A stretch of 64,000 bases of DNA from Myroides marinus (GTDB lineage Bacteria; Bacteroidota; Bacteroidia; Flavobacteriales; Flavobacteriaceae), in contig NZ_FNYS01000006.1 in the NCBI RefSeq assembly GCF_900109075.1, positions 95,136 through 159,135 of the forward strand, given 5' to 3'. Of this stretch, positions 1-64,000 are shown piece after piece (positions within the stretch are counted from its first letter, which is position 1; every line of letters begins with the position of its first letter). Both the position numbers and the translations under genes were made by a program. The notes under the pieces are model-generated. The model was not told the origin of the DNA. It saw only the letters and a list, made by a program, of their open reading frames with translations, and made no database searches.

Positions 1-1162
1 GTATTTTATAGTTTTTCTCCTCTAATTCTTTAAAGAAGTCATTTAATCCAGTGAAAGACGCATTTCCGTCCCATACTAATGCTTTTTGTTCGTCTGTTAG
101 CTCGAAGTAAGGCTTATGGATAGGGAAGTCAAATTTGTAAGCATTGTTTACAAGTTGATCTCTATACCATCCCATCGATTCTCCTCTCCATGGAAATACA
201 GCGTTTTCGTATATAGAAAGTCCTGTATTAGGAATAACTAACTCTTCATCAATACCAATAATATTACCGTATCCATCACATGAAGGACAAGCACCATAAG
301 GATTGTTAAAGCTGAATAAGTGTACGTTTGGTTCTAAGAAAGTCTCACCATCTAGAGCGAAGTTGTTACTAAACTCTTTGCGTTTTTTGTCTTTTAAGTC
401 TTCTATATAACAGTAGCCTTTTCCTTCAAAGAAGGCAGTCTCAACTGAGTCTCCTAAGCGGTTATAGAAATCTTCGTCTTCACTTACTACGATACGATCA
501 ACTACTAAGTATACATTAGCAGCATCTACTTGATTTACTGTATCCTCACTGTTATCACTAATGTATTGATCTAAACGAAGTGTTTCTCCATTGACCAACA
601 CCCTAGCATATCCTTGTTGTAATAAGATGTTTAAGTACTCATAAAGCTCTCTATCTTCACCTAAGTCAATAGGAGAAAGAAGTAATAGCTTTGCGCCAAT
701 AGGAAGACTCTTAATGTAGTCTAATACATCAGTTACAGTGTCTTTCTTTACTTCTTCACCAGAGATAGGAGAGATAGTCTTTCCGATACGAGCATATAAT
801 AGTTTGATATAATCATATATCTCAGTAGAAGTACCGACAGTAGAACGCGCATTACTAGTGTTTACTTTTTGTTCAATAGCAATAGCAGGAGCAATTCCCT
901 TGATATATTCTACTTTAGGTTTATTGATACGACCTAAGAATTGTCGAGCATAAGAAGATAAACTCTCTACATATCGTCTCTGTCCTTCTGCGTATAAAGT
1001 ATCAAAAGCTAAGCTGGACTTACCAGAACCTGATAAACCTGTTATAACCACAAGATTATTACGTGGTATAACTACATCTATATCTTTAAGATTGTGCAGT
1101 TGTGCACCTTTGATTATTATATTCTTTTTTGGGTCTATATTGGATAAATCTCTTTTTTTCAT
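1..1162 (-). CDS. uvrA: Excinuclease ABC subunit A, 5' part (runs off the window)
   Basis: This is the N-terminal ~387 codons of UvrA, the damage-recognition ATPase of nucleotide excision repair. Translating the minus strand from the ATG at 1162 gives a first Walker A motif, GLSGSGKSSL, at about residues 42-51. It is followed by the UvrA signature stretch YVESLSSYARQFLG and by a zinc-binding CPSCDGYG near residue 300. The gene continues past the left edge of the window, so the second ATPase half is not seen. Identification is very secure; only the start could shift slightly. The upstream region is shared with nothing close by. Confidence 0.96.
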   Translation of the reverse strand, partial: MKKRDLSNIDPKKNIIIKGAQLHNLKDIDVVIPRNNLVVITGLSGSGKSSLAFDTLYAEGQRRYVESLSSYARQFLGRINKPKVEYIKGIAPAIAIEQKVNTSNARSTVGTSTEIYDYIKLLYARIGKTISPISGEEVKKDTVTDVLDYIKSLPIGAKLLLLSPIDLGEDRELYEYLNILLQQGYARVLVNGETLRLDQYISDNSEDTVNQVDAANVYLVVDRIVVSEDEDFYNRLGDSVETAFFEGKGYCYIEDLKDKKRKEFSNNFALDGETFLEPNVHLFSFNNPYGACPSCDGYGNIIGIDEELVIPNTGLSIYENAVFPWRGESMGWYRDQLVNNAYKFDFPIHKPYFELTDEQKALVWDGNASFTGLNDFFKELEEKNYKI

Positions 1163-1689
1163 AAAGCCTATAAAGGTTGAACACACAAAGATAAGGCTTT
1201 CTTTAGATTCTCTAAAGTTGATTAACTCATAATATTGACTAAAACATCATTATGCTATAATATTTAGCATTGGTGTTTATTAAAACTTTAGGACTATCAT
1301 CAAATCTAGTATACTATACTTCTTGGGGAACAAGAAAAGCTAATTATAACAAGTGTTTGCTTAGTATAGAGGGATGATAGGTGTATTTATAGAAAGAAGT
1401 AGGGAAGTAGGAAAAGTAATTTTATTGTGTTTTTCACAGTTAGTTATTCTATATATTGTGATTAATTCATTAGGATAAAATTAAGACTTGTGATTTTTGT
1501 TATAAATCGTATAATCAACCTTAAATGTTATATATTGACAAAGTAACCTCTTTAAAAAACTTTTATTTTTTATTTATTTTAACAAATATAATTTTATATA
1601 TTTGTCTCGTTAAACTATAAAAAATCAAAGCCTATAATACAAAATTACTTTATAAAAATCTATTTACAGTTTTAAAAAAGAAATTTGGT
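1163..1689. other. AT-rich intergenic region upstream of uvrA and the sigma gene
   Basis: About 530 bases with no credible ORF, between the divergent uvrA and sigma-factor genes. It must hold both promoters. A TATATTTG at 1597-1604 fits the Bacteroidetes -7 consensus TAnnTTTG and lies about 85 bases before the sigma-factor start, but I see no good TTTG -33 box at the right distance. Confidence 0.5.
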
Positions 1690-2277
1690 ATGGTATATTT
1701 AAATATGCCTGATGCTACTCTTGTTAATTATTATATTGCAGGAGGAGAAGAGGCGCTTGAGGTTTTGATCAAAAGACATCAGTCTAAGATTTATGGTTTT
1801 ATCTTTTCTAAAGTTTCAGATGCTGAACTAGCAAATGATATATTCCAAGACACATTTATTAAAGTAATTAATACCCTTAAATCGGGAAGATATAACGAAG
1901 AAGGTAAGTTCTTACCTTGGGTGATTCGCATTGCACATAACTTGGTAATGGATCACTACAGAAAAGAAAAAAGAGTTCAGTTTCAGTATGATTCTGACGA
2001 ATTGCCTATTTTTTCATTCATTAAGGATGATTCGAATACAATAGAAGGAGATCTTATACAAGGGCAAATTGAGGCAGACTTACATTTGCTATTAAAAGAA
2101 TTACCTGAAGATCAGAGACAAGTAATCACGATGCGTATGTATCAGGATTTGAGTTTCAAGGAGATAGCAGAACAAACTGATGTTAGTATCAATACTGCAC
2201 TTGGTAGAATGCGTTATGCGTTACTTAATTTAAGAAAATTAATTGACGAAAAAAATATTATTTTGACAGAGATATAA
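1690..2277 (+). CDS. RNA polymerase sigma factor, sigma-70 family (ECF-like)
   Basis: A 195-residue sigma factor with region 2 (about residues 25-95, including ELANDIFQDTFIKV and the -10 recognition helix IRIAHNLVMDHYRK) and region 4 (about residues 130-185, with a C-terminal helix-turn-helix at LSFKEIAEQTDVSINTALGR). This is the two-domain layout of ECF sigma factors, which direct RNA polymerase to a regulon of their own. An alternative start is the ATG at 1705 (MPDATL), which is closer to what I recall of flavobacterial homologues. No transmembrane anti-sigma gene follows; instead there is a 49-residue ORF 51 bases downstream that may be cotranscribed. The target regulon cannot be read from the sequence. 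Confidence 0.9.
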   Translation: MVYLNMPDATLVNYYIAGGEEALEVLIKRHQSKIYGFIFSKVSDAELANDIFQDTFIKVINTLKSGRYNEEGKFLPWVIRIAHNLVMDHYRKEKRVQFQYDSDELPIFSFIKDDSNTIEGDLIQGQIEADLHLLLKELPEDQRQVITMRMYQDLSFKEIAEQTDVSINTALGRMRYALLNLRKLIDEKNIILTEI

Positions 2278-2328
2278 TATTTACTCTTTTGTGTCGTTAT
2301 TATTGTAACAAATAGCAAAACGCCACAT

Positions 2329-2478
2329 ATGAAGAAAAATTACTTAACAAAACAGCCAAGTTTTACTTTACCTAAAGAAGAAACCATTAAATTCCTATTG
2401 AGCTATTCAAAAGGGTTAAGCTTAGTTGGGCTTAACGGCTTAATAAATAATCTATCGCTTTACTCGAAAGAGAACTAA
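2329..2478 (+). CDS. Small 49-residue protein downstream of the sigma factor
   Basis: A short ORF starting MKKNYLTKQPSFTLPKEE and ending in SLYSKEN. It is basic, without a membrane segment or signal peptide, and has a predicted amphipathic middle (ETIKFLLSYSKGLSLV). It follows the sigma gene by 51 bases and stops two bases before a strong rho-independent terminator, so the two very likely form one transcript. I recall similar short ORFs next to sigma factors in other flavobacteria, which supports it being real. A role as a small sigma partner is possible but is inference. Confidence 0.6.
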   Translation: MKKNYLTKQPSFTLPKEETIKFLLSYSKGLSLVGLNGLINNLSLYSKEN

Positions 2479-2479
2479 G

Positions 2480-2505
2480 AAGAGAGGCTTATGCCTCTCT
2501 TTTTT
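2480..2505 (+). terminator. Rho-independent terminator after the sigma-factor operon
   Basis: A perfect 9-bp stem AAGAGAGGC / GCCTCTCTT with loop TTAT is followed directly by a run of T. It lies two bases after the stop codon of the 49-residue ORF. Confidence 0.85.
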
Positions 2506-3097
2506 AATTTTCAATGAACAATGAGGAATTCCTGCGGCACTATATTGTGTCTTATATGTCAATGTAGAGACGCAATAGGCCATCATTCATAATATCCACT
2601 GGATATTCTTCTTACTGCCTCGTTTACCATAAATATTAATGCATTCTTTTTAGCATCATAGATATTGATTGTGTTATTATGTCGTATGGATATATACTAT
2701 ATAGATTTTATTAATCATCAAATCCTTTAATCTTAATTCAGACAAATATACGGAGAGTAATCACTCTGACATAGGAAGGGTCACACACGAAGCTCTATAC
2801 AGTGATTTCTTCACAATAACGAGTATAACTCTTCCCATTAATAAACATCACAGAATATTTGAATCTTTAAATCTGTGGTTGTTTATTTTTGTTAAAATCT
2901 GATTGTGTTTTTTGAGAAAGTTTAGAAATAAACTTTTGTAATAGGTAGAAAGTACCACTTTTGAATAGTGTAAGAATAAATTGGGGGAGTGAGTTGATTA
3001 AGAGTGAATTACAATTAAAATGTACGTAAAATAATTAAGTATTCAGAAATGAGATAGAAGAAGTTTAAAAACTGATTCTAGAAAATATAATAAAGCA
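2506..3097. other. Intergenic stretch with no recognised gene
   Basis: Nearly 600 bases lie between the terminators of the sigma operon and nth. I found no ORF of useful length and no recognisable RNA. The texture is patchy, with a more GC-rich part around 2530-2600, which suggests decayed sequence, but I cannot name it. Confidence 0.4.
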
Positions 3098-3128
3098 AAA
3101 AGGCTTGAAGAGATTACTTCAAGCCTTT
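3098..3128 (-). terminator. Terminator overlapping the 3' end of nth
   Basis: The stem AAAGGCTTGAAG / CTTCAAGCCTTT with a 6-base loop is built partly from the last codons of nth and its TAA. On the minus strand it ends in a T-rich stretch; on the plus strand TTTCTTTTTA follows, so it may also stop transcription from the other side. Confidence 0.7.
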
Positions 3129-3776
3129 CTTTTTATAGTATTCGTTGATAACGGTTTTTCTACCGATAACACTAGTGATAATATCTACTTCTAGATTCCA
3201 TCCACGAGCAGGAGAGTACTGTCTACCGTACCATACTAGCTGAAGGTGAAGTAAATTCCATTTGTCTTCAGGGAATAATCGTTTTGCATCCCTTTCTGTT
3301 TGTTCTACACTCTTGCCGTTAGAGAAGTTCCAGCGATACATCAATCTATGGATATGTGTATCTACAGGAAAGGCTGGTACTCCGAATGCTTGAGACATTA
3401 CCACACTAGCAGTCTTATGACCTACAGCAGGTAATTCTTCTAATGCCGCCATATCTTGAGGTACTTCACCATTATGCTTATCTATTAAGATTTGAGACAG
3501 CCCATAGATACCTTTAGACTTCATAGGAGATAAACCACATGGTCTGATAATGTCCTGGATTTCCTCAACTGATAATTTGACCATATCATAAGGATTATCA
3601 GCTTTAGCAAATAGTAGAGGAGTGATTTTGTTCACTCGTTCATCCGTACATTGTGCTGATAATAATACAGCTATCAGTAAGGTATAAGGGTCTTTATGAT
3701 CTAAAGGAATAGGCACTTCAGGATATAAAGCATCTAGAGTTTCCATTGCAAATTTTACCTTTTCGCTCTTCGTCAT
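3114..3776 (-). CDS. nth: Endonuclease III-type DNA glycosylase/AP lyase
   Basis: A 220-residue HhH-GPD glycosylase for base excision repair of oxidised pyrimidines. The helix-hairpin-helix is visible as LPAVGHKTASVV (about 115-126) with the catalytic Lys, and the catalytic Asp lies in FPVDTHIHRL (about 136-145). Length matches the family. The C-terminus, where E. coli Nth has four cysteines for a [4Fe-4S] cluster, reads YGRQYSPARGWNLEVD and carries none, so this enzyme should lack the cluster. The gene appears monocistronic and ends in its own terminator. The start ATG at 3776 is well supported by the family's usual N-terminus. Confidence 0.93.
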   Translation of the reverse strand: MTKSEKVKFAMETLDALYPEVPIPLDHKDPYTLLIAVLLSAQCTDERVNKITPLLFAKADNPYDMVKLSVEEIQDIIRPCGLSPMKSKGIYGLSQILIDKHNGEVPQDMAALEELPAVGHKTASVVMSQAFGVPAFPVDTHIHRLMYRWNFSNGKSVEQTERDAKRLFPEDKWNLLHLQLVWYGRQYSPARGWNLEVDIITSVIGRKTVINEYYKKKGLK

Positions 3777-3999
3777 TGTATATCATTTTTATAAAAGCGA
3801 ATATAGCCAAAAAAAGTTGTTGGCATTCTGTATTGCGATAGAGAATCTTGATATAGGTATAACGGTTTGAATGCAATAATCTTGAGTGTGTAAAAGGTGT
3901 GAAAAATAGAGTGAAAGTGTTATTTTTCTTTTAATCTTGTTAAAGAGTGGTTATAATCGAAGAAATACTAATATATTTATCCTTGTAAAACAATTTAAA

Positions 4000-5400
4000 A
4001 TGAAGAGATTAAGTATTTCCATAGTGGCGTTTTTATTGATGACTATTGGTTCTTTTGCACAAGAGAAGGAGTATAAGCCTCTGATCGATGTGTTCGTAAA
4101 AGATTATAATACTAATGATTACGATGATATCTATAAACATTTTTCTCCTTCTTTAAAAGAGGAGTTGCCTAGTGCTAAGGCAAAATCATTCTTTGTGGAG
4201 ATGAAAGAGAAACTGGGGAATATTAAGAGTATGGAGTTTTATGGATTAGATGATAACCGTTTAGCGCTATTTAAGACTGAGTTTGAAAATAATGAAGTAG
4301 CCTTACTTAATTTGGCTATGAATGATACAGGAGAGGTGATTGGTTTTAGAATCTTGGATATGCCTACTCCTAAGGATGACTCATTTAAAAAAATGAGTAT
4401 TGAGGAGATTATAGTGACTGAGACTCTTAATCTACCTGAAAAAGGTCAATATGCTATCGCATTAATCGACAATGATAAAGTAACTTATCACGGATTTAAA
4501 AATAACGGTAAAGATGTTAGGGTAGAAGACAATGCTGATAAGCAGTTTTCTGTGGCTAATTTAATGACTGTATTTACCTCTACTGTATTAGCACAGGCAG
4601 CGACTGATAAGAAGATAGAAATGACCTCTAATGTGAATAAATATTACGACTTTAATTTTAATAAGAACTTAAAGTTGCCTTTTATCGCATTGGCAAATCA
4701 CTCTTCGTTTGTACCTATGTTACCAGAAACATCATCTAAGTCAACTATGTCAGAAGATGATTTCTTAACTAAGTTTACTTCTACTCAGCTAGAGGAGTAC
4801 CTAGCAAATGATTTGACTATAGATAGTGCAAATTCAGAGAGAAGACAGAGTTTTTCGTTCTTAGGGTACGCTATTTTAGGAAACACTTTAAGTAAAGTAT
4901 ATAACACACCTTTTGATAAATTAATACAGGAGAATGTGTTTAATAAGTATAAAATGACTAACTCTTCTGTGTCTATTCCTAAGAAGAAAAAGAATATGGT
5001 AAAGGGAATTAGTTTAAACCACAAGGATGTTTATCCTATTCAAGTAGGAGCTTTATTACCATCGAGTGGAGGAATATCTACGGCAGAGGATATGGCAAAG
5101 TTCATACAGGCTGAATTTAATGAAAAGGATGCGGTGTTACAGTTAACTCAAAAACCTACACTGATCGTTTCTCCTAACTACTGGGTGAGCTTAGGATGGA
5201 AGATAGGCTATCCTTTTGAATCAGGAGAGCCTCTGTACTTTACTAGAGGTATTGATTCAGGATATTCTAATTATGTAGCATTTAATCCAGTTGCAAAAAA
5301 AGGTATCGTGATTCTATCAAATAGCTCTTCTGAGGCGGCTTTAAACGCTCTAGATGCATTGAGTTATAAATTAGTAGTCAAAGTATTTGAAGATAAATAA
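4000..5400 (+). CDS. Secreted beta-lactamase-fold protein with lost active-site motifs
   Basis: I place the start at the ATG at 4000, because the product then begins with a clean signal peptide, MKRLSISIVAFLLMTIGSFA. Residues about 25-125 resemble a small DUF3887-like (SnoaL-like) domain; residues about 140-465 resemble the class C beta-lactamase/penicillin-binding fold. Where active members have S-x-x-K (as in IGSITKTFT) this one has VANLMTVFT, so both Ser and Lys are replaced. The Y-x-N motif is replaced by FSF (FSFLGYAILG) and the third motif by GIDSGYSNY. It is therefore probably a non-catalytic, periplasmic or secreted binding protein. A strong terminator follows at once. Confidence 0.8.
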   Translation: MKRLSISIVAFLLMTIGSFAQEKEYKPLIDVFVKDYNTNDYDDIYKHFSPSLKEELPSAKAKSFFVEMKEKLGNIKSMEFYGLDDNRLALFKTEFENNEVALLNLAMNDTGEVIGFRILDMPTPKDDSFKKMSIEEIIVTETLNLPEKGQYAIALIDNDKVTYHGFKNNGKDVRVEDNADKQFSVANLMTVFTSTVLAQAATDKKIEMTSNVNKYYDFNFNKNLKLPFIALANHSSFVPMLPETSSKSTMSEDDFLTKFTSTQLEEYLANDLTIDSANSERRQSFSFLGYAILGNTLSKVYNTPFDKLIQENVFNKYKMTNSSVSIPKKKKNMVKGISLNHKDVYPIQVGALLPSSGGISTAEDMAKFIQAEFNEKDAVLQLTQKPTLIVSPNYWVSLGWKIGYPFESGEPLYFTRGIDSGYSNYVAFNPVAKKGIVILSNSSSEAALNALDALSYKLVVKVFEDK

Positions 5401-5401
5401 T

Positions 5402-5425
5402 AAAAGCTCCTAGATGGGAGCTTTT
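5402..5425 (+). terminator. Terminator after the beta-lactamase-fold gene
   Basis: Stem AAAAGCTCC / GGGAGCTTTT with loop TAGAT, starting directly after the stop codon. It is near-symmetric and could work in both directions. Confidence 0.8.
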
Positions 5426-5528
5426 ATGTTTTTAAGGGTATTGTGTTGATTAATAATAGAGTAGTGGAGAAGAAGGTACATCCATAGATTTAGTAGGACA
5501 AAAAAGTTTGATTATTTTCACTCTAAAG

Positions 5529-5559
5529 TTTGGAGATATGAATATTTGTGCTACATTTG
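5529..5559 (+). promoter_or_regulatory. Bacteroidetes-type promoter of tRNA-Ser
   Basis: TTTG at 5529-5532, a 19-base spacer and TACATTTG at 5552-5559 match the -33/-7 consensus of the Bacteroidetes primary sigma factor (TTTG-N19-TAnnTTTG). The tRNA begins 32 bases after the -7 box. Confidence 0.8.
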
Positions 5560-5590
5560 CACTCGCAATACGGAAGTAAAGCAGACCACT

Positions 5591-5675
5591 GGAGAAATGG
5601 CAGAGTGGTCGATTGCGGCAGTCTTGAAAACTGTTGACTGTAACAGGTCCGGGGGTTCGAATCCCTCTTTCTCCG
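5591..5675 (+). tRNA. tRNA-Ser (anticodon UGA)
   Basis: An 85-nt class II tRNA. The acceptor stem GGAGAAA pairs with TTTCTCC, with discriminator base G. The anticodon arm GCAGT-CTTGAAA-ACTGT gives anticodon TGA. There is a long variable arm, and the T arm carries GGTTCGAATCC. The 3' CCA is not encoded (CGA follows). Confidence 0.96.
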
Positions 5676-5687
5676 CGAAATTATAAG

Positions 5688-5713
5688 AAGCTACCAATTA
5701 GGTAGCTTTTTTT
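5688..5713 (+). terminator. Terminator of tRNA-Ser
   Basis: Stem AAGCTACC / GGTAGCTT with loop AATTA, followed by a T tract, 12 bases after the tRNA. Confidence 0.85.
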
Positions 5714-5789
5714 GTATATATAAGTTATTGTTATTCAGTACTCTATATCTAAAGTAGAGTATTTTAGGATCAGGTTCAAAAGTTGGGGA

Positions 5790-6782
5790 CTACGCAAAAA
5801 GTTTAGTTAATCTGAACAGAAAAAAGGACTTATCTCTTACACCTCTATACATCATTCTAAAGTACTTAATTTTAGCATTAAAGGACTCCGCAGAGGCATT
5901 GGTACTTCTGTCATTGAAGTAGTTTAATATATCTGCATAATGTAACATAAATGTTTTAGTTACCGTATTAAATTGTTTAATGTTCGTATTTTCTACTTGA
6001 TTGAACCAATAGGCAAGTTTGGTCATAGCGACTTCCTTTGGAATAAGTTGATTGTATATTGCTCTTAACTTGTTTGTTAAGCCATATGCTTGTTCAATTT
6101 CGGGATATAATTCAAATAATAGTTTAGCTCTATCTTGTTGGTCTATTGTCCAGTTATTAGGGCTTTTATATAGTAAATGTCTAGATCGAGCTAATAATTG
6201 TTTTTTTGTATCTCCATTGGATAAGGTATCAGGAGTATAGGTTTCATTTGTACCCTTAGCCTGGATAATAGCATTATTTTCATTATCCATTTCAATCCAA
6301 CGATGTTTAATTCTAATATTCTGAAGTGCTTCGCTAGCAAGTTTTTGCACGTGGAAACGATCGATAACTTGTATAGCGTTCGTGAAGCATTTTTTTGCTA
6401 TCTGTTTCATAGAACCAGCCATATCAAGGGTTATTTCTTTTACTTTTTTTCTAAGGGATTGGGGGATTTTTAATAGATGTTCTACAACTGTTTCAGATTT
6501 TGTTCCTTTTACAACAGCAACAATGGTGTTTTTCTTGCCTTTTCCAGCTTTAGAGGTAATGATGGTATATAATTCTCCTTTAGACAAACAGACTTCGTCT
6601 ATGGATAGTTTTTCTTTAATATTCTGTGGGTATAATAACCAATCTTTGGCGTGCTCTCGTTGATTCCAAGTCTTAAACTCGCTGGTTTTATTTTTGTATT
6701 GACGTTGGAATTTCTTCCCGTCAACTCCAAATAATTCACCTATAGCTTTACAACTAAGTATTTTAGTATCGGCTAATTTTTT
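5790..6782 (-). CDS. ISAon1-type transposase, catalytic part (orfB)
   Basis: DDE transposase of the ISL3/ISAon1 type. The open frame runs from just after a TAA at 6783-6785 to the stop at 5790, with no ATG near its beginning; a TTG at 6587 is the first common start codon but would cut off conserved sequence. Motifs include ITLDMAGSMKQIAKKCF, VIDRFHVQKLASEAL and, near the end, TNASAESFNAKIKYF. The frame opens exactly at an A8 run in the end of orfA, so it is most likely made as a fusion by slippage. The protein cuts and rejoins the element ends. Confidence 0.85.
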   Translation of the reverse strand, partial: KKLADTKILSCKAIGELFGVDGKKFQRQYKNKTSEFKTWNQREHAKDWLLYPQNIKEKLSIDEVCLSKGELYTIITSKAGKGKKNTIVAVVKGTKSETVVEHLLKIPQSLRKKVKEITLDMAGSMKQIAKKCFTNAIQVIDRFHVQKLASEALQNIRIKHRWIEMDNENNAIIQAKGTNETYTPDTLSNGDTKKQLLARSRHLLYKSPNNWTIDQQDRAKLLFELYPEIEQAYGLTNKLRAIYNQLIPKEVAMTKLAYWFNQVENTNIKQFNTVTKTFMLHYADILNYFNDRSTNASAESFNAKIKYFRMMYRGVRDKSFFLFRLTKLFA

Positions 6783-7116
6783 TTAAGAACTCCGAAAACT
6801 CTTTAGTCATTCGGGTTCCTTCAGCAATCACATTCCAATCTCTAGCGATTATTTCTCCTGTTTGTTTATCTGTCCAGCGACGACGTTGAACATGCAGTTT
6901 TACTGATTTCCCACGTAATGGAAAATCTTCGATGGTAGTCATAGGATAAAATCCTTTGGAAACTAATTGTGTATCTGGAAGTTGATGACCATAATCGTTT
7001 TTTTCTTCGAAGTAAATATCTAAACGACTATTTAATTCTTCAACTTTTGTAATATTGAAATGCTCTACCAAGTACTCAGGTAGGATTAGTTTTAGTATTT
7101 CTTTGCTATCCATCAT
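6763..7116 (-). CDS. ISAon1-type transposase N-terminal region protein (orfA)
   Basis: A 117-residue protein ending in EFLKKISRY. It matches what I know as the N-terminal region protein of ISAon1-type elements: a helical start followed by a basic stretch (KLHVQRRRWTDKQTGEIIAR), probably DNA binding. It overlaps orfB by 20 bases. Shifting the frame by one base at the A8 run (plus-strand T8, 6777-6784) joins the two into one transposase. Start at 7116; an ATG at 7113 is equally possible. Confidence 0.8.
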   Translation of the reverse strand: MMDSKEILKLILPEYLVEHFNITKVEELNSRLDIYFEEKNDYGHQLPDTQLVSKGFYPMTTIEDFPLRGKSVKLHVQRRRWTDKQTGEIIARDWNVIAEGTRMTKEFSEFLKKISRY

Positions 7117-7202
7117 GGTGCAAATATATTATTTTACAACTTCCTCCCCAACTTTTGCGCTTGACCCGTTCTACTCTCAGAACAACGTTTGAACATAAAA
7201 AG

Positions 7203-7395
7203 GGATCAGTGACCAAAGTTGGGGACTAGAAAAAAAGTTTAGTTAATCTAAAAAGAAAAACTTCTTATCTATAACCCCTCTATACATCATCATACGGAAG
7301 TATTTAATTTTTGAATTAAACGATTCAACAGAAGTATTCGTACTTCTATTATTAAAGTAATTAATGATTTCGTTATAGTGTACGTTAAAAGAAGA
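7203..7395 (-). mobile_element. Decayed second ISAon1-type copy, 3' fragment
   Basis: A terminal inverted repeat (7203-7225, ending CCAAAGTTGGGGA) is followed by about 150 bases whose minus-strand translation reads NRSTNTSVESFNSKIKYF, homologous to the transposase C-terminus next door but clearly diverged. One extra Met codon and a one-base deletion break the frame near the end. The other end of the element is missing. It lies only 35 bases from the intact copy, so insertions have stacked here. Confidence 0.75.
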
Positions 7396-7401
7396 AGGGG
7401 G

Positions 7402-7460
7402 AGGAAGCTACACAAATTGGTGTAAAAGTAACAGGGAAAACAGTAGAAGTGTTACTGTAA
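7402..7460 (+). pseudogene. 3' remnant of an unknown gene
   Basis: After the IS remnant, an open frame with no start codes for about 19 residues, ending GVKVTGKTVEVLL and then TAA. It looks like the last codons of a larger gene cut off by the IS insertion. The parent family is not recognisable from so little sequence. Confidence 0.3.
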
Positions 7461-7516
7461 TTAGTTTAGGCAGGGGGTGTGGATGAAATAAAAAAACAAA
7501 CAAAAGCTAATAAATA

Positions 7517-8071
7517 ATGAAACAAGAATTAAATAAAGAATTTTATAAAACGATTGGATTTGCAGTGTCTATATTTGTATTGACATTTTTCTTTCTTAAA
7601 GAATATGTTTTCCAATCTTCTTCAATTTTAGGAAGTCTTTTTTCTAGTATTATAGGTGTACTTTTAACTTTTGGTCTAACATGGTTCTTAAAAAATAGAA
7701 GCCTCTTTCAAAAGATAATTGTTCTTCTGATTTATGTTATTTTTATTGCGGTTTTTACTTACTCAAAAAAAAACAATTCAATAACGGATGCTCCTGTTAG
7801 TAAAACAAATATAAATTCTGTCTGTGGTAACTGGATTGTAAAGGAAAATGATTTAATTCTTAAATTGGATATTAATAGTGAGGAAATGAGGATGAACTTT
7901 TATCCAAATAATAAGCAATTGGTTTTTGAGTATGAAATAAAAGGTCAAGTAATTGATTTTTTTAATGATGAGGATGTGTCTAACTTTCAGTGGGAAATTT
8001 TAAAGCTGACAAATGATTCATTAGTTGTACTTGAAAAAAAACAGATTTTAAAATTTAAAAAGGAAAAATAA
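7517..8071 (+). CDS. Membrane protein of unknown function with C-terminal beta-rich domain
   Basis: 184 residues. Residues about 12-27, 36-57 and 63-83 are hydrophobic and should form three membrane helices. Residues about 97-184 are soluble, with alternating strands (GNWIVKENDLILKLDINSEE), reminiscent of lipocalin-like fold domains of unknown role. The gene is trapped between two IS remnants. I do not recognise the family. The position, after a truncated gene and before another small orphan membrane gene, is typical of immunity or accessory genes but does not prove that role. Confidence 0.65.
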   Translation: MKQELNKEFYKTIGFAVSIFVLTFFFLKEYVFQSSSILGSLFSSIIGVLLTFGLTWFLKNRSLFQKIIVLLIYVIFIAVFTYSKKNNSITDAPVSKTNINSVCGNWIVKENDLILKLDINSEEMRMNFYPNNKQLVFEYEIKGQVIDFFNDEDVSNFQWEILKLTNDSLVVLEKKQILKFKKEK

Positions 8072-8090
8072 GGGTAAATTAGAATCAATC

Positions 8091-8140
8091 CTAAAAGTTG
8101 TGTTTAAGCATAAAGTTTAGCTAATCTTTATAGGGAAAAA
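8091..8140 (-). mobile_element. Terminal scar of a third ISAon1-type copy
   Basis: CTAAAAGTTG, then ATAAAGTTTAGCTAATCT and a purine-rich tail line up with the ends of the two copies at 5775-5825 and 7212-7260 (AAAAGTTGGGG, AAAGTTTAGTTAATCT). About 50 bases remain, with no coding capacity. Confidence 0.6.
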
Positions 8141-8204
8141 TCAATGTTGTACGTCACTTTATCGAACAAACCCGTAAACAAACAAATACTATACTACAAA
8201 CTCT

Positions 8205-8636
8205 ATGTTGACAAAAGAAGAATTGCAAAAAATCATTGATCAATTTGATGAAGAAGAACTGAAAAAACTGGCGATTTTCGGAATTTATCAATATGGTGGT
8301 GGCTCAGATGAAAGTTTTGTTAGGGCGAACAAAGAAGGTCTTGAATTATTTGCACTTCAACTTTTAAAATCAGCAAAAGATACTGAAGCTATACTTTTAG
8401 ATGAAGAGAAAAGTATTATTACATTTAACTATGATGAAGATTGGGTTGATGAAAATAGTGACACATTTGTTCAGTATGTAGAACCAATTGTAGACAAACA
8501 ACAGTTGAAGTCTATGAGTGAGTACAAATCAACATTTGCAGACAAGTTAATTCCTTACGGTTGTGGACTTGTGTTAATCATTTTAGTGCTCAGTGTTGTT
8601 GTAGGATTTGTAACAATTTTAGATTGGTTATTCTGA
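8205..8636 (+). CDS. Unknown acidic protein with a C-terminal membrane anchor
   Basis: 143 residues. The first ~115 are acidic and helical at the start (LTKEELQKIIDQFDEEELKK) and soluble; residues about 116-140 form one hydrophobic segment. It would sit on the cytoplasmic side anchored by its tail. No family is recognised. It stands alone between an IS scar and a repeat-bearing gap. Confidence 0.6.
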   Translation: MLTKEELQKIIDQFDEEELKKLAIFGIYQYGGGSDESFVRANKEGLELFALQLLKSAKDTEAILLDEEKSIITFNYDEDWVDENSDTFVQYVEPIVDKQQLKSMSEYKSTFADKLIPYGCGLVLIILVLSVVVGFVTILDWLF

Positions 8637-8740
8637 CAAACTTAAATTATGTAATACAAATTATTAATTGCGTTTAGTTTTTTGTTGGCGAAGAAATGCG
8701 AACGCACAACATCAGTAACTGTTATACAACGTCTTTTTTG
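8637..8740. repeat. attC-like intergenic hairpin sequence
   Basis: The segment contains short complementary pieces (TTGCGTTTAG and GCGAACGCA, plus TTGTTGGCG) and ends in GTTATACAACGT. Related but diverged sequences occur at 12940-13085 and about 21780-21850 (GCTATACAATGT). They recall the hairpin-forming spacers common between single-gene modules in flavobacterial genomes. The folding is imperfect and the boundaries are uncertain. Confidence 0.35.
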
Positions 8741-8913
8741 AGGTAAAAGCTAAGAGATATGATTTCGTTTTTATTTCGATAGACTCAATAACTGATTTAA
8801 TATGAGTTTTCCTTTTTGATGTTAACTTGCAATAGCAACTAACTAGGTATCTTGTTTACAAAAAAATAATTATTTTAGCTTATCGATTTTAGTTTCAATT
8901 TTAGAACAAACTT

Positions 8914-9420
8914 ATGTTATTAAAGGAAAAAGCTGAGTATATAATCAAATGGGTAATAATTTTTATTGTATCTGGTTCAATGATAGTCTACGGAATTGCA
9001 AAACCGATTCAATTTACGGACTTTACAAATTCATCTAGTTTAACTGTTTCAGAGGGACATAAAGTTATGTGGACTTTTTACTCATATTCTTTGACCTATC
9101 CGATAATAATTGGAGTTTTTGAGATATTGGGAGGCATATCAATATTATTCGATAAAAGTCGTGTTTTCGGTTGCATATTATTGACAATAATACTTTCAAA
9201 TATAATTATCCAAGACTTAGTCTATGAAATTTCAGCAGTAAAGTCTGCTATATTTTATCAAATTTTAGTATTAATTCTTTTTTTATTTGAGAAAGAAAAA
9301 TTAAAAAGAATTTTTTCGTCGCTATTTAGCTCTACAAAACACTCAAGGAATATATTACTATTAATTTTTGCTTTAGTTATAGCTCTTTTTATAAAGTATT
9401 TAGAAACGAAAATAAGATAA
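8914..9420 (+). CDS. DoxX-like four-helix membrane protein
   Basis: 168 residues with hydrophobic segments near residues 11-28, 55-78, 82-98 and 108-124, and a fifth near 145-162. The pattern GVFEILGGISILF followed by GCILLTIILSN resembles DoxX/SURF4-like membrane proteins. The family is found in redox and respiratory contexts, but many members have no known role. It stands alone, with long AT-rich gaps on both sides. Confidence 0.6.
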   Translation: MLLKEKAEYIIKWVIIFIVSGSMIVYGIAKPIQFTDFTNSSSLTVSEGHKVMWTFYSYSLTYPIIIGVFEILGGISILFDKSRVFGCILLTIILSNIIIQDLVYEISAVKSAIFYQILVLILFLFEKEKLKRIFSSLFSSTKHSRNILLLIFALVIALFIKYLETKIR

Positions 9421-9862
9421 AACTGTAGTTAACTCCCAAAACGTTCAATTCCTAGATTCTTAAAAAGGAATTATATTTATATGTAATGGGGTATTATTTT
9501 TCAATTCGATTTATGTCCTTAGAAAAAGAGTTATCTTTAATTTAGAGAGTAGTTTATTGATACTAAACTCAAAAGGATGAAACTTTGCACAATTTTAAAA
9601 GGTATAATTTGGGAAAATTAATTAAGATTTTCTATTTTTGTAATCTGTTATACTATATCTAACATATTATCTGCGTCTTAACCCCAAAAAGACGAACTCG
9701 AAGAAGAGTAATTAATGCATGAAATTGTTTAATTTCAATGCACAGATAATTGTATCCATTTATTTTATTAAATCATAAACGAACAATTGATTATCAAATC
9801 GATTGGCTTGTCATTTTGCAATGTATTCAACATTTAAAAATGATGATAATACAAGGACTCTA
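9421..9862. other. AT-rich gap with one hairpin
   Basis: No gene seen. A hairpin at 9716-9742 (TGCATGAAATT, loop GTTT, AATTTCAATGCA) lies upstream of the methyltransferase gene and could be regulatory or a scar. The rest is featureless AT-rich sequence. Confidence 0.4.
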
Positions 9863-10702
9863 ATGAATAGTAAACAGTTAATAAGTAGAGATATAGAAAT
9901 ATTCTACGATAAAGCATCTGAAGAAACTCGACTTGATAAAGGAATGGGCGTATTTGAATTTGAAAGAATCAAATCACTTATAGAAAAATACATCTTTACT
10001 TCATCTTTAACAATAATTGATGTTGGCGGCGGTACGGGAAAGTATTCGGAATGGTTGGCAAAGAAAGGACATAAAGTTCATTTGGTAGAGCCTGTTTCGA
10101 AACATATAAAAATAGCCGAAAACAGAGCCAATAAATTAAAAAACAAATTTTCTGTACACATGGGGGAATCTCGAAAGTTGGAGTTCCCAAATAATTATGC
10201 AGATCTTATCATACTTCACGGTCCTCTTTATCATCTTCAAGAGAAAGAAGACAGATATTCAGCTATTTGTGAAGCTAAACGGGTTTTGAAGAATAACGGA
10301 ATTATATTAGGTTTTGCCATTAATTATACCGCATCAACTTTGGTAGGCCTCTTAAATGGTTTAATTCATAAAAAATCATTTTTTGAAATGTGTAAAGAAG
10401 AACTAATAACAGGTAAACATAGTCCACCCAATGATTTTCCTTGGCTTTTAGCTGAGGCATATTATCATAAACCCGAACAGTTTAAGGATGAATTTATAAA
10501 TCAAGGGTTAACTTATCTAAACACTTATGCGGTTGAGGGTATTGCATGGTTGGACAAAGATTTTTTTGCCAATATGCTGGACAGTAAAAAACAAAAAATA
10601 TTAATAGAGCTTATCCAAATTACTGAAAATGATAGCTATCTTCTGCCGTTTAGTCCGCATATGATGATAGCTGTACAAAAAAGATACAATTATGAAAAAT
10701 AA
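9863..10702 (+). CDS. Class I SAM-dependent methyltransferase
   Basis: About 279 residues from the ATG at 9863. The SAM-binding motif I is TIIDVGGGTGKYSEWL and motif II ends HLVEP (the acidic residue contacts the ribose); motif IV is ADLIILHGPLYHL. The fold is that of small-molecule methyltransferases; the substrate is unknown. The frame is open from a TTG at 9803, and an ATG at 9821 is another possible start, but the usual family N-terminus matches MNSKQLISRDIEIFYDKA. The stop overlaps the start of the next small gene by 11 bases, so the two are translationally coupled. Confidence 0.85.
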   Translation: MNSKQLISRDIEIFYDKASEETRLDKGMGVFEFERIKSLIEKYIFTSSLTIIDVGGGTGKYSEWLAKKGHKVHLVEPVSKHIKIAENRANKLKNKFSVHMGESRKLEFPNNYADLIILHGPLYHLQEKEDRYSAICEAKRVLKNNGIILGFAINYTASTLVGLLNGLIHKKSFFEMCKEELITGKHSPPNDFPWLLAEAYYHKPEQFKDEFINQGLTYLNTYAVEGIAWLDKDFFANMLDSKKQKILIELIQITENDSYLLPFSPHMMIAVQKRYNYEK

Positions 10703-10907
10703 AGAGAAATATTACAGAGCTCTAATAGAAAATAACGGTCAACTAAATGAAATTGATCTTGGAACAAGTGTAGGTCTTAGCGAAGAGGAAACGACCATAA
10801 TAATTTCACAGCTTCTATCCGAATATAAAATTGAAAATATAGATAATAGAGTTTGTAAGTACAGTCCTATGAAAAGAGTGAAAAAAAAAACAATAGTAAG
10901 TAGGTAG
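10692..10907 (+). CDS. Small winged-helix-like protein coupled to the methyltransferase
   Basis: 71 residues, starting within the last codons of the methyltransferase gene. The sequence KYYRALIENNGQLNEIDLG followed by GLSEEETTIIISQLLSEYKI looks like a short helix-turn-helix of the winged-helix type, with a basic tail (KRVKKKTIVSR). It may be a small DNA-binding or partner protein. A perfect terminator ends the operon about 45 bases later. Confidence 0.6.
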   Translation: MKNKEKYYRALIENNGQLNEIDLGTSVGLSEEETTIIISQLLSEYKIENIDNRVCKYSPMKRVKKKTIVSR

Positions 10908-10952
10908 GAAGGATCTTATCAAAAAGATGGATGAGTAAGACGAAAATTAATA

Positions 10953-10983
10953 AACAGGGGGCTGTAAAGCCCCCTGTTCTTAT
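10953..10983 (+). terminator. Terminator of the methyltransferase operon
   Basis: Perfect 10-bp GC-rich stem AACAGGGGGC / GCCCCCTGTT with a 6-base loop, followed by CTTATAT. Confidence 0.8.
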
Positions 10984-11194
10984 ATCAATATAATAATAAC
11001 TTGTCTTTATAAAATGAATTACTAGTCTAAATTTAACCTGCAATTAGTAACTAAGTTAGTATAGTAAATACACTATTAAAAAGGGATTATACTTAAAAGC
11101 TATGAGATATTGTTTTTCTTTGTTTACCTATTTATAATAAGATAGTATCTTACTTTATAAAAACTAATTATATTAGTATCAAATTAAACGAAAG

Positions 11195-11683
11195 ATGAAT
11201 TATAATTGGGACAATATTAATTGGATTTTTAAACCTGATGGTTCATTAAGGGATATTTATATTCAGGAAACATCGTTGACTGATTGGGAAAAAGTAATAG
11301 ATATATTGAACTCTGAATATAATGTAAGTTATTTCTCTGAAAATAAAATTAATAAAAAGGAAGTATTTGAATATTTACAAGACGAAACTGGAGAAATAGA
11401 ATGTAAAGCTGTTTCAATAAACATTAATAATGTATATATAAACTGTCACTTTTTTTCAATTGAGCAAATTGAGTTTGACATTGATCCAAGAGAAGTAAAT
11501 TCTGTATTAGAAGTTGATACTATTTTGTCATTTATGACAACATTAAGTTCAAAGTTGAAAAAGGAAATAATTTTGACAGAAGAAAGTGACGAAAACTTTC
11601 CACTTATTAAAATCAATGTAGACGAGAAGATTTTTACAATAGTAACAGAAAAAGAAGCTAACGATTATTATTCTGAAATGTAA
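11195..11683 (+). CDS. Unknown acidic soluble protein
   Basis: 162 residues, with no membrane segment or signal peptide. It begins MNYNWDNINWIFKPDGSLRD and is rich in Asp, Glu, Asn and Ile, with alternating helix and strand. The N-terminal text DGSLRDIYIQ and SLTDWEKVIDILN resembles small proteins found next to toxins or as lone accessory genes in Bacteroidetes, but I cannot name a family. It lies 19 bases before a GNAT gene, so the two are probably one transcript. Confidence 0.65.
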   Translation: MNYNWDNINWIFKPDGSLRDIYIQETSLTDWEKVIDILNSEYNVSYFSENKINKKEVFEYLQDETGEIECKAVSININNVYINCHFFSIEQIEFDIDPREVNSVLEVDTILSFMTTLSSKLKKEIILTEESDENFPLIKINVDEKIFTIVTEKEANDYYSEM

Positions 11684-11702
11684 TCTCAAATTTTAAAAAG
11701 TA

Positions 11703-12101
11703 ATGAATCACAACATCATTTATACAGTTAATACTTCTTTGGACATAAATGCTTTAAATAGGTTTATGGAGAAAGTATGGAAAGACCATATTTGGGTAGA
11801 TTATAATCAGGTATTATCTAGAAGCCTAAGCTATGTTACTGCGCATTGTGGTAATGAGATCATAGGTTTTATTAATATAGCATGGGACGGAAATAAACAT
11901 GCTTTTCTTCTCGATACCTCTGTACACCCAAATTTTCGTAATAGTGGTATTGGCAAAGAATTGGTGATTAAAGCTATATCTGAGTGTAAAGCTAATTCTA
12001 TTGAATGGATTCATGTAGATTACGAAGAAAAATATGAAAAATTCTATAGACAATGCGGTTTTGTACAAAGGACTTCAGCTTCGTTATTGCATTTAGTATG
12101 A
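11703..12101 (+). CDS. GNAT family N-acetyltransferase
   Basis: 132 residues with the GNAT core: strand AFLLDTSVHPNFRNSG, the acetyl-CoA pyrophosphate loop RNSGIGKELV (the R/Q-x-x-G-x-G/A pattern), and a C-terminal EKFYRQCGFVQR. It transfers an acetyl group from acetyl-CoA to a small amine or protein; the substrate is not predictable. It follows the unknown 162-residue gene closely and ends in a strong terminator. Confidence 0.88.
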   Translation: MNHNIIYTVNTSLDINALNRFMEKVWKDHIWVDYNQVLSRSLSYVTAHCGNEIIGFINIAWDGNKHAFLLDTSVHPNFRNSGIGKELVIKAISECKANSIEWIHVDYEEKYEKFYRQCGFVQRTSASLLHLV

Positions 12102-12127
12102 TGGTTGTGAATAATTAGATATAACAG

Positions 12128-12169
12128 AAAAAAGGTAGAATTACTCTGGAGGGTATTCTACCTTTTTTT
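12128..12169 (+). terminator. Terminator after the GNAT gene
   Basis: Stem AAAAAAGGTAGAAT / ATTCTACCTTTTTT with a 13-base loop. The A and T tracts on both sides allow use in either direction. Confidence 0.8.
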
Positions 12170-12497
12170 GTTTAAATGGATGATAATATCTTTGATAAGC
12201 AATGTAATATAATGTTGCTATTCTTAATGTTAATTACTCCTTTAAAAGATCTTTAATCTGTAGATTTTCAAAAGAGCTTTTTACTTTGTCAATTAAAACA
12301 TAAACACCCAATTTTACACCCAAAAAAGTAGAGATAGTTTTTTTTTATGGAGTTTATTTAGGTACATTAGCTCAAGATTTTACGAAATTACATAGTGTTT
12401 TGCTTCGTAAAAAAAACAATGTTGTAGGCAATTTCGAGAGAATAACAACTCGACTAATGATACAGATTGTTTAAAGAATTTTTTGAAAAAATAAGTA
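12170..12497. other. AT-rich gap without a recognised gene
   Basis: About 330 bases between two GNAT genes. Short frames such as the one around 12290-12350 have no start or support. Nothing recognisable is seen. Confidence 0.4.
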
Positions 12498-12926
12498 ATG
12501 GATATTGAGTTAACCTGTACCCCAAAAAAAGAAGACTTAAAAGCTATTAGTGAGGGGATTAAAAGCTATAATCAAAATTATCTTCAAGATAATGTAGTAT
12601 TTGAAAATGATTTAAGATTTGCAGTTTTTGCAAAAGATGAAAAAGGAAAAGTTATAGGAGGTATCAGAGCTTGTGCCTTTTGGAATTACTGTATCATTGA
12701 ACTCCTATGGCTTTCTGAAAAAACTCGAGGATTAGGAATCGGTGGAAAGCTAATGAAAGCCGCTGAAGAATTCGCTTTAGATAAGGGATTTAGTTATATG
12801 AGAACCGAAACATTAAGCTTTCAAGCTCGCCCATTTTATGAAAAACTTGGATACAAAGTTTATGGTGAATTGTCTGATTATCCAAAAGGCCATACTACTT
12901 ACTGTTTAGTAAAGGAACTTAAATAG
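12498..12926 (+). CDS. GNAT family N-acetyltransferase
   Basis: 142 residues. The acetyl-CoA loop is TRGLGIGGKLMKAAEEFA and the last strand region is FQARPFYEKLGYKVYGEL, both typical of GNAT enzymes. It differs clearly from the GNAT gene 400 bases upstream, so it is not a tandem copy. The substrate is unknown. It stands alone in the plus direction and is followed at once by a hairpin-forming repeat. Confidence 0.88.
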   Translation: MDIELTCTPKKEDLKAISEGIKSYNQNYLQDNVVFENDLRFAVFAKDEKGKVIGGIRACAFWNYCIIELLWLSEKTRGLGIGGKLMKAAEEFALDKGFSYMRTETLSFQARPFYEKLGYKVYGELSDYPKGHTTYCLVKELK

Positions 12927-12931
12927 TTAGG

Positions 12932-13318
12932 TTAACGATAGAAACTGCTCACAACAAACATATTGGCGTCAGGCGGGGCAAAGTGCTTCGTTTGACGCTT
13001 TTTGATATATTTGAACTTTCGGCTTCGTATCAAGTTTAGTGATAAAAATCCCGCTCGAAAGGCAATATGCAAACCGTTAGCAAATTTATTAAAATAACAT
13101 TCTATAATTTTATTGCTTATTATTTCACTCTTTGAAAACTTAGCTGTTTTATGATTTTCGATGAAAACTGATTTACATTTTCTAGTTGATTTATTAATTG
13201 CACCTTTCATTTGCAAATGCATATACTGATATTTATTAATAGTATTCTTAACCGCTATATACATAGAAACCCCTGTTGTTAAAACTAAGAAGATGTTCAA
13301 TACAATCAAGTACAACAA
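12932..13318 (-). CDS. Doubtful ORF, partly made of repeat sequence
   Basis: 128 residues. The N-terminal ~25 residues are hydrophobic (LIVLNIFLVLTTGVSMYIAV), then basic. The last ~45 residues come from the hairpin-forming repeat at 12940-13085, whose translations recur by chance in many such loci. The first half could be a real small membrane protein that now runs into the repeat, but a spurious ORF is as likely. Confidence 0.3.
   Translation of the reverse strand: MLYLIVLNIFLVLTTGVSMYIAVKNTINKYQYMHLQMKGAINKSTRKCKSVFIENHKTAKFSKSEIISNKIIECYFNKFANGLHIAFRAGFLSLNLIRSRKFKYIKKRQTKHFAPPDANMFVVSSFYR
12940..13085. repeat. attC-like imperfect inverted repeat
   Basis: The left arm (ACATATTGGCGTCAGGCGGG) and the right arm, read in reverse (GCATATTGCCTTTCGAGCGGG), share CATATTG and GCGGG. 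Between them is about 80 bases containing AGTGCTTCGTTTG and TTGAACTTTCGGCTTCGTAT. The right side ends CCGTTAGC, close to the integron core GTTRRRY. This type of sequence is frequent next to lone small genes in Flavobacteriaceae. Confidence 0.5.
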
Positions 13319-13611
13319 CTTTTTACAACTAACAGCTTTATGAACCTTTAAAAGCTCCTTATTGTTTTTTTGTGATCTATAGCTGAAATTGCTCGAAGTT
13401 ATTTATTCTGTAATAGTTGTGCTGTTGTTTTTCTATCTGTCAGAGTTAAGCAACATTTACTGTTACTTTGATATTGCTTTTTCATTTTTTGCTACTTGCC
13501 ACTTAGCTCTAATTTCGCAGAAGCATAGTTATGTACTAAGATAAAACCATACCTTTACCTCATTACAAGATACGTGAGATCAGATATTACCCATATAATT
13601 AGATAATCAAG

Positions 13612-14493
13612 ATGGCTCTATTTATTACATTAGATAACGTTTATAAGCTATATGATATAGATGCTGTCGAGAAAACAGAGGGGATAGTTGTTTTTCATCA
13701 GTATAGCAGTTCTACGAATAGTTATACCAAACACAGTCGTTTGTTTGAAGGCTTATTATTGGGTTTTGTGCTTAAAGGGTCGATGAAGGCACAGATACAT
13801 TTTACGGAGTATGAGCTTAATGTAGGAGATATTGCTGTATTGCCACCTCAGGTAATGATAGAAACGAAATCACTGAGTGAGGATGCAGAAATAGTATCCA
13901 TAGGGCTTTCGTTAGACTTTATCTCAGCATTTCCTGTGTTGAGAGAAATAGTGATGAATGATCAAATCCGTTGGCAACCTATTATCAGACTACAAGACAA
14001 AGAAGATTATGCTGTACAAGAAGACTTGATTAAGCTGATAGAACAGGTATATCAAAAGAAACAAAGCAGTAGTAAATCTGAGATGCTAAAGCATTTGGTG
14101 ATGGCTTTGATAAGTATGATTACAGAGAAGTTTACTAATCGCTCAATAATCACTAGTCAAACAAAGAATCGTACGCATGAGATTATTGATGAGTTTTACT
14201 CTCTCGTATCTAAGCATGCGCATATACATAGAGATGTACAATTCTATGCTGATCAACTTCATTTGAGCTCACAGTATTTATCTACTTTTTTAAAGCAGCA
14301 TACGGGCAAATCTACGTTACAGTGGATTGACCACATCCTTATCTTACATATAAAGACTTTGCTTAAATCCTCTAATCTGACTATTAAAGAAATCAGCAAC
14401 CAGTTTAGTTTTGCTGAAACGAGTGTGTTCTGTAGATATTTCAAAAGGAATACAGGGGTATCACCTAAGGTGTTTAGAGAAAAAGACAGTTAG
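13612..14493 (+). CDS. AraC family transcriptional regulator
   Basis: 293 residues. The N-terminal half (about 20-170) is a cupin-like sensing domain (GFVLKGSMKAQIHFTEYELN). The C-terminal ~100 residues carry two helix-turn-helix motifs (YADQLHLSSQYLSTFLKQHT and IKEISNQFSFAETSVF) ending with the AraC signature FKRNTGVSPKVFR. It sits 78 bases before an efflux transporter gene on the same strand and is a likely regulator of it. It is a distant paralogue of the AraC gene at 56235. Confidence 0.92.
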   Translation: MALFITLDNVYKLYDIDAVEKTEGIVVFHQYSSSTNSYTKHSRLFEGLLLGFVLKGSMKAQIHFTEYELNVGDIAVLPPQVMIETKSLSEDAEIVSIGLSLDFISAFPVLREIVMNDQIRWQPIIRLQDKEDYAVQEDLIKLIEQVYQKKQSSSKSEMLKHLVMALISMITEKFTNRSIITSQTKNRTHEIIDEFYSLVSKHAHIHRDVQFYADQLHLSSQYLSTFLKQHTGKSTLQWIDHILILHIKTLLKSSNLTIKEISNQFSFAETSVFCRYFKRNTGVSPKVFREKDS

Positions 14494-14571
14494 GAATTAG
14501 GTTTAGAAATTGTACTTAAAACCTATAAAACCATCAATACCTAATCAGAAGTGGCTGTTTACTTTTATCCC

Positions 14572-15790
14572 ATGAAAAAAACAGATAAAAAAGCAGCAGT
14601 TGGTTTTATATTTATTACCCTATTAATAGATATTACAGGATGGGGAATTATACTTCCCGTAGTTCCAAAACTTATAAGTGAACTTATTCATAACGATATT
14701 AGCGAAGCAGCAAAATATGGAGGCTGGCTTGGCTTTGCCTATGCATTTACCCAGTTTGTCTTTTCGCCTATTGTAGGTAATTTGAGTGATAAGTTTGGTA
14801 GACGACCGATCTTATTGGTTTCTCTATTGGGATTTGCTATTGATTATGTTGTATTGGCTCTTGCGCCGACGATTACATGGTTATTCATTGGTAGGATTAT
14901 AGCAGGCCTTACAGGAGCAAGTATTTCTACAGCGAGTGCTTATATTGCAGATATCTCTACTGATGAGAATAGAACGAAGAATTTCGGTGTAATAGGATCT
15001 GCTTTTGGATTAGGGTTTATTATAGGCCCAGTCTTAGGAGGTGTGCTAGGTCATTATGGAGCAAGGATACCTTTTTATGTAGCAGCTGTACTGTGCTTTC
15101 TCAATTTCTTATATGGGTACTTTATCCTTCCTGAGAGCTTAGATAAAGAGAAGAGGAGACCTTTTGAATGGAAACGAGCAAATCCAATAGGTTCATTCAA
15201 ATTCTTATTAAAACACCCTAAAATATCAAAATTAGTTATAGCCTTGGTATTAGTTTATATCGGTCTTCACGCTGTACAAAGCAACTGGCATTTCTTTACG
15301 ATGTATAAGTTTAATTGGACAGAGCGAACAGTTGGGATTTCACTTGGAATTCTTGGTCTATTAATAGGTTTGGTTCAAGGAGTGTTAATCAGATGGACAA
15401 GTCCTAAACTAGGTGAGAAAAAGAGTATTTATTTAGGGTTGCTATTCTATGCTTTTGGGCTTTTATTATTTGCCTTTGCTAATCAAGGGTGGATGATATT
15501 AGTGTTTTTTGATACCCTATTCTCTGGGAGGTATTTGTGGCCCATCGCTTCAAGCTCTAATCAGTAAGAGTATTCCTTCTGATCAACAGGGAGAACTTCA
15601 AGGAGCTTTAACTAGTTTAGTGAGTGTAACTTCTATTATAGGACCGCCTATTATGACTAATTTGTTTTATTACTTTACTCATGATCAAGCACCATTTGAA
15701 TTTTCAGGTGCACCATTCTTTATAGCGTCTATACTAATGTTTATCAGCTCTGTGGTGATTTACTTTAGTTTTAAAAAAGATAGGGGTTAA
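14572..15790 (+). pseudogene. TCR/Tet-type MFS efflux transporter, split by a frameshift
   Basis: A drug:proton antiporter of the TetA-like major facilitator group. The first frame carries the usual 12-helix start (FIFITLLIDITGWGIILPVV), the loop motif GNLSDKFGRRPILL and motif C (GSAFGLGFIIGPVLGG). At a T6 run (15505-15510) the frame breaks: the conserved text continues in another frame as [20 protein letters not shown]. Removing one T restores a protein of about 405 residues. It may be a real inactivation or a homopolymer sequencing error. The family start is most likely the ATG at 14572. Confidence 0.8.
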
Positions 15791-15803
15791 ATAGTTTTAA
15801 ATT

Positions 15804-15853
15804 AAGCTCCTCACTTATATCACTAGCGAATAGTAATATAAGTGGGGAGCTTT
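15804..15853 (+). terminator. Terminator after the efflux gene
   Basis: A long stem, AAGCTCCTCACTTATAT pairing with ATATAAGTGGGGAGCTT, with a 15-base loop and followed by TCTGTATT. Confidence 0.7.
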
Positions 15854-15970
15854 CTGTATTATGACATATTTATCTGAATAACTCGTTTTAAATCAGTTGT
15901 TTTCTTTAATCAATGAATAGAAGGGATATTGTGTTTTTTTATGTTTATTTGTATAAATTAGTGTAAAATT

Positions 15971-16008
15971 TTCTAAAATAAGAATAGATATCTATTCTTA
16001 TTTTAGAA
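15971..16008. repeat. 38-bp perfect palindrome
   Basis: The 19-base arm TTCTAAAATAAGAATAGAT is followed at once by its exact reverse complement, with no loop. It ends 43 bases before the start of the next gene (16052), so it lies in that gene's promoter or leader. It could be a dimeric repressor site or a cruciform. It has no T tract, so a terminator is less likely. Confidence 0.8.
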
Positions 16009-16051
16009 GAACAATAGTAACATAATAGAAACTGAATAAACATAATTAACT

Positions 16052-16438
16052 ATGAAAGAAGAAAATAAGACAATTGCAACTCTTGAAAAGATTAAATCTT
16101 TTGCCATGACATTAATAGGAGCAGGTATTTTTAGTATGGGAACTACGTATTTCTCTGAGCAGTCAGAGTATCGTGTACCTAGGATTTTATTACCTGTTTA
16201 TGAGCTTTTTGGCAATATCGGTTTAGCAGTTGGAATGATAATTTTAGGTGTTGGATTGATGTATTTTGCATATAGAAAATATGTGCAAAACAATGGGAAA
16301 CCTTTTTATATGTTGGTGTTTTCTTTATTGGCGATAATAGGGTTTTATGGATTAATTTTATCTACAAATCAAAAGAAAACGGTTACTATTGATGACTTGA
16401 AAGCAACTCTTGAAAAAAATAAAGAGAAAACTAATTAG
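16052..16438 (+). CDS. Unknown small membrane protein
   Basis: 128 residues with three hydrophobic segments (about 15-30, 50-71 and 86-106) and a lysine-rich cytoplasmic tail (ATLEKNKEKTN). No family is recognised. The gene is monocistronic, preceded by a 38-bp perfect palindrome and followed by a bidirectional terminator, so it appears to be individually regulated. Confidence 0.65.
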   Translation: MKEENKTIATLEKIKSFAMTLIGAGIFSMGTTYFSEQSEYRVPRILLPVYELFGNIGLAVGMIILGVGLMYFAYRKYVQNNGKPFYMLVFSLLAIIGFYGLILSTNQKKTVTIDDLKATLEKNKEKTN

Positions 16439-16592
16439 GGAATTATAAATACATAGAAGTCAAGTTTAGATAGTAATCTAAAACTCCAGAATACAATTCT
16501 TTTGCAATGTATAACGCAAAGGTTTCGAAAAGAATTCAAGTATTTAGAGCTCATAAATGGTAGTTTAAAGGGTGTTGATTTAGAATGTTATT

Positions 16593-16636
16593 AAAAAAAG
16601 CAGGCTTTCCTTCTTATAGGAAAGCCTACTTTTTTA
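16593..16636. terminator. Bidirectional terminator
   Basis: AAAAAAAGCAGGCTTTCC and GGAAAGCCTACTTTTTT form a stem with an 8-base loop, between two convergent genes. Confidence 0.85.
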
Positions 16637-16683
16637 AAAACTAAATGAGTTAGTTATTTAGAGCTATAATTAACGCTCATATC

Positions 16684-17769
16684 TTATTTTATCAATTTAT
16701 TGTTCTGTAAAAATGCCTTAATATCATTCAATACTGTATCTGGGTGTTCATCTTTTACACCATGTCCAGTTTTTTCATATACTTTGTGAATAATAAAGGA
16801 TTTGTGTTCTGCGGCAAGCTTATTGTTTTCTTCTTTAAAATCAAACCAATCATATTTACTAATAGGATCGAAGATAAGCAAAGGTTTGTTTAGATTGCGA
16901 TAGATAATTTTAGGGTTTAATTGATGTGTTGACACTCCAAAGGCTGTTTTAGAAGTGAATGGAGTATAGATAATCGCAATGTTTTCTTCAGCTGAGTTTT
17001 CACCAGTAAGCTCTTCTGCACCAGGGTTTATCTCATATTTGTTATTTGTGTTTTTCTTTATACGAGCATAAGAGGTGAAAATATCCTTTTTTAGTTTGGT
17101 GTTTGTTTTCCCTTTTACTCCCCAATTGTTATAGATAAACCAATAAGCATCAAATTCACTATCAAAAATAAGTGGCTTTTTGTTTACGTAATACTCTTTG
17201 GTTTCTTCTATATCTTTTACAATATCAGTTGACTTTACGTGGTAATCCCAAGCAACAGAACCTCCATCTTCTAAGATAAGAGCTTGAACCATATCAGGGT
17301 AAGCGTCATAGAATGCAGAAGTGATTGTTCCTCCTCGTGACCAACCCCCAATAATTGCTTTTTTGATATTCATTTTGTCTAAAAGGAACTTGATATCATC
17401 TGCTACGTGATATATTGAAAGGTTCTTCTGAGGAATAGGAGTATACCCATGTCCGTAGTAATCAATTGCAATAACGTGTAAATTCATCTTTAGCAATTGA
17501 TTTATAATTTCGTACAACTCATAACCATTGCTATAGGTTCCGTGAATCCAAACTAGTGTAGGGTTCTTTTTATCTCCCCATTCTAAATAATGCATGTTTA
17601 CATTATCAGTCTGGATATACTTTCCATGTAGCTTTTCGTATTTCTCAAATTCAGGTTTGAAATTTAGGTACAGTTCTCGCTGTGCTATCGAATCTGCTGA
17701 AGCGTTGGTTTGCGCTTGAGCTGATAAATACATAATGAAACAAAGAAATAGAATAAGGTTCTTTCTCAT
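16684..17769 (-). CDS. Secreted alpha/beta hydrolase
   Basis: About 361 residues from the ATG at 17769, chosen because it gives a signal peptide (MRKNLILFLCFIMYLSAQAQ). The alpha/beta hydrolase core shows the oxyanion region LVWIHGTYSNG, the GYTPIP region after strand 4, and the nucleophile elbow GGWSRGG with Ser. The catalytic His is probably in KTGHGVKDEHP near the end. The substrate is unknown; the periplasm or outside of the cell is the likely place. It stands alone. Confidence 0.85.
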   Translation of the reverse strand: MRKNLILFLCFIMYLSAQAQTNASADSIAQRELYLNFKPEFEKYEKLHGKYIQTDNVNMHYLEWGDKKNPTLVWIHGTYSNGYELYEIINQLLKMNLHVIAIDYYGHGYTPIPQKNLSIYHVADDIKFLLDKMNIKKAIIGGWSRGGTITSAFYDAYPDMVQALILEDGGSVAWDYHVKSTDIVKDIEETKEYYVNKKPLIFDSEFDAYWFIYNNWGVKGKTNTKLKKDIFTSYARIKKNTNNKYEINPGAEELTGENSAEENIAIIYTPFTSKTAFGVSTHQLNPKIIYRNLNKPLLIFDPISKYDWFDFKEENNKLAAEHKSFIIHKVYEKTGHGVKDEHPDTVLNDIKAFLQNNKLIK

Positions 17770-17952
17770 AATCTGTATGGTTTTGGTTGTTTTGGTGGTT
17801 AATCGGGTTTGATTGTTTACCGAAAGTACAAAAAGTAAAATGATATCCAATACAGTCGTTCATTAAGTAATTACAAGTTTTACATATTTAAATATGAGGA
17901 TAATGAAGGTATTGTTATGATGCATTGATAAAAGTGTTGTTGCTATATGTTA

Positions 17953-18108
17953 AACCCAGATTCCGCATTCGCTCTATACTACATATTAATTCTACTTTAC
18001 ATCTCTTTCATTTTTTCTAAAACCATACTATAGTATGCTTTTTTCATAAATTCAGAACTGTTTTGTATAATTAATCCTCGTTAATAGATCTATCGCGTAT
18101 TCCGGGTT
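17953..18108. repeat. Intergenic block bounded by inverted AACCC...GGGTT sequences
   Basis: The block starts AACCCAGATTCCGCATTCGC and ends with CGCGTATTCCGGGTT, so its ends form an imperfect inverted repeat. The first 20 bases match, in reverse, the sequence at 61287-61308 (AATGCAGAATCTGGGTT). The right end overlaps the stop codon of the PTS gene. Confidence 0.55.
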
Positions 18109-19123
18109 AAAACAACTTCATATCTCCATCCTTAATCCACTGTTTCTTCTTCATTATGTAGTAGATTAGATAAGACAAAATTGCAGGTAAGACGATTTGC
18201 AAGCTTAAAATAGCCATTAGTATATAAGAGGTAGAGTAGGAGTCTTTCATTGCATTAAAGGTTCCTATTTGACCAACTAAACCACAACTTCCCATACCAG
18301 ACTCTAAAGCAGTGTTCTGCATATCAAAAAACAGAATAGCTATTGGTCCTAATATGGCTGATGCTAATGTTGGAGGAATCCATATTTTCCAATTTTTATA
18401 GATATTAGGTACTTGTAGCATACTGGTACCAATACCTTGTGCTAATAGTCCTTTTATACCATTGTCTTTATAGCTGATAGTAGCAAACCCTATCATTTGG
18501 GCACAACAACCAATAGTTGCTGCTCCAGCTGCTAAACCGTCTAATTGTAACATCAGACACAATGCAGCTGATGAGATAGGCAAGGTAAGTACCATACCAA
18601 CAACTATTGCTATAACCATTCCCATGATTAGAGGATTAGACTCCGTAGAGAGTATGATAATTTGGCCAATCCATTGCATCAACTGATTGACACTTGGTCC
18701 TATTAACTGTGCTAAAGCAACTCCTACTAAGACAGTTACTATAGGGGTAACTACGATATCTATTCTTGTTTCGCCAGCTACAGCTTTTCCTATTTCTACT
18801 GCGATAATAGTAGCGATAAAGACACCTAATGGTCCTCCTAATTGATATGCTGCTACACCTACTACTGCAGACGAGAACAACACTAACTGAGGAGCGCGTA
18901 AACTATAGGCAATAGCAAGGGCTATTACAGGACCTGTAGCTTGATTAGCAAAAGGCCAAACGACTTCTTTTAAAAAGGGAATACTAAATTCTTCTCCTAT
19001 TGTTTTGAGGATGGTTCCTACTAATAGAGTAGCAAATAACCCATACGCCATGGCTCCCATAGCATCAATAAAGTATCGCTTACTTGAGATTTGTATATCT
19101 TTTCTGAGAAGAAATTGTTTCAT
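18107..19123 (-). CDS. PTS-type sugar transporter subunit IIC (orphan)
   Basis: 338 residues and about ten hydrophobic segments, with little soluble sequence. It matches the PTS EIIC_2-like group seen as lone IIC proteins: FIDAMGAMAYGLFATLLVG at the start, then glycine-rich membrane loops such as GPLGVFIATIIAVEIGKAVAGETR. No EIIA, EIIB, HPr or EI gene is nearby, so it may work as an uncoupled carrier. The substrate is unknown. The stop codon lies inside a repeat. Confidence 0.8.
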   Translation of the reverse strand: MKQFLLRKDIQISSKRYFIDAMGAMAYGLFATLLVGTILKTIGEEFSIPFLKEVVWPFANQATGPVIALAIAYSLRAPQLVLFSSAVVGVAAYQLGGPLGVFIATIIAVEIGKAVAGETRIDIVVTPIVTVLVGVALAQLIGPSVNQLMQWIGQIIILSTESNPLIMGMVIAIVVGMVLTLPISSAALCLMLQLDGLAAGAATIGCCAQMIGFATISYKDNGIKGLLAQGIGTSMLQVPNIYKNWKIWIPPTLASAILGPIAILFFDMQNTALESGMGSCGLVGQIGTFNAMKDSYSTSYILMAILSLQIVLPAILSYLIYYIMKKKQWIKDGDMKLF

Positions 19124-19324
19124 TAATTAGGTTGATTAAATAGAAAATATTAGATCTGTTGTCGTTTATATCACGGTATGACTAAACGGAGGCTAATTTA
19201 TTAATAATTTAAGGAGGAATGAATTACTGTTGTATAATTAGACGATGATTGTTACATTTATAGAAAGTAAGGATATAGTTATACATCCATGAATTAAAGT
19301 AGTATAGATCAATAATTCATTATT

Positions 19325-20077
19325 ATGCAAGATAAAACAGTATCAAAATCCCTTATTCTAGGTTTATCCCTATTGTTAGGTTGTTCGTTATTAGGTCTTT
19401 TTATTTTCAAAGGATTAAAGACTTTTAGTGATAAAGACAGAGTGGTAACAGTAAAAGGATTGGCTGAAATGAATATGATAGCGAGTACTGCTACTATTGT
19501 CATTGACTTTTCATTATCAGGAGATGATTTACCACAAGTTATAAAGCAAACAGACACTAAAAAGAATCAGATTATTGCTTATTTAGCTACTGTTGGTTAT
19601 CCTAAAAATGAGATTATGATAGCCAATGTGGATATCAGTGATCAAGAGAAGTATTATGAGCAACGTTGGGAAGATGGAAAGCAAGTGTCTGTAAAAATAG
19701 ACAGATATATTATTACCCAAAAGCTGACTATTGAAACCAAAGAGGTGAAAGATACAGAAGACAAAGTTGCTCAGATAAAACTTGATTTGATTAGTAAAGA
19801 CTTGACTTCGAATATAGATTCTATCTATTCTTTTCCTGATCTAAACTCTGTAAAACCAAAGCTAATAGCTGAGAGTACAAAAAACGCTCGTATAGCAGGT
19901 GAGCAGTTTGCTAATGATTCACAAGCTAAGTTGGGTAAAATAAAAACAGCTTCACAAGGGCAAATTACCATTGTAGGTAGATATTATTATGATAATGAAG
20001 AGGGGAGTAATGAGCTAACTGAACCTTATATTCAAAAAGCAAGAGTTGTAAGTACAATTGTTTTCTTTTTAGAGTAG
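19325..20077 (+). CDS. SIMPL (DUF541) domain protein
   Basis: 250 residues with an N-terminal membrane anchor (LILGLSLLLGCSLLGLFIF, about 9-27) and a SIMPL domain from about residue 35 to the end. Typical features are RVVTVKGLAEMNM, DTKKNQIIAYLATVGYPKNE and NARIAGEQFANDSQAKLGKI. These proteins sit outside the inner membrane; some form oligomeric rings, and their function is poorly known. The gene is 61 bases before an unknown membrane protein on the same strand. Confidence 0.9.
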   Translation: MQDKTVSKSLILGLSLLLGCSLLGLFIFKGLKTFSDKDRVVTVKGLAEMNMIASTATIVIDFSLSGDDLPQVIKQTDTKKNQIIAYLATVGYPKNEIMIANVDISDQEKYYEQRWEDGKQVSVKIDRYIITQKLTIETKEVKDTEDKVAQIKLDLISKDLTSNIDSIYSFPDLNSVKPKLIAESTKNARIAGEQFANDSQAKLGKIKTASQGQITIVGRYYYDNEEGSNELTEPYIQKARVVSTIVFFLE

Positions 20078-20138
20078 CAGATAATTTTACCTTGTATTTA
20101 AAAAGAGTGCTAATCCTAATCTTTGTGCCTAAGAGAAT

Positions 20139-20624
20139 ATGAATCAAATAGAATTAAAAGGGAATACTTTGATTTTAAGAGTCAAAAAGAGTAATCTGTT
20201 TTCTCGTATAGTTTTATACTTCATTACTATTCTTTCTGCTGCTTTACCTTTAGTAGGATTCTTTTTAAATTTATTAAGCTTTGGTGAGTTGGGATTTTTT
20301 AGTCTGATGGTTTTGTTGCTTACTTGGTTGTTCTGCTTTTTAACTTTAAGAATATCTCTATGGAATACTTATGGTAAAGAGATTATTACTATCTCAAAAA
20401 CTAAATTAGAATATACTGTTGATTACAATTGGTTTAAAGATAAAATAAAAGAGTTTGACTATGAATATATCACTTATACCTTTAAACAAGTTGGTTATGA
20501 AGAAGATAATAAAGGAGTTTTAGTCTTAGATCTTAATAACGGTGGTGTATTTCAAACAGTTACTAAAATTGATATTGAAAGCTTGAATGACTTTATTTCT
20601 AAGATGAATAATAATGGTAGTTGA
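20139..20624 (+). CDS. Unknown membrane protein
   Basis: 161 residues with two close hydrophobic segments (about 23-45 and 50-72) and a cytoplasmic C-terminal half rich in strands (KLEYTVDYNWFKDKIKEFDY), like a PH-type domain of small bacterial membrane proteins. No family name can be given. It lies in a same-strand run with the SIMPL gene and the DUF2004 gene. Confidence 0.65.
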   Translation: MNQIELKGNTLILRVKKSNLFSRIVLYFITILSAALPLVGFFLNLLSFGELGFFSLMVLLLTWLFCFLTLRISLWNTYGKEIITISKTKLEYTVDYNWFKDKIKEFDYEYITYTFKQVGYEEDNKGVLVLDLNNGGVFQTVTKIDIESLNDFISKMNNNGS

Positions 20625-20669
20625 TAATAATTGTAACTTCGGCAAAGTAAAAAGTTATACAACAAACAA

Positions 20670-21230
20670 ATGACAATAATCAAAAAGCTCTACTCTTATT
20701 TATCTTCTTCAAAAGATTCAGTTAAACAAATTGCAAGTACTGAATTACCTTATTTTGGAGAAATTAACTATACTCAACTTGATGAACACTACTCTAAAGA
20801 GATAGAATATGATAGTTTTAGGCTTAATATTTATTTAAGTTTTAAGGTTAAAAGTATAAATAGAGAAGAGATTGAAAGCATTAAAAAGTTTTTGAAGTGT
20901 ATTTCTGTATTTGATATTCAGAATAGAATAGAGATCAATCATGATTTAAACAATGAAGGAGAAGCTAAAGAGTATGCAGACTTTTACTTTGACGAACTTG
21001 AAGAGGAAGAGTTAAGTAAGATTATAGATTATCATAATCTAAATGAATCAAAAGAACAGCAATTAATCAATAAACTGAGATTAGTAAGTATAGGTCTTTA
21101 TTCTAATGATAATCAGTATGATGGTATTTTTGAATATTCTATTGAGATTGATGGAGTAATGAGTAATCAAATATTAGTTGTTTATACAGATATAAATGGT
21201 AATATAGACCATATAAGTTGGGAAAGTTAA
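20670..21230 (+). CDS. DUF2004 domain protein
   Basis: 186 residues. The pattern LPYFGEINYTQLDEHYSKEI near the start and QILVVYTDINGNIDHISWES at the end match the DUF2004 family, whose members occur as lone genes or next to immunity proteins. Function is unknown. A truncated SMI1/KNR4 gene follows directly, which fits an immunity-like neighbourhood. Confidence 0.75.
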   Translation: MTIIKKLYSYLSSSKDSVKQIASTELPYFGEINYTQLDEHYSKEIEYDSFRLNIYLSFKVKSINREEIESIKKFLKCISVFDIQNRIEINHDLNNEGEAKEYADFYFDELEEEELSKIIDYHNLNESKEQQLINKLRLVSIGLYSNDNQYDGIFEYSIEIDGVMSNQILVVYTDINGNIDHISWES

Positions 21231-21251
21231 TTTATTGAATAGTGTCCATAA

Positions 21252-21662
21252 ATATATTTTGACCTGAATAACAATATAAATAGAGATAGTAATTATAATA
21301 CCTATTTAGGAAGATTACCTGATGAACTATATCCTATCGCTAGTGTAGATGGGGGTGACCTACTTCTTATTTCGAAAAAAGATTTATCTATTTACTATTG
21401 GTTTCACGAGGAAGACGATTGGGGGATAGAAGAAGTAAGTAAATGGCCTACTAAAATATGTAGTAATCTTAAAGAATATCTTAATCAATTAATTTTATTA
21501 ACTCCTCTGACAGAAGCAGAAATAGAAGAATCATTAAAAGGTTGTACTGTAACAATCACTCCTACTTTTGTTAAGATTAAAAATGATATAAGAGCTAAAG
21601 AAGGACTGTCACCTTTAACTTTAGAAGAGTGGGAAAAAGAATTGAATAATAGCAAGAGATAA
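21252..21662 (+). pseudogene. SMI1/KNR4-like gene lacking its 5' end
   Basis: The frame after a TAA at 21249 has no start codon near its beginning but codes for a typical SUKH C-terminal part: GRLPDELYPIASVDGGDLLL, then SIYYWFHEEDDWG and a final acidic tail ending NNSKR. The N-terminal ~60 residues with the first SUKH strands are missing. Family members are cytoplasmic and often act as toxin immunity proteins. It sits at the edge of the integrative element but is not cut by the candidate att site. Confidence 0.7.
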
Positions 21663-22043
21663 CTTTATTTTTAAGAAGAATAAGAGCTGTAATTAGTCAT
21701 TAGTTATTAAAAACTTTAGTTTGTCTGTTCTATGTTTAAAAGTTAGATAAACTAAAAATAGAGTTTTATTTATATTTTATTCAAAAAAGATTAGTAAAAA
21801 GCAAAGTTAAGCAAAACGATTAAATCCGTTGCTATACAATGTTTTATAAAGAAGTAGTCTTTATTTGGAACTCGGTGTCTGATAGGTTTTGGGCTTGAAA
21901 TGACAAAGTTAAGTTACTAATTCGTTACCGATTAATAGAGGTTTCTTATTAGTTTAAACGGTTATATTTCAGTGTTTTGCACTTATTTTTATATTTCCTT
22001 GTAACTCAATGTAAATTAATTTTAAACATTAAACATTTGAGTT
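21663..22043. other. Gap at the left end of the integrative element
   Basis: About 380 bases. It holds CCGTTGCTATACAATG near 21829, related to the spacer at 8720, and the candidate attL. The last 110 bases lead into the integrase start and should include its promoter. Confidence 0.45.
21914..21932. other. Candidate attL of the integrative element
   Basis: TTACTAATTCGTTACCGAT is repeated in the same direction at 53440-53459 as TTACTAAATCGTTACCTGAT (one substitution and one extra base). The copies lie 112 bases before the integrase and 289 bases beyond the rteC start, as expected for the two ends of such an element. Confidence 0.5.
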
Positions 22044-23294
22044 ATGACGCAGACAAAAAAATCAACGTTCAAACTGCTTTTCTACTTGAAAAAGAACGAA
22101 CTGAAAAAAAATGGTAATGCTCCGATTATGGCACGTATTACCATTGACGGAACACCTAAAACTTTCGGGACAAAGTTAGAAATTGACCCAAGCAATTGGG
22201 ATCTAAAATATGGAAGAGTTGAGGGCAAAAGCGCAACAGCTTTAAATATTAATAAAAAGTTGGATAACATACGTGGGCGTATTGACAAAATTTATGAAGA
22301 TATGCTGAAACACGAGGGCTTTGCTACTTCCCAAAAAGTAAAGCTCTCATTCTTGGGTGTTGGTGTAATGGATGATGCAATTCTAAAAGTCTTTAACGAT
22401 AAAAATGAGGAATTTAAAAAATTGGTTGACAAGGAAGAACGTTCACAAAGCACCTACAACAAGTACATCACGGTTTATAATCATCTTACCGCTTTTATCA
22501 AAGAACGCTATCATCGTGATGATATGGCCTTTCGGGAATTGACTGGAGATTTTATTAGGGAATTTGATTTTTATCTTCGGTACGATTTACAGTCTACACA
22601 TAATACGGTTTGGGTTTACACGATGCCTGTGCTAAGTCTGGTGGAATTGGCTATTAAAAAAAGTTTGATACGTGATAATCCGTTTCAAGATTATGAAATT
22701 AATATGGAAGAAACCGACAGGGGTTATATTCTTAAAGAAGATGTAGAAAAACTGATGATGTGTGTACCGCCCCACCCACGGTATGAGCTTGTGAAAGATC
22801 TTTTTATTTTCAGTTGTTTTACCGGACTTGCTTATGCGGATATTAAAAAACTGACAAGGAACAATATTCAGTCTTTCTTCGATGGCCATCAATGGATCAT
22901 CAGCCGAAGAAAAAAATCAGATATTGCTTCTAATGTTCGGTTAATGGAAATCCCAAAACGTATCATAGAAAAATACCTCGGTAGCACTCGTAATGAGTTT
23001 ATCTTTCCAGTTCCAACCAATGTAACCTGCAATACTCACATTGGCAAATTAATTGAAAAAGCTGAAATTATTACAGAACAAAAAGTAACTTTTCACACCG
23101 CAAGACACACATTTGGAACGATGTTTTTGACCGAAGGCGTACCTCTTGAAAGCCTTAGCAAAATGATGGGACATAAAAACATTTCAACTACACAGATTTA
23201 TGCTAAAATTACCAGCCAAAAGATTAGTAAGGATATGGATTTGGTAGCTCCTAAATTTAAGGAGATTGAAGAAGCGTTTTTACAGGTTATATAG
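22044..23294 (+). CDS. Tyrosine site-specific integrase
   Basis: 416 residues: an N-terminal arm-binding domain (STFKLLFYLKKNELKKNGNA), a SAM-like core-binding domain (about 115-210) and a catalytic domain. The catalytic boxes show FHTARHTFGT (His and Arg), GHKNISTTQIYAKI (His and the nucleophile Tyr) and a Lys-rich beta hairpin. The first conserved Arg, expected in CFTGLRxxD, is replaced: the sequence reads CFTGLAYADIKKL. I recall the same loss in IntDOT of the Bacteroides element CTnDOT. It should integrate and excise the element. A terminator follows. Confidence 0.93.
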   Translation: MTQTKKSTFKLLFYLKKNELKKNGNAPIMARITIDGTPKTFGTKLEIDPSNWDLKYGRVEGKSATALNINKKLDNIRGRIDKIYEDMLKHEGFATSQKVKLSFLGVGVMDDAILKVFNDKNEEFKKLVDKEERSQSTYNKYITVYNHLTAFIKERYHRDDMAFRELTGDFIREFDFYLRYDLQSTHNTVWVYTMPVLSLVELAIKKSLIRDNPFQDYEINMEETDRGYILKEDVEKLMMCVPPHPRYELVKDLFIFSCFTGLAYADIKKLTRNNIQSFFDGHQWIISRRKKSDIASNVRLMEIPKRIIEKYLGSTRNEFIFPVPTNVTCNTHIGKLIEKAEIITEQKVTFHTARHTFGTMFLTEGVPLESLSKMMGHKNISTTQIYAKITSQKISKDMDLVAPKFKEIEEAFLQVI

Positions 23295-23317
23295 TTAATC
23301 ACAATTTGATAATTACT

Positions 23318-23345
23318 AGCAGAACTTAACGGTTCTGCTTTTTTT
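23318..23345 (+). terminator. Terminator of the integrase gene
   Basis: AGCAGAAC, loop TTAACG, GTTCTGCT, then a T tract, 24 bases after the stop codon. Confidence 0.85.
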
Positions 23346-23828
23346 ATGCCCATATTTTATAGCCAAAGCACATTTACTTCGCTCTGCTATTCCCTTTCTG
23401 TAAAAGAGCTTTTCGGCTACTTCTGGAACAGAAGATTAAAAAATGTTGCCATCTATGCCTCCCACACAAATACATTTTTCTAATCCTCTGTTAGTGTGGC
23501 TTTGATAGCCCCACCGCTTTAAAAAAGTGTTTTAAAAATTCAGCGAATTGGAAGTGTTATTTCAATTCACTTTAAACCATTTCTCAATGCCATCTTCTTG
23601 GCTTCCACATTCATTTTTATCCAAAGACCCGTATGCTTTTTTGTCCCATTTCAAGAGCAAAGGTATTTCCGTGTTCTTCACGCATCACAAAGGTCAAGCA
23701 AGTTTGGAAAATAATCTCCACCCGTTGGGTAGTATTTTTTTCCAAAACCTTGGTGTTGCTAAACACGAACCTTTTATGCTCGTGAAACGAAACATAGCAT
23801 ACTCCGGCTCTTTAAACGAATAAAAAAA
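23346..23828. other. Leader region between integrase and ssb
   Basis: Nearly 500 bases with no clearly coding gene. The only sizeable frame is at 23548-23823. The region has many direct C/T-rich runs, unlike the flanking genes. In elements of this type it often carries the start of the long transcript that includes ssb. Confidence 0.4.
23548..23823 (+). CDS. Doubtful 91-residue ORF
   Basis: Product of 91 residues (an internal ATG gives MPSSWLPHSFLSKD). It is rich in Phe, His, Ser and Pro and has no membrane segment. The base composition is unlike the adjacent genes, and no family is recognised. It may be a non-coding leader that happens to be open. Confidence 0.25.
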   Translation: MEVLFQFTLNHFSMPSSWLPHSFLSKDPYAFLSHFKSKGISVFFTHHKGQASLENNLHPLGSIFFQNLGVAKHEPFMLVKRNIAYSGSLNE

Positions 23829-23927
23829 ATGTCAGATACGAAAATTAAAAACATTGGAAATGGTAATGAAACGAAACAGCACCTCCTCTCATTGCCGAAT
23901 AAATCTAAAAAAAATCAAAATCAATAA
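23829..23927 (+). CDS. Possible 32-residue peptide before ssb
   Basis: The short frame starts MSDTKIKNIGNGNE and ends SKKNQNQ, 16 bases before the ssb start. It is hydrophilic and basic. It may be a leader peptide for the ssb transcript or chance; nothing else supports it. Confidence 0.3.
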   Translation: MSDTKIKNIGNGNETKQHLLSLPNKSKKNQNQ

Positions 23928-23943
23928 CTAAAAATTAAAGAAT

Positions 23944-24321
23944 ATGAACATCACAGGAAGACTGACAAGGGATGCGGAAGTACGCACAACGTCACAGGAC
24001 AAACAAGTAGTAAACTTTTCAGTAGCGACCAACGACAGCTACCGTAACAAGCAGGGCGAACGCATAGAGCAAACCACCTATTTCGACTGCTCCTATTGGA
24101 TAAGCCCGAATGTAGCCAAGCTACTTACAAAAGGCACTTTGGTAGAACTATCGGGACGAGTAAGTACAAGAGCGTGGACAGGTAATGATGGAGAGCCAAG
24201 AGCAGGATTGAATTTCCATACCTCACAAATCAAATTGCACGGCGGTGGCAAAAAATCGGAAACGGCACAAGCTACCACAAGCACAAACAATAACAAGGCA
24301 GAAGACGACCTCCCATTTTAA
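23944..24321 (+). CDS. ssb: Single-stranded DNA-binding protein (element-borne)
   Basis: 125 residues with an OB fold from residue 1 to about 100 (MNITGRLTRDAEVRTT, VNFSVATNDSYRNKQGER) and an acidic tail ending DDLPF, the usual SSB interaction tip. It binds single-stranded DNA during transfer or replication of the element. It begins the run of element genes on the plus strand and has a slightly higher G+C than the chromosome around the element. Confidence 0.95.
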   Translation: MNITGRLTRDAEVRTTSQDKQVVNFSVATNDSYRNKQGERIEQTTYFDCSYWISPNVAKLLTKGTLVELSGRVSTRAWTGNDGEPRAGLNFHTSQIKLHGGGKKSETAQATTSTNNNKAEDDLPF

Positions 24322-24365
24322 TCAAGAACATTCAATCCATTTTTTATATCAAAATTTTAAACATT

Positions 24366-25439
24366 ATGGCACATAATATCAATTTCAACGAGAGAACAGG
24401 ACGTTATTCATTTTTCAGCGTTCAGCAAAAAGCGTGGCACGGTTTAGGGCAAATCGTGGAGCAATACCCAACAAGCGAGGAAGCTATCAAACACGCAGGA
24501 TTAGATTACGAAGTCGTAAAATCCCCACTTTTTACCAAAGGTTCGGGCATTATCGAAACCGCACAGGGCATAGAGATAGGCAGTAGCGAATTGGAAGTAC
24601 CTAACTATTTTGCTAACATTCGCACCGATAACAATGCAGTATTAGGCGTAGTCGGTAAGGATTACCACATTGTGCAAAACCGTGAAGCCTTTAATTTCTT
24701 TGATGCTATCGTAGGTGGTGGCGAGGGTATTCTCTACGAAACCGCAGGAGCATTGGGTAAAGGAGAACGCATTTTTATTACTGCAAAATTACCCGACTAT
24801 ATCCGTGTAGGCAATGGCGATGACGTTACGGAAAAGTACATCTTCCTAACCACTTCACACGATGGCAGTGGAAGTATAACAGCCGCATTTACTCCTATCC
24901 GTATCGTTTGTCAAAATACCCTTAACGCTTCGTTACGTAGTATGACCAATGTAGTCCGTATCAAACATACTTCGGGAGCAAAAGGGCGTATCGAGAACGC
25001 TCACAAGATTATGGGATTGGCGAACACATTGAGCAACCAATTAGAGGGCATTTTCAACGAGTGGACAAAGGTAAAGGTAACAGACCGAGAGGTAAGAAAG
25101 CTAATCCAATTGGCACTTTGCCCGAATAAGGAAACCCTTGATTTGATTAAAAAAGGTGCGGAAGATGAAGTTTCAACCGTGTTTAAAAATGTCGTTGATG
25201 ACGCTTTTGGCTATGCAATGATGAGCGACACACAGCAAATGGACACGACAAAAGGCACATTGTTCGGAGCATACAATGCGGTTACAGGCTACTATCAGAA
25301 TGTACGGAATTACAGGGATGACGAAGCCAAGTTGCAGAGTATTGTATTAGGCGGAACGGCACAAGCCAAATCACAGAAAGCATTTGACCTATGTACTGCC
25401 TTTGCATTAGACGGTGCGGAAATCCTAACACTTAATTAA
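24366..25439 (+). CDS. DUF932 domain protein (plasmid/phage-type, TIGR03299-like)
   Basis: 357 residues. Typical family text is QQKAWHGLGQIVEQYPTSEE at the start, GVVGKDYHIVQNREAFNFFD in the middle and TPIRIVCQNTLNASL later. The family is common on plasmids and integrative elements of Bacteroidetes; its job is not known with certainty. It follows ssb by 44 bases and belongs to the same run of genes. No membrane segment is seen. Confidence 0.9.
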   Translation: MAHNINFNERTGRYSFFSVQQKAWHGLGQIVEQYPTSEEAIKHAGLDYEVVKSPLFTKGSGIIETAQGIEIGSSELEVPNYFANIRTDNNAVLGVVGKDYHIVQNREAFNFFDAIVGGGEGILYETAGALGKGERIFITAKLPDYIRVGNGDDVTEKYIFLTTSHDGSGSITAAFTPIRIVCQNTLNASLRSMTNVVRIKHTSGAKGRIENAHKIMGLANTLSNQLEGIFNEWTKVKVTDREVRKLIQLALCPNKETLDLIKKGAEDEVSTVFKNVVDDAFGYAMMSDTQQMDTTKGTLFGAYNAVTGYYQNVRNYRDDEAKLQSIVLGGTAQAKSQKAFDLCTAFALDGAEILTLN

Positions 25440-25447
25440 ATAACCAC

Positions 25448-25475
25448 AGGCTACCGCCTTAATCGGTGGTAGCCT
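25448..25475 (+). other. Hairpin after the DUF932 gene
   Basis: AGGCTACCGCC, a 6-base loop and GGTGGTAGCCT. There is no T tract, so it is more likely an RNA-processing or attenuation hairpin than a classic terminator. Confidence 0.5.
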
Positions 25476-25492
25476 ACTATAAAACAACAATA

Positions 25493-25663
25493 ATGAAAGT
25501 AGAAACATTTATAGCAACCATAAAGCACAACAACGGAACAGTAAACCTCAAAGTGGTATCACTAAATGGTAAGCAGGGAGCAATACAGCAGATAACAACC
25601 GTAGAGGATTGCCCCGAATGTGCCATTACGGAAATAGTAAAGATTGATAACGACACAAATTAG
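25493..25663 (+). CDS. Unknown small element protein
   Basis: 56 residues from the ATG at 25493 (MKVETFIATIKHNNGTVNLK). A short strand-rich start is followed by a CPEC pair (DCPECAIT). The start lies 18 bases after the hairpin. No family is recognised; it is part of the small-gene run between the DUF932 gene and the PRTRC genes. Confidence 0.6.
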   Translation: MKVETFIATIKHNNGTVNLKVVSLNGKQGAIQQITTVEDCPECAITEIVKIDNDTN

Positions 25664-25669
25664 TGAGAA

Positions 25670-25876
25670 ATGAAGACAACATCAAAGACCGAAGCGAAGC
25701 AGTTGGCAAAAGCATACAGCCATAATAAAGAGTACAAAGACGTGGCTTTATACATCATCTACTGTAACCGAACAGAACTATACTATGTAGATACTAACAG
25801 CCTAATAAGGCTTTGGGAACAACTAATCGGCTACTATGTAAACGGAGTTTATACTGCCGAAAAATCACATTCATAA
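25670..25876 (+). CDS. Unknown small element protein
   Basis: 68 residues, beginning MKTTSKTEAKQLAKAYSHNK. It is mostly helical and rich in Tyr, with no membrane segment. It begins six bases after the preceding small gene, so they are cotranscribed. Function unknown. Confidence 0.6.
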   Translation: MKTTSKTEAKQLAKAYSHNKEYKDVALYIIYCNRTELYYVDTNSLIRLWEQLIGYYVNGVYTAEKSHS

Positions 25877-25892
25877 CCTTTAAGCGAGTATA

Positions 25893-26232
25893 ATGAAAAA
25901 CGAAAGCAATAGCCACAAAGTTTGTCCGCCACGAAGTACCCGAACTGGAAACGCTGAAATCTTCAAAGGTCTATCAGTTAAGGGAAAAACTGAACAAAGG
26001 CGAGAAATTGAGCCGAGCCGAAAAAAATTGGATTGCGGAAGCAGTAAACCGCAATGCGTTTTTCAGAAAAGCCGTACCCCTTATGGGTTATCGCTTTGGT
26101 TTTGAGGATATTTTAAAAGCCTATGTAGTGAAGCAGTACGACAGTTGGCAGGAATACAATGCCCCCGATAAAACGAGCCTACGGAGTTTCATTTATGGCA
26201 GGATTGAACAAATAGCGGAAATAAGCAAATAA
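25893..26232 (+). pseudogene. Small element gene with a one-base insertion near its start
   Basis: The conserved protein reads TKAIATKFVRHEVPELETLK and goes on through MGYRFGFEDILKAY to YGRIEQIAEISK. The ATG at 25893 is not in this frame: after it comes a run of five A. With four A the frame reads MKTKAIATKF and runs to 26232 (112 residues). As given, the ATG yields only a meaningless 70-residue product, and the native frame could restart only at an internal codon. It is either a real frameshift or a sequencing error. Function unknown. Confidence 0.6.
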
Positions 26233-26255
26233 CATTTAAAAGCGAGTACAATAAA

Positions 26256-26465
26256 ATGCACGTAACAGATTTAAACGGTTGCCCCATTGAGATAACAGAC
26301 CTTGATGAAGCTATCCAAATAACGAAAGAAAACAAGGAATACAGGCACGAGGACAAAAGTTTTTCCGAGTTCGACAAAAGGCAAAACGCCTATTGGACGG
26401 ATATGTACGAAAAACTAAAAGCAATCAAAAAACAAGTAACAACAATTAAAATTTTAGAGCGATGA
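26256..26465 (+). CDS. Unknown small element protein upstream of PRTRC E
   Basis: 69 residues, beginning MHVTDLNGCPIEITDLDEAI. It is acidic first, basic at the end, with no membrane segment. The stop overlaps the start of the PRTRC E gene by four bases (ATGA), so translation is coupled, which suggests a related role. No family is recognised. Confidence 0.65.
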   Translation: MHVTDLNGCPIEITDLDEAIQITKENKEYRHEDKSFSEFDKRQNAYWTDMYEKLKAIKKQVTTIKILER

Positions 26466-27073
26466 ACACAAATTTTTTCAAACAAGTACAGCAGTTGGAT
26501 TTTACAGGCAATTTACAACTGACGATAACCAAAGGAGCAGAAAGCAATCTAATTGTATCGGTATTGCTCCATAACGAACAATGCGGAGATAGTGCCAAAA
26601 ACCTCATTCCCCCATTGACATTTAACGCCACCGCACAGGAGTTTGACGAGGGATTTTTTGAGCAAATAACCACACCTGTACAAAAGGTATCGGGCTTAAT
26701 GGTAGATATGGAAAAGTTCCAAAAGCAATTGGACGAAGCCAAAGCACAATCGGCAATCGAGAAAGCAAAAGCCGAAAAAGAGAAAAAGGAACAGGAAGCC
26801 AAAGACAAGAAGTTTAAACAGGCTATGGATAAGGTGGACGAGTTGGAGAAAGAGGGTAAGTTCCGTGAAGCGTGGATAAAAGTACCCGACATAGCGGAGT
26901 ACCCCGAAAAAGCGGACGAACTACGCAAACGCAAAACATCATTATCAGACAAGTTTGCAACACCGAGCCTTTTCGGAGCAACGGAAGAAACAGCAACCGA
27001 ACCGCCACAGGTGGCAGAAGCTACTGCCGATTGCCCGACAGACACAGCGGACGAAGAAGAAAACGAGTATTAA
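26462..27073 (+). CDS. PRTRC system protein E
   Basis: 203 residues. The start FFKQVQQLDFTGNLQLTITK and the following strand-rich ~80 residues match the N-terminal domain of PRTRC protein E. Residues about 85-145 form a long charged coiled coil (KAEKEKKEQEAKDKKFKQ), and the tail is acidic. PRTRC genes form a conserved cluster on plasmids and integrative elements, and several of its members belong to ubiquitin-like, E1, E2 and JAB fold families; the biology is not established. It is the first gene of the cluster here. Confidence 0.85.
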   Translation: MNTNFFKQVQQLDFTGNLQLTITKGAESNLIVSVLLHNEQCGDSAKNLIPPLTFNATAQEFDEGFFEQITTPVQKVSGLMVDMEKFQKQLDEAKAQSAIEKAKAEKEKKEQEAKDKKFKQAMDKVDELEKEGKFREAWIKVPDIAEYPEKADELRKRKTSLSDKFATPSLFGATEETATEPPQVAEATADCPTDTADEEENEY

Positions 27074-27091
27074 CCATTAAAAACGAGCATT

Positions 27092-27310
27092 ATGTTATTA
27101 GCAACGCATTTAGAGAGAGTTTTTGTACTCAAAGATAAAGGACAGGACATCAGACTGACCGACCCAGAGCCACGTTGGAGCGTGGAAGCGGTAATGAATT
27201 ATTACGCCAATATGTACCCCATTCTGACGACTGCAAAAGCATCTGCACCGCAGATAAAAGACGATGCAGTAGAGTACAGATTTGAGAGCGTAATGGGTAC
27301 GAAAGGTTAA
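27092..27310 (+). CDS. PRTRC system protein C (ubiquitin-like)
   Basis: 72 residues. Its pattern (THLERVFVLKDKG, then LTDPEPRWSVEAVMNYYANM and the end RFESVMGTKG) matches PRTRC protein C. From memory, this family is grouped with prokaryotic ubiquitin-like folds, and the C-terminal Gly fits that idea. It would be the small modifier or adaptor of the cluster. It lies 18 bases after E and 18 before the next gene. Confidence 0.85.
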   Translation: MLLATHLERVFVLKDKGQDIRLTDPEPRWSVEAVMNYYANMYPILTTAKASAPQIKDDAVEYRFESVMGTKG

Positions 27311-27328
27311 ACCAAAAATTGTAAAACG

Positions 27329-28495
27329 ATGAATTATGCACAAACATATCATATCGGGAACAATCAGCATACCCGAACAGAACAGGCAACGGCAATTGCA
27401 CCGACAGTTGGGCGAATTCGCAAATTGGCTACAAAGACCAAAGGACGCAAACCAAGTGCAGAAAGACAAGCAAAAATCCGTACCAATAGCAATGCTACCA
27501 ATGGTATTCTAAAGTGTACGTTTCAGCCTAAGCTGAAAACAGCACATTCCGTACAGGCTTGTCAGAAAACGGAAAGGGATTTTTATCAGTCCCTTTCCAA
27601 ACTTGCCGAGCATTACAGCATTGAGCCGATGACGACACAAAAGGATTATGGCTTTCCCTACAATATGGTATTAAGTATGTGGGATATAAATACTAAACTG
27701 AAACGTACCCACAGGAATTGGGATAGTTTACGTTTGTTGCAGGACAGTAAGAAAACCATTTTACAAAGCGAGGAAACATATAACGTAGGTACGACTTTGT
27801 TTCATATTCCTATTGTGCCACTCTTTCAAATGCTCAAAGACCCGAAACGTAAAAAGAACGCCCAGTTACTCATATCGGTTTGCAGTTATCTGTATCATAT
27901 TGTCCGAATACCTTATTACAGACAGGAAGACAGTTATCTGTATTGGCTGTGTGAAACGCATAAAGATTGGATTGAGTATGACGAAACGGACGAAACCGAA
28001 ACGTATAAAGGCGAGTTGCGACAGGCAGAGGTAATTGGCGACAGGATAGAACAAAAGCTCTATAACCATATCAACCTAACATTATTTGAACAGCGTTTGA
28101 GCCGATTTAAAAGCCGTGATACATTCGACAGGGAGTGTTGGCAAGTGGCTTGTAATGCGTTTGCTCTTTACACGGAATACCCGAAAGCGACCATTTTCAG
28201 AAATGCACCATTTTCCGAAGAAGACCCCTATAATGATGATTGCGAAAATGAAGCAATCGGAATGGAAAAGTATATCTCTTTTATTGCCGATACAAAAGGG
28301 TTGCTTTATAACAGCATTGTAGAAAATATCAATAGCGAGTTTAACGAGTGTGGAGTATTGGAAGAACCGAGTATTTCCATACCCTTTAATGGTAGTGATA
28401 CATCGGGCGAGAACCTCGATTTTGAGAACCGAATGTTTGACCTATTGGAAGATTTATATATGTTATTGGAAAACTATAAAACGACAGAAAAATGA
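27329..28495 (+). CDS. Unknown protein in the PRTRC F position
   Basis: 388 residues, soluble. The N-terminal ~60 residues are basic and low in structure (RKLATKTKGRKPSAERQAK); the rest is helical, with a Trp/Tyr-rich middle (YYRQEDSYLYWLCETHKDW) and an acidic C-terminus. In other PRTRC clusters the gene between C and B is called F. I cannot see clear sequence similarity to F, so this is assigned by position only. Its stop overlaps the B start by four bases. Confidence 0.6.
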   Translation: MNYAQTYHIGNNQHTRTEQATAIAPTVGRIRKLATKTKGRKPSAERQAKIRTNSNATNGILKCTFQPKLKTAHSVQACQKTERDFYQSLSKLAEHYSIEPMTTQKDYGFPYNMVLSMWDINTKLKRTHRNWDSLRLLQDSKKTILQSEETYNVGTTLFHIPIVPLFQMLKDPKRKKNAQLLISVCSYLYHIVRIPYYRQEDSYLYWLCETHKDWIEYDETDETETYKGELRQAEVIGDRIEQKLYNHINLTLFEQRLSRFKSRDTFDRECWQVACNAFALYTEYPKATIFRNAPFSEEDPYNDDCENEAIGMEKYISFIADTKGLLYNSIVENINSEFNECGVLEEPSISIPFNGSDTSGENLDFENRMFDLLEDLYMLLENYKTTEK

Positions 28496-29205
28496 ACGAT
28501 ATAACCGAAAAATTTGGCACATTGTACTATCCAAAATCCGCTTTGGTTTTCTATGAAACCATAGGAACGGAAACCGATATGTACGTGGAGCATTTTGATA
28601 TGGACAGCAACGGAACTCCAGTAAATGCCCACCCATTGACCGTTAAGGAAGCCGAAATATTGGCAAAGGCTTTACAAACCGATGAGGAAAGAAGCAGAGT
28701 ATTTTTAAAACCAAAAGGTATTTTGCCGACCAACATTCTGCATATCAATCCGAGCGAAAAAGGTACGGTATTGTGGTACACCAAAGCACAGAAAAGGCAG
28801 TTGTATTTTGTAAGTGGTTTGGGCATACCCAACGGAAAGGCACAAGTACCGCCAATGCTTTGGGTAGCGGACAAAAGCAGTCTTACAGTTTTTGCCCTTA
28901 CCGCCAACCGCAGACCCACCGAGAAAACGCCTTTGCATTATGCACCTTTTTTCAATATCTACGAAAAGGGCAACGTATGTATGGGAACGGTAAGCATAGG
29001 CATCAAAAATTCGTCTTCGGTAGAGGAATTTATACAGGCTTGGGAAGACTACTTTTTTAACAGCTATTTCAGTCATTCTTTGTGTGCAGACTTGACCAAA
29101 ACAAACATTGTAAACCTATGGAAAGACCTTATCGGTACAGATAAACCCTTTCCAATAGAGGTACTAAAGAAGAACAACAAAACACTAAAAAATCTATTGC
29201 GATGA
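28492..29205 (+). CDS. PRTRC system protein B (E2-like)
   Basis: 237 residues matching PRTRC protein B: GTLYYPKSALVFYE at the start, LPTNILHINPSEKGTVLWYT in the middle and the later HYAPFFNIYEKGNVCMGTVS. From memory this family is placed with prokaryotic E2-like (ubiquitin-conjugating) folds. A Cys lies in NVCMGTVS, but I cannot say that it is catalytic. It overlaps both neighbours by four bases, so translation of the run is coupled. Confidence 0.85.
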   Translation: MNDITEKFGTLYYPKSALVFYETIGTETDMYVEHFDMDSNGTPVNAHPLTVKEAEILAKALQTDEERSRVFLKPKGILPTNILHINPSEKGTVLWYTKAQKRQLYFVSGLGIPNGKAQVPPMLWVADKSSLTVFALTANRRPTEKTPLHYAPFFNIYEKGNVCMGTVSIGIKNSSSVEEFIQAWEDYFFNSYFSHSLCADLTKTNIVNLWKDLIGTDKPFPIEVLKKNNKTLKNLLR

Positions 29206-29579
29206 AAACAGAGAAAGAAAAAATACATTTTACGGATAATTATCTGCTCAATCCAACCAATCCGATTTCGGTAAACCTTATCGGAGCAGGTGGCACAGGC
29301 TCAAAGGTATTGACCGCTTTAATGGAAATAAACGAGAGTTTGATAGCATTGGGACACGCAGGGTTGCAAGTGCGTTTGTGGGACGATGATATTATCACGA
29401 GTGCCAATTTAGGCAGACAGCGTTTTTTTGAATGTGAAACAGGATTGTACAAATCCGTTGCATTGATAAACCGTATCAATCGTTGTATCGGTACGAATTG
29501 GAAAGCCGAGTGGATAAAACACACCAAAGTGACCCCTCTTCGCCAGATTAAACTGCCCCCCTCTGCCAGAGCAAAATGA
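29202..29579 (+). pseudogene. PRTRC system ThiF-family (E1-like) protein, 3' end lost
   Basis: The native sequence ends at about 29529, where an IS21 element begins; the last 16 residues come from the IS end. What remains is the nucleotide-binding start of a ThiF/E1-like domain: SVNLIGAGGTGSKVLTALME with the G-x-G-G-x-G loop, and LWDDDIITSANLGRQRFFE, the adenylation-site Asp and Arg region. The rest of the domain, which would hold the catalytic Cys, is gone. The cluster therefore cannot carry out E1-type activation from this gene. Confidence 0.85.
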
Positions 29580-29719
29580 TCCCCTTCCGCCAAACGAAAG
29601 TGATCCCCCTTCGCCAGGCCAATTGACCCCCTGAAAAGAACATAAAGTAGTTTGCCGACCGGTTTCCCAGGACGAGGTTTTTGTTTAGATTTTTTGCTGA
29701 ACAAAAATCCTTGATTACG

Positions 29720-31264
29720 ATGTCCAATAAACCGATCAAAATGAATAAACTACGACAGATTATCCGTCTTTACTGCCAGGGAACCGGCACAAAGACCATC
29801 AACGGGATGGTGGGTACTTCCCGTACCACCATCAAAAAGTATTTACGCATATGGCATGAGCTGGGCATCACCCACGAAGTATTCAATGCTAAGAGCGATA
29901 GTGAACTTTCCGTGCTTTTCAATACCCCGGCTGCCAAAACGATCAACAGCCCCCGAATGCAGGAACTGGAGGTATTGCTGCCGGACTACTGTAAAAGGCT
30001 TAAAAAGAAAGGGGTAACCCGTGAATCACTTCATCTGGAATACCTGTCCAAACACCCTCAGGGTTATGGACGTTCCCGCTTTAACAATGCCATTCATACT
30101 TATCTTCAACTTTCTAAGCCGGTCATGCACCTTGATCATAAGGCAGGCGACAAGATCTATATCGACTTCGCCGGAAGCAAACTTCAGCTTCATCCTGCCT
30201 CTGGTCCGGAACGTGATGCGGAGGTATTTGTAGCGATATTGGGCTGCAGCCAGCTTACGTATGTGGAGGCAGTAGAAAGCCAGCGCAAGGAAGATCTGAT
30301 TAAGGCCTGTGAGAACGCCCTGCATTATTTTGGAGGTGTTCCAGCAGCCATTGTTCCCGATAACCTGCGTTCTGCAGTGACTAAAGGTAGCAAATACGAA
30401 GCCGTGCTCAATGATGAGTTTGCGGCTTTTGCCGAGTATTATGCCGTTACGGTAGTCCCTGCAAGAGCATATAAGCCCCGTGACAAGTCTTTAGTGGAAG
30501 GTGCGGTTAAACTCATCTATCGGAGCATCTACCAGCGGCTGGAAGGCCGCAGGTTCAGTGATCTGGAATCGCTGAACGCTGCGATACGGTCCGCATTGGA
30601 GATCCACAATAATAAGCCTTTTTCAGGACGGAGTTACTCGCGAAGGGAACAGTTCGAGGAGGTGGAACGGGAAGCACTGGGGGCACTCAACCCGATTCGC
30701 TACGAGGTTCACAGATAAGTCATGGTAACAGTGATGAAGAATGGATATGTGCGTTTGGGTGAGGATATTCACTACTACAGCGTTCCTTACACTTATATCG
30801 GTAAGAAAGTAAAAGTGCTTTATACCTCCGGTATGGTCCAGATCTATTACCACTACACGCAGATTGCAGCCCATAAACGCAGCCGGACCAAATATCATTA
30901 CACCACCGACAAAGAACACCTGGCCTCACAGCATCGTTTTCTCACCGAATGGACACCAGAAAAGTTCATCCAGGAAGCCGAGCAGATCCATGAAGATGTC
31001 GCCAAATACATTTCCCAGGTCCTGGAGCGTAAAGCCTATCCTGAGCAGGCTTATAAATCCTGCTCAGGGATCTTAAGCTTTGCCAGACGTGTTGGACCAG
31101 AGCGCTTGGCGAATGCCTGCCGCTGGGCAGAAAACCTGGGCCAGTACAATTATCCGGTCATTGAAGAGATCCTTAGAAAGCAACTGGATCAGCTAACCCC
31201 TGAGGATGAACCGGCGGCTATACCATCTCATGATAACATCAGGGGGAAAGAATATTATCAGTAA
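29720..31264 (+). pseudogene. istA: IS21 transposase IstA, broken by an in-frame stop
   Basis: About 514 codons in one frame, interrupted by a TAA at 30716-30718. The part before it has an N-terminal helix-turn-helix (TKTINGMVGTSRTTIKKYL) and the DDE core: Asp in DKIYIDFAGSKL, Asp in AIVPDNLRSAV and Glu in VEGAVKLIYRSIYQ. After the stop the frame goes on with VMVTVMKNGYVRLGE to the natural end. AAA to TAA is the simplest explanation, so IstA would lack its C-terminal third. The ATG at 29720 is the likely start. Confidence 0.85.
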
Positions 31265-31287
31265 CAACCTATAAACCCATAAAAAAT

Positions 31288-32034
31288 ATGAACAACGAAA
31301 CATTAGAGAAGATGCGTCAGCTTCGCCTGTACGGCATGTATGATGCCTTCAAAACCAATCTGGAGACTTCAGTGAAAGAATCCCTTACCGCAGACCAGTT
31401 TGTTGCATTGCTGGTGGCCAGCGAATGGGACGACCGGCGGAACCGCTCTGTGCAAAGAGCCATTAGGGGTGCAAGTTTCCGTTACAATGCCTCTTTAGAA
31501 CAAATAGACTACTCTTTTGAACGTGGTCTGGATAAGAACCAGGTCCACAGGCTTGCGGGACTAGAGTTTATCAAAGAACACAAAGATGTGTTTATTACCG
31601 GTTCCACTGGAACCGGTAAAAGTTATCTGGCAACCGCTTTAGGTTACCATGCCTGCCAGAATGGTTACAAAGTAATGTACGTGAATACGGCCAAACTGAT
31701 GGGCCAGCTAAAGCTGGCCAAGGCAAAAGGGACCATGCTGGCAGAATTGAAGCGCATAGAACGCCTGGATATGCTTATACTCGACGACTTCGGCCTGCAG
31801 CCCTTCGATCCTCAATCCAGGCTTGCATTGCTTGATATCATCGAAGACAGGCACCAGAAGCGTTCTACGGTGATTACTTCTCAGATCCCGGTCAAGGAAT
31901 GGTACGACATCATTGGTGAAAAGACAGTCGCTGACGCGGTGCTTGACCGCATTGTTCACCACTCATTAAGGGTCGAATTGTTTGGAGAATCACTAAGGAG
32001 AAAAAAAACTAATCCGGAAAATGTATTTTTGTAG
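31288..32034 (+). CDS. istB: IS21 ATP-binding helper protein IstB
   Basis: 248 residues of the DnaC/IstB type. The N-terminal helices (ETLEKMRQLRLYGMYDAF) are followed by an AAA+ core with Walker A in GSTGTGKSYLATAL and Walker B in LDMLILDDFGLQPF. IstB assists IstA in strand transfer by loading on target DNA. The frame is intact, 23 bases after istA, but since istA is broken the copy is probably not self-mobile. Confidence 0.93.
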   Translation: MNNETLEKMRQLRLYGMYDAFKTNLETSVKESLTADQFVALLVASEWDDRRNRSVQRAIRGASFRYNASLEQIDYSFERGLDKNQVHRLAGLEFIKEHKDVFITGSTGTGKSYLATALGYHACQNGYKVMYVNTAKLMGQLKLAKAKGTMLAELKRIERLDMLILDDFGLQPFDPQSRLALLDIIEDRHQKRSTVITSQIPVKEWYDIIGEKTVADAVLDRIVHHSLRVELFGESLRRKKTNPENVFL

Positions 32035-32155
32035 AAATAACAGTTGTTAAACCGGACAAAAAATATCCGTTCAAGGAACCGATCTGTATAACAACTTTTT
32101 GTTCTTTTCAAACCTCAACTCTGAGGGGACAGTTTGCTGTGGCGAACGGGGGTCA

Positions 32156-32541
32156 GTTTCATTGGTATATCCAAAAAAGACATTACTTCGATAAAAAACG
32201 ACTCAAATTCACTTCGTATTTTTGAAGGATTCTTTGATTTTATTTCCTTTAAAAATGTGGAAGATTATCTGGAGAAACAACCTTCAGATTACATCATTTT
32301 AAATTCAGTTTTGATGATAGAAAGAATTAAAAATGAATTGGGTAATTATCATAATATTGAACTTTATTTTGATAACGACGAAGCCGGAAATCGCGCGGTT
32401 GAAATAATCAAAAATGAAAATCAAAACGCAAAAGATTGTTGGGCTTTATATTCAAGTTTTAAAGATTTAAATGACTGGCTGATTCATGAAAATCCTTCAA
32501 ATGAAATTAAAATTTATTATAAATCTGCATTTAAAAGATGA
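32156..32541 (+). pseudogene. TOPRIM-domain gene (primase-like), 5' end lost at the IS
   Basis: The native part begins directly after the IS21 end; the in-frame codons before it belong to the IS. It reads SLRIFEGFFDFISFK, then IILNSVLMIERI and LYFDNDEAGNRAVE, with the TOPRIM signs E in FEGFFD and D-x-D in LYFDNDEAG. Such domains form the second half of the CHC2 zinc-finger/TOPRIM proteins on Bacteroidetes mobile elements; the zinc finger would lie in the lost part. It overlaps the next gene by four bases. Confidence 0.8.
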
Positions 32542-33176
32542 AAGATTTTAAAACTTATGAAGTAGACCTATTTGAAAAGATTTTTGAATTAAATTCAAAA
32601 AATAAAATTGGTGCAACTACGATTACAGTGTTTACATTCATTTTGTACAAATGCGAAGATCCTCAAAAAGAAATTGTTTTGTCTGACTACGAAATGGCAA
32701 GAGAACTTGGGCTTTCCAGACAAACCGTAATTACGGCGAAAAATAAACTAAAACTTTTAGGACTTTTAAATTATCAAAGAAATCCTGGTTTTCCGAATCG
32801 TTTTATATTAAGTGGAAATGAATTCCCTAACGAAAAACTTAAAATAAATGAAATAAAAGAGATTCCGATTAAAAATTTAAATCGAATTCCAGAGCCAAAA
32901 ATTATTGATACTAATTCGTTTTCCAAATTCCCAACACTTAAACAGTTTATGGATTTTGCCAAAACGTTGAAAGATTATTCAGAAAAATTAGATGACTTGT
33001 TGATTAAGAAATTTCATCAATGGGAAAATTCTGACTGGAAAAATTCGTTAGGAAAACCTATCTTAAATTGGCAGACAGTTCTTGAGAAAAATTTGATTAT
33101 GCTGGAGATTTCGCTACCTAAAGAAAACCAAACTCATTTCAAAATCCCAAATATTAAAAGACCTAAACTGTACTAA
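32538..33176 (+). CDS. Winged-helix protein, probable replication or transfer regulator
   Basis: 212 residues. Residues about 20-85 form a winged helix (SDYEMARELGLSRQTVITAK with the wing RNPGFPNRFIL); the rest is charged and helical. The arrangement after a TOPRIM gene resembles replication modules of Bacteroidetes plasmids and integrative elements. It might be an initiator or a regulator; the sequence does not decide. The A+T content is much higher than in the PRTRC genes, so this block has a different origin. Confidence 0.7.
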   Translation: MKDFKTYEVDLFEKIFELNSKNKIGATTITVFTFILYKCEDPQKEIVLSDYEMARELGLSRQTVITAKNKLKLLGLLNYQRNPGFPNRFILSGNEFPNEKLKINEIKEIPIKNLNRIPEPKIIDTNSFSKFPTLKQFMDFAKTLKDYSEKLDDLLIKKFHQWENSDWKNSLGKPILNWQTVLEKNLIMLEISLPKENQTHFKIPNIKRPKLY

Positions 33177-33605
33177 AATCTTTTATACTAACCAAGCTAA
33201 AATATGGTAGTCCAAATAAAATTTCATTACACTGAAAAAAGTAATAGCAAGATATGTCTTTGTGGATACAAAATTTACATTTTATACCACTAAAGACTTT
33301 CTTGCCTTTTCTGCGAAAAGGGTAAAAAAACTTCGGAACTCGTTTTATAATTTTTAAGTCGCTCTGTTTTAAAGTGAAAATCGAATACATTTTTCGCCTC
33401 TTTTTATAACAAATTATTGCTGAAAAAAAATAACTACAGTGAATTAAATAAAAATAAAAAACTTGAAATAATTTCGATTTTGTTCAAATTCTGAAGCCGT
33501 ATTTTTGAACACGTCATAATAATTTCCAAATATTAGCAAAATAAAAATGAACGTTCATTCTTTTTTTTTGTATATTTGCACTATCAAACTAGATAAAAGA
33601 AGAAA
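33177..33605. other. Gap upstream of the TetR-regulated genes
   Basis: About 430 AT-rich bases. The first 370 show no gene; the last 60 contain the operator and promoter of the DoxX/TetR unit (separate entry). Confidence 0.5.
33546..33578 (+). promoter_or_regulatory. Palindromic operator plus promoter of the doxX-tetR unit
   Basis: AATGAACGTTCATT (33546-33559) is a perfect 14-bp palindrome. TATATTTG (33571-33578) fits the -7 consensus, so the palindrome covers the -33 position, where a repressor would block RNA polymerase. An almost identical site occurs before the Ohr gene. Confidence 0.75.
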
Positions 33606-34010
33606 ATGAAACAGTTATTTTGGACCGTATTAAAAATTATTTTGGCACTCTTCATGATTTATGGTGGCGTACAGCATTTTATAAAACCCGATTTTTACAT
33701 TCCATTTGTCCCTTCGTTTTTGCCATATCCAATGGCTATAATCTATATCTCCGGTATCATTGAAATTGCTTTAGGTTCGGCAATGTTATTAAACAAAAAA
33801 TACGCTAAATTTGGTGCTTTGGGCGTTCTGGTTTTAATGATCTTGTTTTTACCAATCCACATCTGGGACGTGTTTTCCGAAACGCCAGCGATTGGCAGTC
33901 ATAAGGCCGCCTTGATTAGACTACCGGTCCAATTTGTACTAATTGCTTTGTCATGGAAAGTATACAGTATATTATCTATTAAAAAAAATAATGAATATTC
34001 AAATGATTAA
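33606..34010 (+). CDS. DoxX family membrane protein
   Basis: 134 residues with four hydrophobic segments (about 7-22, 40-60, 67-86 and 105-124) and the DoxX-like start LKIILALFMIYGGVQHFIKP. Members are membrane proteins linked to redox balance and electrophile or thiol stress in several bacteria; the mechanism is not settled. The gene overlaps the start of tetR by about 20 bases and lies directly behind the first operator, so it is under TetR control. Confidence 0.85.
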   Translation: MKQLFWTVLKIILALFMIYGGVQHFIKPDFYIPFVPSFLPYPMAIIYISGIIEIALGSAMLLNKKYAKFGALGVLVLMILFLPIHIWDVFSETPAIGSHKAALIRLPVQFVLIALSWKVYSILSIKKNNEYSND

Positions 34011-34581
34011 GAAAGAAAAAATAACGGATAAAAAAAGTGCCCTACTGAGCGCTACTCTAACGTTGGTGAATGATCATGGCTTTCATGATGCTCCAATGTC
34101 CAAAATTGCAAAACTTGCGGGAGTGGCACCGGCCACCATCTATCTTTATTTCGAAAATAAACAAAATCTGATCAATACCCTTTACCTTGAAGTAAAGGCT
34201 TCTTTTAATAAATTCGCGTTTAATGGCTACCATGAGGACATGCCTGTTAAAAAAGGTTTCGAAATAATATGGTACAATGTTGCTGATTATAAATTAAATC
34301 AAATAAAAGAAGCTTCATTTTTATCTCAATGTGATAATACGCCTATGATAGACGAAGAAATCAGGAAAGAAGGATTAAAACATTTGCAACCCCTACTTGA
34401 TTTATGGGAAAAAGGAAAAGAGGAAGGTATTATAAAGCCTCTTTCAATCTTTGTTCTCTACTCTTATGCAATATATCCTTTGTCTTTTCTCATGGCGATG
34501 CAGGATAGAAACCTGTACACTTTGGACAAAAAGGTATTAGATGAAACTTTTCGAGCTGCCTGGGATGCCATAAAATTGTGA
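33991..34581 (+). CDS. TetR family transcriptional repressor
   Basis: About 196 residues from the ATG at 33991 (34003 is equally possible). The helix-turn-helix is at the N-terminus (KIAKLAGVAPATIYLYFENK), followed by a helical ligand-binding domain. It overlaps the end of the DoxX gene, so the two are coupled. Identical palindromes stand before doxX and before the Ohr gene, which makes this protein the likely repressor of both units, including its own. The ligand is unknown; the target genes point to electrophiles, peroxides or quinones. Confidence 0.9.
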   Translation: MNIQMIKKEKITDKKSALLSATLTLVNDHGFHDAPMSKIAKLAGVAPATIYLYFENKQNLINTLYLEVKASFNKFAFNGYHEDMPVKKGFEIIWYNVADYKLNQIKEASFLSQCDNTPMIDEEIRKEGLKHLQPLLDLWEKGKEEGIIKPLSIFVLYSYAIYPLSFLMAMQDRNLYTLDKKVLDETFRAAWDAIKL

Positions 34582-34603
34582 TATTTTTTTGTTCAAAATA
34601 AAG

Positions 34604-34634
34604 AATGAACGTTCGTTAATAATATATAGATTTA
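34604..34634 (+). promoter_or_regulatory. Second operator of the TetR regulon
   Basis: AATGAACGTTCGTT (34604-34617) differs from the first operator in one base. A weaker -7-like TAGATTTA follows at 34627-34634, at nearly the same distance as in the first promoter. It lies 35 bases before the Ohr gene. Confidence 0.7.
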
Positions 34635-34651
34635 AAAATTAAAAATATAAA

Positions 34652-35071
34652 ATGATGAAAAAATTATATACAGCTAATGCAACTGCAACTGGCGGTCGTG
34701 AAGGACGTACCAAATCAGATGATGGGGTATTGGATTTTAAAATAGAGATCCCGAAAGAAATGGGAGGCAAAGGTGGTGCCTATACCAACCCGGAACAACT
34801 TTTTGCAGCAGGCTATGCAGCTTGCTTTGATAGTGCACTGAACCTTGTTGCCCGCAATCAGAAAATTAAACTCAAAGATACTTCAGTAACGGCGTCTGTC
34901 AGTATCGGTCAAAATAGTGAAGGTGGTTTTTCGCTAGCCGTTGATCTTGCCGTAAGCATCCCTGAAATAGAACGTGAAACCGCACAAAAATTACTTGAAA
35001 CCGCGCATCAAGTTTGTCCTTATTCCAATGCGACAAGGGGCAACATAGAAGTCAATTTAAATTTATTATAA
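34652..35071 (+). CDS. Ohr/OsmC-type organic hydroperoxide reductase
   Basis: 139 residues of the Ohr type. The two redox cysteines are in GYAACFDSALNLVA (about 59-72) and HQVCPYSNATRG near the end. The N-terminal ATATGGREGRTKSDDG is also typical. Ohr reduces organic hydroperoxides with lipoylated or dithiol partners. It is the first gene of the second TetR-controlled unit and lies 11 bases before the next gene. Start at 34652 or the ATG at 34655. Confidence 0.92.
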   Translation: MMKKLYTANATATGGREGRTKSDDGVLDFKIEIPKEMGGKGGAYTNPEQLFAAGYAACFDSALNLVARNQKIKLKDTSVTASVSIGQNSEGGFSLAVDLAVSIPEIERETAQKLLETAHQVCPYSNATRGNIEVNLNLL

Positions 35072-35082
35072 AACCTAAGAAA

Positions 35083-36078
35083 ATGAACAAAGCAATTTAT
35101 TTAAACAGTCGTCCAATTGGAAAACCAAAAGAATCGGATTTTAAATTTGTAAATGAAGACAAGCCTGAGATTACCAATGGCGAAATTCTTTTGAAAACAA
35201 AATTCGTTTCTGTTGATCCTTATTTAAGGGGAAGAATGAGCGACGCCAAGTCGTATGTGCAACCCTTCAAATTAAATGAACCAATTTCCTCTGGATGTAT
35301 AGCAGAAGTTATCGAGTCTAAAAACGATTCCTTTAAAAAAGGGGATTTTGTGTCTGGCTCTTTGGACTGGAAAGAATATCAAACTTCAAAAGGAGAGAAC
35401 CTATTAAAAGTAGATGAGAACAAAGCCCCGTTATCTGCCTATCTGGGCGTTTTGGGTATGACCGGATTAACGGCTTACTTCGGCTTAACTGAAATAGGAA
35501 AGCCCCAAAAAGGGGAAACAGTAGTGGTATCCGGCGCAGCTGGTGCTGTTGGTAGTATTGTTGGTCAAATCGCAAAAATATTAGGTTGCCGTGTTGTTGG
35601 CATAGCAGGTACAGATGAAAAAGTAGCAATGCTAAAATCAAAATTTGGGTTTGATGAGGCCATCAACTATAATACTGTTAAGGATATGACCAAGGCAATT
35701 GCAGATGCTTGTCCAAACGGAGTTGATGTTTATTTCGATAATGTGGGAGGCGATATATCCGATAGTGTACATGTCAACATTAATAGGTTGGGTAGAATTA
35801 TTGTTTGTGGAGCCATTTCGGCCTACAATGACACTTCTGCTCCAACAGGTCCGAGAGTTGAACATTTTTTGATTAGGAAAAGTGCGCTTATGCAAGGTTT
35901 TATTGTTGGAAATTATGCAGAGAAGTTTCCTGAAGGAATGCAACAATTATCAAAATGGTTAAAAGACGACAAACTTACTTATTCAGAAACTATTGTAGAA
36001 GGTTTTGATGCCATTCCGCAAGCGTTTATTGATCTTTTTGAAGGTAAAAACAAAGGAAAAATGATCGTAAAGATATAA
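35083..36078 (+). CDS. NADP-dependent MDR oxidoreductase (double-bond reductase type)
   Basis: 331 residues from the ATG at 35083. A zinc-free medium-chain dehydrogenase/reductase: VDPYLRGRMSDAKSY near the start, LGMTGLTAYFGLTEIGKPQK and the Rossmann motif VVSGAAGAVGSIVGQIAK. This is the curcumin/leukotriene B4 reductase-like subgroup that reduces activated carbon-carbon double bonds in enals and enones. The gene stands second in the TetR-controlled unit and so fits removal of reactive carbonyls. Confidence 0.9.
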   Translation: MNKAIYLNSRPIGKPKESDFKFVNEDKPEITNGEILLKTKFVSVDPYLRGRMSDAKSYVQPFKLNEPISSGCIAEVIESKNDSFKKGDFVSGSLDWKEYQTSKGENLLKVDENKAPLSAYLGVLGMTGLTAYFGLTEIGKPQKGETVVVSGAAGAVGSIVGQIAKILGCRVVGIAGTDEKVAMLKSKFGFDEAINYNTVKDMTKAIADACPNGVDVYFDNVGGDISDSVHVNINRLGRIIVCGAISAYNDTSAPTGPRVEHFLIRKSALMQGFIVGNYAEKFPEGMQQLSKWLKDDKLTYSETIVEGFDAIPQAFIDLFEGKNKGKMIVKI

Positions 36079-36104
36079 TTGCAATACCAATAATTATTTA
36101 AAAA

Positions 36105-37238
36105 ATGAAGTCAAATTATAATAAGATACTCTCTCCTTTTACTTTTCCCGTTTCCGGGATTAATATAACGAATAGAATCGTACTGGCTCCTATGACCACC
36201 TTTTCGGGTAATGATGATGGAACTACTACAGATGCCGAAGTGGCATACTACCGTGAACGCAATCAATCAGCCGGGCTATTGATTACCGCTTGCGCCTATG
36301 TAATTAAACATGGAAAAGGTTTTCATGGTCAGATAGGTGCCGATTCTGATGAATTAATTCCAAGCTTAAAAAGAATAGCTGATGCCTTAAAAGCGAACGG
36401 CAACAAAGCTGTACTTCAGTTATATCACGGGGGAAGGATGTCACCTCCCGAAGAACTCGTTGACGGACAATCATTAAGTGCCAGTGCTGTTGCCGCCGTG
36501 AGAGAAGGCGCTCAAGTTCCACGAGAAATGACTGCAACTGAAATAGAAGAAACAATTGTGGCTTTTGGTGAAGCTACACGCAGAGCAATTGAGGCTGGTT
36601 TCGATGGAGTTGAAATACATGGAGCAAACACTTATTTATTACAGCAATTCTTCTCCCCTCATTCTAATCGTAGAACAGACAAATGGGGTGGAGATTTGAT
36701 GAAGAGAATGACTTTCCCCCTTGCTGTAGTTGATGCTGTAATAGAATCGGCTGCACTTTCATCCAATCCATTTCTTGTTGGATACCGTCTTTCACCCGAA
36801 GAATTGGAAAATCCAGGTATCACAATGGAAGATACACTTCATTTGGTGGAAGCACTTTCCCTAAAACAATTAGACTATTTACACATTTCAGTGATGGATT
36901 TTTGGGCAGGTTCAATGCGTGATAAAAATGATACGGCACCTAGGGCCCAACTAATTGCAACCAAAGTGGGTCATAGCCTTCCTGTTATTGGTGTCGGAAG
37001 TCTTCACACGCCAGAAGAAGTAGAAAGAGTTCTTACGGGCAACATTCCATTGGTAGCCATGGCCAGAGAACTTTTAATGGAACCGCATTGGTTGACCAAA
37101 GTAAAGAACAATGCAGTGGACCAAATTAGAACGGAACTGGATGTAAATACTCAAGATTTATTAAAGATACCCACTCCTCTTTGGAGCGCACTTATTTCAA
37201 GAACAGGTTGGTTGCCTGTGAAAAATAACCAACACTAA
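36105..37238 (+). CDS. Old yellow enzyme-type flavin oxidoreductase
   Basis: 377 residues, a TIM barrel with FMN. Seen are the start NRIVLAPMTTFSGNDDGTTT, the active site VEIHGANTYLLQQFFSP (His and Asn that bind the substrate carbonyl) and the FMN phosphate region near the end (PVIGVGSLHTPEE and VAMARELLMEP). It should reduce enones, nitro compounds or quinones with NAD(P)H. It follows the MDR reductase by 26 bases in the same unit. Confidence 0.92.
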   Translation: MKSNYNKILSPFTFPVSGINITNRIVLAPMTTFSGNDDGTTTDAEVAYYRERNQSAGLLITACAYVIKHGKGFHGQIGADSDELIPSLKRIADALKANGNKAVLQLYHGGRMSPPEELVDGQSLSASAVAAVREGAQVPREMTATEIEETIVAFGEATRRAIEAGFDGVEIHGANTYLLQQFFSPHSNRRTDKWGGDLMKRMTFPLAVVDAVIESAALSSNPFLVGYRLSPEELENPGITMEDTLHLVEALSLKQLDYLHISVMDFWAGSMRDKNDTAPRAQLIATKVGHSLPVIGVGSLHTPEEVERVLTGNIPLVAMARELLMEPHWLTKVKNNAVDQIRTELDVNTQDLLKIPTPLWSALISRTGWLPVKNNQH

Positions 37239-37265
37239 TTATTTAATATTTAAAACAAAAGTCAA

Positions 37266-38426
37266 ATGAAAAATTTTCAATTTAAAAATCCAACAAAAAT
37301 ACTATTTGGCAAAGGTCAAATAGAGAATCTATCAAAAGAGATTCCCGAAAACGCAAAAATATTGTTGCTATACGGAGGCGGAAGCATCAAAAAAAACGGA
37401 ATCTACGATCAGGTTAAAAAAGCACTTTCGGCTTATGAAGTTGTGGAATTTGGAGGAATTCCTGCGAATCCAGAATATAGTATTTTATTAAAAGCCCTAC
37501 AAGTTATAAAAGAGGATGGCATTAATTTCTTACTGGCCGTTGGTGGAGGATCCGTTATCGATGGTACAAAATTTTTATCGGCAGCAGCCCTTTACAAAGG
37601 CGATAGCCCTTGGGATTTATTAACCGCGAATAAACCTACTACCGAGGGAATGCCCTTTGGAACGGTTTTAACCTTGCCTGCAACAGGTTCTGAAATGAAT
37701 TCTGGAGCGGTTATTACTAGAAAAGAAACTAAAGAGAAATTGGCCATGGGCGGACCAGGTCTCTTTCCGTTTTTTTCGATTCTTGATCCAGAAGTAGTGA
37801 AATCTATTCCCCAACGCCAGTTAGCCAATGGGATCACAGATGCCTACACACACGTTCTTGAGCAATATATGACCTATCCTACGGGTGCTTTGTTACAGGA
37901 TCGCTTTGCAGAAAGTATTTTACAAACCTTGGTTGAAGTGGCACCAGCCATTTTAAAAGATCCATCAGATTACGCCGCTGCATCAAACTTTATGTGGAGC
38001 TGTACGATGGCGCTGAACGGACTAATCCAACAAGGAGTTCCCGGCGACTGGGCTGTACATATGATGGGACACGAATTAACGGCGCTTTACGGCATTGATC
38101 ATGCAAGAACATTGGCTATTGTGGCTCCAAGCCATTACCGTTATAACTTTGATTCTAAAAAGGAAAAGCTCGCACAATATGCAGAACGTATCTGGAATGT
38201 TGTAGATGGAACAGTGGAGGAAAAAGCCAAGGCAGGAATTGAAAAAACTGAAGAATTTTTTCACTCTTTAGGAATCAAAACGAAACTTTCAGAATACACT
38301 GATGATTATTCAGAGACTGGAAGTATTGTCTCAAAACGTTTTACAGACCGTGGCTGGACCGGACTTGGAGAACACAAAACCCTTAGCCCTTCCGATGCGG
38401 AAAAAATAGTAGAAATGAGTTATTAA
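37266..38426 (+). CDS. Iron-containing alcohol dehydrogenase (YqhD-like)
   Basis: 386 residues. The NAD(P) motif is VGGGSVIDGTKF (about 93-104). Metal ligands are in DAYTHVLEQYM and in the two His stretches of VHMMGHELTALYGIDHARTL. The family reduces short aldehydes to alcohols; YqhD in E. coli detoxifies aldehydes from lipid peroxidation. That job fits the neighbouring Ohr and reductases. Confidence 0.92.
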   Translation: MKNFQFKNPTKILFGKGQIENLSKEIPENAKILLLYGGGSIKKNGIYDQVKKALSAYEVVEFGGIPANPEYSILLKALQVIKEDGINFLLAVGGGSVIDGTKFLSAAALYKGDSPWDLLTANKPTTEGMPFGTVLTLPATGSEMNSGAVITRKETKEKLAMGGPGLFPFFSILDPEVVKSIPQRQLANGITDAYTHVLEQYMTYPTGALLQDRFAESILQTLVEVAPAILKDPSDYAAASNFMWSCTMALNGLIQQGVPGDWAVHMMGHELTALYGIDHARTLAIVAPSHYRYNFDSKKEKLAQYAERIWNVVDGTVEEKAKAGIEKTEEFFHSLGIKTKLSEYTDDYSETGSIVSKRFTDRGWTGLGEHKTLSPSDAEKIVEMSY

Positions 38427-38444
38427 CATTTTAACCTAGAAAAA

Positions 38445-39428
38445 ATGAAAACAAGAACAATTGGAAAAAGCGACCTAAAAGTATTTCCCATAGGCCTAGG
38501 ATCCATGGGAATGTCGGAATTTTATGGGAAAACGGATGAAAAACAAAGTATTAAAACCTTGCACAAAGCATTAGACATTGGGGTGAATTTTATTGATACC
38601 GCCGATGTTTATGGAATAGGGGATAATGAAGAATTATTACGGAAAGCCTATAGCGATCGCTGGAACGATCTGGTACTAGCGACAAAGTTTGGCTTTGTAA
38701 GGGACAAGAACAACCCAGAAGTAAGGCAACTTAATGGTTCTCCCGAGTATGTAAAAAGCGCTTGTGAAGCAAGTTTAAAACGATTGGGCCGCGAGGCAAT
38801 CGATTTGTATTACCTACATCGTGTGGATCCTAATACGCCTATTGAGGAAACAGTTGGGGCAATGGCAGAACTGGTAAAAGAAGGAAAAGTTAGATATATC
38901 GGGCTTTCGGAAGTATCAGGCGATACGCTAAGACGTGCCCACAAAGTTCATCCTATTACTGCGGTACAAACCGAGTATTCCATCTGGTCACGTGATGTTG
39001 AGCAAACCACAATGTCCGTTATAGAAGAGTTGGGAATTTCATTAGTGCCCTACAGTCCTTTGGGTAGAGGTTTTCTATCAGGCACCATCAAGGACACTTC
39101 AGAATTATCCGAGAATGATTTCCGACATACAGTGCCTCGTTTCCAAAAAGAATTCTTTGAAAGCAACAAAACACTTTTAAGCCGAATTGAGCAGTTAGCT
39201 GACAAGAAGAACGTAACACCTGCACAATTGTCTTTAGCTTGGTTATTACACAAAGGAGAAAATATTATTCCTATTCCCGGTACCAAGCATGAGAAATACT
39301 TGATCGAAAACGCGAAAGCTGTTGACGTTGAACTTACCCAAGAAGAGATGCAGTATTTGGATGATACCTACAACACAGTGGCTGGAGAACGCTACAATGC
39401 TAATGGTATGAAATTTACAAATCTTTAA
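38445..39428 (+). CDS. Aldo/keto reductase
   Basis: 327 residues, a TIM barrel. The catalytic tetrad is visible: Asp and Tyr in FIDTADVYG, Lys in LVLATKFGFV and His in LYYLHRVDP. The NADPH phosphate site near the end reads IIPIPGTKHEKYLIEN. It should reduce aldehydes or ketones with NADPH. Fifth gene of the TetR-controlled unit, 18 bases after the alcohol dehydrogenase. Confidence 0.93.
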   Translation: MKTRTIGKSDLKVFPIGLGSMGMSEFYGKTDEKQSIKTLHKALDIGVNFIDTADVYGIGDNEELLRKAYSDRWNDLVLATKFGFVRDKNNPEVRQLNGSPEYVKSACEASLKRLGREAIDLYYLHRVDPNTPIEETVGAMAELVKEGKVRYIGLSEVSGDTLRRAHKVHPITAVQTEYSIWSRDVEQTTMSVIEELGISLVPYSPLGRGFLSGTIKDTSELSENDFRHTVPRFQKEFFESNKTLLSRIEQLADKKNVTPAQLSLAWLLHKGENIIPIPGTKHEKYLIENAKAVDVELTQEEMQYLDDTYNTVAGERYNANGMKFTNL

Positions 39429-39452
39429 TAAAAACTTTAAAAGTAGATAAAA

Positions 39453-40139
39453 ATGAAAATATTAATTGTGTTAACCTCTCATGCATTATTGGGAAATACT
39501 GGTGAGAAAACCGGATTTTGGATAGAAGAATTTGCAACGCCTTATTATTATTTAGTAGATAATGGTGCCAGCGTTACTTTGGCCTCACCTGATGGAGGTC
39601 AGCCTCCTATCGATCCTACCAGTGACAAACCGGAAAATCAGACAGAATCAACCAAACGGTTTAAAAATGATGAAGCATTACAAGAAAAACTAAGCAAAAC
39701 GCATAAACTTTCAGAAGTGTCTGAAAAGGATTATGATGCCGTATTCTATCCAGGTGGTCACGGGCCTTTATGGGATTTGGCAGAGAGTGAAGTTTCGGCA
39801 AGGTTGATAGAGCACTTTTATAATGCCGGTAAACCTGTTGCTTTTGTATGCCATGCTCCTGCAGCCTTGAAAAATGTAAAAAATGTTTCGGGTGAGCCAC
39901 TCGTGAAAGGAAAAAAAGTAACTGGATTTACAAATTCAGAGGAAAAACTGGTTGGTCTTACCGATGTTGTCCCTTTTCTTGTTGAAGACATGTTGAAGGA
40001 AAAAGGAGGTATATATAGCAAATCAAAAGATTTTGAGGCATATGCTTTGGAAGATGGATTGCTTATTACAGGACAAAACCCAGCGTCATCGCAAAAAGTT
40101 GCCGAACTCTTATTAAAACAATTAGAGGCTAAAAAATAG
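39453..40139 (+). CDS. DJ-1/PfpI superfamily protein (Hsp31-like)
   Basis: 228 residues, a type 1 glutamine amidotransferase-like fold. The reactive Cys is in AFVCHAPAALKNV (nucleophile elbow), preceded by VFYPGGHGPLWDL. The size and these motifs match the class that includes Hsp31-like glyoxalase III and other carbonyl-stress proteins. It is the last gene in the tight run; the next gene starts 118 bases later. Confidence 0.9.
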   Translation: MKILIVLTSHALLGNTGEKTGFWIEEFATPYYYLVDNGASVTLASPDGGQPPIDPTSDKPENQTESTKRFKNDEALQEKLSKTHKLSEVSEKDYDAVFYPGGHGPLWDLAESEVSARLIEHFYNAGKPVAFVCHAPAALKNVKNVSGEPLVKGKKVTGFTNSEEKLVGLTDVVPFLVEDMLKEKGGIYSKSKDFEAYALEDGLLITGQNPASSQKVAELLLKQLEAKK

Positions 40140-40257
40140 GTTATTCTGGTCATTCTCTGATAGTATTATCAGCAGTTTCTTCCTTCCTCTTCAGTAAAAA
40201 GGAAGGAAGATGACCGAGGATAAACACTGATTAACAATTTAAAAAGAATATTGATTT

Positions 40258-40545
40258 ATGATAAAAGTAGTGGCCAAGAATTTTGCTAAAGAAAATAAAA
40301 TAGACAAAATTTTAGAACTGGCAAAGGAATTAGTGGAAAAAACAGTGAAAGAAGAAGGGTGTATTAAGTATGAAATGTATCAAAATACCAAAGAGCCAAC
40401 GGAACTAATAATGTTAGAAGAATGGGAAACAGAAGAAGATTTAAACAATCACATGTCTTCTGAACATTTTAAAAGAATAGTTCCTCAAATGGCTGAGTAT
40501 TTAAGAAAAAAAGGAGAAATTAATATATACAAAAAAGTCATTTAG
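40258..40545 (+). CDS. ABM-domain monooxygenase (quinol monooxygenase-like)
   Basis: 95 residues, a ferredoxin-like fold dimer of the antibiotic biosynthesis monooxygenase family: EEGCIKYEMYQNTKEPTELI, then LEEWETEEDLNNHMSSEHFK. Relatives (YgiN type) oxidise quinols without a cofactor. The gene is behind the TetR-controlled unit and may be read from the same or a nearby promoter. A terminator overlaps its last codons. Confidence 0.9.
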   Translation: MIKVVAKNFAKENKIDKILELAKELVEKTVKEEGCIKYEMYQNTKEPTELIMLEEWETEEDLNNHMSSEHFKRIVPQMAEYLRKKGEINIYKKVI

Positions 40546-40553
40546 ACTTTTTA
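40532..40553 (+). terminator. Terminator at the end of the ABM gene
   Basis: AAAAAGTC, loop ATTTA, GACTTTTT; the stem includes the stop codon of the ABM gene. Confidence 0.65.
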
Positions 40554-40797
40554 TAGAATAAAAGTAAATAAATATTCCTAATGCTGCTGAAGGTAAATCA
40601 TCGGAAGGATATGAAATTTTGTCGATGAGTATGCAAGATTTTTAAAAACCCCATTACCCAAGCCCATAAATGTGGCTTTGTAGTCATCGACGCTGGAAAC
40701 TTAGAGATATAAAAATATAGCGTTAAAAATCTCTTCTTAATTTATACATATACAATGGTTTGACAATACCAAACTTTAAACTTTTTACTTAAACAAA

Positions 40798-41241
40798 ATG
40801 GAAAAATTTATTTGGATTATAATGGCATTTATTGCTGGTACATTTCTTCCGATACAGTCCGGCATGAATAACAAACTGGCTAAGACTGGCGGTAGTCCCA
40901 TCCATGCATCAATGATATCATTTGCTATCGGTCTTTTGGCATTAGTGATTTACATCCTCCTAACTTCTCAAGACATCTCATGGAGAGGTATAAGAGATGC
41001 GCCTATATATGCATGGTTGGGTGGATTATTGGGTGCTTTTTATGTCACGATCATTGTGCTTGCCTTTCCTAAAATCGGACCTGGATTAACTTTCGGATTA
41101 GTAGTTACTGGACAATTGTTAATATCCATGTTGATGGAGCACTTTCACATTATGGGAGCACAACATATACCAATCACTATAGGCAGAGTTACGGGTATGC
41201 TACTAATTATTGGGGGAGTAATAATTATGAAGAATTTTTGA
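40798..41241 (+). CDS. DMT family transporter (YdcZ-like)
   Basis: 147 residues with five hydrophobic segments, the first being FIWIIMAFIAGTFLPIQSGM. It matches the YdcZ/DUF606 group of small drug/metabolite transporters, which often act as pairs. No second partner is next to it here. The substrate is unknown. It stands 250 bases after the redox unit and may be a separate transcript. Confidence 0.85.
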   Translation: MEKFIWIIMAFIAGTFLPIQSGMNNKLAKTGGSPIHASMISFAIGLLALVIYILLTSQDISWRGIRDAPIYAWLGGLLGAFYVTIIVLAFPKIGPGLTFGLVVTGQLLISMLMEHFHIMGAQHIPITIGRVTGMLLIIGGVIIMKNF

Positions 41242-41542
41242 AAAAATTTGAACTACCATTTCTGTGCTTGGCATTTATAGAACTATGGCGCATTTCAAAG
41301 GCCACAAAAAGTAATATATTCCTTAAATTTATTCCAATGAAAGATACTTCAGAAAGTACAATTGTTCAAAATATTGAAAATCAGAGATCTTTTTTCTCTA
41401 CTCAGAAAACAAAAAAAAGCGGTTGTTACCACACCTATCTGGAGTGATTTGCTATTAAAATATGCGTCTTTTAAGTGTTTTAATTTAATAAGAAAAATTG
41501 TCTGAGTTACTGAAATACTAAAAAATATTTATAAATAATAAC

Positions 41543-42376
41543 ATGATCAAACTATCCAGAATTATAGCACCTCTCTTTTGTATCTTTTTATTTGCCAGTT
41601 GCGCTTCTAAAAAAACAGGAGACCTTTCTTATCTTAAAAGCTCTAAAGCTTTAGTGGAATCTTTTCCAAAACTAAATGTATACCAGCCCACAAAATCTAA
41701 AAACAACCCAGTTGTTATTTTCATTCACGGTGGTTATTGGGATCAAGGAAATAAAGATATTTACGGATTTCTGGGCCGCAATTTTGCTAAAAAAGATATT
41801 GTAACTGTTATCCCTAATTACACTTTAAGCCCTGATGGTAATTATGATACCATGGCAAAAGAGGTTGCCTCAGCTATTCAGTGGACTTATGATAATATTG
41901 AAAAATACGGTGGAAATTCCCATCAAATATTTTTAATGGGGCATTCAGCAGGCGGCCACTTGATTGCTCTGGTTGCTACAAATCCCAAATATTTAAAAAA
42001 CAGTGACCTGATTAAAGGCGTCATCCTTAATGATGCGGCTGGATTGGATATCTATTCCGAATTAAAAGAAAATCCTCCAACCACATTTCATCATTATAAT
42101 ACTACCTGGACAGCGGATGAAAACAACTGGAAAGATGCTTCGCCTATTTATTTTTTATCAGAAAAAACACCACCGTTCTATATATATGTGGGCAGCAAAA
42201 CCTTTTCCTCCATAATTTCTCAAAATAAAGACTTTGTCAAAAAATTGAATAAATATCAACCCACTGTAAAGATAAATTTTCTCCCCAAAAAACATATACC
42301 GATGATGAGCCAATACTTATTTCCGTGGAACAAGCATTACAAAGAGATTATTGAATTTATAGACCTTCATAAATAA
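41543..42376 (+). CDS. Lipoprotein alpha/beta hydrolase (carboxylesterase type)
   Basis: 277 residues. A lipobox LFASCASKK (Cys about 20) makes it a membrane-anchored lipoprotein. The oxyanion motif is FIHGGYWDQGN and the nucleophile elbow is GHSAGGHL (Ser). The catalytic Asp should be near YIYVGSKTFSS; the His is in PKKHIPMM. It belongs to the hormone-sensitive-lipase/BD-FAE-like esterases with an unknown ester substrate. Monocistronic. Confidence 0.88.
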   Translation: MIKLSRIIAPLFCIFLFASCASKKTGDLSYLKSSKALVESFPKLNVYQPTKSKNNPVVIFIHGGYWDQGNKDIYGFLGRNFAKKDIVTVIPNYTLSPDGNYDTMAKEVASAIQWTYDNIEKYGGNSHQIFLMGHSAGGHLIALVATNPKYLKNSDLIKGVILNDAAGLDIYSELKENPPTTFHHYNTTWTADENNWKDASPIYFLSEKTPPFYIYVGSKTFSSIISQNKDFVKKLNKYQPTVKINFLPKKHIPMMSQYLFPWNKHYKEIIEFIDLHK

Positions 42377-42684
42377 GGGAAAGTGTAAAATGATCAAAAA
42401 CCATTTCGATAAGCAATTTGAACTCAGATATTTTGAAATGAATGAATTTGGTGTGGCATCATAAAAACCGATCATAGAATTAATTGTCTTAAAATAAACA
42501 GTTGTAATATGTTTTATCTGTAGATTATTATCAACAAAAAAGTCGGAAGATGTTCTTCCGACCCTGATTAATAAATTACATTTATTATAATTTCTAAATA
42601 CTATTTTTTACAGTAAGCGCTGATCCAGAGTAGAAGATTTGTTTCTACTTTGTACATGTAATTATTGCCACTTTATGCCTTATC
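42377..42684. other. Gap between the esterase and the catalase-like gene
   Basis: About 310 AT-rich bases. It contains the minus-strand terminator at 42535-42562 and nothing else that I can identify. Confidence 0.45.
42535..42562 (-). terminator. Minus-strand terminator of the catalase-like gene
   Basis: GTCGGAAGA, loop TGT, TCTTCCGAC; on the minus strand the stem is followed by a T tract. It lies about 120 bases beyond the stop codon. Confidence 0.7.
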
Positions 42685-43824
42685 CTATAAATTATAAAAT
42701 TCCGGATCAAAGGCTTCATCTAAGTTTTTAGGCTCTGCTCTCTTTTTATGGTTTAGCTCATGTCTTAGTTTAGAAGCCGTTTGGTAAGCCCGTAATCTTG
42801 TACGTTGCAAATTACCAATTGGTTTATGCTCTTCCGTTGTATGAAATGGCGTAAATGAGAGGTTTTCCATAATAAGAAAATTTCCGTCTTCAGGCACCTC
42901 CTGTTGCGGAATATAAAGTTTAGCAACCGTTACAAACGGCGAATCTTCTTCTTTCCACTCCTCAGTAAGTTCTTCAACTGGCATTTTTTCCAGGTCGTTA
43001 CAAAGTTGAATCTGGATATCGAATTCAAAATCGTGCTTTGTAATTTCACCAATAATAGCCGGTCTGAAGGCTTGATCGATTTTCTGTGGATCAACCTCTG
43101 GTGTTATAATTTTACTTAAAAAATCAGCATTAGGATGTGCCCGCACTTTGGCAATATAATCTCCATGTCTTACCGCGCCCATACTCCAAAAATCATACAG
43201 AAAAGGGTTTTTTGGTTTAATATCCTGAAAGCCCAGAATTGCTTTCAATTCCTTTAAACTTTCTCTGCCGGGAAATGCTTTTCCCATTTCCGTTGCCCAC
43301 ATATAAGCGAATTCAGCTTTTCCAAAAACACCTTTTTCAAAATAATCATTCATCTTAAGAAAAAGTTTGCCGATGAAAGTATAATCTTCTGCCGAATTAC
43401 AAAAAAACACAGGATGGTTAATAAAATTGTAATCCATATTTGGTGCATCCTTTTCATCATCGGTCATTTTTTGACCCGGAACATCAAAAATTTTAATGGC
43501 TAATCCCTGTGCAAAACCTAATTTTTTATCAATCATTACTCGCGAGGAACCATTGGAAAAACGGATTGCCGCTTCATATTTTTTGGGCGTCGCATAAAAT
43601 CCCTGGGCATATTCCTTTGGTAAGTTATCAAGCACCGTAAATTCCGCCTTTAAAGCAGAATAGCCTTTCGCATGAGCATCGCGGGTGTTGTAAGTTAACT
43701 TATTTTTCTCTTTAGATTCATGAACATAGGCGGCGATATCAGCGGTGATTTCGTCAACTTGCTTATCAAATTCTGCAGGAATGTCTTCTACTACAGAAGC
43801 ATATTTAATAAATTCTCTTTTCAT
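42685..43824 (-). CDS. Catalase family (heme) protein
   Basis: 379 residues. The distal His is in TRDAHAKGYSALKAEFTV, the Asn in DYNFINHPVFFCN, and FSNGSSRVMIDKKLGFAQGL fits the catalase core. The protein is shorter than classical catalases and belongs to the catalase-like group that may act as a peroxidase or hydroperoxide-using enzyme. The C-terminal part is Glu/Lys-rich. The start is 10 bases after the stop of the Dyp-peroxidase remnant, so both belonged to one operon. Confidence 0.85.
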   Translation of the reverse strand: MKREFIKYASVVEDIPAEFDKQVDEITADIAAYVHESKEKNKLTYNTRDAHAKGYSALKAEFTVLDNLPKEYAQGFYATPKKYEAAIRFSNGSSRVMIDKKLGFAQGLAIKIFDVPGQKMTDDEKDAPNMDYNFINHPVFFCNSAEDYTFIGKLFLKMNDYFEKGVFGKAEFAYMWATEMGKAFPGRESLKELKAILGFQDIKPKNPFLYDFWSMGAVRHGDYIAKVRAHPNADFLSKIITPEVDPQKIDQAFRPAIIGEITKHDFEFDIQIQLCNDLEKMPVEELTEEWKEEDSPFVTVAKLYIPQQEVPEDGNFLIMENLSFTPFHTTEEHKPIGNLQRTRLRAYQTASKLRHELNHKKRAEPKNLDEAFDPEFYNL

Positions 43825-43834
43825 CTTTAATTTT

Positions 43835-44866
43835 TTATTTTAATTCAGAAATCCATTTTAGAGCCGTGAGACTTGGTAAAAAGCAATAGTCACCACCTTT
43901 CATAATATTATAAGTTTGCAAACCGTGGTATCGATCAACCATCGGATCAGATGGTTTTGTAAACAATCCGTCTTCTTGAACACCGATCATGGGATCTTTT
44001 TCGTCGCCAAGGCTGATGAAGTTCGCGTCATTCGCCCACTGTTTCAAAAGAAATTCTAGAGTACCCATTGCATCGGCACTGATTCCCATAAAAAACTGGC
44101 CACGTTCTTTACCATCATTTTTCGTAATTTCTGGTGGTACAATATCACCAAACGAAACACTCTTTCTGATGATACGGTGTAAACGAATGTCTTGAAGCAC
44201 TGAATTTCTGGCATCGCGTGGATTCATACGGCGCATATGAGAGCTAAACGGACACTTTTTACCGTACTCATCATTTTTAAAACTGAAATCATTATTTTTT
44301 TCTGGATCTTCACCAATATCCGGGTTGTCCTCCTCCGGACTTAATGGAAGTGGTGCACCGCTTTTCCAGCGACCAACCATTTTTGCCGCAAGTAATTCTC
44401 CTTCTTCGGGCGAATTTGTATTTTCTTTAATGAATTGGTTAAATTCTGCAACCTGACTTTGATATTTTCTAAAAATCAAAAAAGAACCGTTTTTGCCCAA
44501 AGCATCAGGTTGTGGATAAGGTTTTACAGTGCCGGCTTCCCCAGGATAACCTAAAACAAATTCTCCTGCCTTAATGGGTTTGTCATACTGCGGATATCCA
44601 TCGATACCACTCCCCTCTATTTCTGGGTTACTGATGCCATCCCGAAAACCAAAAACGTTTTTAACTTCTTCTGTAGCTCCAAAATCCTGACTGAAAATAG
44701 TTTCAATACCTTTATTTTCTTGTACTTCTTTTGTCAGTTCTGCCAATTTTTTCTTCCAGGATTCTTCATCATTAGAAAGAACGGCTGCCGCAACATGAAT
44801 AGCCAACAAAGAAGATGGTGTGCCCTGGCTTACGCAAAAGCCTATTGAAGCAGGAGCAACATACAC
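43835..44866 (-). pseudogene. Dyp-type peroxidase, 5' end lost
   Basis: The native part begins at about 44815 (TPSSLLAIHVAAAVLS); the first residues of the open frame are antisense to the oxidase next door. The G-x-x-D-G motif is NVFGFRDGISNPEI and the heme-ligand region is SSHMRRMNPRDARNS. About 100-150 N-terminal residues of the usual fold are missing, together with the promoter. Dyp peroxidases oxidise dyes and phenols with peroxide. It is followed by the catalase-like gene in the same direction. Confidence 0.85.
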
Positions 44867-46799
44867 CTATCGTTTTCCGATTATCCAACACGGAACGCAT
44901 TGGTATCATTCCCATTCAGGTTTGCAGGAGCAGATTGGAATGTATGGCAGTTTTGTGATGAAAAAGCGTGATGACGATAAAACCTTTAGAAAAGGAATTG
45001 ATGATTTACCTACCGTACCCATCATTTTAAGCGAATGGACAAACCTAAATCCCGATAACATTAACCGTATGTTGCACAACGCCAATGATTGGGCAGCGAT
45101 AAAAAAGAACGCTACACAGTCCTATGCGGAAGCCATCAGAGAGGGAAATTTCAAAACCAAATTGACCAACGAATGGAAACGTATGTTGGCAATGGACGTA
45201 AGCGATGTGTATTATGACAAAATATTAATCAACGGAAATCATACTACCGATTTAAAAACAGTTGATGGCAAAACACTAAAAGCAGGAGATAAAGTAAGAT
45301 TAAGAGTATCAAACGGCGGAGCATCATCCTATTTTTGGTTACGATATGCAGGCGGTAAAATTACAGTAGTAGCCAATGATGGTAATGATGTAGAGCCAGT
45401 AGAGGTAGATAGATTAATCATTGCGGTTTCCGAAACTTATGATATTGTGGTAACAATTCCTGACGATGGAGTTGCCTACGAGTTTTTAGCCACAACCGAA
45501 GACAGAACACAATCGGCAAGCTATTTTGTAGGCAATGGTATCAAACAGTTAATATTGCCACTCCCAAGATTGAAATATTTTGAGGGGATGAAGATGATGA
45601 ACGATATGATGAAGATGAATGGAGATTTGGACGATATGGGTATGAAAATGAGCCTGAACCAAATGGATATGAATGTGGTAATGTATCCCGAAATTACTGG
45701 AGAGGCTAAACCTAAAGAAGACCATAGCCAACACAATATGAATATGGATAATGAACCCAACCGTTACAATGCAAATGCTTTGGGAGAAATAAAAACGCTG
45801 AATTATGCAATGTTACAATCTCCTTACAATACGGAACTCCCTAAAGATGCTCCGGTCAAAGAATTGAAGTTTACCCTTACAGGAAATATGAACCGATATG
45901 TATGGAGTATGGATAATAAAATACTTTCTGAAACCGATAAAATACCTGTAAAAAAAGGAGAAATTTTACGCATCACCATTTACAATAATTCGATGATGCG
46001 CCACCCGATGCACCTGCACGGTTTTGATTTCAGGGTAATCAACGGTAAAGGCGAAAAATCACCACTTAAAAATGTTTTGGATATAATGCCAATGGAAACA
46101 GATACCATCGAATTTTTAGCAAATGAAGAGGGAGATTGGTTTTTCCATTGTCATATACTTTACCATATGATGTCGGGGATGAACAGGGTATTTGCTGTTG
46201 ACGATTATCAAAATCCGTATTTGCCCAATAAAAAGCAAGCCTACAATAAATTACAGCGAGAAAGCAATATGCCGCACTTTATGGCACAGAATGATTTTGC
46301 AACCAATGGTAACGATGGCGAAGCAATGTTTCAAAATGCAAGATGGTCTTTGGGTACAGAATGGCGTTTAGGCTACAACGATATGCACGGCTATGAAGTA
46401 GAAACACATTTAGGAAGATACATCGGAAAAATGCAGTGGCTTATGCCCTTTATAGGTTTTGACTGGCGTTACCGTAAAATGGGAATGGACGAACACGAAA
46501 CCAATTTATTCGGACAAAAGAATGAAAAAGACACACGAAGAGCCTTTAGCTTAGGGTTTATGTACACCTTGCCAATGCTCGTTAATTTTCAGGCAGAAGT
46601 TTATCACGATGGAATTGTACGATTGTCGTTGATGCGTGAGGATATTCCGATTTCAAAAAGATTGAGAGCGGGCTTTATGGTCAATACTGATATGGAATAT
46701 ATGGGAGAGCTTAAGTATATTATCAATAAAAACATTGGTATTCGTACTCACTACGATAGCGATATGGGTTTTGGTGTAGGGCTTGCGTTGACTTATTAG
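44811..46799 (+). pseudogene. Multicopper oxidase with CopB-like tail, 5' end lost
   Basis: The native part starts at EDGVPWLTQKP (44811), i.e. inside the first cupredoxin domain; signal peptide and first copper ligands are lost. Remaining motifs are HWYHSHSGLQEQ, then HPMHLHGFDF and FFHCHILYHMMSGM (type 1/type 3 copper). Between is a Met/His-rich loop (residues about 255-325). The last ~150 residues (from ARWSLGTEWRLGYNDMHGYE) resemble an outer-membrane CopB-like barrel. The intact family oxidises Cu(I) in the periplasm. The GTG at 44820 could start a remnant, but it has no leader. Confidence 0.8.
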
Positions 46800-46811
46800 A
46801 CCTTATAAACT

Positions 46812-46842
46812 AACCCCTCCGAAATTTCAGAGGGGTTTTATT
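46812..46842. terminator. Terminator between the oxidase and the ORF6N gene
   Basis: AACCCCTC, a 10-base loop and GAGGGGTT, followed by TTATTTT. The genes converge here. Confidence 0.8.
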
Positions 46843-46843
46843 T

Positions 46844-47722
46844 TCACTTGTTTAAAATTTGAAGCATCCTACCGATTTCAATATCCATTCTCGAAAAGGC
46901 AAACCATTTTTTGCCCAGGTCTTTCAGTGATGCTCCGATATGGTACAGTTCCGTACTGTCAATAATCAAAAATCGGTCGTGTGCATCGGAGAAAATCTCT
47001 ACTTCGATAGACGGATATTGACTATTGTAGCGTTGCAGGTCTAACCGTAACTGATTGCTGATGCTTTTTGTGTAGATAGTAGCGGTTACATTGGTATTGC
47101 GTTTTCCCAATAAGGTCAGCACCGTATCGTCCACATAATTATCAAGCAGGGTAATGGAGCTTTTGGCACTTCGGATAATATCGGAAACAAAGGTATAGGC
47201 ATCAAATACCTGCCCATTGTAGAAAATACCTTTTTCGGCGTGGAGCTTGTCGCTTTCAAGAGCCTTAAATATTTCCTCAAATTTTTGGTCGGCTTGTAAT
47301 TGTTTCAGTTCTATATTGTCCAAACGATGGAACAGCGAAGCATTGCTGATGAGCATTTTTCGCATTTCTACAAAGGCTTCCATAATTTCAACACTGACTT
47401 TAACCGCTATATCTGAGCGGAGTATGGCAGAAGCCATTGCGACCCCTTGTTCAGTAAAAACATAGGGCAAATACCGTCTTCCACCGTAGCTTAAACTTGA
47501 GGTTCCAATTTGGAACCTCAAGTTTTCAACTTCCTCTTCGGTCAGTTGAAAGCAAAAAGAAACGGGAAACCTTTCAATATTTCTTTTTACGGCTTTGTTG
47601 AGGTTTTTTGTTTCCACTTGATATAAGGAAGCGAGGTCGCTATCCAGCATCACTTGCCTTCCACGTATGGAATAAATCAGATTTCTGATTTCCTTTGTGC
47701 TAATGGTAGGCTTATTTTCCAT
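46844..47722 (-). CDS. ORF6N domain protein
   Basis: 292 residues. The N-terminal ~100 residues match the ORF6N DNA-binding domain (LIYSIRGRQVMLDSDLASLY, and GVAMASAILRSDIAVKVS). The C-terminal half (DAHDRFLIIDSTELYHIG, near 245) resembles the phospholipase D-like segment common in this group, with HDRFLIID. Such genes are usual on Bacteroidetes integrative elements; the role is not established. Its ATG overlaps the topB stop (TAATG). Confidence 0.88.
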   Translation of the reverse strand: MENKPTISTKEIRNLIYSIRGRQVMLDSDLASLYQVETKNLNKAVKRNIERFPVSFCFQLTEEEVENLRFQIGTSSLSYGGRRYLPYVFTEQGVAMASAILRSDIAVKVSVEIMEAFVEMRKMLISNASLFHRLDNIELKQLQADQKFEEIFKALESDKLHAEKGIFYNGQVFDAYTFVSDIIRSAKSSITLLDNYVDDTVLTLLGKRNTNVTATIYTKSISNQLRLDLQRYNSQYPSIEVEIFSDAHDRFLIIDSTELYHIGASLKDLGKKWFAFSRMDIEIGRMLQILNK

Positions 47723-49806
47723 TACTTTTTGTAGCTTTTATTTTTGGCAAACTCAAAAGAGGTTTTGCAATCCTCATTCAACACGATATAAGCATCGAAT
47801 TTCTTTCCGGCTTTGCTTTTCATTCCTTTGATAAGTGAAGTTTTCTTTTTATTGACAAGGTTTTCAATATCGGCTAAGCCGATTTGTACGCCACACACAT
47901 TGCGGAACTGTACCCAATTACAAACTTCATCAGGACACTTCACTATTTTATCACGGATAATGAGTTGCTGGCTTTTGCATTTCGGGCAAACCAATTTAGG
48001 CAGGTTGTTTTGGGCAATGGAAGCTTGTAACAATTCATTGGTAATAGATGAGGCGTAAGTTTCCATTTCTTTTTGAAATGCCTCTGCATCTGTTTCGTTA
48101 TTTTCGATTTTTTGCAAAGCCAATTCCCATTCGGCGGTCATTGCCACATCCGCAATTTTACGGTCTTTGACCAATTCGTACACCTGCAATCCTTTTTCGG
48201 TAGGGATTAAGGATTTCTTTTCCCGTTGGATATAATTGCGGGTAAACAAGGTTTCAATTATTGCGGCTCTTGTAGCCGGAGTGCCAATACCGATATTTTG
48301 CAAGGCTTTCCGTTCGTCTTCATTTTCGATTTCCTTTCCTGCACTTTCCATAGCCGACAAAAGCCCTGCTTCGGTATATAATACAGGCGGTTTCGTTTTC
48401 TTTTCCAAAACGGAGGCTTCTTTTATTTTAAGTTCATCGCCTTTTTTTATTTCGGGCAAATCCTGTACAGGTTCGGTATCATCATCGGAGAAACTGCCTT
48501 TGATGGAACGCCAGCCTGCTTCGATAACCTTACAACCCTTTACTGTAAAATCATAATGCAACGCTTGTAAACCTACATCGGTTATCTCTTTGATGCAGGC
48601 TTGTGAAAGGGCTTCGAGCAATCGAAAGGCAATCATATCATAAACGGAGTTTTCCTTTGCGTTCAGGGCTGATGGGATTTTATCAGTAATCAATAATCCG
48701 TGGTGGTCGGTAACACGCAAATCGTTTACAATACGTTTATTGAACCGTCCCCATTTCAATTTCCCTACGGCTTGCTTGCAGGTTTCGCTGTCCTGCAAAG
48801 CCCTTACGAGGTTGGGGATTTCTGCCCACATATCTTCAGGAATGTACTTGCTTCCGGTGCGTGGGTATGTGATAAACTTCCTTTCATAAAGGCTTTGGGC
48901 AATATTGAGCGTTTCTTCCGCAGAAAGGTTCAGCTTTTTGTTGGCTTCTTTTTGCAAGCCAGTAAGGTCGAACAATAGAGGCGGTTGCTCTGTAATACTT
49001 TTGGTTTCCACCGATGTAACCGTTGCCGTTTTACTTCGCTGAATGGATTTCAGCGTATCATCGGCAAGTTTTTGGTCTTCCCATTTGGTTTTGGAAATGC
49101 TTTTAAAATCTATCAGTTCTTTGTTGTGCGATAACTGTATCTGCCAGTATTTCTTTACCGAGAAATTTTTATTTTCCAAATAGCGTTTGCATATCAAAAC
49201 CAGTGTAGGCGTTTGCACTCTTCCGAGCGAATAAATGCCATTTCCTGCGGCTATGCTCAACGCCTGTGTAGCATTGATGCCCACGAGCCAATCGGCACGG
49301 CTTCTTCCTTGTGCCGCCTGATACAATCCATCAAATTCTTTTCCGTCTTTGAGGTTATCAAACCCCTGCTTAATGGCTTTTTCGGTAAGCGAACTAATCC
49401 AAAGCCGCTCAAAGGGCTTGTTGCATTTCAGGTATTCATAAATGTACCTGAAAATGAGTTCGCCTTCACGTCCTGCATCGGTGGCTACAATGATGCTGTT
49501 ACTACGGTTAAAAAGCTGTTCGATGACTTTCAGTTGCTTTAATGCACCCGTATCCGCTGTATAACCTTTGTCTTTTTTGATCTTTCGGACGGTCAGCAAA
49601 AACGGGTTTGGGAGTATTGGCAAAGCTGCTTTGTCAAATCCCGAAATCCCGTAATCTTCGGGCATTCCCAATCCTATTAAATGACCGAATGCCCACGTAA
49701 CAAAATAGCCGTTACCTGTCAGGTAGCCGTCCTTTTTATCGGATGCTCCCACAAGTCCGGCTATTTCCCTTGCTACGCTTGGTTTTTCTGCGATTATTGT
49801 TTTCAT
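47722..49806 (-). CDS. topB: Type IA DNA topoisomerase (topoisomerase III)
   Basis: 694 residues. The TOPRIM domain starts at the N-terminus (KTIIAEKPSVAREIA) and carries IIVATDAGREGELIFRYIY. The active-site Tyr is in FITYPRTGSKYIPED (about 310-325). The C-terminus has a zinc-finger-like CPKCKSQQLIIRDKIVKCP. It relaxes or decatenates DNA during transfer or replication of the element, as known for topB genes on CTnDOT-like elements. It stands between the ORF6N and DUF3945 genes on one strand. Confidence 0.95.
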   Translation of the reverse strand: MKTIIAEKPSVAREIAGLVGASDKKDGYLTGNGYFVTWAFGHLIGLGMPEDYGISGFDKAALPILPNPFLLTVRKIKKDKGYTADTGALKQLKVIEQLFNRSNSIIVATDAGREGELIFRYIYEYLKCNKPFERLWISSLTEKAIKQGFDNLKDGKEFDGLYQAAQGRSRADWLVGINATQALSIAAGNGIYSLGRVQTPTLVLICKRYLENKNFSVKKYWQIQLSHNKELIDFKSISKTKWEDQKLADDTLKSIQRSKTATVTSVETKSITEQPPLLFDLTGLQKEANKKLNLSAEETLNIAQSLYERKFITYPRTGSKYIPEDMWAEIPNLVRALQDSETCKQAVGKLKWGRFNKRIVNDLRVTDHHGLLITDKIPSALNAKENSVYDMIAFRLLEALSQACIKEITDVGLQALHYDFTVKGCKVIEAGWRSIKGSFSDDDTEPVQDLPEIKKGDELKIKEASVLEKKTKPPVLYTEAGLLSAMESAGKEIENEDERKALQNIGIGTPATRAAIIETLFTRNYIQREKKSLIPTEKGLQVYELVKDRKIADVAMTAEWELALQKIENNETDAEAFQKEMETYASSITNELLQASIAQNNLPKLVCPKCKSQQLIIRDKIVKCPDEVCNWVQFRNVCGVQIGLADIENLVNKKKTSLIKGMKSKAGKKFDAYIVLNEDCKTSFEFAKNKSYKK

Positions 49807-49812
49807 ACTTTA

Positions 49813-51276
49813 CTACATTTTTCTGCCTTTGGACTTTGCAGGAGCTTTGGGTTTTTCCTGTTGTTCCTGCTGTTGTTTGTTTTTAGGGCTTTGCTGTCCC
49901 GACTTCAAAGGCTCGTTGATGTTTTTGGTCGCTTCGTTGGTTTTGCCCTCCGAATTGACGGCAGTTTGCGTTTTGTGGGCTTCGGCAGGTTTTGCCTGTG
50001 CCTTAACCTGGCTTGGAAATTGGAAGTTTGTTTTTCCCGTTTCCGCATTGAAAGTGATATAGCCCTGATAAGGTTGCCCTTTCTTATCCCTCAATCCATC
50101 AATGTAGATGGTTTGACCGTTTTTGAAATCCTTATGTTGCTCGTCGGTCAGTTCCTTGCCACGGAATGTTTTTGGAGCTTCCTGCGGTTGGTTTTGCTGA
50201 TTACTTTGCCCGTTGTTTTGAGTTTGCCCGTTGCTTTGGCTTTGCCTGTTGGAATTATTGCGGTCAAAAAGGAACTCCACATAACGTTTGTCTGCATTGA
50301 ATTGTACCGTTGCCGAAAATTCAGTTCCTTTTGTGGAAATCATACCATCTAACTTTAGCGGTTTGCCCTCCATTAAGGTTTGCTTTTGAGCATCGTCCAA
50401 TTTTACACCCTTAATTTCATCGGGAATTTTTATAAAGTCCGTCCGCAATGCAATTACATCGTTCGTCAGCCTGTCTATACTGATAATGGATGGCATTAGC
50501 TCGCCTGTTTTGGTATTTTTCAAATCAACCACACGACCCATATTACCCGTTTCGAGCAGGTTTTTCTTGTCTTCATCCGTAAATTTGTGTCCGAAAAATT
50601 CAGAGTGGAGATTAGGTTCTTTTTTGATGCCGTGTATTCCTACTACAACTTTTCCATCTTCGGCTTGCTGTAAAGACAAACGGGCATCCGTGCGGAGGAT
50701 AGTACCGCCGAGGTTAACGCCTATCGGTAAGAGTTCATTGGTTTTATAGCCTTTCAATAAAGGTTCAAGGAGGTTCCTTTTTTCAAGGTATTCCTTACTT
50801 AATCCGAGATTGTTCATTGTATCCCAATCAATCTGCTCCGGCTTATAGCGGTATTCGCTTTTTTCAGGTGTTGTTTGTGTTGTTGCCATATCTTTTTGAT
50901 TTTCTTGTTTCTGTTCGATTTTTACTTCGTGTTCTTTCATTACTTTTTCGCCTTCGGGAGTAGGCTTATCTACCTGCTTTTGCATTTCCTGTGCTTTTTC
51001 AACTGCGATAGGTGCAGGCACTTTGAAGAATGAAAAATTGGTTGGGTTCTTCAATTGGCTGAAAAAATTGGAGAAGAAGTTGGAAAAGAAATCGCCGCTT
51101 TTATCCACACGCATAAACTGGTTTTGGTTTTTCTTCGTGGGGTCAACGGTTTCCATTTTCCCGTTCTCGTCTATGCTCTTTACGGCTTGGATTTTCATTT
51201 TTTCTTTATCCAGCACCAATAAGATGTCCGATAGTTGTTCGGGCATTTCCTGTTTGTTTGTGGTTTCTTCGCTCAT
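49813..51276 (-). CDS. DUF4099/DUF3945 domain protein
   Basis: 487 residues, soluble, typical of Bacteroidetes integrative elements. After an N-terminal acidic part comes the repeated fold (SEYRYKPEQIDWDTMNNLGL, then LLEPLLKGYKTNELLPIGVN), and further on the DUF3945-like modules (TFRGKELTDEQHKDFKNGQT and KPLKLDGMISTKGTEFSA). The last ~100 residues are rich in Gln, Asn and Lys. It lies six bases before topB and is coexpressed with it. Function unknown. Confidence 0.88.
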   Translation of the reverse strand: MSEETTNKQEMPEQLSDILLVLDKEKMKIQAVKSIDENGKMETVDPTKKNQNQFMRVDKSGDFFSNFFSNFFSQLKNPTNFSFFKVPAPIAVEKAQEMQKQVDKPTPEGEKVMKEHEVKIEQKQENQKDMATTQTTPEKSEYRYKPEQIDWDTMNNLGLSKEYLEKRNLLEPLLKGYKTNELLPIGVNLGGTILRTDARLSLQQAEDGKVVVGIHGIKKEPNLHSEFFGHKFTDEDKKNLLETGNMGRVVDLKNTKTGELMPSIISIDRLTNDVIALRTDFIKIPDEIKGVKLDDAQKQTLMEGKPLKLDGMISTKGTEFSATVQFNADKRYVEFLFDRNNSNRQSQSNGQTQNNGQSNQQNQPQEAPKTFRGKELTDEQHKDFKNGQTIYIDGLRDKKGQPYQGYITFNAETGKTNFQFPSQVKAQAKPAEAHKTQTAVNSEGKTNEATKNINEPLKSGQQSPKNKQQQEQQEKPKAPAKSKGRKM

Positions 51277-51384
51277 AGTCTGAAAAATTTAAAGTTCGAT
51301 GCCTAAAGTAAAACAAGCGGTTACTGCATTGCATCAAGTGGCACTCAATGGCAGTCTTTGTCTTTCATTGTCTTTCATTGGCGT

Positions 51385-51675
51385 TCATTTTGAGGGAGGG
51401 TTAAAGCTCTCTCTTATGAACTGATGTACATCAGATAGCTTGTAATACAATTTTCCACTTATCGTATAATAAGGTAGTTTGCCAATGGAGCGATACCGTT
51501 GCAGAGAGCGGTTGCTTATTTTCAGCATTTGGAGCAAATCCTGATTATCGAGCAGTTCCTCGCCATCTATGCTGTTGCGTTTCTTTTGCAACTCGTCTAT
51601 ATTATCGCCCAGCATATCAAGGCGACCCATCAAGCGTTCCATCCACGCCAAAAATTCCATTCTGTCAATATTCAT
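51385..51675 (-). CDS. Small helix-turn-helix (excisionase-type) protein
   Basis: 96 residues. A MerR/excisionase-like helix-turn-helix is at the C-terminal half (LLQMLKISNRSLQRYRSIGK and YYKLSDVHQFIRE), after a helical N-terminal part. Proteins of this kind are needed to excise CTnDOT-type elements. Another similar gene is 26 bases away. Which of the two acts as excisionase cannot be told. Confidence 0.88.
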   Translation of the reverse strand: MNIDRMEFLAWMERLMGRLDMLGDNIDELQKKRNSIDGEELLDNQDLLQMLKISNRSLQRYRSIGKLPYYTISGKLYYKLSDVHQFIRESFNPPSK

Positions 51676-51701
51676 AGGGATATACTTTTAAGGGTTCATA
51701 C

Positions 51702-52055
51702 CTATTTTTTATCTGTCTTTAACTTTCTGCCTTTTTCGATATAGCTTTTGCTTTTTGCCATAAGCTCCTGTACAAATTCATCACTGCTCTGTATAGCATT
51801 TGCATTGAGCATATCTTTGATAGCCCCAATGGTGTAGAAATACTGACCGTAGATTTTTGAATAAGCAATCTCGCCTTTGGTTCGCATACGCCATAAGGTC
51901 TTTTCGCTGATGTGCAGGTATTGACATACCTCGTGGTTATTGAGCCACAGGTCATCATAACTTTTATCTTCCTGTCTTTTCAGATAGTCGGCAATGGCAT
52001 TGATACGGCTGTTGAGCTGTTGCCACGCTTCTTCTTCAATGGTTATTATTTTCAT
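51702..52055 (-). CDS. Small helix-turn-helix (excisionase-type) protein
   Basis: 117 residues. The helix-turn-helix is at about residues 40-80 (NNHEVCQYLHISEKTLWRMR, then GQYFYTIGAIKDML). It has an N-terminal coiled part and a basic tail. It is upstream of the second small HTH gene on the same strand, as in excision modules of Bacteroidetes elements. It is probably a DNA-bending accessory or regulator. Confidence 0.88.
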   Translation of the reverse strand: MKIITIEEEAWQQLNSRINAIADYLKRQEDKSYDDLWLNNHEVCQYLHISEKTLWRMRTKGEIAYSKIYGQYFYTIGAIKDMLNANAIQSSDEFVQELMAKSKSYIEKGRKLKTDKK

Positions 52056-52305
52056 TGCACAGCTTTTTAAAGTTCACTATGCAAAATTGTGAAAGGTGGC
52101 AGTGTTTGTCTGCCAAGCCTTGCCAATTGGTTTGGCGGTTTTTTGAAAATTTTTACAATTAGGAAAAACCCTTGTTTAATAAGGGTTTTAGGGGATTTTG
52201 GATATTTTGTAGTGAAGTTTTGAGAGCATTTGCCAATTGGCAGATATGGGCAAAGAAAAAGCAGTACATTTTGTGTACTGCTTTTAAATTATTGCTTTGA
52301 AGTCG
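52056..52305. repeat. Region with TTGCCAATTGG repeats and two hairpins
   Basis: TTGCCAATTGG occurs at about 52124-52134 and 52230-52240; the second is part of the perfect palindrome TGCCAATTGGCA. A hairpin AAAACCCTT / AAGGGTTTT lies at 52165-52189. A perfect stem AAAAGCAGTACA / TGTACTGCTTTT (52257-52284) is the likely terminator of rteC. Confidence 0.6.
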
Positions 52306-53151
52306 CTAAAGGTCTTTATCCATATATTCTTCGAGGGATATTTTGAGCTGGTCTAAAAATGCCGTTCGGGAACCTGCCCTTGTTTTCATACGGTGGAAAG
52401 AATGATGCAGGTCACCAAGTGGGATATGGAAAAGTATCTGAAACATAAGGCTTATTTTTCGGATACCGATTTTACCGTGAGAAATTACACCTGAAGCGTG
52501 AAGTGCATACACTAATTCAATGAGAGCATTTTTGCTGTCTGTCCAAAATATATCTTTGGAGCTTTCCTGCTTTTGCAAAATCATATCAGGACCTTCATCA
52601 GGATTGATTTTTGTAAGCAAGTATGAATAGAGCAATTCATTAGCGATAATCCTTGCAATTTTGTAATCGAAAAAAGTCGAGAATGCCGGATCTATTTCAA
52701 ACACAATACTGTTAAGCCCATCCTGGTAGTTTATATTTCCACGTTTGAAATAAGTATCATCACGGTCTGTTCGTCCCGAGCGGTAATACCTGTAAAAATC
52801 GGAATTACAAATATGCTCAATATACTCCCGTTTCAGGTTTGCAAACTGTGTGGAAAAGTAACTGTAATACATTTTTCCATTGCTTACTGGGCAAGTTGTT
52901 TCTATTCTATAAACTTTATTATAAAAAATGAGCTTACCGAGTATTTGTGGCTTTATGGTATGGAAGAAATGTATCTCTTCCGCATCGTTTTTAAATCCTT
53001 CTTCAATAATGTATTTCTTGACCGAAAATAAAAGGTCTTGGAGATACAAAGTCATTTCATAAGCCTCATCAATCAACCTTTTGCTTTGTGCTGAAATCTT
53101 ATTCTCCTTGTTGTGTATCTCTAAAAGGATGTTTTGCAGAAAGTATTTCAT
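52306..53151 (-). CDS. RteC domain regulator
   Basis: 281 residues, helical, without membrane segments. It corresponds to the RteC family (KLIDEAYEMTLYLQDLLF in the first part, and DLHHSFHRMKTRAGSRTAFL at the end). In CTnDOT RteC activates the excision genes; here the genes to be activated (excisionase type) lie next to it on the same strand. It is the last element gene before the candidate attR. Confidence 0.88.
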   Translation of the reverse strand: MKYFLQNILLEIHNKENKISAQSKRLIDEAYEMTLYLQDLLFSVKKYIIEEGFKNDAEEIHFFHTIKPQILGKLIFYNKVYRIETTCPVSNGKMYYSYFSTQFANLKREYIEHICNSDFYRYYRSGRTDRDDTYFKRGNINYQDGLNSIVFEIDPAFSTFFDYKIARIIANELLYSYLLTKINPDEGPDMILQKQESSKDIFWTDSKNALIELVYALHASGVISHGKIGIRKISLMFQILFHIPLGDLHHSFHRMKTRAGSRTAFLDQLKISLEEYMDKDL

Positions 53152-53536
53152 AGCTTGTAATTTTATAAGGATTAACAGTGCCTCTAGGCTGGTTTTCCCT
53201 AATTAAATAACAAACATTAGTATAATAAATGACAATCTTTCCCAACTTGGGGGCAACAGGGGAAAGGTTTTTTTGATTTGCCTATTAATAATTTAAGTTT
53301 TATACTGCTAAATAGAAAAATAAGTAGGCATTGTATAAGTATAAAATAGTATAAAAATATAAGCATCCCTTAACCTATTTTTTGTATTTTTGTAATGATT
53401 TACAAGGAAAAAAATAGAAAATTAATGCAAATAGTACCATTACTAAATCGTTACCTGATACGATTTCCTACCTCGTAAACTACTCTTTATTAGCCACATT
53501 GGACTTTATTAACTTTTTTATTCAAAAATTATAAGT
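53152..53536. other. Right end of the integrative element
   Basis: About 385 bases without a gene. It holds the rteC promoter region, AT-rich sequence and the candidate attR at 53440-53459. Nothing else is recognised. Confidence 0.45.
53440..53459. other. Candidate attR of the integrative element
   Basis: TTACTAAATCGTTACCTGAT is the second copy of the direct repeat described at 21914. The distance between both copies would make the element about 31.5 kb. Confidence 0.5.
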
Positions 53537-54028
53537 ATGACATTAAGTAGTAGTCGTGTTTTGGGGTGGAGTATTGGTATAACATTCTTATTTTTAATTT
53601 TCTTTGCACCAGCCTTTTGTCCTTTGATATTGGGTTCTTTAATGGTTTATTATACAGTTCATTACGCTTTGTTTTTGAGAAATATAAGTAAATATGGGAA
53701 AGAAGATACAGGTAAAATAGTATCATACCAAAAAGGCAATAAAGGTTACAAAGTTCCTCTAATTGAATTTGAGATAAATGGAACCGTAATAGTGAAAACA
53801 CCTTATTTTTATGCATCTACAGATTTGAGTAAATTAATGACATATAGCGATGATATAAATAAATCAATAGGAATAATATACGATCCTAAAGATTTTGAAA
53901 AGTTTGTTATTAAAAGTGAGAGTGGATTTAATAATTTAGTTTTATTCCTTTTTGGAATGGTAGGTTTGCTTTTCATTGTTATAGGTTTAGCTCAACTTTT
54001 AAATTTTATAAATATTGATGGATTGTAG
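53537..54028 (+). CDS. Unknown membrane protein (DUF3592-like)
   Basis: 163 residues with hydrophobic segments at about 10-45 (one or two) and 133-157. The middle part is a strand-rich domain (TGKIVSYQKGNKGYKVPLIE, then YASTDLSKLMTYSDDINKSI) of the type seen in DUF3592-like proteins. No function is known. It is intact and lies just outside the candidate attR. Confidence 0.65.
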   Translation: MTLSSSRVLGWSIGITFLFLIFFAPAFCPLILGSLMVYYTVHYALFLRNISKYGKEDTGKIVSYQKGNKGYKVPLIEFEINGTVIVKTPYFYASTDLSKLMTYSDDINKSIGIIYDPKDFEKFVIKSESGFNNLVLFLFGMVGLLFIVIGLAQLLNFINIDGL

Positions 54029-54058
54029 TAATTATTGATCTATCAGACAACAATATAA

Positions 54059-54094
54059 ATAGGGAGAGTAGATTAAACAATCTACTCTCCCTAT
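54059..54094. terminator. Bidirectional terminator
   Basis: ATAGGGAGAGTAGATT and AATCTACTCTCCCTAT form a perfect 16-bp stem with a 4-base loop and T tract, between convergent genes. Confidence 0.85.
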
Positions 54095-54098
54095 GTTT

Positions 54099-55067
54099 TT
54101 ACTCACTTATATTAACTGTATTAGTAATCTTACCAATTCCTTGTATTTCCAGTTCTACTATATCACCATGTTGTAGTTTTTTGCCTAATTCGATACCACA
54201 TCCAGTTCCTACCGTTCCTGAGCTCCATACTTCACCAGCGTGAATTGTTCTACCTTTACTGATGCTAACGAGGATCTCCTCAAAGGATTGAGAGTACTCA
54301 TTAGTATTTCCTTCAGACCAAAGTTGTTTATTTACATAAGCCTTCATCACACAATTATTGATATCAATTTCATCTTTTGTTACAATACAAGGTCCTAAGG
54401 TAACAGATTGATCAAAGTCTTTAGCGTTGTCAGCCCAACCTTTTCCACTGAGTACATTCTTGATTTGAAGATCGCGCAACGTCCAATCGTTAAAGATTGT
54501 ATACCCGAATATGTGATCAGCAGCGTCTTCAATAGAAATGTCTTTTCCAGTTTTGCCAATAACACAGCCCAGCTCTAATTCGTAATCTAACTCTTTAGCC
54601 CCTTTAGGAGTATTAATAGTTTCACCTGTATGTGAAATATAAGTGTGATCTCTTAGTTCGTATAACGCATCCTTACTGTTCTTAATTCTATAGATCATTT
54701 TGTTTAACTGCTCACTTAATAAACTTACATCTTGAGCTGTTTGTTGACCGATGATGTCTATGATATTTTTAGTAGCAGAAGCAAGATGATTATCTGGATT
54801 CATAAACATTGTACCCAATATTCTTTTAGGTTGTATAGGAGCTAATAGTTGCACACTATGTAGCGGAATACTTTGGTAAGCATCTTCATTAGACAATATA
54901 TCTTTTACCTTGTCTAATCCATCCTGACCAGATTCTATTAAAGACTGCATAGAGCTAAATATCACTTCGTGTGGAGCAATAGACCTTAAGTCTAAAATAG
55001 ATTCATTAGATGTCGTTATTACACCTAAACGAGCTTCTTTATTATGTTGATAGGTTACAAATTTCAT
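54099..55067 (-). CDS. Fumarylacetoacetate hydrolase family protein
   Basis: 322 residues. Metal ligands are in LDYELELGCVIG (two Glu) and in GYTIFNDWTLRDLQ (Asp). The later GTGCGIELGKKLQHGDIVEL is also typical. Family members cleave carbon-carbon bonds or decarboxylate acylpyruvates in catabolism of aromatic or sugar acids. It lies two bases after the MBL-fold gene and is cotranscribed with it, which suggests one pathway. Confidence 0.9.
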   Translation of the reverse strand: MKFVTYQHNKEARLGVITTSNESILDLRSIAPHEVIFSSMQSLIESGQDGLDKVKDILSNEDAYQSIPLHSVQLLAPIQPKRILGTMFMNPDNHLASATKNIIDIIGQQTAQDVSLLSEQLNKMIYRIKNSKDALYELRDHTYISHTGETINTPKGAKELDYELELGCVIGKTGKDISIEDAADHIFGYTIFNDWTLRDLQIKNVLSGKGWADNAKDFDQSVTLGPCIVTKDEIDINNCVMKAYVNKQLWSEGNTNEYSQSFEEILVSISKGRTIHAGEVWSSGTVGTGCGIELGKKLQHGDIVELEIQGIGKITNTVNISE

Positions 55068-55069
55068 AG

Positions 55070-56113
55070 TTATAGATTTAAAAATTCAAGAGATTCATTC
55101 CAAGCGCTATAAGGATCCCATGCAGGGATAGTATGATTGTATTTCTGGTCATAAAAGGCTCTGATTTCAGTTAAAGAAGCAGGTATATCATTCCATGGTG
55201 GGATAAACTGACCTTCTTCTTTGCTTTTTACAACGGCTAAGATGCTCATATAAATACGCTCTGGTTGTATCCAATGCAAGTATTTCGAAATGTCTATTTT
55301 CTTAGTGATTTCCTCTGCAGTAATTCCCTTTGTATAGTGCTTGTCTACTTGTTCTAATACGAAAGTTAAATATTGTTTTTGCTCCTCCACAAAGTCAACA
55401 CCACAAAGACTACCATGCCCAGGAACAACAATCTTAGGCTTAAGATCATGTATGATGTAGTCTAATACCTTTACCCAATTATTGATACCTTGTTCACTAT
55501 AAGCGGTACAACCATTAAATACAACATCCCCTGCAAACAAGATTCTTTCTTTCTCTAACCATAGCAATACATCGCTGTTAGAATGAGAAGGGGCTACGTC
55601 TATTAACTGTACTTCTGTAGTATCTAAGTGGATAGTAGTGTTGCTCGATATTTCTATATCTGGGGTAATCCACTCAACACCTGTTAGATCAAAACCTTCA
55701 AACTCTTTAGCAAAGAAGCGTTCTCCTGCTGATGATTCTAAAGAGTCCTTTCCTCTTTTGATAATAGTATGATACCACTGTATATTTTCAGTAAGGCGTT
55801 CTTGAGCTGCATTCTTATGCATGATGATACAAGAATCTTTAAACACTTTATTTCCCCAAGTATGATCACTGTTGTAGTGTGAATTAACTACGTATTGAGG
55901 TAGTTCTTGACTACTTACTTGAGTGTAGATATCTTTTAATTCTTGAGCGTGAAATAGATCAAAAAAGGTATCATATACTAACCCTTTTCCTCGATTGATA
56001 AATGCTGCATTAGCCCAGCTAATTCCTCTATATGGAGATATAGCAGCAAATATATTATGATCAATCTCTATTACTTTTAAACGATTGGATGTGATTACTC
56101 TTTGTTTGTTCAT
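55070..56113 (-). CDS. MBL-fold metallo-hydrolase
   Basis: 347 residues. The metal motif HxxxDH is seen as VVNSHYNSDHTWGN; a further His is in APSHSNSDVLLWL with LFAGDVVFNGCTAY, and the last in IVVPGHGSLCG. No signal peptide, so it is cytoplasmic and not a secreted beta-lactamase. The C-terminal 120 residues extend the usual fold. Substrate unknown; an ester or lactone is plausible given the FAH gene. First gene of the unit opposite the AraC regulator. Confidence 0.88.
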   Translation of the reverse strand: MNKQRVITSNRLKVIEIDHNIFAAISPYRGISWANAAFINRGKGLVYDTFFDLFHAQELKDIYTQVSSQELPQYVVNSHYNSDHTWGNKVFKDSCIIMHKNAAQERLTENIQWYHTIIKRGKDSLESSAGERFFAKEFEGFDLTGVEWITPDIEISSNTTIHLDTTEVQLIDVAPSHSNSDVLLWLEKERILFAGDVVFNGCTAYSEQGINNWVKVLDYIIHDLKPKIVVPGHGSLCGVDFVEEQKQYLTFVLEQVDKHYTKGITAEEITKKIDISKYLHWIQPERIYMSILAVVKSKEEGQFIPPWNDIPASLTEIRAFYDQKYNHTIPAWDPYSAWNESLEFLNL

Positions 56114-56234
56114 GGCATTTAATTTATTGATTACTAATGCAAATTTAAAGTATAGTCATTTTTTAGTAGTAAACAAATCAGTAGAATAGATGTGCAATTA
56201 TTAAGATTTTATATCTTTGAAGTAAAGACTTGTT
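56114..56234. promoter_or_regulatory. Divergent promoter region of the MBL/FAH operon and araC-like gene
   Basis: A plus-strand TATCTTTG (56212-56219) and a minus-strand TAAATTTG (56140-56147) fit the Bacteroidetes -7 consensus. They would serve the AraC gene and the MBL gene. The -33 boxes are weak. Confidence 0.5.
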
Positions 56235-57092
56235 ATGGAAGTAAAACAACACACTATTAGTTCTATTGTTCAGGATAGAGGATTAGATCTAAAGCAAGCG
56301 ATCTATATATCTAAGAATGCTAAAGAGATAGAAGATTACTTTGCGAAGTACCCTCATGTTATCAATGCTTTTGTGATAGGGCTTTGTATTGGTGGTAATG
56401 CTAAGATAAAAGTTGATTTGACAGAGCACACGATTCAGAGAGGAAGTTTGATTAGTCTGGTACCTAATTCTATTGTTTACCCTATAGAGGTTTCTGACGA
56501 TATTGAGATTTATTCTTTGATGTTTTCTTTTGACTTTATCACTACCTCTGTTTCTCTTTTTAAGATAGAGTTATTAGAAACGCTGAGACAACAATATGTT
56601 ATTGAGTTAGATGACATACAGTTGGAGTTGTTATATGAACTTTACCAAGTGACAAGTAAGTATAATTACTTAGAAAACCCAATTCCTGAAGTACAGACCC
56701 ATCTGTTTAGTGCATTGCTTTTAGAGATTCAAGGAGTTTATATAAATGCGAATATGAACGTGAAGGCTGAGTCACGTTATGAGTACCTAACTAGAAACTT
56801 CTTTGCTTTGTTGTACAAGCATTTTAAATCAGAGCGTTCACTCCAATTCTATGCAGATCAATTATGCGTAACACCTCAGCATCTATCCACTGTGATTAGA
56901 GCAGTAACTAAACACACTCTCTCTTATTGGATGAATGAGATGGTCATCTTGTATAGTAAGTCTCTGTTAAAAACAACAAGCTTAACAAGTAAAGAAATAG
57001 CTGCTGAATTAAACTTTGCAGAACCTACTTTATTTAGTCGTTTTTTTAAGAAGAATACAGGAATGACACCTAATGAATATCGTAAGGGGTAG
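56235..57092 (+). CDS. AraC family transcriptional regulator
   Basis: 285 residues: N-terminal cupin-like sensing domain and C-terminal double helix-turn-helix (YADQLCVTPQHLSTVIRAVT and SKEIAAELNFAEPTLFSRFF), ending KKNTGMTPNEYRKG. It faces the MBL/FAH operon and is its likely regulator. The C-terminal domain resembles that of the AraC protein at 13612, suggesting paralogues with different ligands. Confidence 0.92.
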   Translation: MEVKQHTISSIVQDRGLDLKQAIYISKNAKEIEDYFAKYPHVINAFVIGLCIGGNAKIKVDLTEHTIQRGSLISLVPNSIVYPIEVSDDIEIYSLMFSFDFITTSVSLFKIELLETLRQQYVIELDDIQLELLYELYQVTSKYNYLENPIPEVQTHLFSALLLEIQGVYINANMNVKAESRYEYLTRNFFALLYKHFKSERSLQFYADQLCVTPQHLSTVIRAVTKHTLSYWMNEMVILYSKSLLKTTSLTSKEIAAELNFAEPTLFSRFFKKNTGMTPNEYRKG

Positions 57093-57193
57093 TGTTTATT
57101 CTATAGATACAGAAATGTAGAATTTCCCCGATTGTAGGGAGGAGTAAGTTTGTTTGAAACAGTACCTTTAGGAGTATAAAACTTATTCAATAT

Positions 57194-57802
57194 ATGATGA
57201 AAACCATTGCAGAATCTATTCAAGTAATTATAGAAAAACAAAATGAATTAGGCTATTATATGCCTAAGATTATTAACCAACCTGCTACTGATATACAGAT
57301 TAAAGAAACTGAAGACAAGCTTGGGTTAAAGTTTAATGAAGAATTGCGTGAACTCTACGCAATAGCTAATGGAGTAGCTAATGATAATATAACGTTTTCA
57401 GGACTTATAGGTTTGATACCTATTCATGTTTTCATGAGTCTTGACGATGCTATTGTTTATTATAACATAGGGATTGATGATACTGACTATTTTGAAAATT
57501 GGGAGAATAAATTTACTCCACAGAAAAGGTTATTCCCATTTTTAGAAGATGGAGCAGGGAATTGCTATTGGGTAGATTTAAACCCTGGTACTGCAAATGA
57601 GAACCAAATCTATTGGACCAATACCTTTGGAGAAGCACCAAACTATTTATACGAATCATTGACTAATTTCTTAAGTACTATAGCTGAAGGATACGAAACA
57701 GGAGTGTTTATGTTAGATGAAGAGAATTATTTAGATATGGATTACGATAGATTTGATGCAATATCTGCTAAAAATAATCCTTACTTAGATTATTGGAAAT
57801 AA
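57194..57802 (+). CDS. SMI1/KNR4 (SUKH) family protein
   Basis: 202 residues. Seen are QPATDIQIKETEDKLGLKFN (the start of the SUKH fold), LRELYAIANGVANDN and the GDGAGNCYWVDL-like text here as LEDGAGNCYWVDLNPG. Family members are cytoplasmic and often give immunity to polymorphic toxins. No toxin gene is next to it. Start at 57194 or the ATG at 57197. Confidence 0.9.
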   Translation: MMKTIAESIQVIIEKQNELGYYMPKIINQPATDIQIKETEDKLGLKFNEELRELYAIANGVANDNITFSGLIGLIPIHVFMSLDDAIVYYNIGIDDTDYFENWENKFTPQKRLFPFLEDGAGNCYWVDLNPGTANENQIYWTNTFGEAPNYLYESLTNFLSTIAEGYETGVFMLDEENYLDMDYDRFDAISAKNNPYLDYWK

Positions 57803-57919
57803 TTGAAGTAAAATCGTTGATATAGAGTAGGGGACTTACAAGTATAAAGTAAACATTCTTTTATCTTATTGTCCCCTAATTTGTTTTTCGATCGTTAAGT
57901 AGTAAAATACTTAATATAG

Positions 57920-58513
57920 ATGAAAACAATTTTACACATCACATCAAGTGCCAGAGCAGAAGAGTCTTATAGCACTAACTTAGGGAAAGAGATTATTAAC
58001 CTTTTAAAGGTAGCATATCCTTTAGTGGTGATAGATACTTGGGATTTAGTTCAAACTCCTCCGCCATTATATACAAGTGAGATGATTCAAAGCTTCTATA
58101 TTTCTCCTGCTCAACCAGGGTATAGTGAAATAAATGAGCTAAAGTATGCAAATGAATTACTTACCCGTTTGAATAGTGCTGATATTATAATAATTAGCAC
58201 ACCTACCTATAACTTTACAGTATCTGCTCATTTAAAAGCTTGGATTGACCAATTAGTGCGCGTAGGGGTGACTTATACCTATAATGAAACAGGTAATAGA
58301 GTAGGGCTTATTTCTAACAAAAAGGTGTATTTAGCAATTGCCTCTGGAGGTCTACAACCTAAAGGGAATCTTGTAAAAGATTATCTGGCAGATTATATAA
58401 AAGATGTGTTTAAAACTTATGTAGGAATAACAGATATTGACACATATCGCATAGAGGGAACAGCCTTTCCTAATTTTTTACCAAACTATAGAGAAGATTT
58501 AAAAGACTTTTAA
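57920..58513 (+). CDS. azoR: FMN-dependent NADH-azoreductase
   Basis: 197 residues, flavodoxin-like. Typical text is ILHITSSARAEESYSTNLGK (FMN phosphate loop), STPTYNFTVSAHLKAWIDQL and the later ASGGLQPKGN. AzoR reduces azo dyes and, more likely in nature, quinones in two-electron steps. It stands alone, 107 bases after the SUKH gene on the same strand. Confidence 0.9.
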   Translation: MKTILHITSSARAEESYSTNLGKEIINLLKVAYPLVVIDTWDLVQTPPPLYTSEMIQSFYISPAQPGYSEINELKYANELLTRLNSADIIIISTPTYNFTVSAHLKAWIDQLVRVGVTYTYNETGNRVGLISNKKVYLAIASGGLQPKGNLVKDYLADYIKDVFKTYVGITDIDTYRIEGTAFPNFLPNYREDLKDF

Positions 58514-58528
58514 TAAAGGTTTTATCAA

Positions 58529-58562
58529 CAACTAAGCTTTAGATATTTCTAAAGCTTAGTTG
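58529..58562. terminator. Bidirectional terminator
   Basis: A perfect 15-bp stem CAACTAAGCTTTAGA / TCTAAAGCTTAGTTG with loop TATT, between the convergent azoR and sigma genes. Confidence 0.85.
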
Positions 58563-59804
58563 CTATTTACTTGATAACTCAGTTATTCTTTTGTTTAAAA
58601 GATATTTCTCAGTAGTTGACTGAGTAAGTGCTAATGCTTCTTTATAGAAGTGTATAGCTCTATCTTTATCAATAGGAGTATATAAGTAACCCAATAACCC
58701 AAAGTAATAGCTGCTATTAATTAAAGCGAGCTTTTCAGCCTCGATTATACCCTTTTTTTCACCATAAACTTTAGCAAAGGCGAAAGTACGATTTAATGCT
58801 ATAATAGGGGAGTATTCTACCAGAAGTAACTGGTTGTACAAATCTAAGATGTGGTTCCATTTATCATTCTTATTTACTGTTGTATGCCAGTATGCGATAG
58901 CTGCTTCTAAGTGATACTTAGAGGTCTCTTGCTGATTAGTTGCTTTTACTAAGTAGTAATTACCTCTATCAATAAGTTCTGTATTCCAATACTCAGTATG
59001 TTGCTGTTCAAATAAAACAAGCTCTCCATGCATGTCAATTCTCGCATCTAATCGCGAACTTTGATAACACATTAATGCCAATAGAGCATTAACTTCAGGA
59101 GTATCTGTTGTTTTGTTATCTGTAAGAATAATAGCTAATCTAATTGCTTCATAACATAACTCTTTTCGGATAACTTGGTTATTACTTTTAGAGAAGTATC
59201 CCTCGTTAAATAGTAGGTATAGGGTTTTCAGTACAATAGGTAACCTATGTGTAATTTGAGAAATAGAAAGTTCTTTTATCTCAAAGTTACTCTCCCTCAA
59301 AGAATTTCTCGCTCTAAAAAGCTTCTTTTTTATTGTCTCTTTATTAGCTAATAATGCATTGGATATTTCTTCTACACTAAACCCACATAAGATTTGCAGC
59401 GCCAGACATACTTGTGACTCTATAGGTATAATCGGATCAGAGATAGCAAAGATCATCCCTAGTTGACTATCTGAAATGAGAGATTGATCTAATTCTATAG
59501 GCAGATTAACTTCATTGATATCGGGTGTTATAGCACCTTTTACTTTTTGGTCAAAGATGTTTTGATGCTTAAAATAATCTTTTGTTTTATTCTTCGCTAC
59601 AGTATATAACCATCCTTCAGGGTTTTCAGGTACCCCGTTTAAAGCCCATACCTCTGATGCTTTTAAGAAAGTATCACTGACAATGTCTTCTGCAATTTCG
59701 ATATGCTCTAAACCAAAATGACGGCATAGTACAGCCGTCATTTTCGTATACTGATCACGAAACAAATTGGGAATTAGATCCTGTGGATTTGTTGAACTAA
59801 TCAA
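58563..59804 (-). CDS. ECF42-type sigma factor with C-terminal TPR-like domain
   Basis: 413 residues. Region 2 is at about 15-85 (GLEHIEIAEDIVSDTFLKAS, then WLYTVAKNKTKDYFKHQN) and region 4 at about 130-190 (GFSVEEISNALLANKETIKK). The remaining ~200 residues are helical, with a TPR-like pattern (TPEVNALLALMCYQSSRL, and YLYTPIDKDRAIHFYKEALA). This is the layout of the ECF42 group, which is known to stand next to DGPF/YCII proteins; that gene lies one base upstream here. The regulation signal is not known. Confidence 0.9.
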   Translation of the reverse strand: MISSTNPQDLIPNLFRDQYTKMTAVLCRHFGLEHIEIAEDIVSDTFLKASEVWALNGVPENPEGWLYTVAKNKTKDYFKHQNIFDQKVKGAITPDINEVNLPIELDQSLISDSQLGMIFAISDPIIPIESQVCLALQILCGFSVEEISNALLANKETIKKKLFRARNSLRESNFEIKELSISQITHRLPIVLKTLYLLFNEGYFSKSNNQVIRKELCYEAIRLAIILTDNKTTDTPEVNALLALMCYQSSRLDARIDMHGELVLFEQQHTEYWNTELIDRGNYYLVKATNQQETSKYHLEAAIAYWHTTVNKNDKWNHILDLYNQLLLVEYSPIIALNRTFAFAKVYGEKKGIIEAEKLALINSSYYFGLLGYLYTPIDKDRAIHFYKEALALTQSTTEKYLLNKRITELSSK

Positions 59805-59805
59805 G

Positions 59806-60147
59806 TTAATCTCTTTTTAATATTTCACGCACTTCAATACTTCCTCCAATTTTAAAGAGAGGGTTTAGCTTAGCTATTTCAACTGCTTCTTCGATTGTTT
59901 CTGTTCTTATAACGATATAACCGCTTAAGAACTCTTTAAGTTCTGTATATGGTCCGTCTGATACTATTTGGTCAGAAGAGATATGTCTCGCACCTTCTTT
60001 AGTTGGTAGAAGTGTATTTCCCTTGTCTACCAGTTTATTTTGTGCAGCGATACTCGCTAACCAATTCATACGCTCTTGCATCTGTTCTGGTGAAGGTTTA
60101 GAATCAGCAATATCCTTTAGTCTGAAAATAAGCATGAAATCTTTCAT
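59806..60147 (-). CDS. YCII-related (DGPF) protein, partner of the sigma factor
   Basis: 113 residues with the YCII fold. The signature DGPYTELKEFLSGYIVI (about 70-85) corresponds to the DGPF motif of proteins found next to ECF42 sigma factors. It starts MKDFMLIFRLKDIADSKPSP and lies one base upstream of the sigma gene in the same direction, so the two are translationally coupled. The exact role in sensing or signalling is not known. Confidence 0.9.
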   Translation of the reverse strand: MKDFMLIFRLKDIADSKPSPEQMQERMNWLASIAAQNKLVDKGNTLLPTKEGARHISSDQIVSDGPYTELKEFLSGYIVIRTETIEEAVEIAKLNPLFKIGGSIEVREILKRD

Positions 60148-60247
60148 TGTCTTTATATTTTAATATTTACTATATGACGATTGAATATTTTAAAAGGGGA
60201 CATCTCAATGAATAAAAATATTTATTATTAAGATTAATGTTTAAGAT

Positions 60248-60604
60248 TTACAATGTTTCTTTATGTTCAGCACCCCATTTACCTAAAGCTTTTATGATAG
60301 GTGTTAGTTTTAGACCGATAGGAGTTAATTCATACTCAACTCTAGGAGGTACTTCTGGATATACTGTTCTAAGGACAATATTATTCTCTTCTAATTTACG
60401 TAATTGAAGGGTTAATACTCGCTCTGTAATATTAGGTAACACCTTTTTGATCTCTCCAAAACGCATTTTTCCTTCAACTAAATAACAGCAAATAGCCATT
60501 GTCCATTGGCCTCCAATAATACTAGTGGCATAGACTTCATTGCATTCATTCTCAAGGGCTTTTTTATTTTCAAAGTGGGTAGAAGTTTCTTTAGTTTTGG
60601 TCAT
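60248..60604 (-). CDS. HxlR family transcriptional regulator
   Basis: 118 residues, winged helix. Typical HxlR text is GGQWTMAICCYLVEGKMRFG, then LPNITERVLTLQLRKLEENN and the wing PPRVEYELTPIGL. Cys residues (in CCYLVEG) might sense redox state, as in some relatives. It is divergent from the quinone reductase gene, 100 bases away, and probably controls it. Confidence 0.9.
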   Translation of the reverse strand: MTKTKETSTHFENKKALENECNEVYATSIIGGQWTMAICCYLVEGKMRFGEIKKVLPNITERVLTLQLRKLEENNIVLRTVYPEVPPRVEYELTPIGLKLTPIIKALGKWGAEHKETL

Positions 60605-60704
60605 TACTTACTTTTTTGATAGTATCTAACAATTGGGCTCAAAGATACGAAATGCTATTAGAACTCTCTATTTTTGCCCTATCAATAACCATTAATGATA
60701 AGAA

Positions 60705-61238
60705 ATGAAGAGTACTTTAGTTATAGTAATCCACCCAAATTTTGAAGAATCTGTAGTCAATAAATTATGGGTAAATGAATTGAGTAAGTTCCCTGATCAG
60801 TATTATGTACACAATTTACACGCTGTATATCCAGATGGAGTAATAGATGTAAAAAAAGAACAAGAGCTTATAGAGGCTTATGATCATATTGTATTTCAGT
60901 TTCCATTTTATTGGTTTAACTGTCCACCCTTGTTTAAGACATGGTTAGACGAAGTCCTAACTTATGGCTGGGCTTATGGAAGTACAAGTGGCTATAAATT
61001 GGGTAATAAGAAAGTAGCCTTGGCACTTAGTGTAGGGATCGATGAAAAGGAATATAGTCTAGAAGGGAAGTATAAATACACTTTAGAACAGCTGTTAGCT
61101 CCTTTTGAAGTAACATTTAGTTATATTCAGGCTGATTATCGTGGTTTTTATGCATATTATGGCATTGAAAGAGATAGTTCTGATGAGGCTATAAGAAGTA
61201 GTATTACGCCTTATTTACAGTTTATAGCAAAAATCTAA
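60705..61238 (+). CDS. Flavodoxin-fold NAD(P)H:quinone oxidoreductase (MdaB/KefF-like)
   Basis: 177 residues. Seen are VIHPNFEESVVNKLW (N-terminal flavin phosphate region), VFQFPFYWFNCPPLFKTWLD and EVLTYGWAYGSTSGYKLGNK. Family members reduce quinones with NAD(P)H in two-electron steps. It is divergent from the HxlR regulator and its likely target. After it comes the repeat at 61262. Confidence 0.9.
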   Translation: MKSTLVIVIHPNFEESVVNKLWVNELSKFPDQYYVHNLHAVYPDGVIDVKKEQELIEAYDHIVFQFPFYWFNCPPLFKTWLDEVLTYGWAYGSTSGYKLGNKKVALALSVGIDEKEYSLEGKYKYTLEQLLAPFEVTFSYIQADYRGFYAYYGIERDSSDEAIRSSITPYLQFIAKI

Positions 61239-61261
61239 CACATAAGAAGAAAATATTTTAA

Positions 61262-61308
61262 AACCCGATGTTGCAATAGACTGATTTGGCTAATGCAGAA
61301 TCTGGGTT
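61262..61308. repeat. Inverted repeat related to the block at 17953
   Basis: AACCCGATGTTGCAATAG at the left and CTAATGCAGAATCTGGGTT at the right are imperfectly complementary. The right arm, in reverse, matches the start of the block at 17953-17972. It sits between the quinone reductase and phzF. Confidence 0.6.
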
Positions 61309-61329
61309 AAAACTTAAATCATAATAAAT

Positions 61330-62118
61330 ATGCAATTAGAATTATACCAAATAGATTCATTTACAGATAAGATTTTTCACGGAAATCCAGCTTGTGTAGT
61401 ACCATTAAAAGAATGGTTGCCTGATGAGATTTTATTAAAAATAACTCGTGAGAATGCAGTAGCAGAGACCGCTTTCTTTATTGACAAAGGAGAGACTATT
61501 CACTTAAGATGGTTTACTCCTGAGATAGAGATGGATTTATGTGGGCATGCTACTTTAGCTGCAGCTCATTGTTTAGTATCTATTTTAAATTACAAGGGTG
61601 ACCAAATCACTTTTGAGACTAAAAGTGGACTACTTACAGTAGAGGTAAAGGATGGGATGTATTATATGGATTTCCCATCTCGAATGCCAGAGGTATCAAC
61701 TCTTCCAGATATAATTGTGAAGTCTCTGAATATTCAACCTAAAGAAGTATTCCAATCTAGAGATTATGTATTAGTATATGAATCTGAGGAAGATATTAAA
61801 AAGGTTCAAATAGAACGTTCTATTTTCGATACGATTAATTTAGATCCAGGAGGAGTTGTAATTACTTCAGTAGGTAGTGATTGTGATTTTGTATCGAGAT
61901 ACTTTACTCCACAATCGACCATTCTTGAAGATCCTGTAACAGGGTCTGCACATTGTTCACTTATCCCATTTTGGTCATCTAGATTAGGTAAAGATACTTT
62001 ATTTGCGCGTCAGATATCAGAAAGAGGAGGAGAATTGTATTGTGAGAATAAAGAACAGAGAGTAATTGTAGCAGGTAAAGCCAGAACATATTCTGTAGGA
62101 CATATCTACATAGAATAA
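61330..62118 (+). CDS. PhzF family isomerase
   Basis: 262 residues. Typical text is YQIDSFTDKIFHGNPACVV, NAVAETAFFI with the catalytic Glu, and the PhzF signature EIEMDLCGHATLAAAH; a second half repeats the fold (EDPVTGSAHCSLIPFW with Asp). PhzF proteins isomerise small metabolites; here no phenazine genes occur, so the substrate is unknown. It starts 22 bases after a repeat. Confidence 0.92.
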   Translation: MQLELYQIDSFTDKIFHGNPACVVPLKEWLPDEILLKITRENAVAETAFFIDKGETIHLRWFTPEIEMDLCGHATLAAAHCLVSILNYKGDQITFETKSGLLTVEVKDGMYYMDFPSRMPEVSTLPDIIVKSLNIQPKEVFQSRDYVLVYESEEDIKKVQIERSIFDTINLDPGGVVITSVGSDCDFVSRYFTPQSTILEDPVTGSAHCSLIPFWSSRLGKDTLFARQISERGGELYCENKEQRVIVAGKARTYSVGHIYIE

Positions 62119-62132
62119 TGTATCGTATACTC

Positions 62133-62164
62133 AATCCCTCAATAATATTCTGTATTGGGGGATT
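62133..62164. terminator. Terminator-like stem between convergent genes
   Basis: AATCCCTCAATA and TATTGGGGGATT pair with an 8-base loop; the right end touches the stop codon of the next minus-strand gene. Confidence 0.6.
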
Positions 62165-62696
62165 ACTTATTTCTTAATCTATTCCATTCTTTCCAAAAAC
62201 CTAAGTAACCATCTCTACTAAATTCATCTGTTGGAAGAATCTTAGATTTACTTTCTCTGTAGAAGTTTTGTACTTCATCTGCAAAGGCATATACTATTTC
62301 TCGATATTTGTCTTTATTAATTATGACCTGAGTACCTTTATCTGAAGTATGTTTGATTTCTGTGTCATTTATATGCTCTATTGTCCAATCTATTCCACTT
62401 GGACAGCCTCCTATTACAAGTCGCCCATTTTCATCAAAATACATGAAGTGCCCACAACAAGGTATCAATTGACTATCGTGATTATGTTCATTTAAGTTTT
62501 CTGTTAAACTTCTTAATAGGTAAAATGCTGTAGCAGATACTGTGACATCAAGAGTATACTCATTAGAGACTACCTCATCACCAATTTGAAGAAATACATC
62601 TCCATGAGCACATAAGTCATATTCTTCATCCGTATTTTTTATCCAATGAAGATTTGATACCTTAATAATAAATTGGTTATTTGTCATATTAGTCAA
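62163..62696 (-). CDS. Unknown soluble protein
   Basis: 177 residues, soluble and acidic. An N-terminal strand-rich part (QFIIKVSNLHWIKNTDEEYD) includes LIPCCGHFMYFDENGR with two Cys, which might bind a metal. The C-terminal ~60 residues are helical (YREIVYAFADEVQNFYRES). I do not recognise a family. It appears monocistronic. Confidence 0.7.
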   Translation of the reverse strand: MTNMTNNQFIIKVSNLHWIKNTDEEYDLCAHGDVFLQIGDEVVSNEYTLDVTVSATAFYLLRSLTENLNEHNHDSQLIPCCGHFMYFDENGRLVIGGCPSGIDWTIEHINDTEIKHTSDKGTQVIINKDKYREIVYAFADEVQNFYRESKSKILPTDEFSRDGYLGFWKEWNRLRNK

Positions 62697-62760
62697 TATT
62701 AATGATCTGTAGTCATTTATAAAATTACACTATAAAAATAATATATCTGAACCTACTAAC

Positions 62761-63204
62761 TTAAAACTTAGAATTAATAGGAATATTAAAGCGTATAGAA
62801 GTTGTAAACCCTTTGATAGGGCGGTAGTCTGTCTTATCAGCAATAGGTAGACCATATCCTAAGTCCACTTCAAATAAGGTAAAGAGTGACAACCCAACTT
62901 TCGGAGTTATGGTATAGGGTGTAATCTCAGCTCGTCCAAAAGCACCTATGTAATACATATCAGAATAATAAGCCACAGCTACTTCTGGAATAACTGCATA
63001 TTTGCCCTGTGTCCACGTAAAGTTGGCTGTTGCATCTACCTTAAGTATATTAGTATTATTAATTTCTGTTGCATAATAACCACCTACTTTTACAATACTT
63101 CCTTTTTGGTATTGATAACTCACCGAAGGCCCCCACAGGCTATTTTGCGCCTGAAGAGTTGATGTACCTATTAGTAGACATACAAAGATTAAGATAATTC
63201 TCAT
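62761..63204 (-). CDS. Unknown exported protein, small barrel-like
   Basis: 147 residues with a signal peptide (MRIILIFVCLLIGTSTLQAQ). The mature part alternates short aromatic strands (GPSVSYQYQKGSIVKVGGYY, then VDLGYGLPIADKTDY and RFNIPINSKF at the end), as in small outer-membrane barrels. No family is recognised. It stands alone. Confidence 0.7.
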   Translation of the reverse strand: MRIILIFVCLLIGTSTLQAQNSLWGPSVSYQYQKGSIVKVGGYYATEINNTNILKVDATANFTWTQGKYAVIPEVAVAYYSDMYYIGAFGRAEITPYTITPKVGLSLFTLFEVDLGYGLPIADKTDYRPIKGFTTSIRFNIPINSKF

Positions 63205-63269
63205 CGCGATGTTGTTTTTTGATTTATAAAGAAACTTATTAATTTGGGTAGTTAGAGTAGTTTAATAAA

Positions 63270-63824
63270 TTACAATGTTTTACTTCCTTTGGTTTCTACT
63301 GCTTTAATAATCCATTCTTCAAAGGTTCGCCAAGATTTCAACTCATCAGACGTTTCTACATATTCTTCAAGAGGGTATTCGTGACAAAAGACATCATAAT
63401 TATTCTCCTCATTTTTCGTTGTACAGAAACCCATCCAATCTCCCATAGAACAATGAGTCCCTATCATGATAAACTGGTCTGTAATTACTTCATCGGCTTC
63501 TAATATTTCATGTTGTATGACTTGTATATTTTCCTGTAATTCAACTAAGTTATATATCTCAAAGCTGGGTAAGTACTCAGAGATAAAGAATTGCCCACAA
63601 CCGATCTCTTCTAAAAACAGGTAATAAGTAGGAGGTAATAAGTTATGAGTAAGCGACTTAATGGTCGTTAACTCTTCTTCTGAAATCGGTTGAGTATTAA
63701 AGCGTAAATACTCAGTTTCTGTAATTTCTTGTCCATTAATCCATTTAGTTCTATTTAGAATAGCTTCATTCTTTATAATCCATTCTTTTAGTATATGCAG
63801 CGAATTGATAAACTCTCTTGTCAT
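63270..63824 (-). CDS. SMI1/KNR4 (SUKH) family protein
   Basis: 184 residues. The SUKH core is visible: PISEEELTTIKSLTHNLLPP, YYLFLEEIGCGQFF and, later, MIGTHCSMGDWMGFCT. Members often serve as immunity proteins to polymorphic toxins. It is the third SUKH locus of the window (with the pseudogene at 21252 and the gene at 57194). No toxin is adjacent. Confidence 0.88.
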   Translation of the reverse strand: MTREFINSLHILKEWIIKNEAILNRTKWINGQEITETEYLRFNTQPISEEELTTIKSLTHNLLPPTYYLFLEEIGCGQFFISEYLPSFEIYNLVELQENIQVIQHEILEADEVITDQFIMIGTHCSMGDWMGFCTTKNEENNYDVFCHEYPLEEYVETSDELKSWRTFEEWIIKAVETKGSKTL

Positions 63825-64000
63825 TCTTGTTGATTTAATGTAATAGGTTAAGTCAGCTTAAGAGGTAAAATTACTTCTTATAAATGATATAACAGTCCCC
63901 GAAAGTAGTGGGTTTATATTTAATACGTAAGAAGAAGGAAACTATTGTACAGTTTTATTATACTTTTGTAACAGAATTCACAAGTTAGACTCTATATAAT
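63825..64000. other. Right edge of the window, no gene seen
   Basis: About 175 AT-rich bases upstream of the SUKH gene; nothing recognisable apart from the presumed promoter. Confidence 0.4.

Follow-up and report, generated by a model that had tools for sequence, protein, structure and literature searches.

A reduced PRTRC operon with a truncated ThiF gene in the left part of an integrative element of Myroides marinus

Introduction

The PRTRC cassette, which we take to stand for ParB-Related, ThiF-Related Cassette, is represented on proteobacterial plasmids by the models TIGR03735, TIGR03736, TIGR03737, TIGR03738, TIGR03741 and TIGR03742. In the excerpts of the literature available, it figures as a gene-table annotation or as an entry in a list of plasmid functions. 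A related arrangement is operon type 6d of Iyer, Burroughs and Aravind (2006; PMC1779556), in whose row Bacteroides is listed, and which combines a small ubiquitin-like protein with a C-terminal glycine, an E2-like and an E1-like protein, and a rapidly diverging alpha-helical protein. According to that paper, E1-like proteins that are not themselves fused to a JAB always have a JAB gene directly beside them, and the E2 group is described as having a cysteine followed by a downstream histidine. Ubiquitin-like, E2 and E1 components are also found in BilABCD, the ISG15-like antiphage system, which adds the JAB protein BilC; according to the portion of PMC11354881 available, BilC exposes the glycine of BilA. 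Finally, Cap2 and Cap3 of type II CBASS resemble these systems in their E1/E2 components and E1-like fold.

Here we describe a module of this kind in a stretch of 64,000 nucleotides of the Myroides marinus genome (the window). It shares with the PRTRC cassette the gene order E, C, F-position gene, B and ThiF, and the cassette models match E, C, B and part of ThiF. However, the Bacteroidota modules show neither protein A (JAB) nor ParB, and are mostly preceded by ssb and a DUF932 gene. Contrary to type 6d, no JAB gene was found here. In contrast to BilABCD, the module shows no JAB, C has a single ubiquitin-like domain whose glycine is exposed from the start, and none of E, C, F or B matched PADLOC at E 0.001. 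In type II CBASS, E1 and E2 form a single protein (a 563-residue match in locus L097), tied to a cyclase, whereas the PRTRC module has separate E1 and E2 genes and a dedicated ubiquitin-like protein; the complete ThiF of the closest copy found (L167) matched the PADLOC E1-E2 models weakly (best 0.00045). In the main text of a paper on anti-defence genes of leading regions (PMC11541004), the terms ubiquitin, ThiF, DUF932, Bacteroid and single-stranded DNA-binding are all missing. Our reading, to which we assign a probability of roughly 80%, is that the window includes the left portion of an integrative and conjugative element (ICE) with a reduced PRTRC operon, and that this module is most likely a recently inactivated remnant.

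Genes of the module

The features of the element and its right flank are collected in Table 1. As the initial annotation had stated, E, C, the F-position gene, B and the 5' part of ThiF overlap or lie less than 20 bases apart (18 bases between E and C and between C and F, and 4-base overlaps at F-B and B-ThiF), and the frames of E, C, F and B are open, in agreement with the list of open reading frames. Its start of the module at 26256 has to be corrected, because 26256-26465 is a separate 69-residue frame with relatives of its own, and not E.

Table 1. Features of the element, of the module and of the right flank (window positions).
Feature	Position	Strand	Evidence
Element left end, conserved, before integrase	21769-22043	.	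start approximate; similar DNA in 58 loci
Tyrosine integrase	22044-23294	+	PF17293, PF13102, PF00589
ssb	23944-24321	+	named by sequence and place similarity to related elements
DUF932 / TIGR03299 gene	24366-25439	+	PF06067 4.5e-69; TIGR03299 4.8e-66
X gene of related elements	25893-26232	+	out of frame from its start; possible assembly error
S0, small conserved ORF before E	26256-26465	+	73% identity to L015:10064-10285; present in other modules
PRTRC E	26462-27073	+	PF19556 2.9e-75; identical to L167 copy
PRTRC C, ubiquitin-like family, ends G-T-K-G	27092-27310	+	PF14454 3.9e-26, TIGR03738, C-terminal conservation
F-position protein	27329-28495	+	conserved between C and B in related modules
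PRTRC B, E2-like family, invariant Cys163	28492-29205	+	PF14460 4.8e-37; TIGR03737
PRTRC ThiF 5' part, ~102 of ~269 residues	29202-29509	+	TIGR03736 match; L167 alignment
IS21 element	29530-32155	+	terminal inverted repeats; ORFs; gene names by reading
Toprim/primase-like gene, C-terminal part, other element	32156-32541	+	37-42% identity to L206, L222, L240 ORFs
Replication-protein-like gene, other element	32538-33176	+	29-30% identity to L206, L222, L240 ORFs
Non-coding motif, perhaps right end of second element	33244-33346	.	82% L206:14157-14259, 80% L219, 76% L222

In searches of Pfam and NCBIfam, E matched PF19556 (PRTRC_E) and TIGR03741 (8.5e-13), C matched PF14454 (Prok_Ub) and TIGR03738 (3.4e-14), and B matched PF14460 (Prok-E2_D) and TIGR03737 (6.4e-38, at 130.4 bits just below the cut-off of 131.45); the three Pfam matches lie above their gathering scores, and those to TIGR03741 and TIGR03738 above their cut-offs. 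The ThiF part matched TIGR03736 at 2e-28 over profile positions 6-100 of 245 (99.4 bits, below the cut-off of 144.75) and PF00899 at 7.4e-06 (25.7 bits, below 28.1), the window containing no complete PRTRC ThiF. The check by profiles that had been proposed for the five proteins therefore succeeded for E, C and B, fell below the cut-offs for the ThiF part and gave nothing for the F-position protein; the earlier placing of C, B and ThiF in ubiquitin-, E2- and E1-like families agrees with the families predicted by Pfam and NCBIfam.

The F-position protein had no match in Pfam or NCBIfam (E 0.1), PHROG (0.01) or PADLOC (0.001). F is the most divergent of the PRTRC families, and the protein was missed by its model, TIGR03742, despite having the same place and size; so were the F-position proteins of two Bacteroidota plasmids (L163, L164), while those of L162 and L161 passed. 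Its structure model, of low confidence (pLDDT 43.5), is mostly alpha-helical. The model of B was also poor (pLDDT 62.5; VIA-align best Z 3.9): Foldseek gave no match at E <=0.001 with it, there was no E2 fold among the matches listed, and no solved structure matched B, so that its putative assignment as an E2-type protein rests on the sequence profiles, together with the invariant Cys163. In the case of C, the Prok_Ub match and the GTKG end point to a ubiquitin-like protein with an exposed C-terminal glycine. Its matches among solved structures, three designed ankyrin proteins and one ribosomal protein, were judged to be due to chance.

Conservation across related modules

Related modules were compared at 170 Bacteroidota loci with C, which overlap (some genomes are present both as genome stretches and as named loci) and reduce to 136 distinct modules, the window's own module being outside this number. 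ThiF is full length in 128 of the 130 distinct modules whose sequence continues for 3.2 kb or more beyond C, a count that sets aside six modules with short downstream sequence and takes copies sharing the C region once, by which L189, with a split ThiF, is hidden. All 126 distinct full-length ThiF sequences have Cys127, Asp129, Arg134 and Cys213, while the window fragment ends near residue 102. In B, Cys163 is found in 129/129 and His195 in 125/129 distinct sequences, and both conform to the pattern described for the E2 group of type 6d (PMC1779556). The terminal glycine of C is constant (88/88 aligned sequences), and among distinct C proteins of at least 65 residues the end is GTKG in 105 of 106 and GVKG in the other one. 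The F profile was blind to the F-position gene of four loci (L024, L026, L028 and L030), where the gap between C and B measures 1.0-1.1 kb.

Protein A, ParB and the tails of C

The genome-wide check for a second ThiF and for PRTRC A, suggested by the initial annotation, found no further PRTRC ThiF and no A in the draft assembly. For A, the JAB model PF14464 gave two sub-threshold matches in this genome (E 0.03 and 0.05). TIGR03735, the model of PRTRC A, matched in none of 11 Bacteroidota genomes and in two of four plasmid records, and a profile of PRTRC A built here found none at the 170 Bacteroidota loci with C. Since A is missing from such loci generally, its absence from the M. marinus genome is not part of the damage described below. 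The single match to PF14464 above the cut-off across the 11 Bacteroidota genomes lies next to ThiF in G404, and was rejected as a candidate because it is the JAB protein of a CBASS operon of type II.

Outside the Bacteroidota, 20 plasmid stretches were considered. A profile made from 10 plasmid PRTRC ParB proteins matched 13 of them and none of the 170 Bacteroidota loci, the stretches being limited in length; some of the seven plasmid stretches in which ParB was not seen do have A. Protein A was not seen in seven of the 20 (L165, L166, L255, L261, L266, L267 and L268), a figure to be read with the case of L161, where A is present outside the fetched stretch, a risk that applies to other A-negative stretches as well: among A-negative plasmids, the whole record was searched for L163 and L166, and the fetched stretch for L164, L165, L255, L261, L266 and L268. 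Several gammaproteobacterial cassettes are also without A, and, as they are called PRTRC, A may not be strictly defining.

The distribution of A was then compared with the C terminus of C in 20 sampled plasmid cassettes (22 plasmid loci minus L267 and L270, where no C was identified). Tails beyond the terminal glycine occur in 8 of the 12 cassettes with A and in none of the 8 without it. Tails that occur only alongside A suggest that A matures C, and hence that PRTRC A is a putative maturation enzyme of this protein. Three A-positive cassettes end at the glycine, with no tail, and one ends in GTKA, and these the maturation idea does not explain.

Truncation of ThiF and state of the module

The closest copy found of the module is that of Chryseobacterium oranimense (L167), whose ThiF has 269 residues. 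In the window, homology to this copy stops 20 bases short of the IS21 element, and the open frame, which ends at 29579, runs on into the IS. That ThiF is cut short at IS21, as first noticed, is borne out both by the profile coverage and by this alignment. The IS21 istA frame has an in-frame stop at 30716-30718, and istB spans 31288-32034. No target-site duplication is visible at the ends as read from the sequence, and this makes the junction look like a rearrangement or deletion and not a simple insertion. Such an IS21-associated event would have removed about 60% of ThiF, with both conserved cysteines, and whatever lay to its right. An assembly error at the junction seems very improbable to us: the draft state of the genome (54 contigs) and the IS ends lacking a target duplication speak for it, whereas the IS21 copy has a single match in the whole assembly, itself, a finding that lowers the likelihood of a wrong join across repeats, though it is compatible with a collapsed repeat.

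The truncation and the lack of a cognate E1 in the draft genome lead us to infer that the module is a recently inactivated remnant. The initial annotation had allowed for the set working with an E1 encoded elsewhere, an idea that found no backing: beside the fragment, TIGR03736 retrieved only two E1-like genes of housekeeping type, and the query with a complete PRTRC ThiF retrieved the fragment alone, with the proviso that an E1 could lie in a gap between the 54 contigs. The two other genes match the ThiF/MoeB and TcdA models best, below the cut-offs of those models. E1-like enzymes share the adenylation fold, and with both genes present one of them might activate C in trans. We give this hardly any credence, as their TIGR03736 matches are weak (39.0 and 17.8 bits against the cut-off of 144.75), C ends in GTKG and not in the GG typical of ThiS and MoaD, and nearly every module examined has its own ThiF.

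The event can be recent, because positions 24530-27361 are nearly identical to L167, differing by two one-base length differences only. Against inactivation, it could be argued that E, C, F and B remain open and bear the mark of purifying selection (dN/dS between window and L167 of 0.12-0.13 for F, B and the ThiF part, with E and C showing no difference), a state expected if the genes are in use or if the damage is recent. A further argument is L152 (G539), which has open E, C, F and B frames with no ThiF in the module or elsewhere in its genome; a decayed IstB remnant lies nearby, so that the loss there may be old. These facts would fit a set that works with no E1, for example through non-covalent binding of C to B, E or F. 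We hold this to be quite improbable, given the retention of ThiF noted above; moreover, E and C of the window are the same as in the intact element, so that their openness may merely reflect recent damage, and breakage at a similarly low level is seen for F (L143, L219), B (L183) and C (L148, L222).

A proposed pathway for intact operons

Intact Bacteroidota copies have a reduced operon, E-C-F-B-ThiF, following ssb and DUF932 and, in L167, followed by tra genes. The chemistry that we infer is as follows. ThiF would adenylate the C-terminal glycine of the ubiquitin-like C. C would next be transferred to the E2-like B, forming a thioester with the invariant cysteine of the latter, and B would link C to its protein targets; E and F would probably serve as scaffolds or in recognising these targets. 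Since translation already leaves the reactive end of C exposed, a JAB protease would be unnecessary for maturation. We put forward, as a tentative possibility, that the PRTRC operon of Bacteroidota ICEs encodes a reduced pathway of ubiquitin-like conjugation (C, B and ThiF, plus E and F), JAB-free because of the pre-exposed GTKG end, an A-less state common to some gammaproteobacterial plasmids; where present, A would be the maturation protease that removes the tails of C. Within the operon, the Bacteroidota tag would be irreversible and, considering the place of the operon beside ssb, its targets might be proteins of the recipient cell while the ICE becomes established.

The same folds could instead underlie a system of another kind, such as one for sulfur carriage or partition. 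Sulfur carriers, too, are served by enzymes of the ThiF fold, and the literature consulted reports no chemistry for any PRTRC system. The poor model of B retrieved no E2 fold among the matches listed, and one paper, in the excerpt available, places PRTRC among plasmid partition systems. Even so, we regard this alternative as unlikely, since the operon encodes a B protein of the E2 family, in which one cysteine is invariant and a histidine downstream of it is conserved, and a ubiquitin-like C with a constant terminal glycine, and since no ParB-family gene was found at the 170 Bacteroidota loci, which makes partition unlikely there.

As far as their sequences tell, the intact relatives display a ubiquitin-like pathway in a reduced form, devoid of the usual tag-processing enzyme. 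If this form conjugates with no JAB, it would offer a five-protein pathway for studying bacterial ubiquitin-like tagging, with the natural E1-less copies (the window and L152) as controls, and the pattern of tails versus A gives a direct prediction of PRTRC A function.

The integrative element and its surroundings

The left-end DNA is 71.9-98.5% identical across the 58 loci, with the match starting at 21764-21784 in 56 of them. The X gene is an intact 112-residue frame in L015 and L167. No att repeat emerged from comparing the left border with the right flank, which share only three 10-base AT-rich words, and none of the relatives listed has both host flanks at one place, as an empty site would.

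Beyond IS21, the toprim/primase-like piece has a weak dnaG match (E 0.0012) and the replication-protein-like gene weak PHROG matches (best 0.00058). The idea that the right flank also belongs to this element was rejected, since the genes there resemble L206/L240-type elements in a different order; by reading, the L206 copy of the non-coding motif precedes chromosomal-looking genes.

In L167, the genes after ThiF encode HTH proteins, TraQ, TraO, a DUF4138 protein and TraM, and this succession of conjugation genes is the reason for reading the window as containing the left part of an ICE; tra genes are absent beside the window module. The integrase and the comparison with L167 also uphold the initial placing of the PRTRC-type module on an integrative element. 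Elsewhere in the M. marinus genome there are two TraM genes, whose identity to L167 TraM is about 40%. C was found in 59 of 299 genomes of the genus, this one included, and PRTRC modules are therefore common on mobile DNA there.

The module and its truncation

The genes of the module are tightly packed, neighbours being separated by gaps of 18 bases or overlapping by 4 bases, and open frames were found at the places where the initial annotation had put them. The profile searches that it had proposed recognised E, C, B and part of ThiF, and the F-position protein had no match among the Pfam and NCBIfam models. However, the open frame at 26256, where the annotated region began, is not the start of E but a separate small gene, conserved in relatives. 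The predicted structures of B and the F-position protein reached a pLDDT of 62.5 and 43.5, respectively, and an E2 fold was absent among the listed structure matches of the B model. Further upstream, gene X of related elements is out of frame from its start when compared with intact copies, such as that of Chryseobacterium oranimense DSM 19055 (locus L167), which may be an assembly error, given the otherwise near-identical 2.8-kb stretch.

Features of the module and the adjoining sequence (window positions)
Feature	Position	Remark
Gene X	25893-26232	gene of related elements
PRTRC E	26462-27073	Pfam and NCBIfam models
PRTRC C	27092-27310	Pfam and NCBIfam models
F-position gene	27329-28495	location only
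PRTRC B	28492-29205	Pfam and NCBIfam models
ThiF, 5' part	start 29202	Pfam and NCBIfam models, part of protein matched
IS21 element	ends 29530 and 32155	
Toprim fragment, replication-type gene, 103-bp motif	32156-33346	right of IS21; resemble a different element type

The claim that ThiF is cut short beside an IS21 element was borne out: similarity to the L167 protein, the closest copy found, stops at 29509, and the insertion sequence starts at 29530. The fragment keeps the GxGGTG loop and has lost Cys127, Asp129, Arg134 and Cys213, which all 126 distinct sequences of full length possess. No target-site duplication is visible in the sequence at the IS21 ends, and the only match to the element in its own genome is itself. 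An in-frame stop (30716-30718) interrupts its istA frame, and the copy may therefore be incapable of autonomous transposition.

Relation to PRTRC and to operon type 6d

Judged by sequence, the intact operon resembles a relay of E1, E2 and Ub-like proteins. C ends in glycine in 88/88 aligned sequences; among distinct C sequences of at least 65 residues (n = 106), the end is GTKG in 105 and GVKG in one, and the broken 56-residue C of locus L222 has no such glycine end. In B, Cys163 is found in 129/129 and His195 in 125/129 distinct sequences. This residue pattern agrees with operon type 6d of Iyer et al. 2006 (PMC1779556), in which a small Ub-like protein ending in glycine is encoded together with a diverging helical protein, an E1-like protein and an E2-like protein that has a conserved cysteine followed downstream by a histidine. 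The paper states that, where the E1-like protein is unfused to JAB, the JAB gene is always adjacent; in contrast, no A (JAB) was detected in the Bacteroidota module.

None of the 170 Bacteroidota loci with C was matched by the A profile or the ParB profile, in searches where 161/166 ThiF copies had at least 2.5 kb downstream. TIGR03735, the PRTRC A model, matched 0/11 whole Bacteroidota genomes and 2/4 plasmid records. The state without A is not peculiar to Bacteroidota: no A is seen in 7/20 other plasmid stretches, including those from Shewanella (whole record searched), Photobacterium, Pseudoalteromonas, Pseudomonas paraeruginosa and Marinobacter. Neither A nor ParB is universal in cassettes called PRTRC. 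With E, C and B present, the F-position gene recognised by place alone, A and ParB not found and ThiF incomplete in the window, we regard the Bacteroidota module as a reduced PRTRC variant, of which the window carries a broken copy. No experimental work on a PRTRC system turned up in the literature searched, which covers few subscription papers and no bioRxiv preprints; among ten papers there that use the word PRTRC, one has it as an entry in a gene-expression table and another counts it with partition systems among plasmid functions.

C was located in 20 plasmid cassettes, 12 with A and eight with none seen. C carries a tail past the terminal-glycine position in eight of the A-positive cassettes, ends at the glycine in three and in GTKA in one; a tail occurs in 0/8 of the others (Fisher p 0.0047, relatedness of cassettes ignored). 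The simplest reading would be that A trims C and can be dispensed with where C has no tail; from the four cassettes that have A but no tail on C, it follows that A has another role too, or is kept without need. In BilABCD, according to a review (PMC11354881), the JAB protein BilC exposes the glycine of BilA, to which the trimming of C by PRTRC A would be a parallel.

A probable composite element

The integrase starts at 22044, and some 270 bp upstream of it are similar in 58 fetched loci (71.9-98.5% identity). For 56 of these loci the match starts at a position from 21764 to 21784, which marks the left end of the element. In L167 (best of the 80 loci retained from 206 matches), the order is int, ssb, DUF932, small genes, E, C, F, B and ThiF (269 residues), followed by HTH genes and then TraQ, TraO, a DUF4138 protein and TraM; what the window holds is therefore the left portion of an ICE of this kind, with the transfer module missing. 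Elsewhere in the genome lie two TraM genes that share about 40% identity with the one in L167. From 24530 to 27361 (2.8 kb), the window equals L167 save two one-base length differences, so that this common segment is very young. Divergence is much greater in ssb, F, B and ThiF, and the pattern is that of a mosaic with recent exchange.

The second element type, right of IS21, also carries PRTRC in loci L206, L222 and L240. The short motif has counterparts in L206, L219 and L222 and may mark the right end of that element. We read the region as a probable composite of two elements joined at IS21.

Loss of ThiF in relatives and fate of the window module

C was found in 59/299 genomes of the genus, and B in 8/299 genomes of the family sample, the own genome included in both. 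The loci compared comprised genus and family regions, further regions and 80 named loci (80 retained from 206 matches), and module order is almost constant: ssb, DUF932 (which some modules do not have), E, C, F, B, ThiF. Counting copies that share one C region once left 136 modules, of which 130 extend 3.2 kb or more beyond C. Among these, ThiF is full length (at least 250 residues) in 128, partial in L222, where E and C are broken as well, and absent in L152; a split ThiF in L189, masked by de-duplication, falls outside this count. Other breakages are similarly rare (F in L143 and L219, B in L183, C in L148 and L222), so E1 loss is rare and not special.

The initial annotation had allowed that the remaining genes work with an E1 encoded elsewhere or without one. 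As to the former, the genome search it called for, now run for a second ThiF and a JAB gene, found neither another PRTRC ThiF match besides the window fragment nor PRTRC A; two E1-like genes have ThiF/MoeB and TcdA as best models, with scores below those cut-offs. As to the latter, L152 (5990-7280) is the one locus that points, faintly, to a working E-C-F-B set: these genes are open, ThiF is absent, the sequence 3' of B is unrelated, with a decayed IstB remnant close by, and its genome holds no further match to PRTRC ThiF. Its pairwise dN/dS against five sisters is 0.04-0.17; one comparison gave no defined value and saturation affects most synonymous sites, and the values mostly reflect the time before the loss. 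Truncation of the adenylating enzyme should put an end to conjugation of C, and the window module is most likely a remnant of recent origin.

Genes downstream of ThiF

In a relative's locus, L015 (548-5497), DnaE-like, DinB/ImuB-like and LexA/UmuD-like genes, named from reading their sequences, lie 3' of ThiF. In another, L097 (742-5983; genome G404), a type II CBASS operon, comprising phospholipase effector, cyclase, E1-E2 and JAB genes according to PADLOC, adjoins the PRTRC ThiF in opposite orientation, and the space 3' of ThiF looks like a cargo site.
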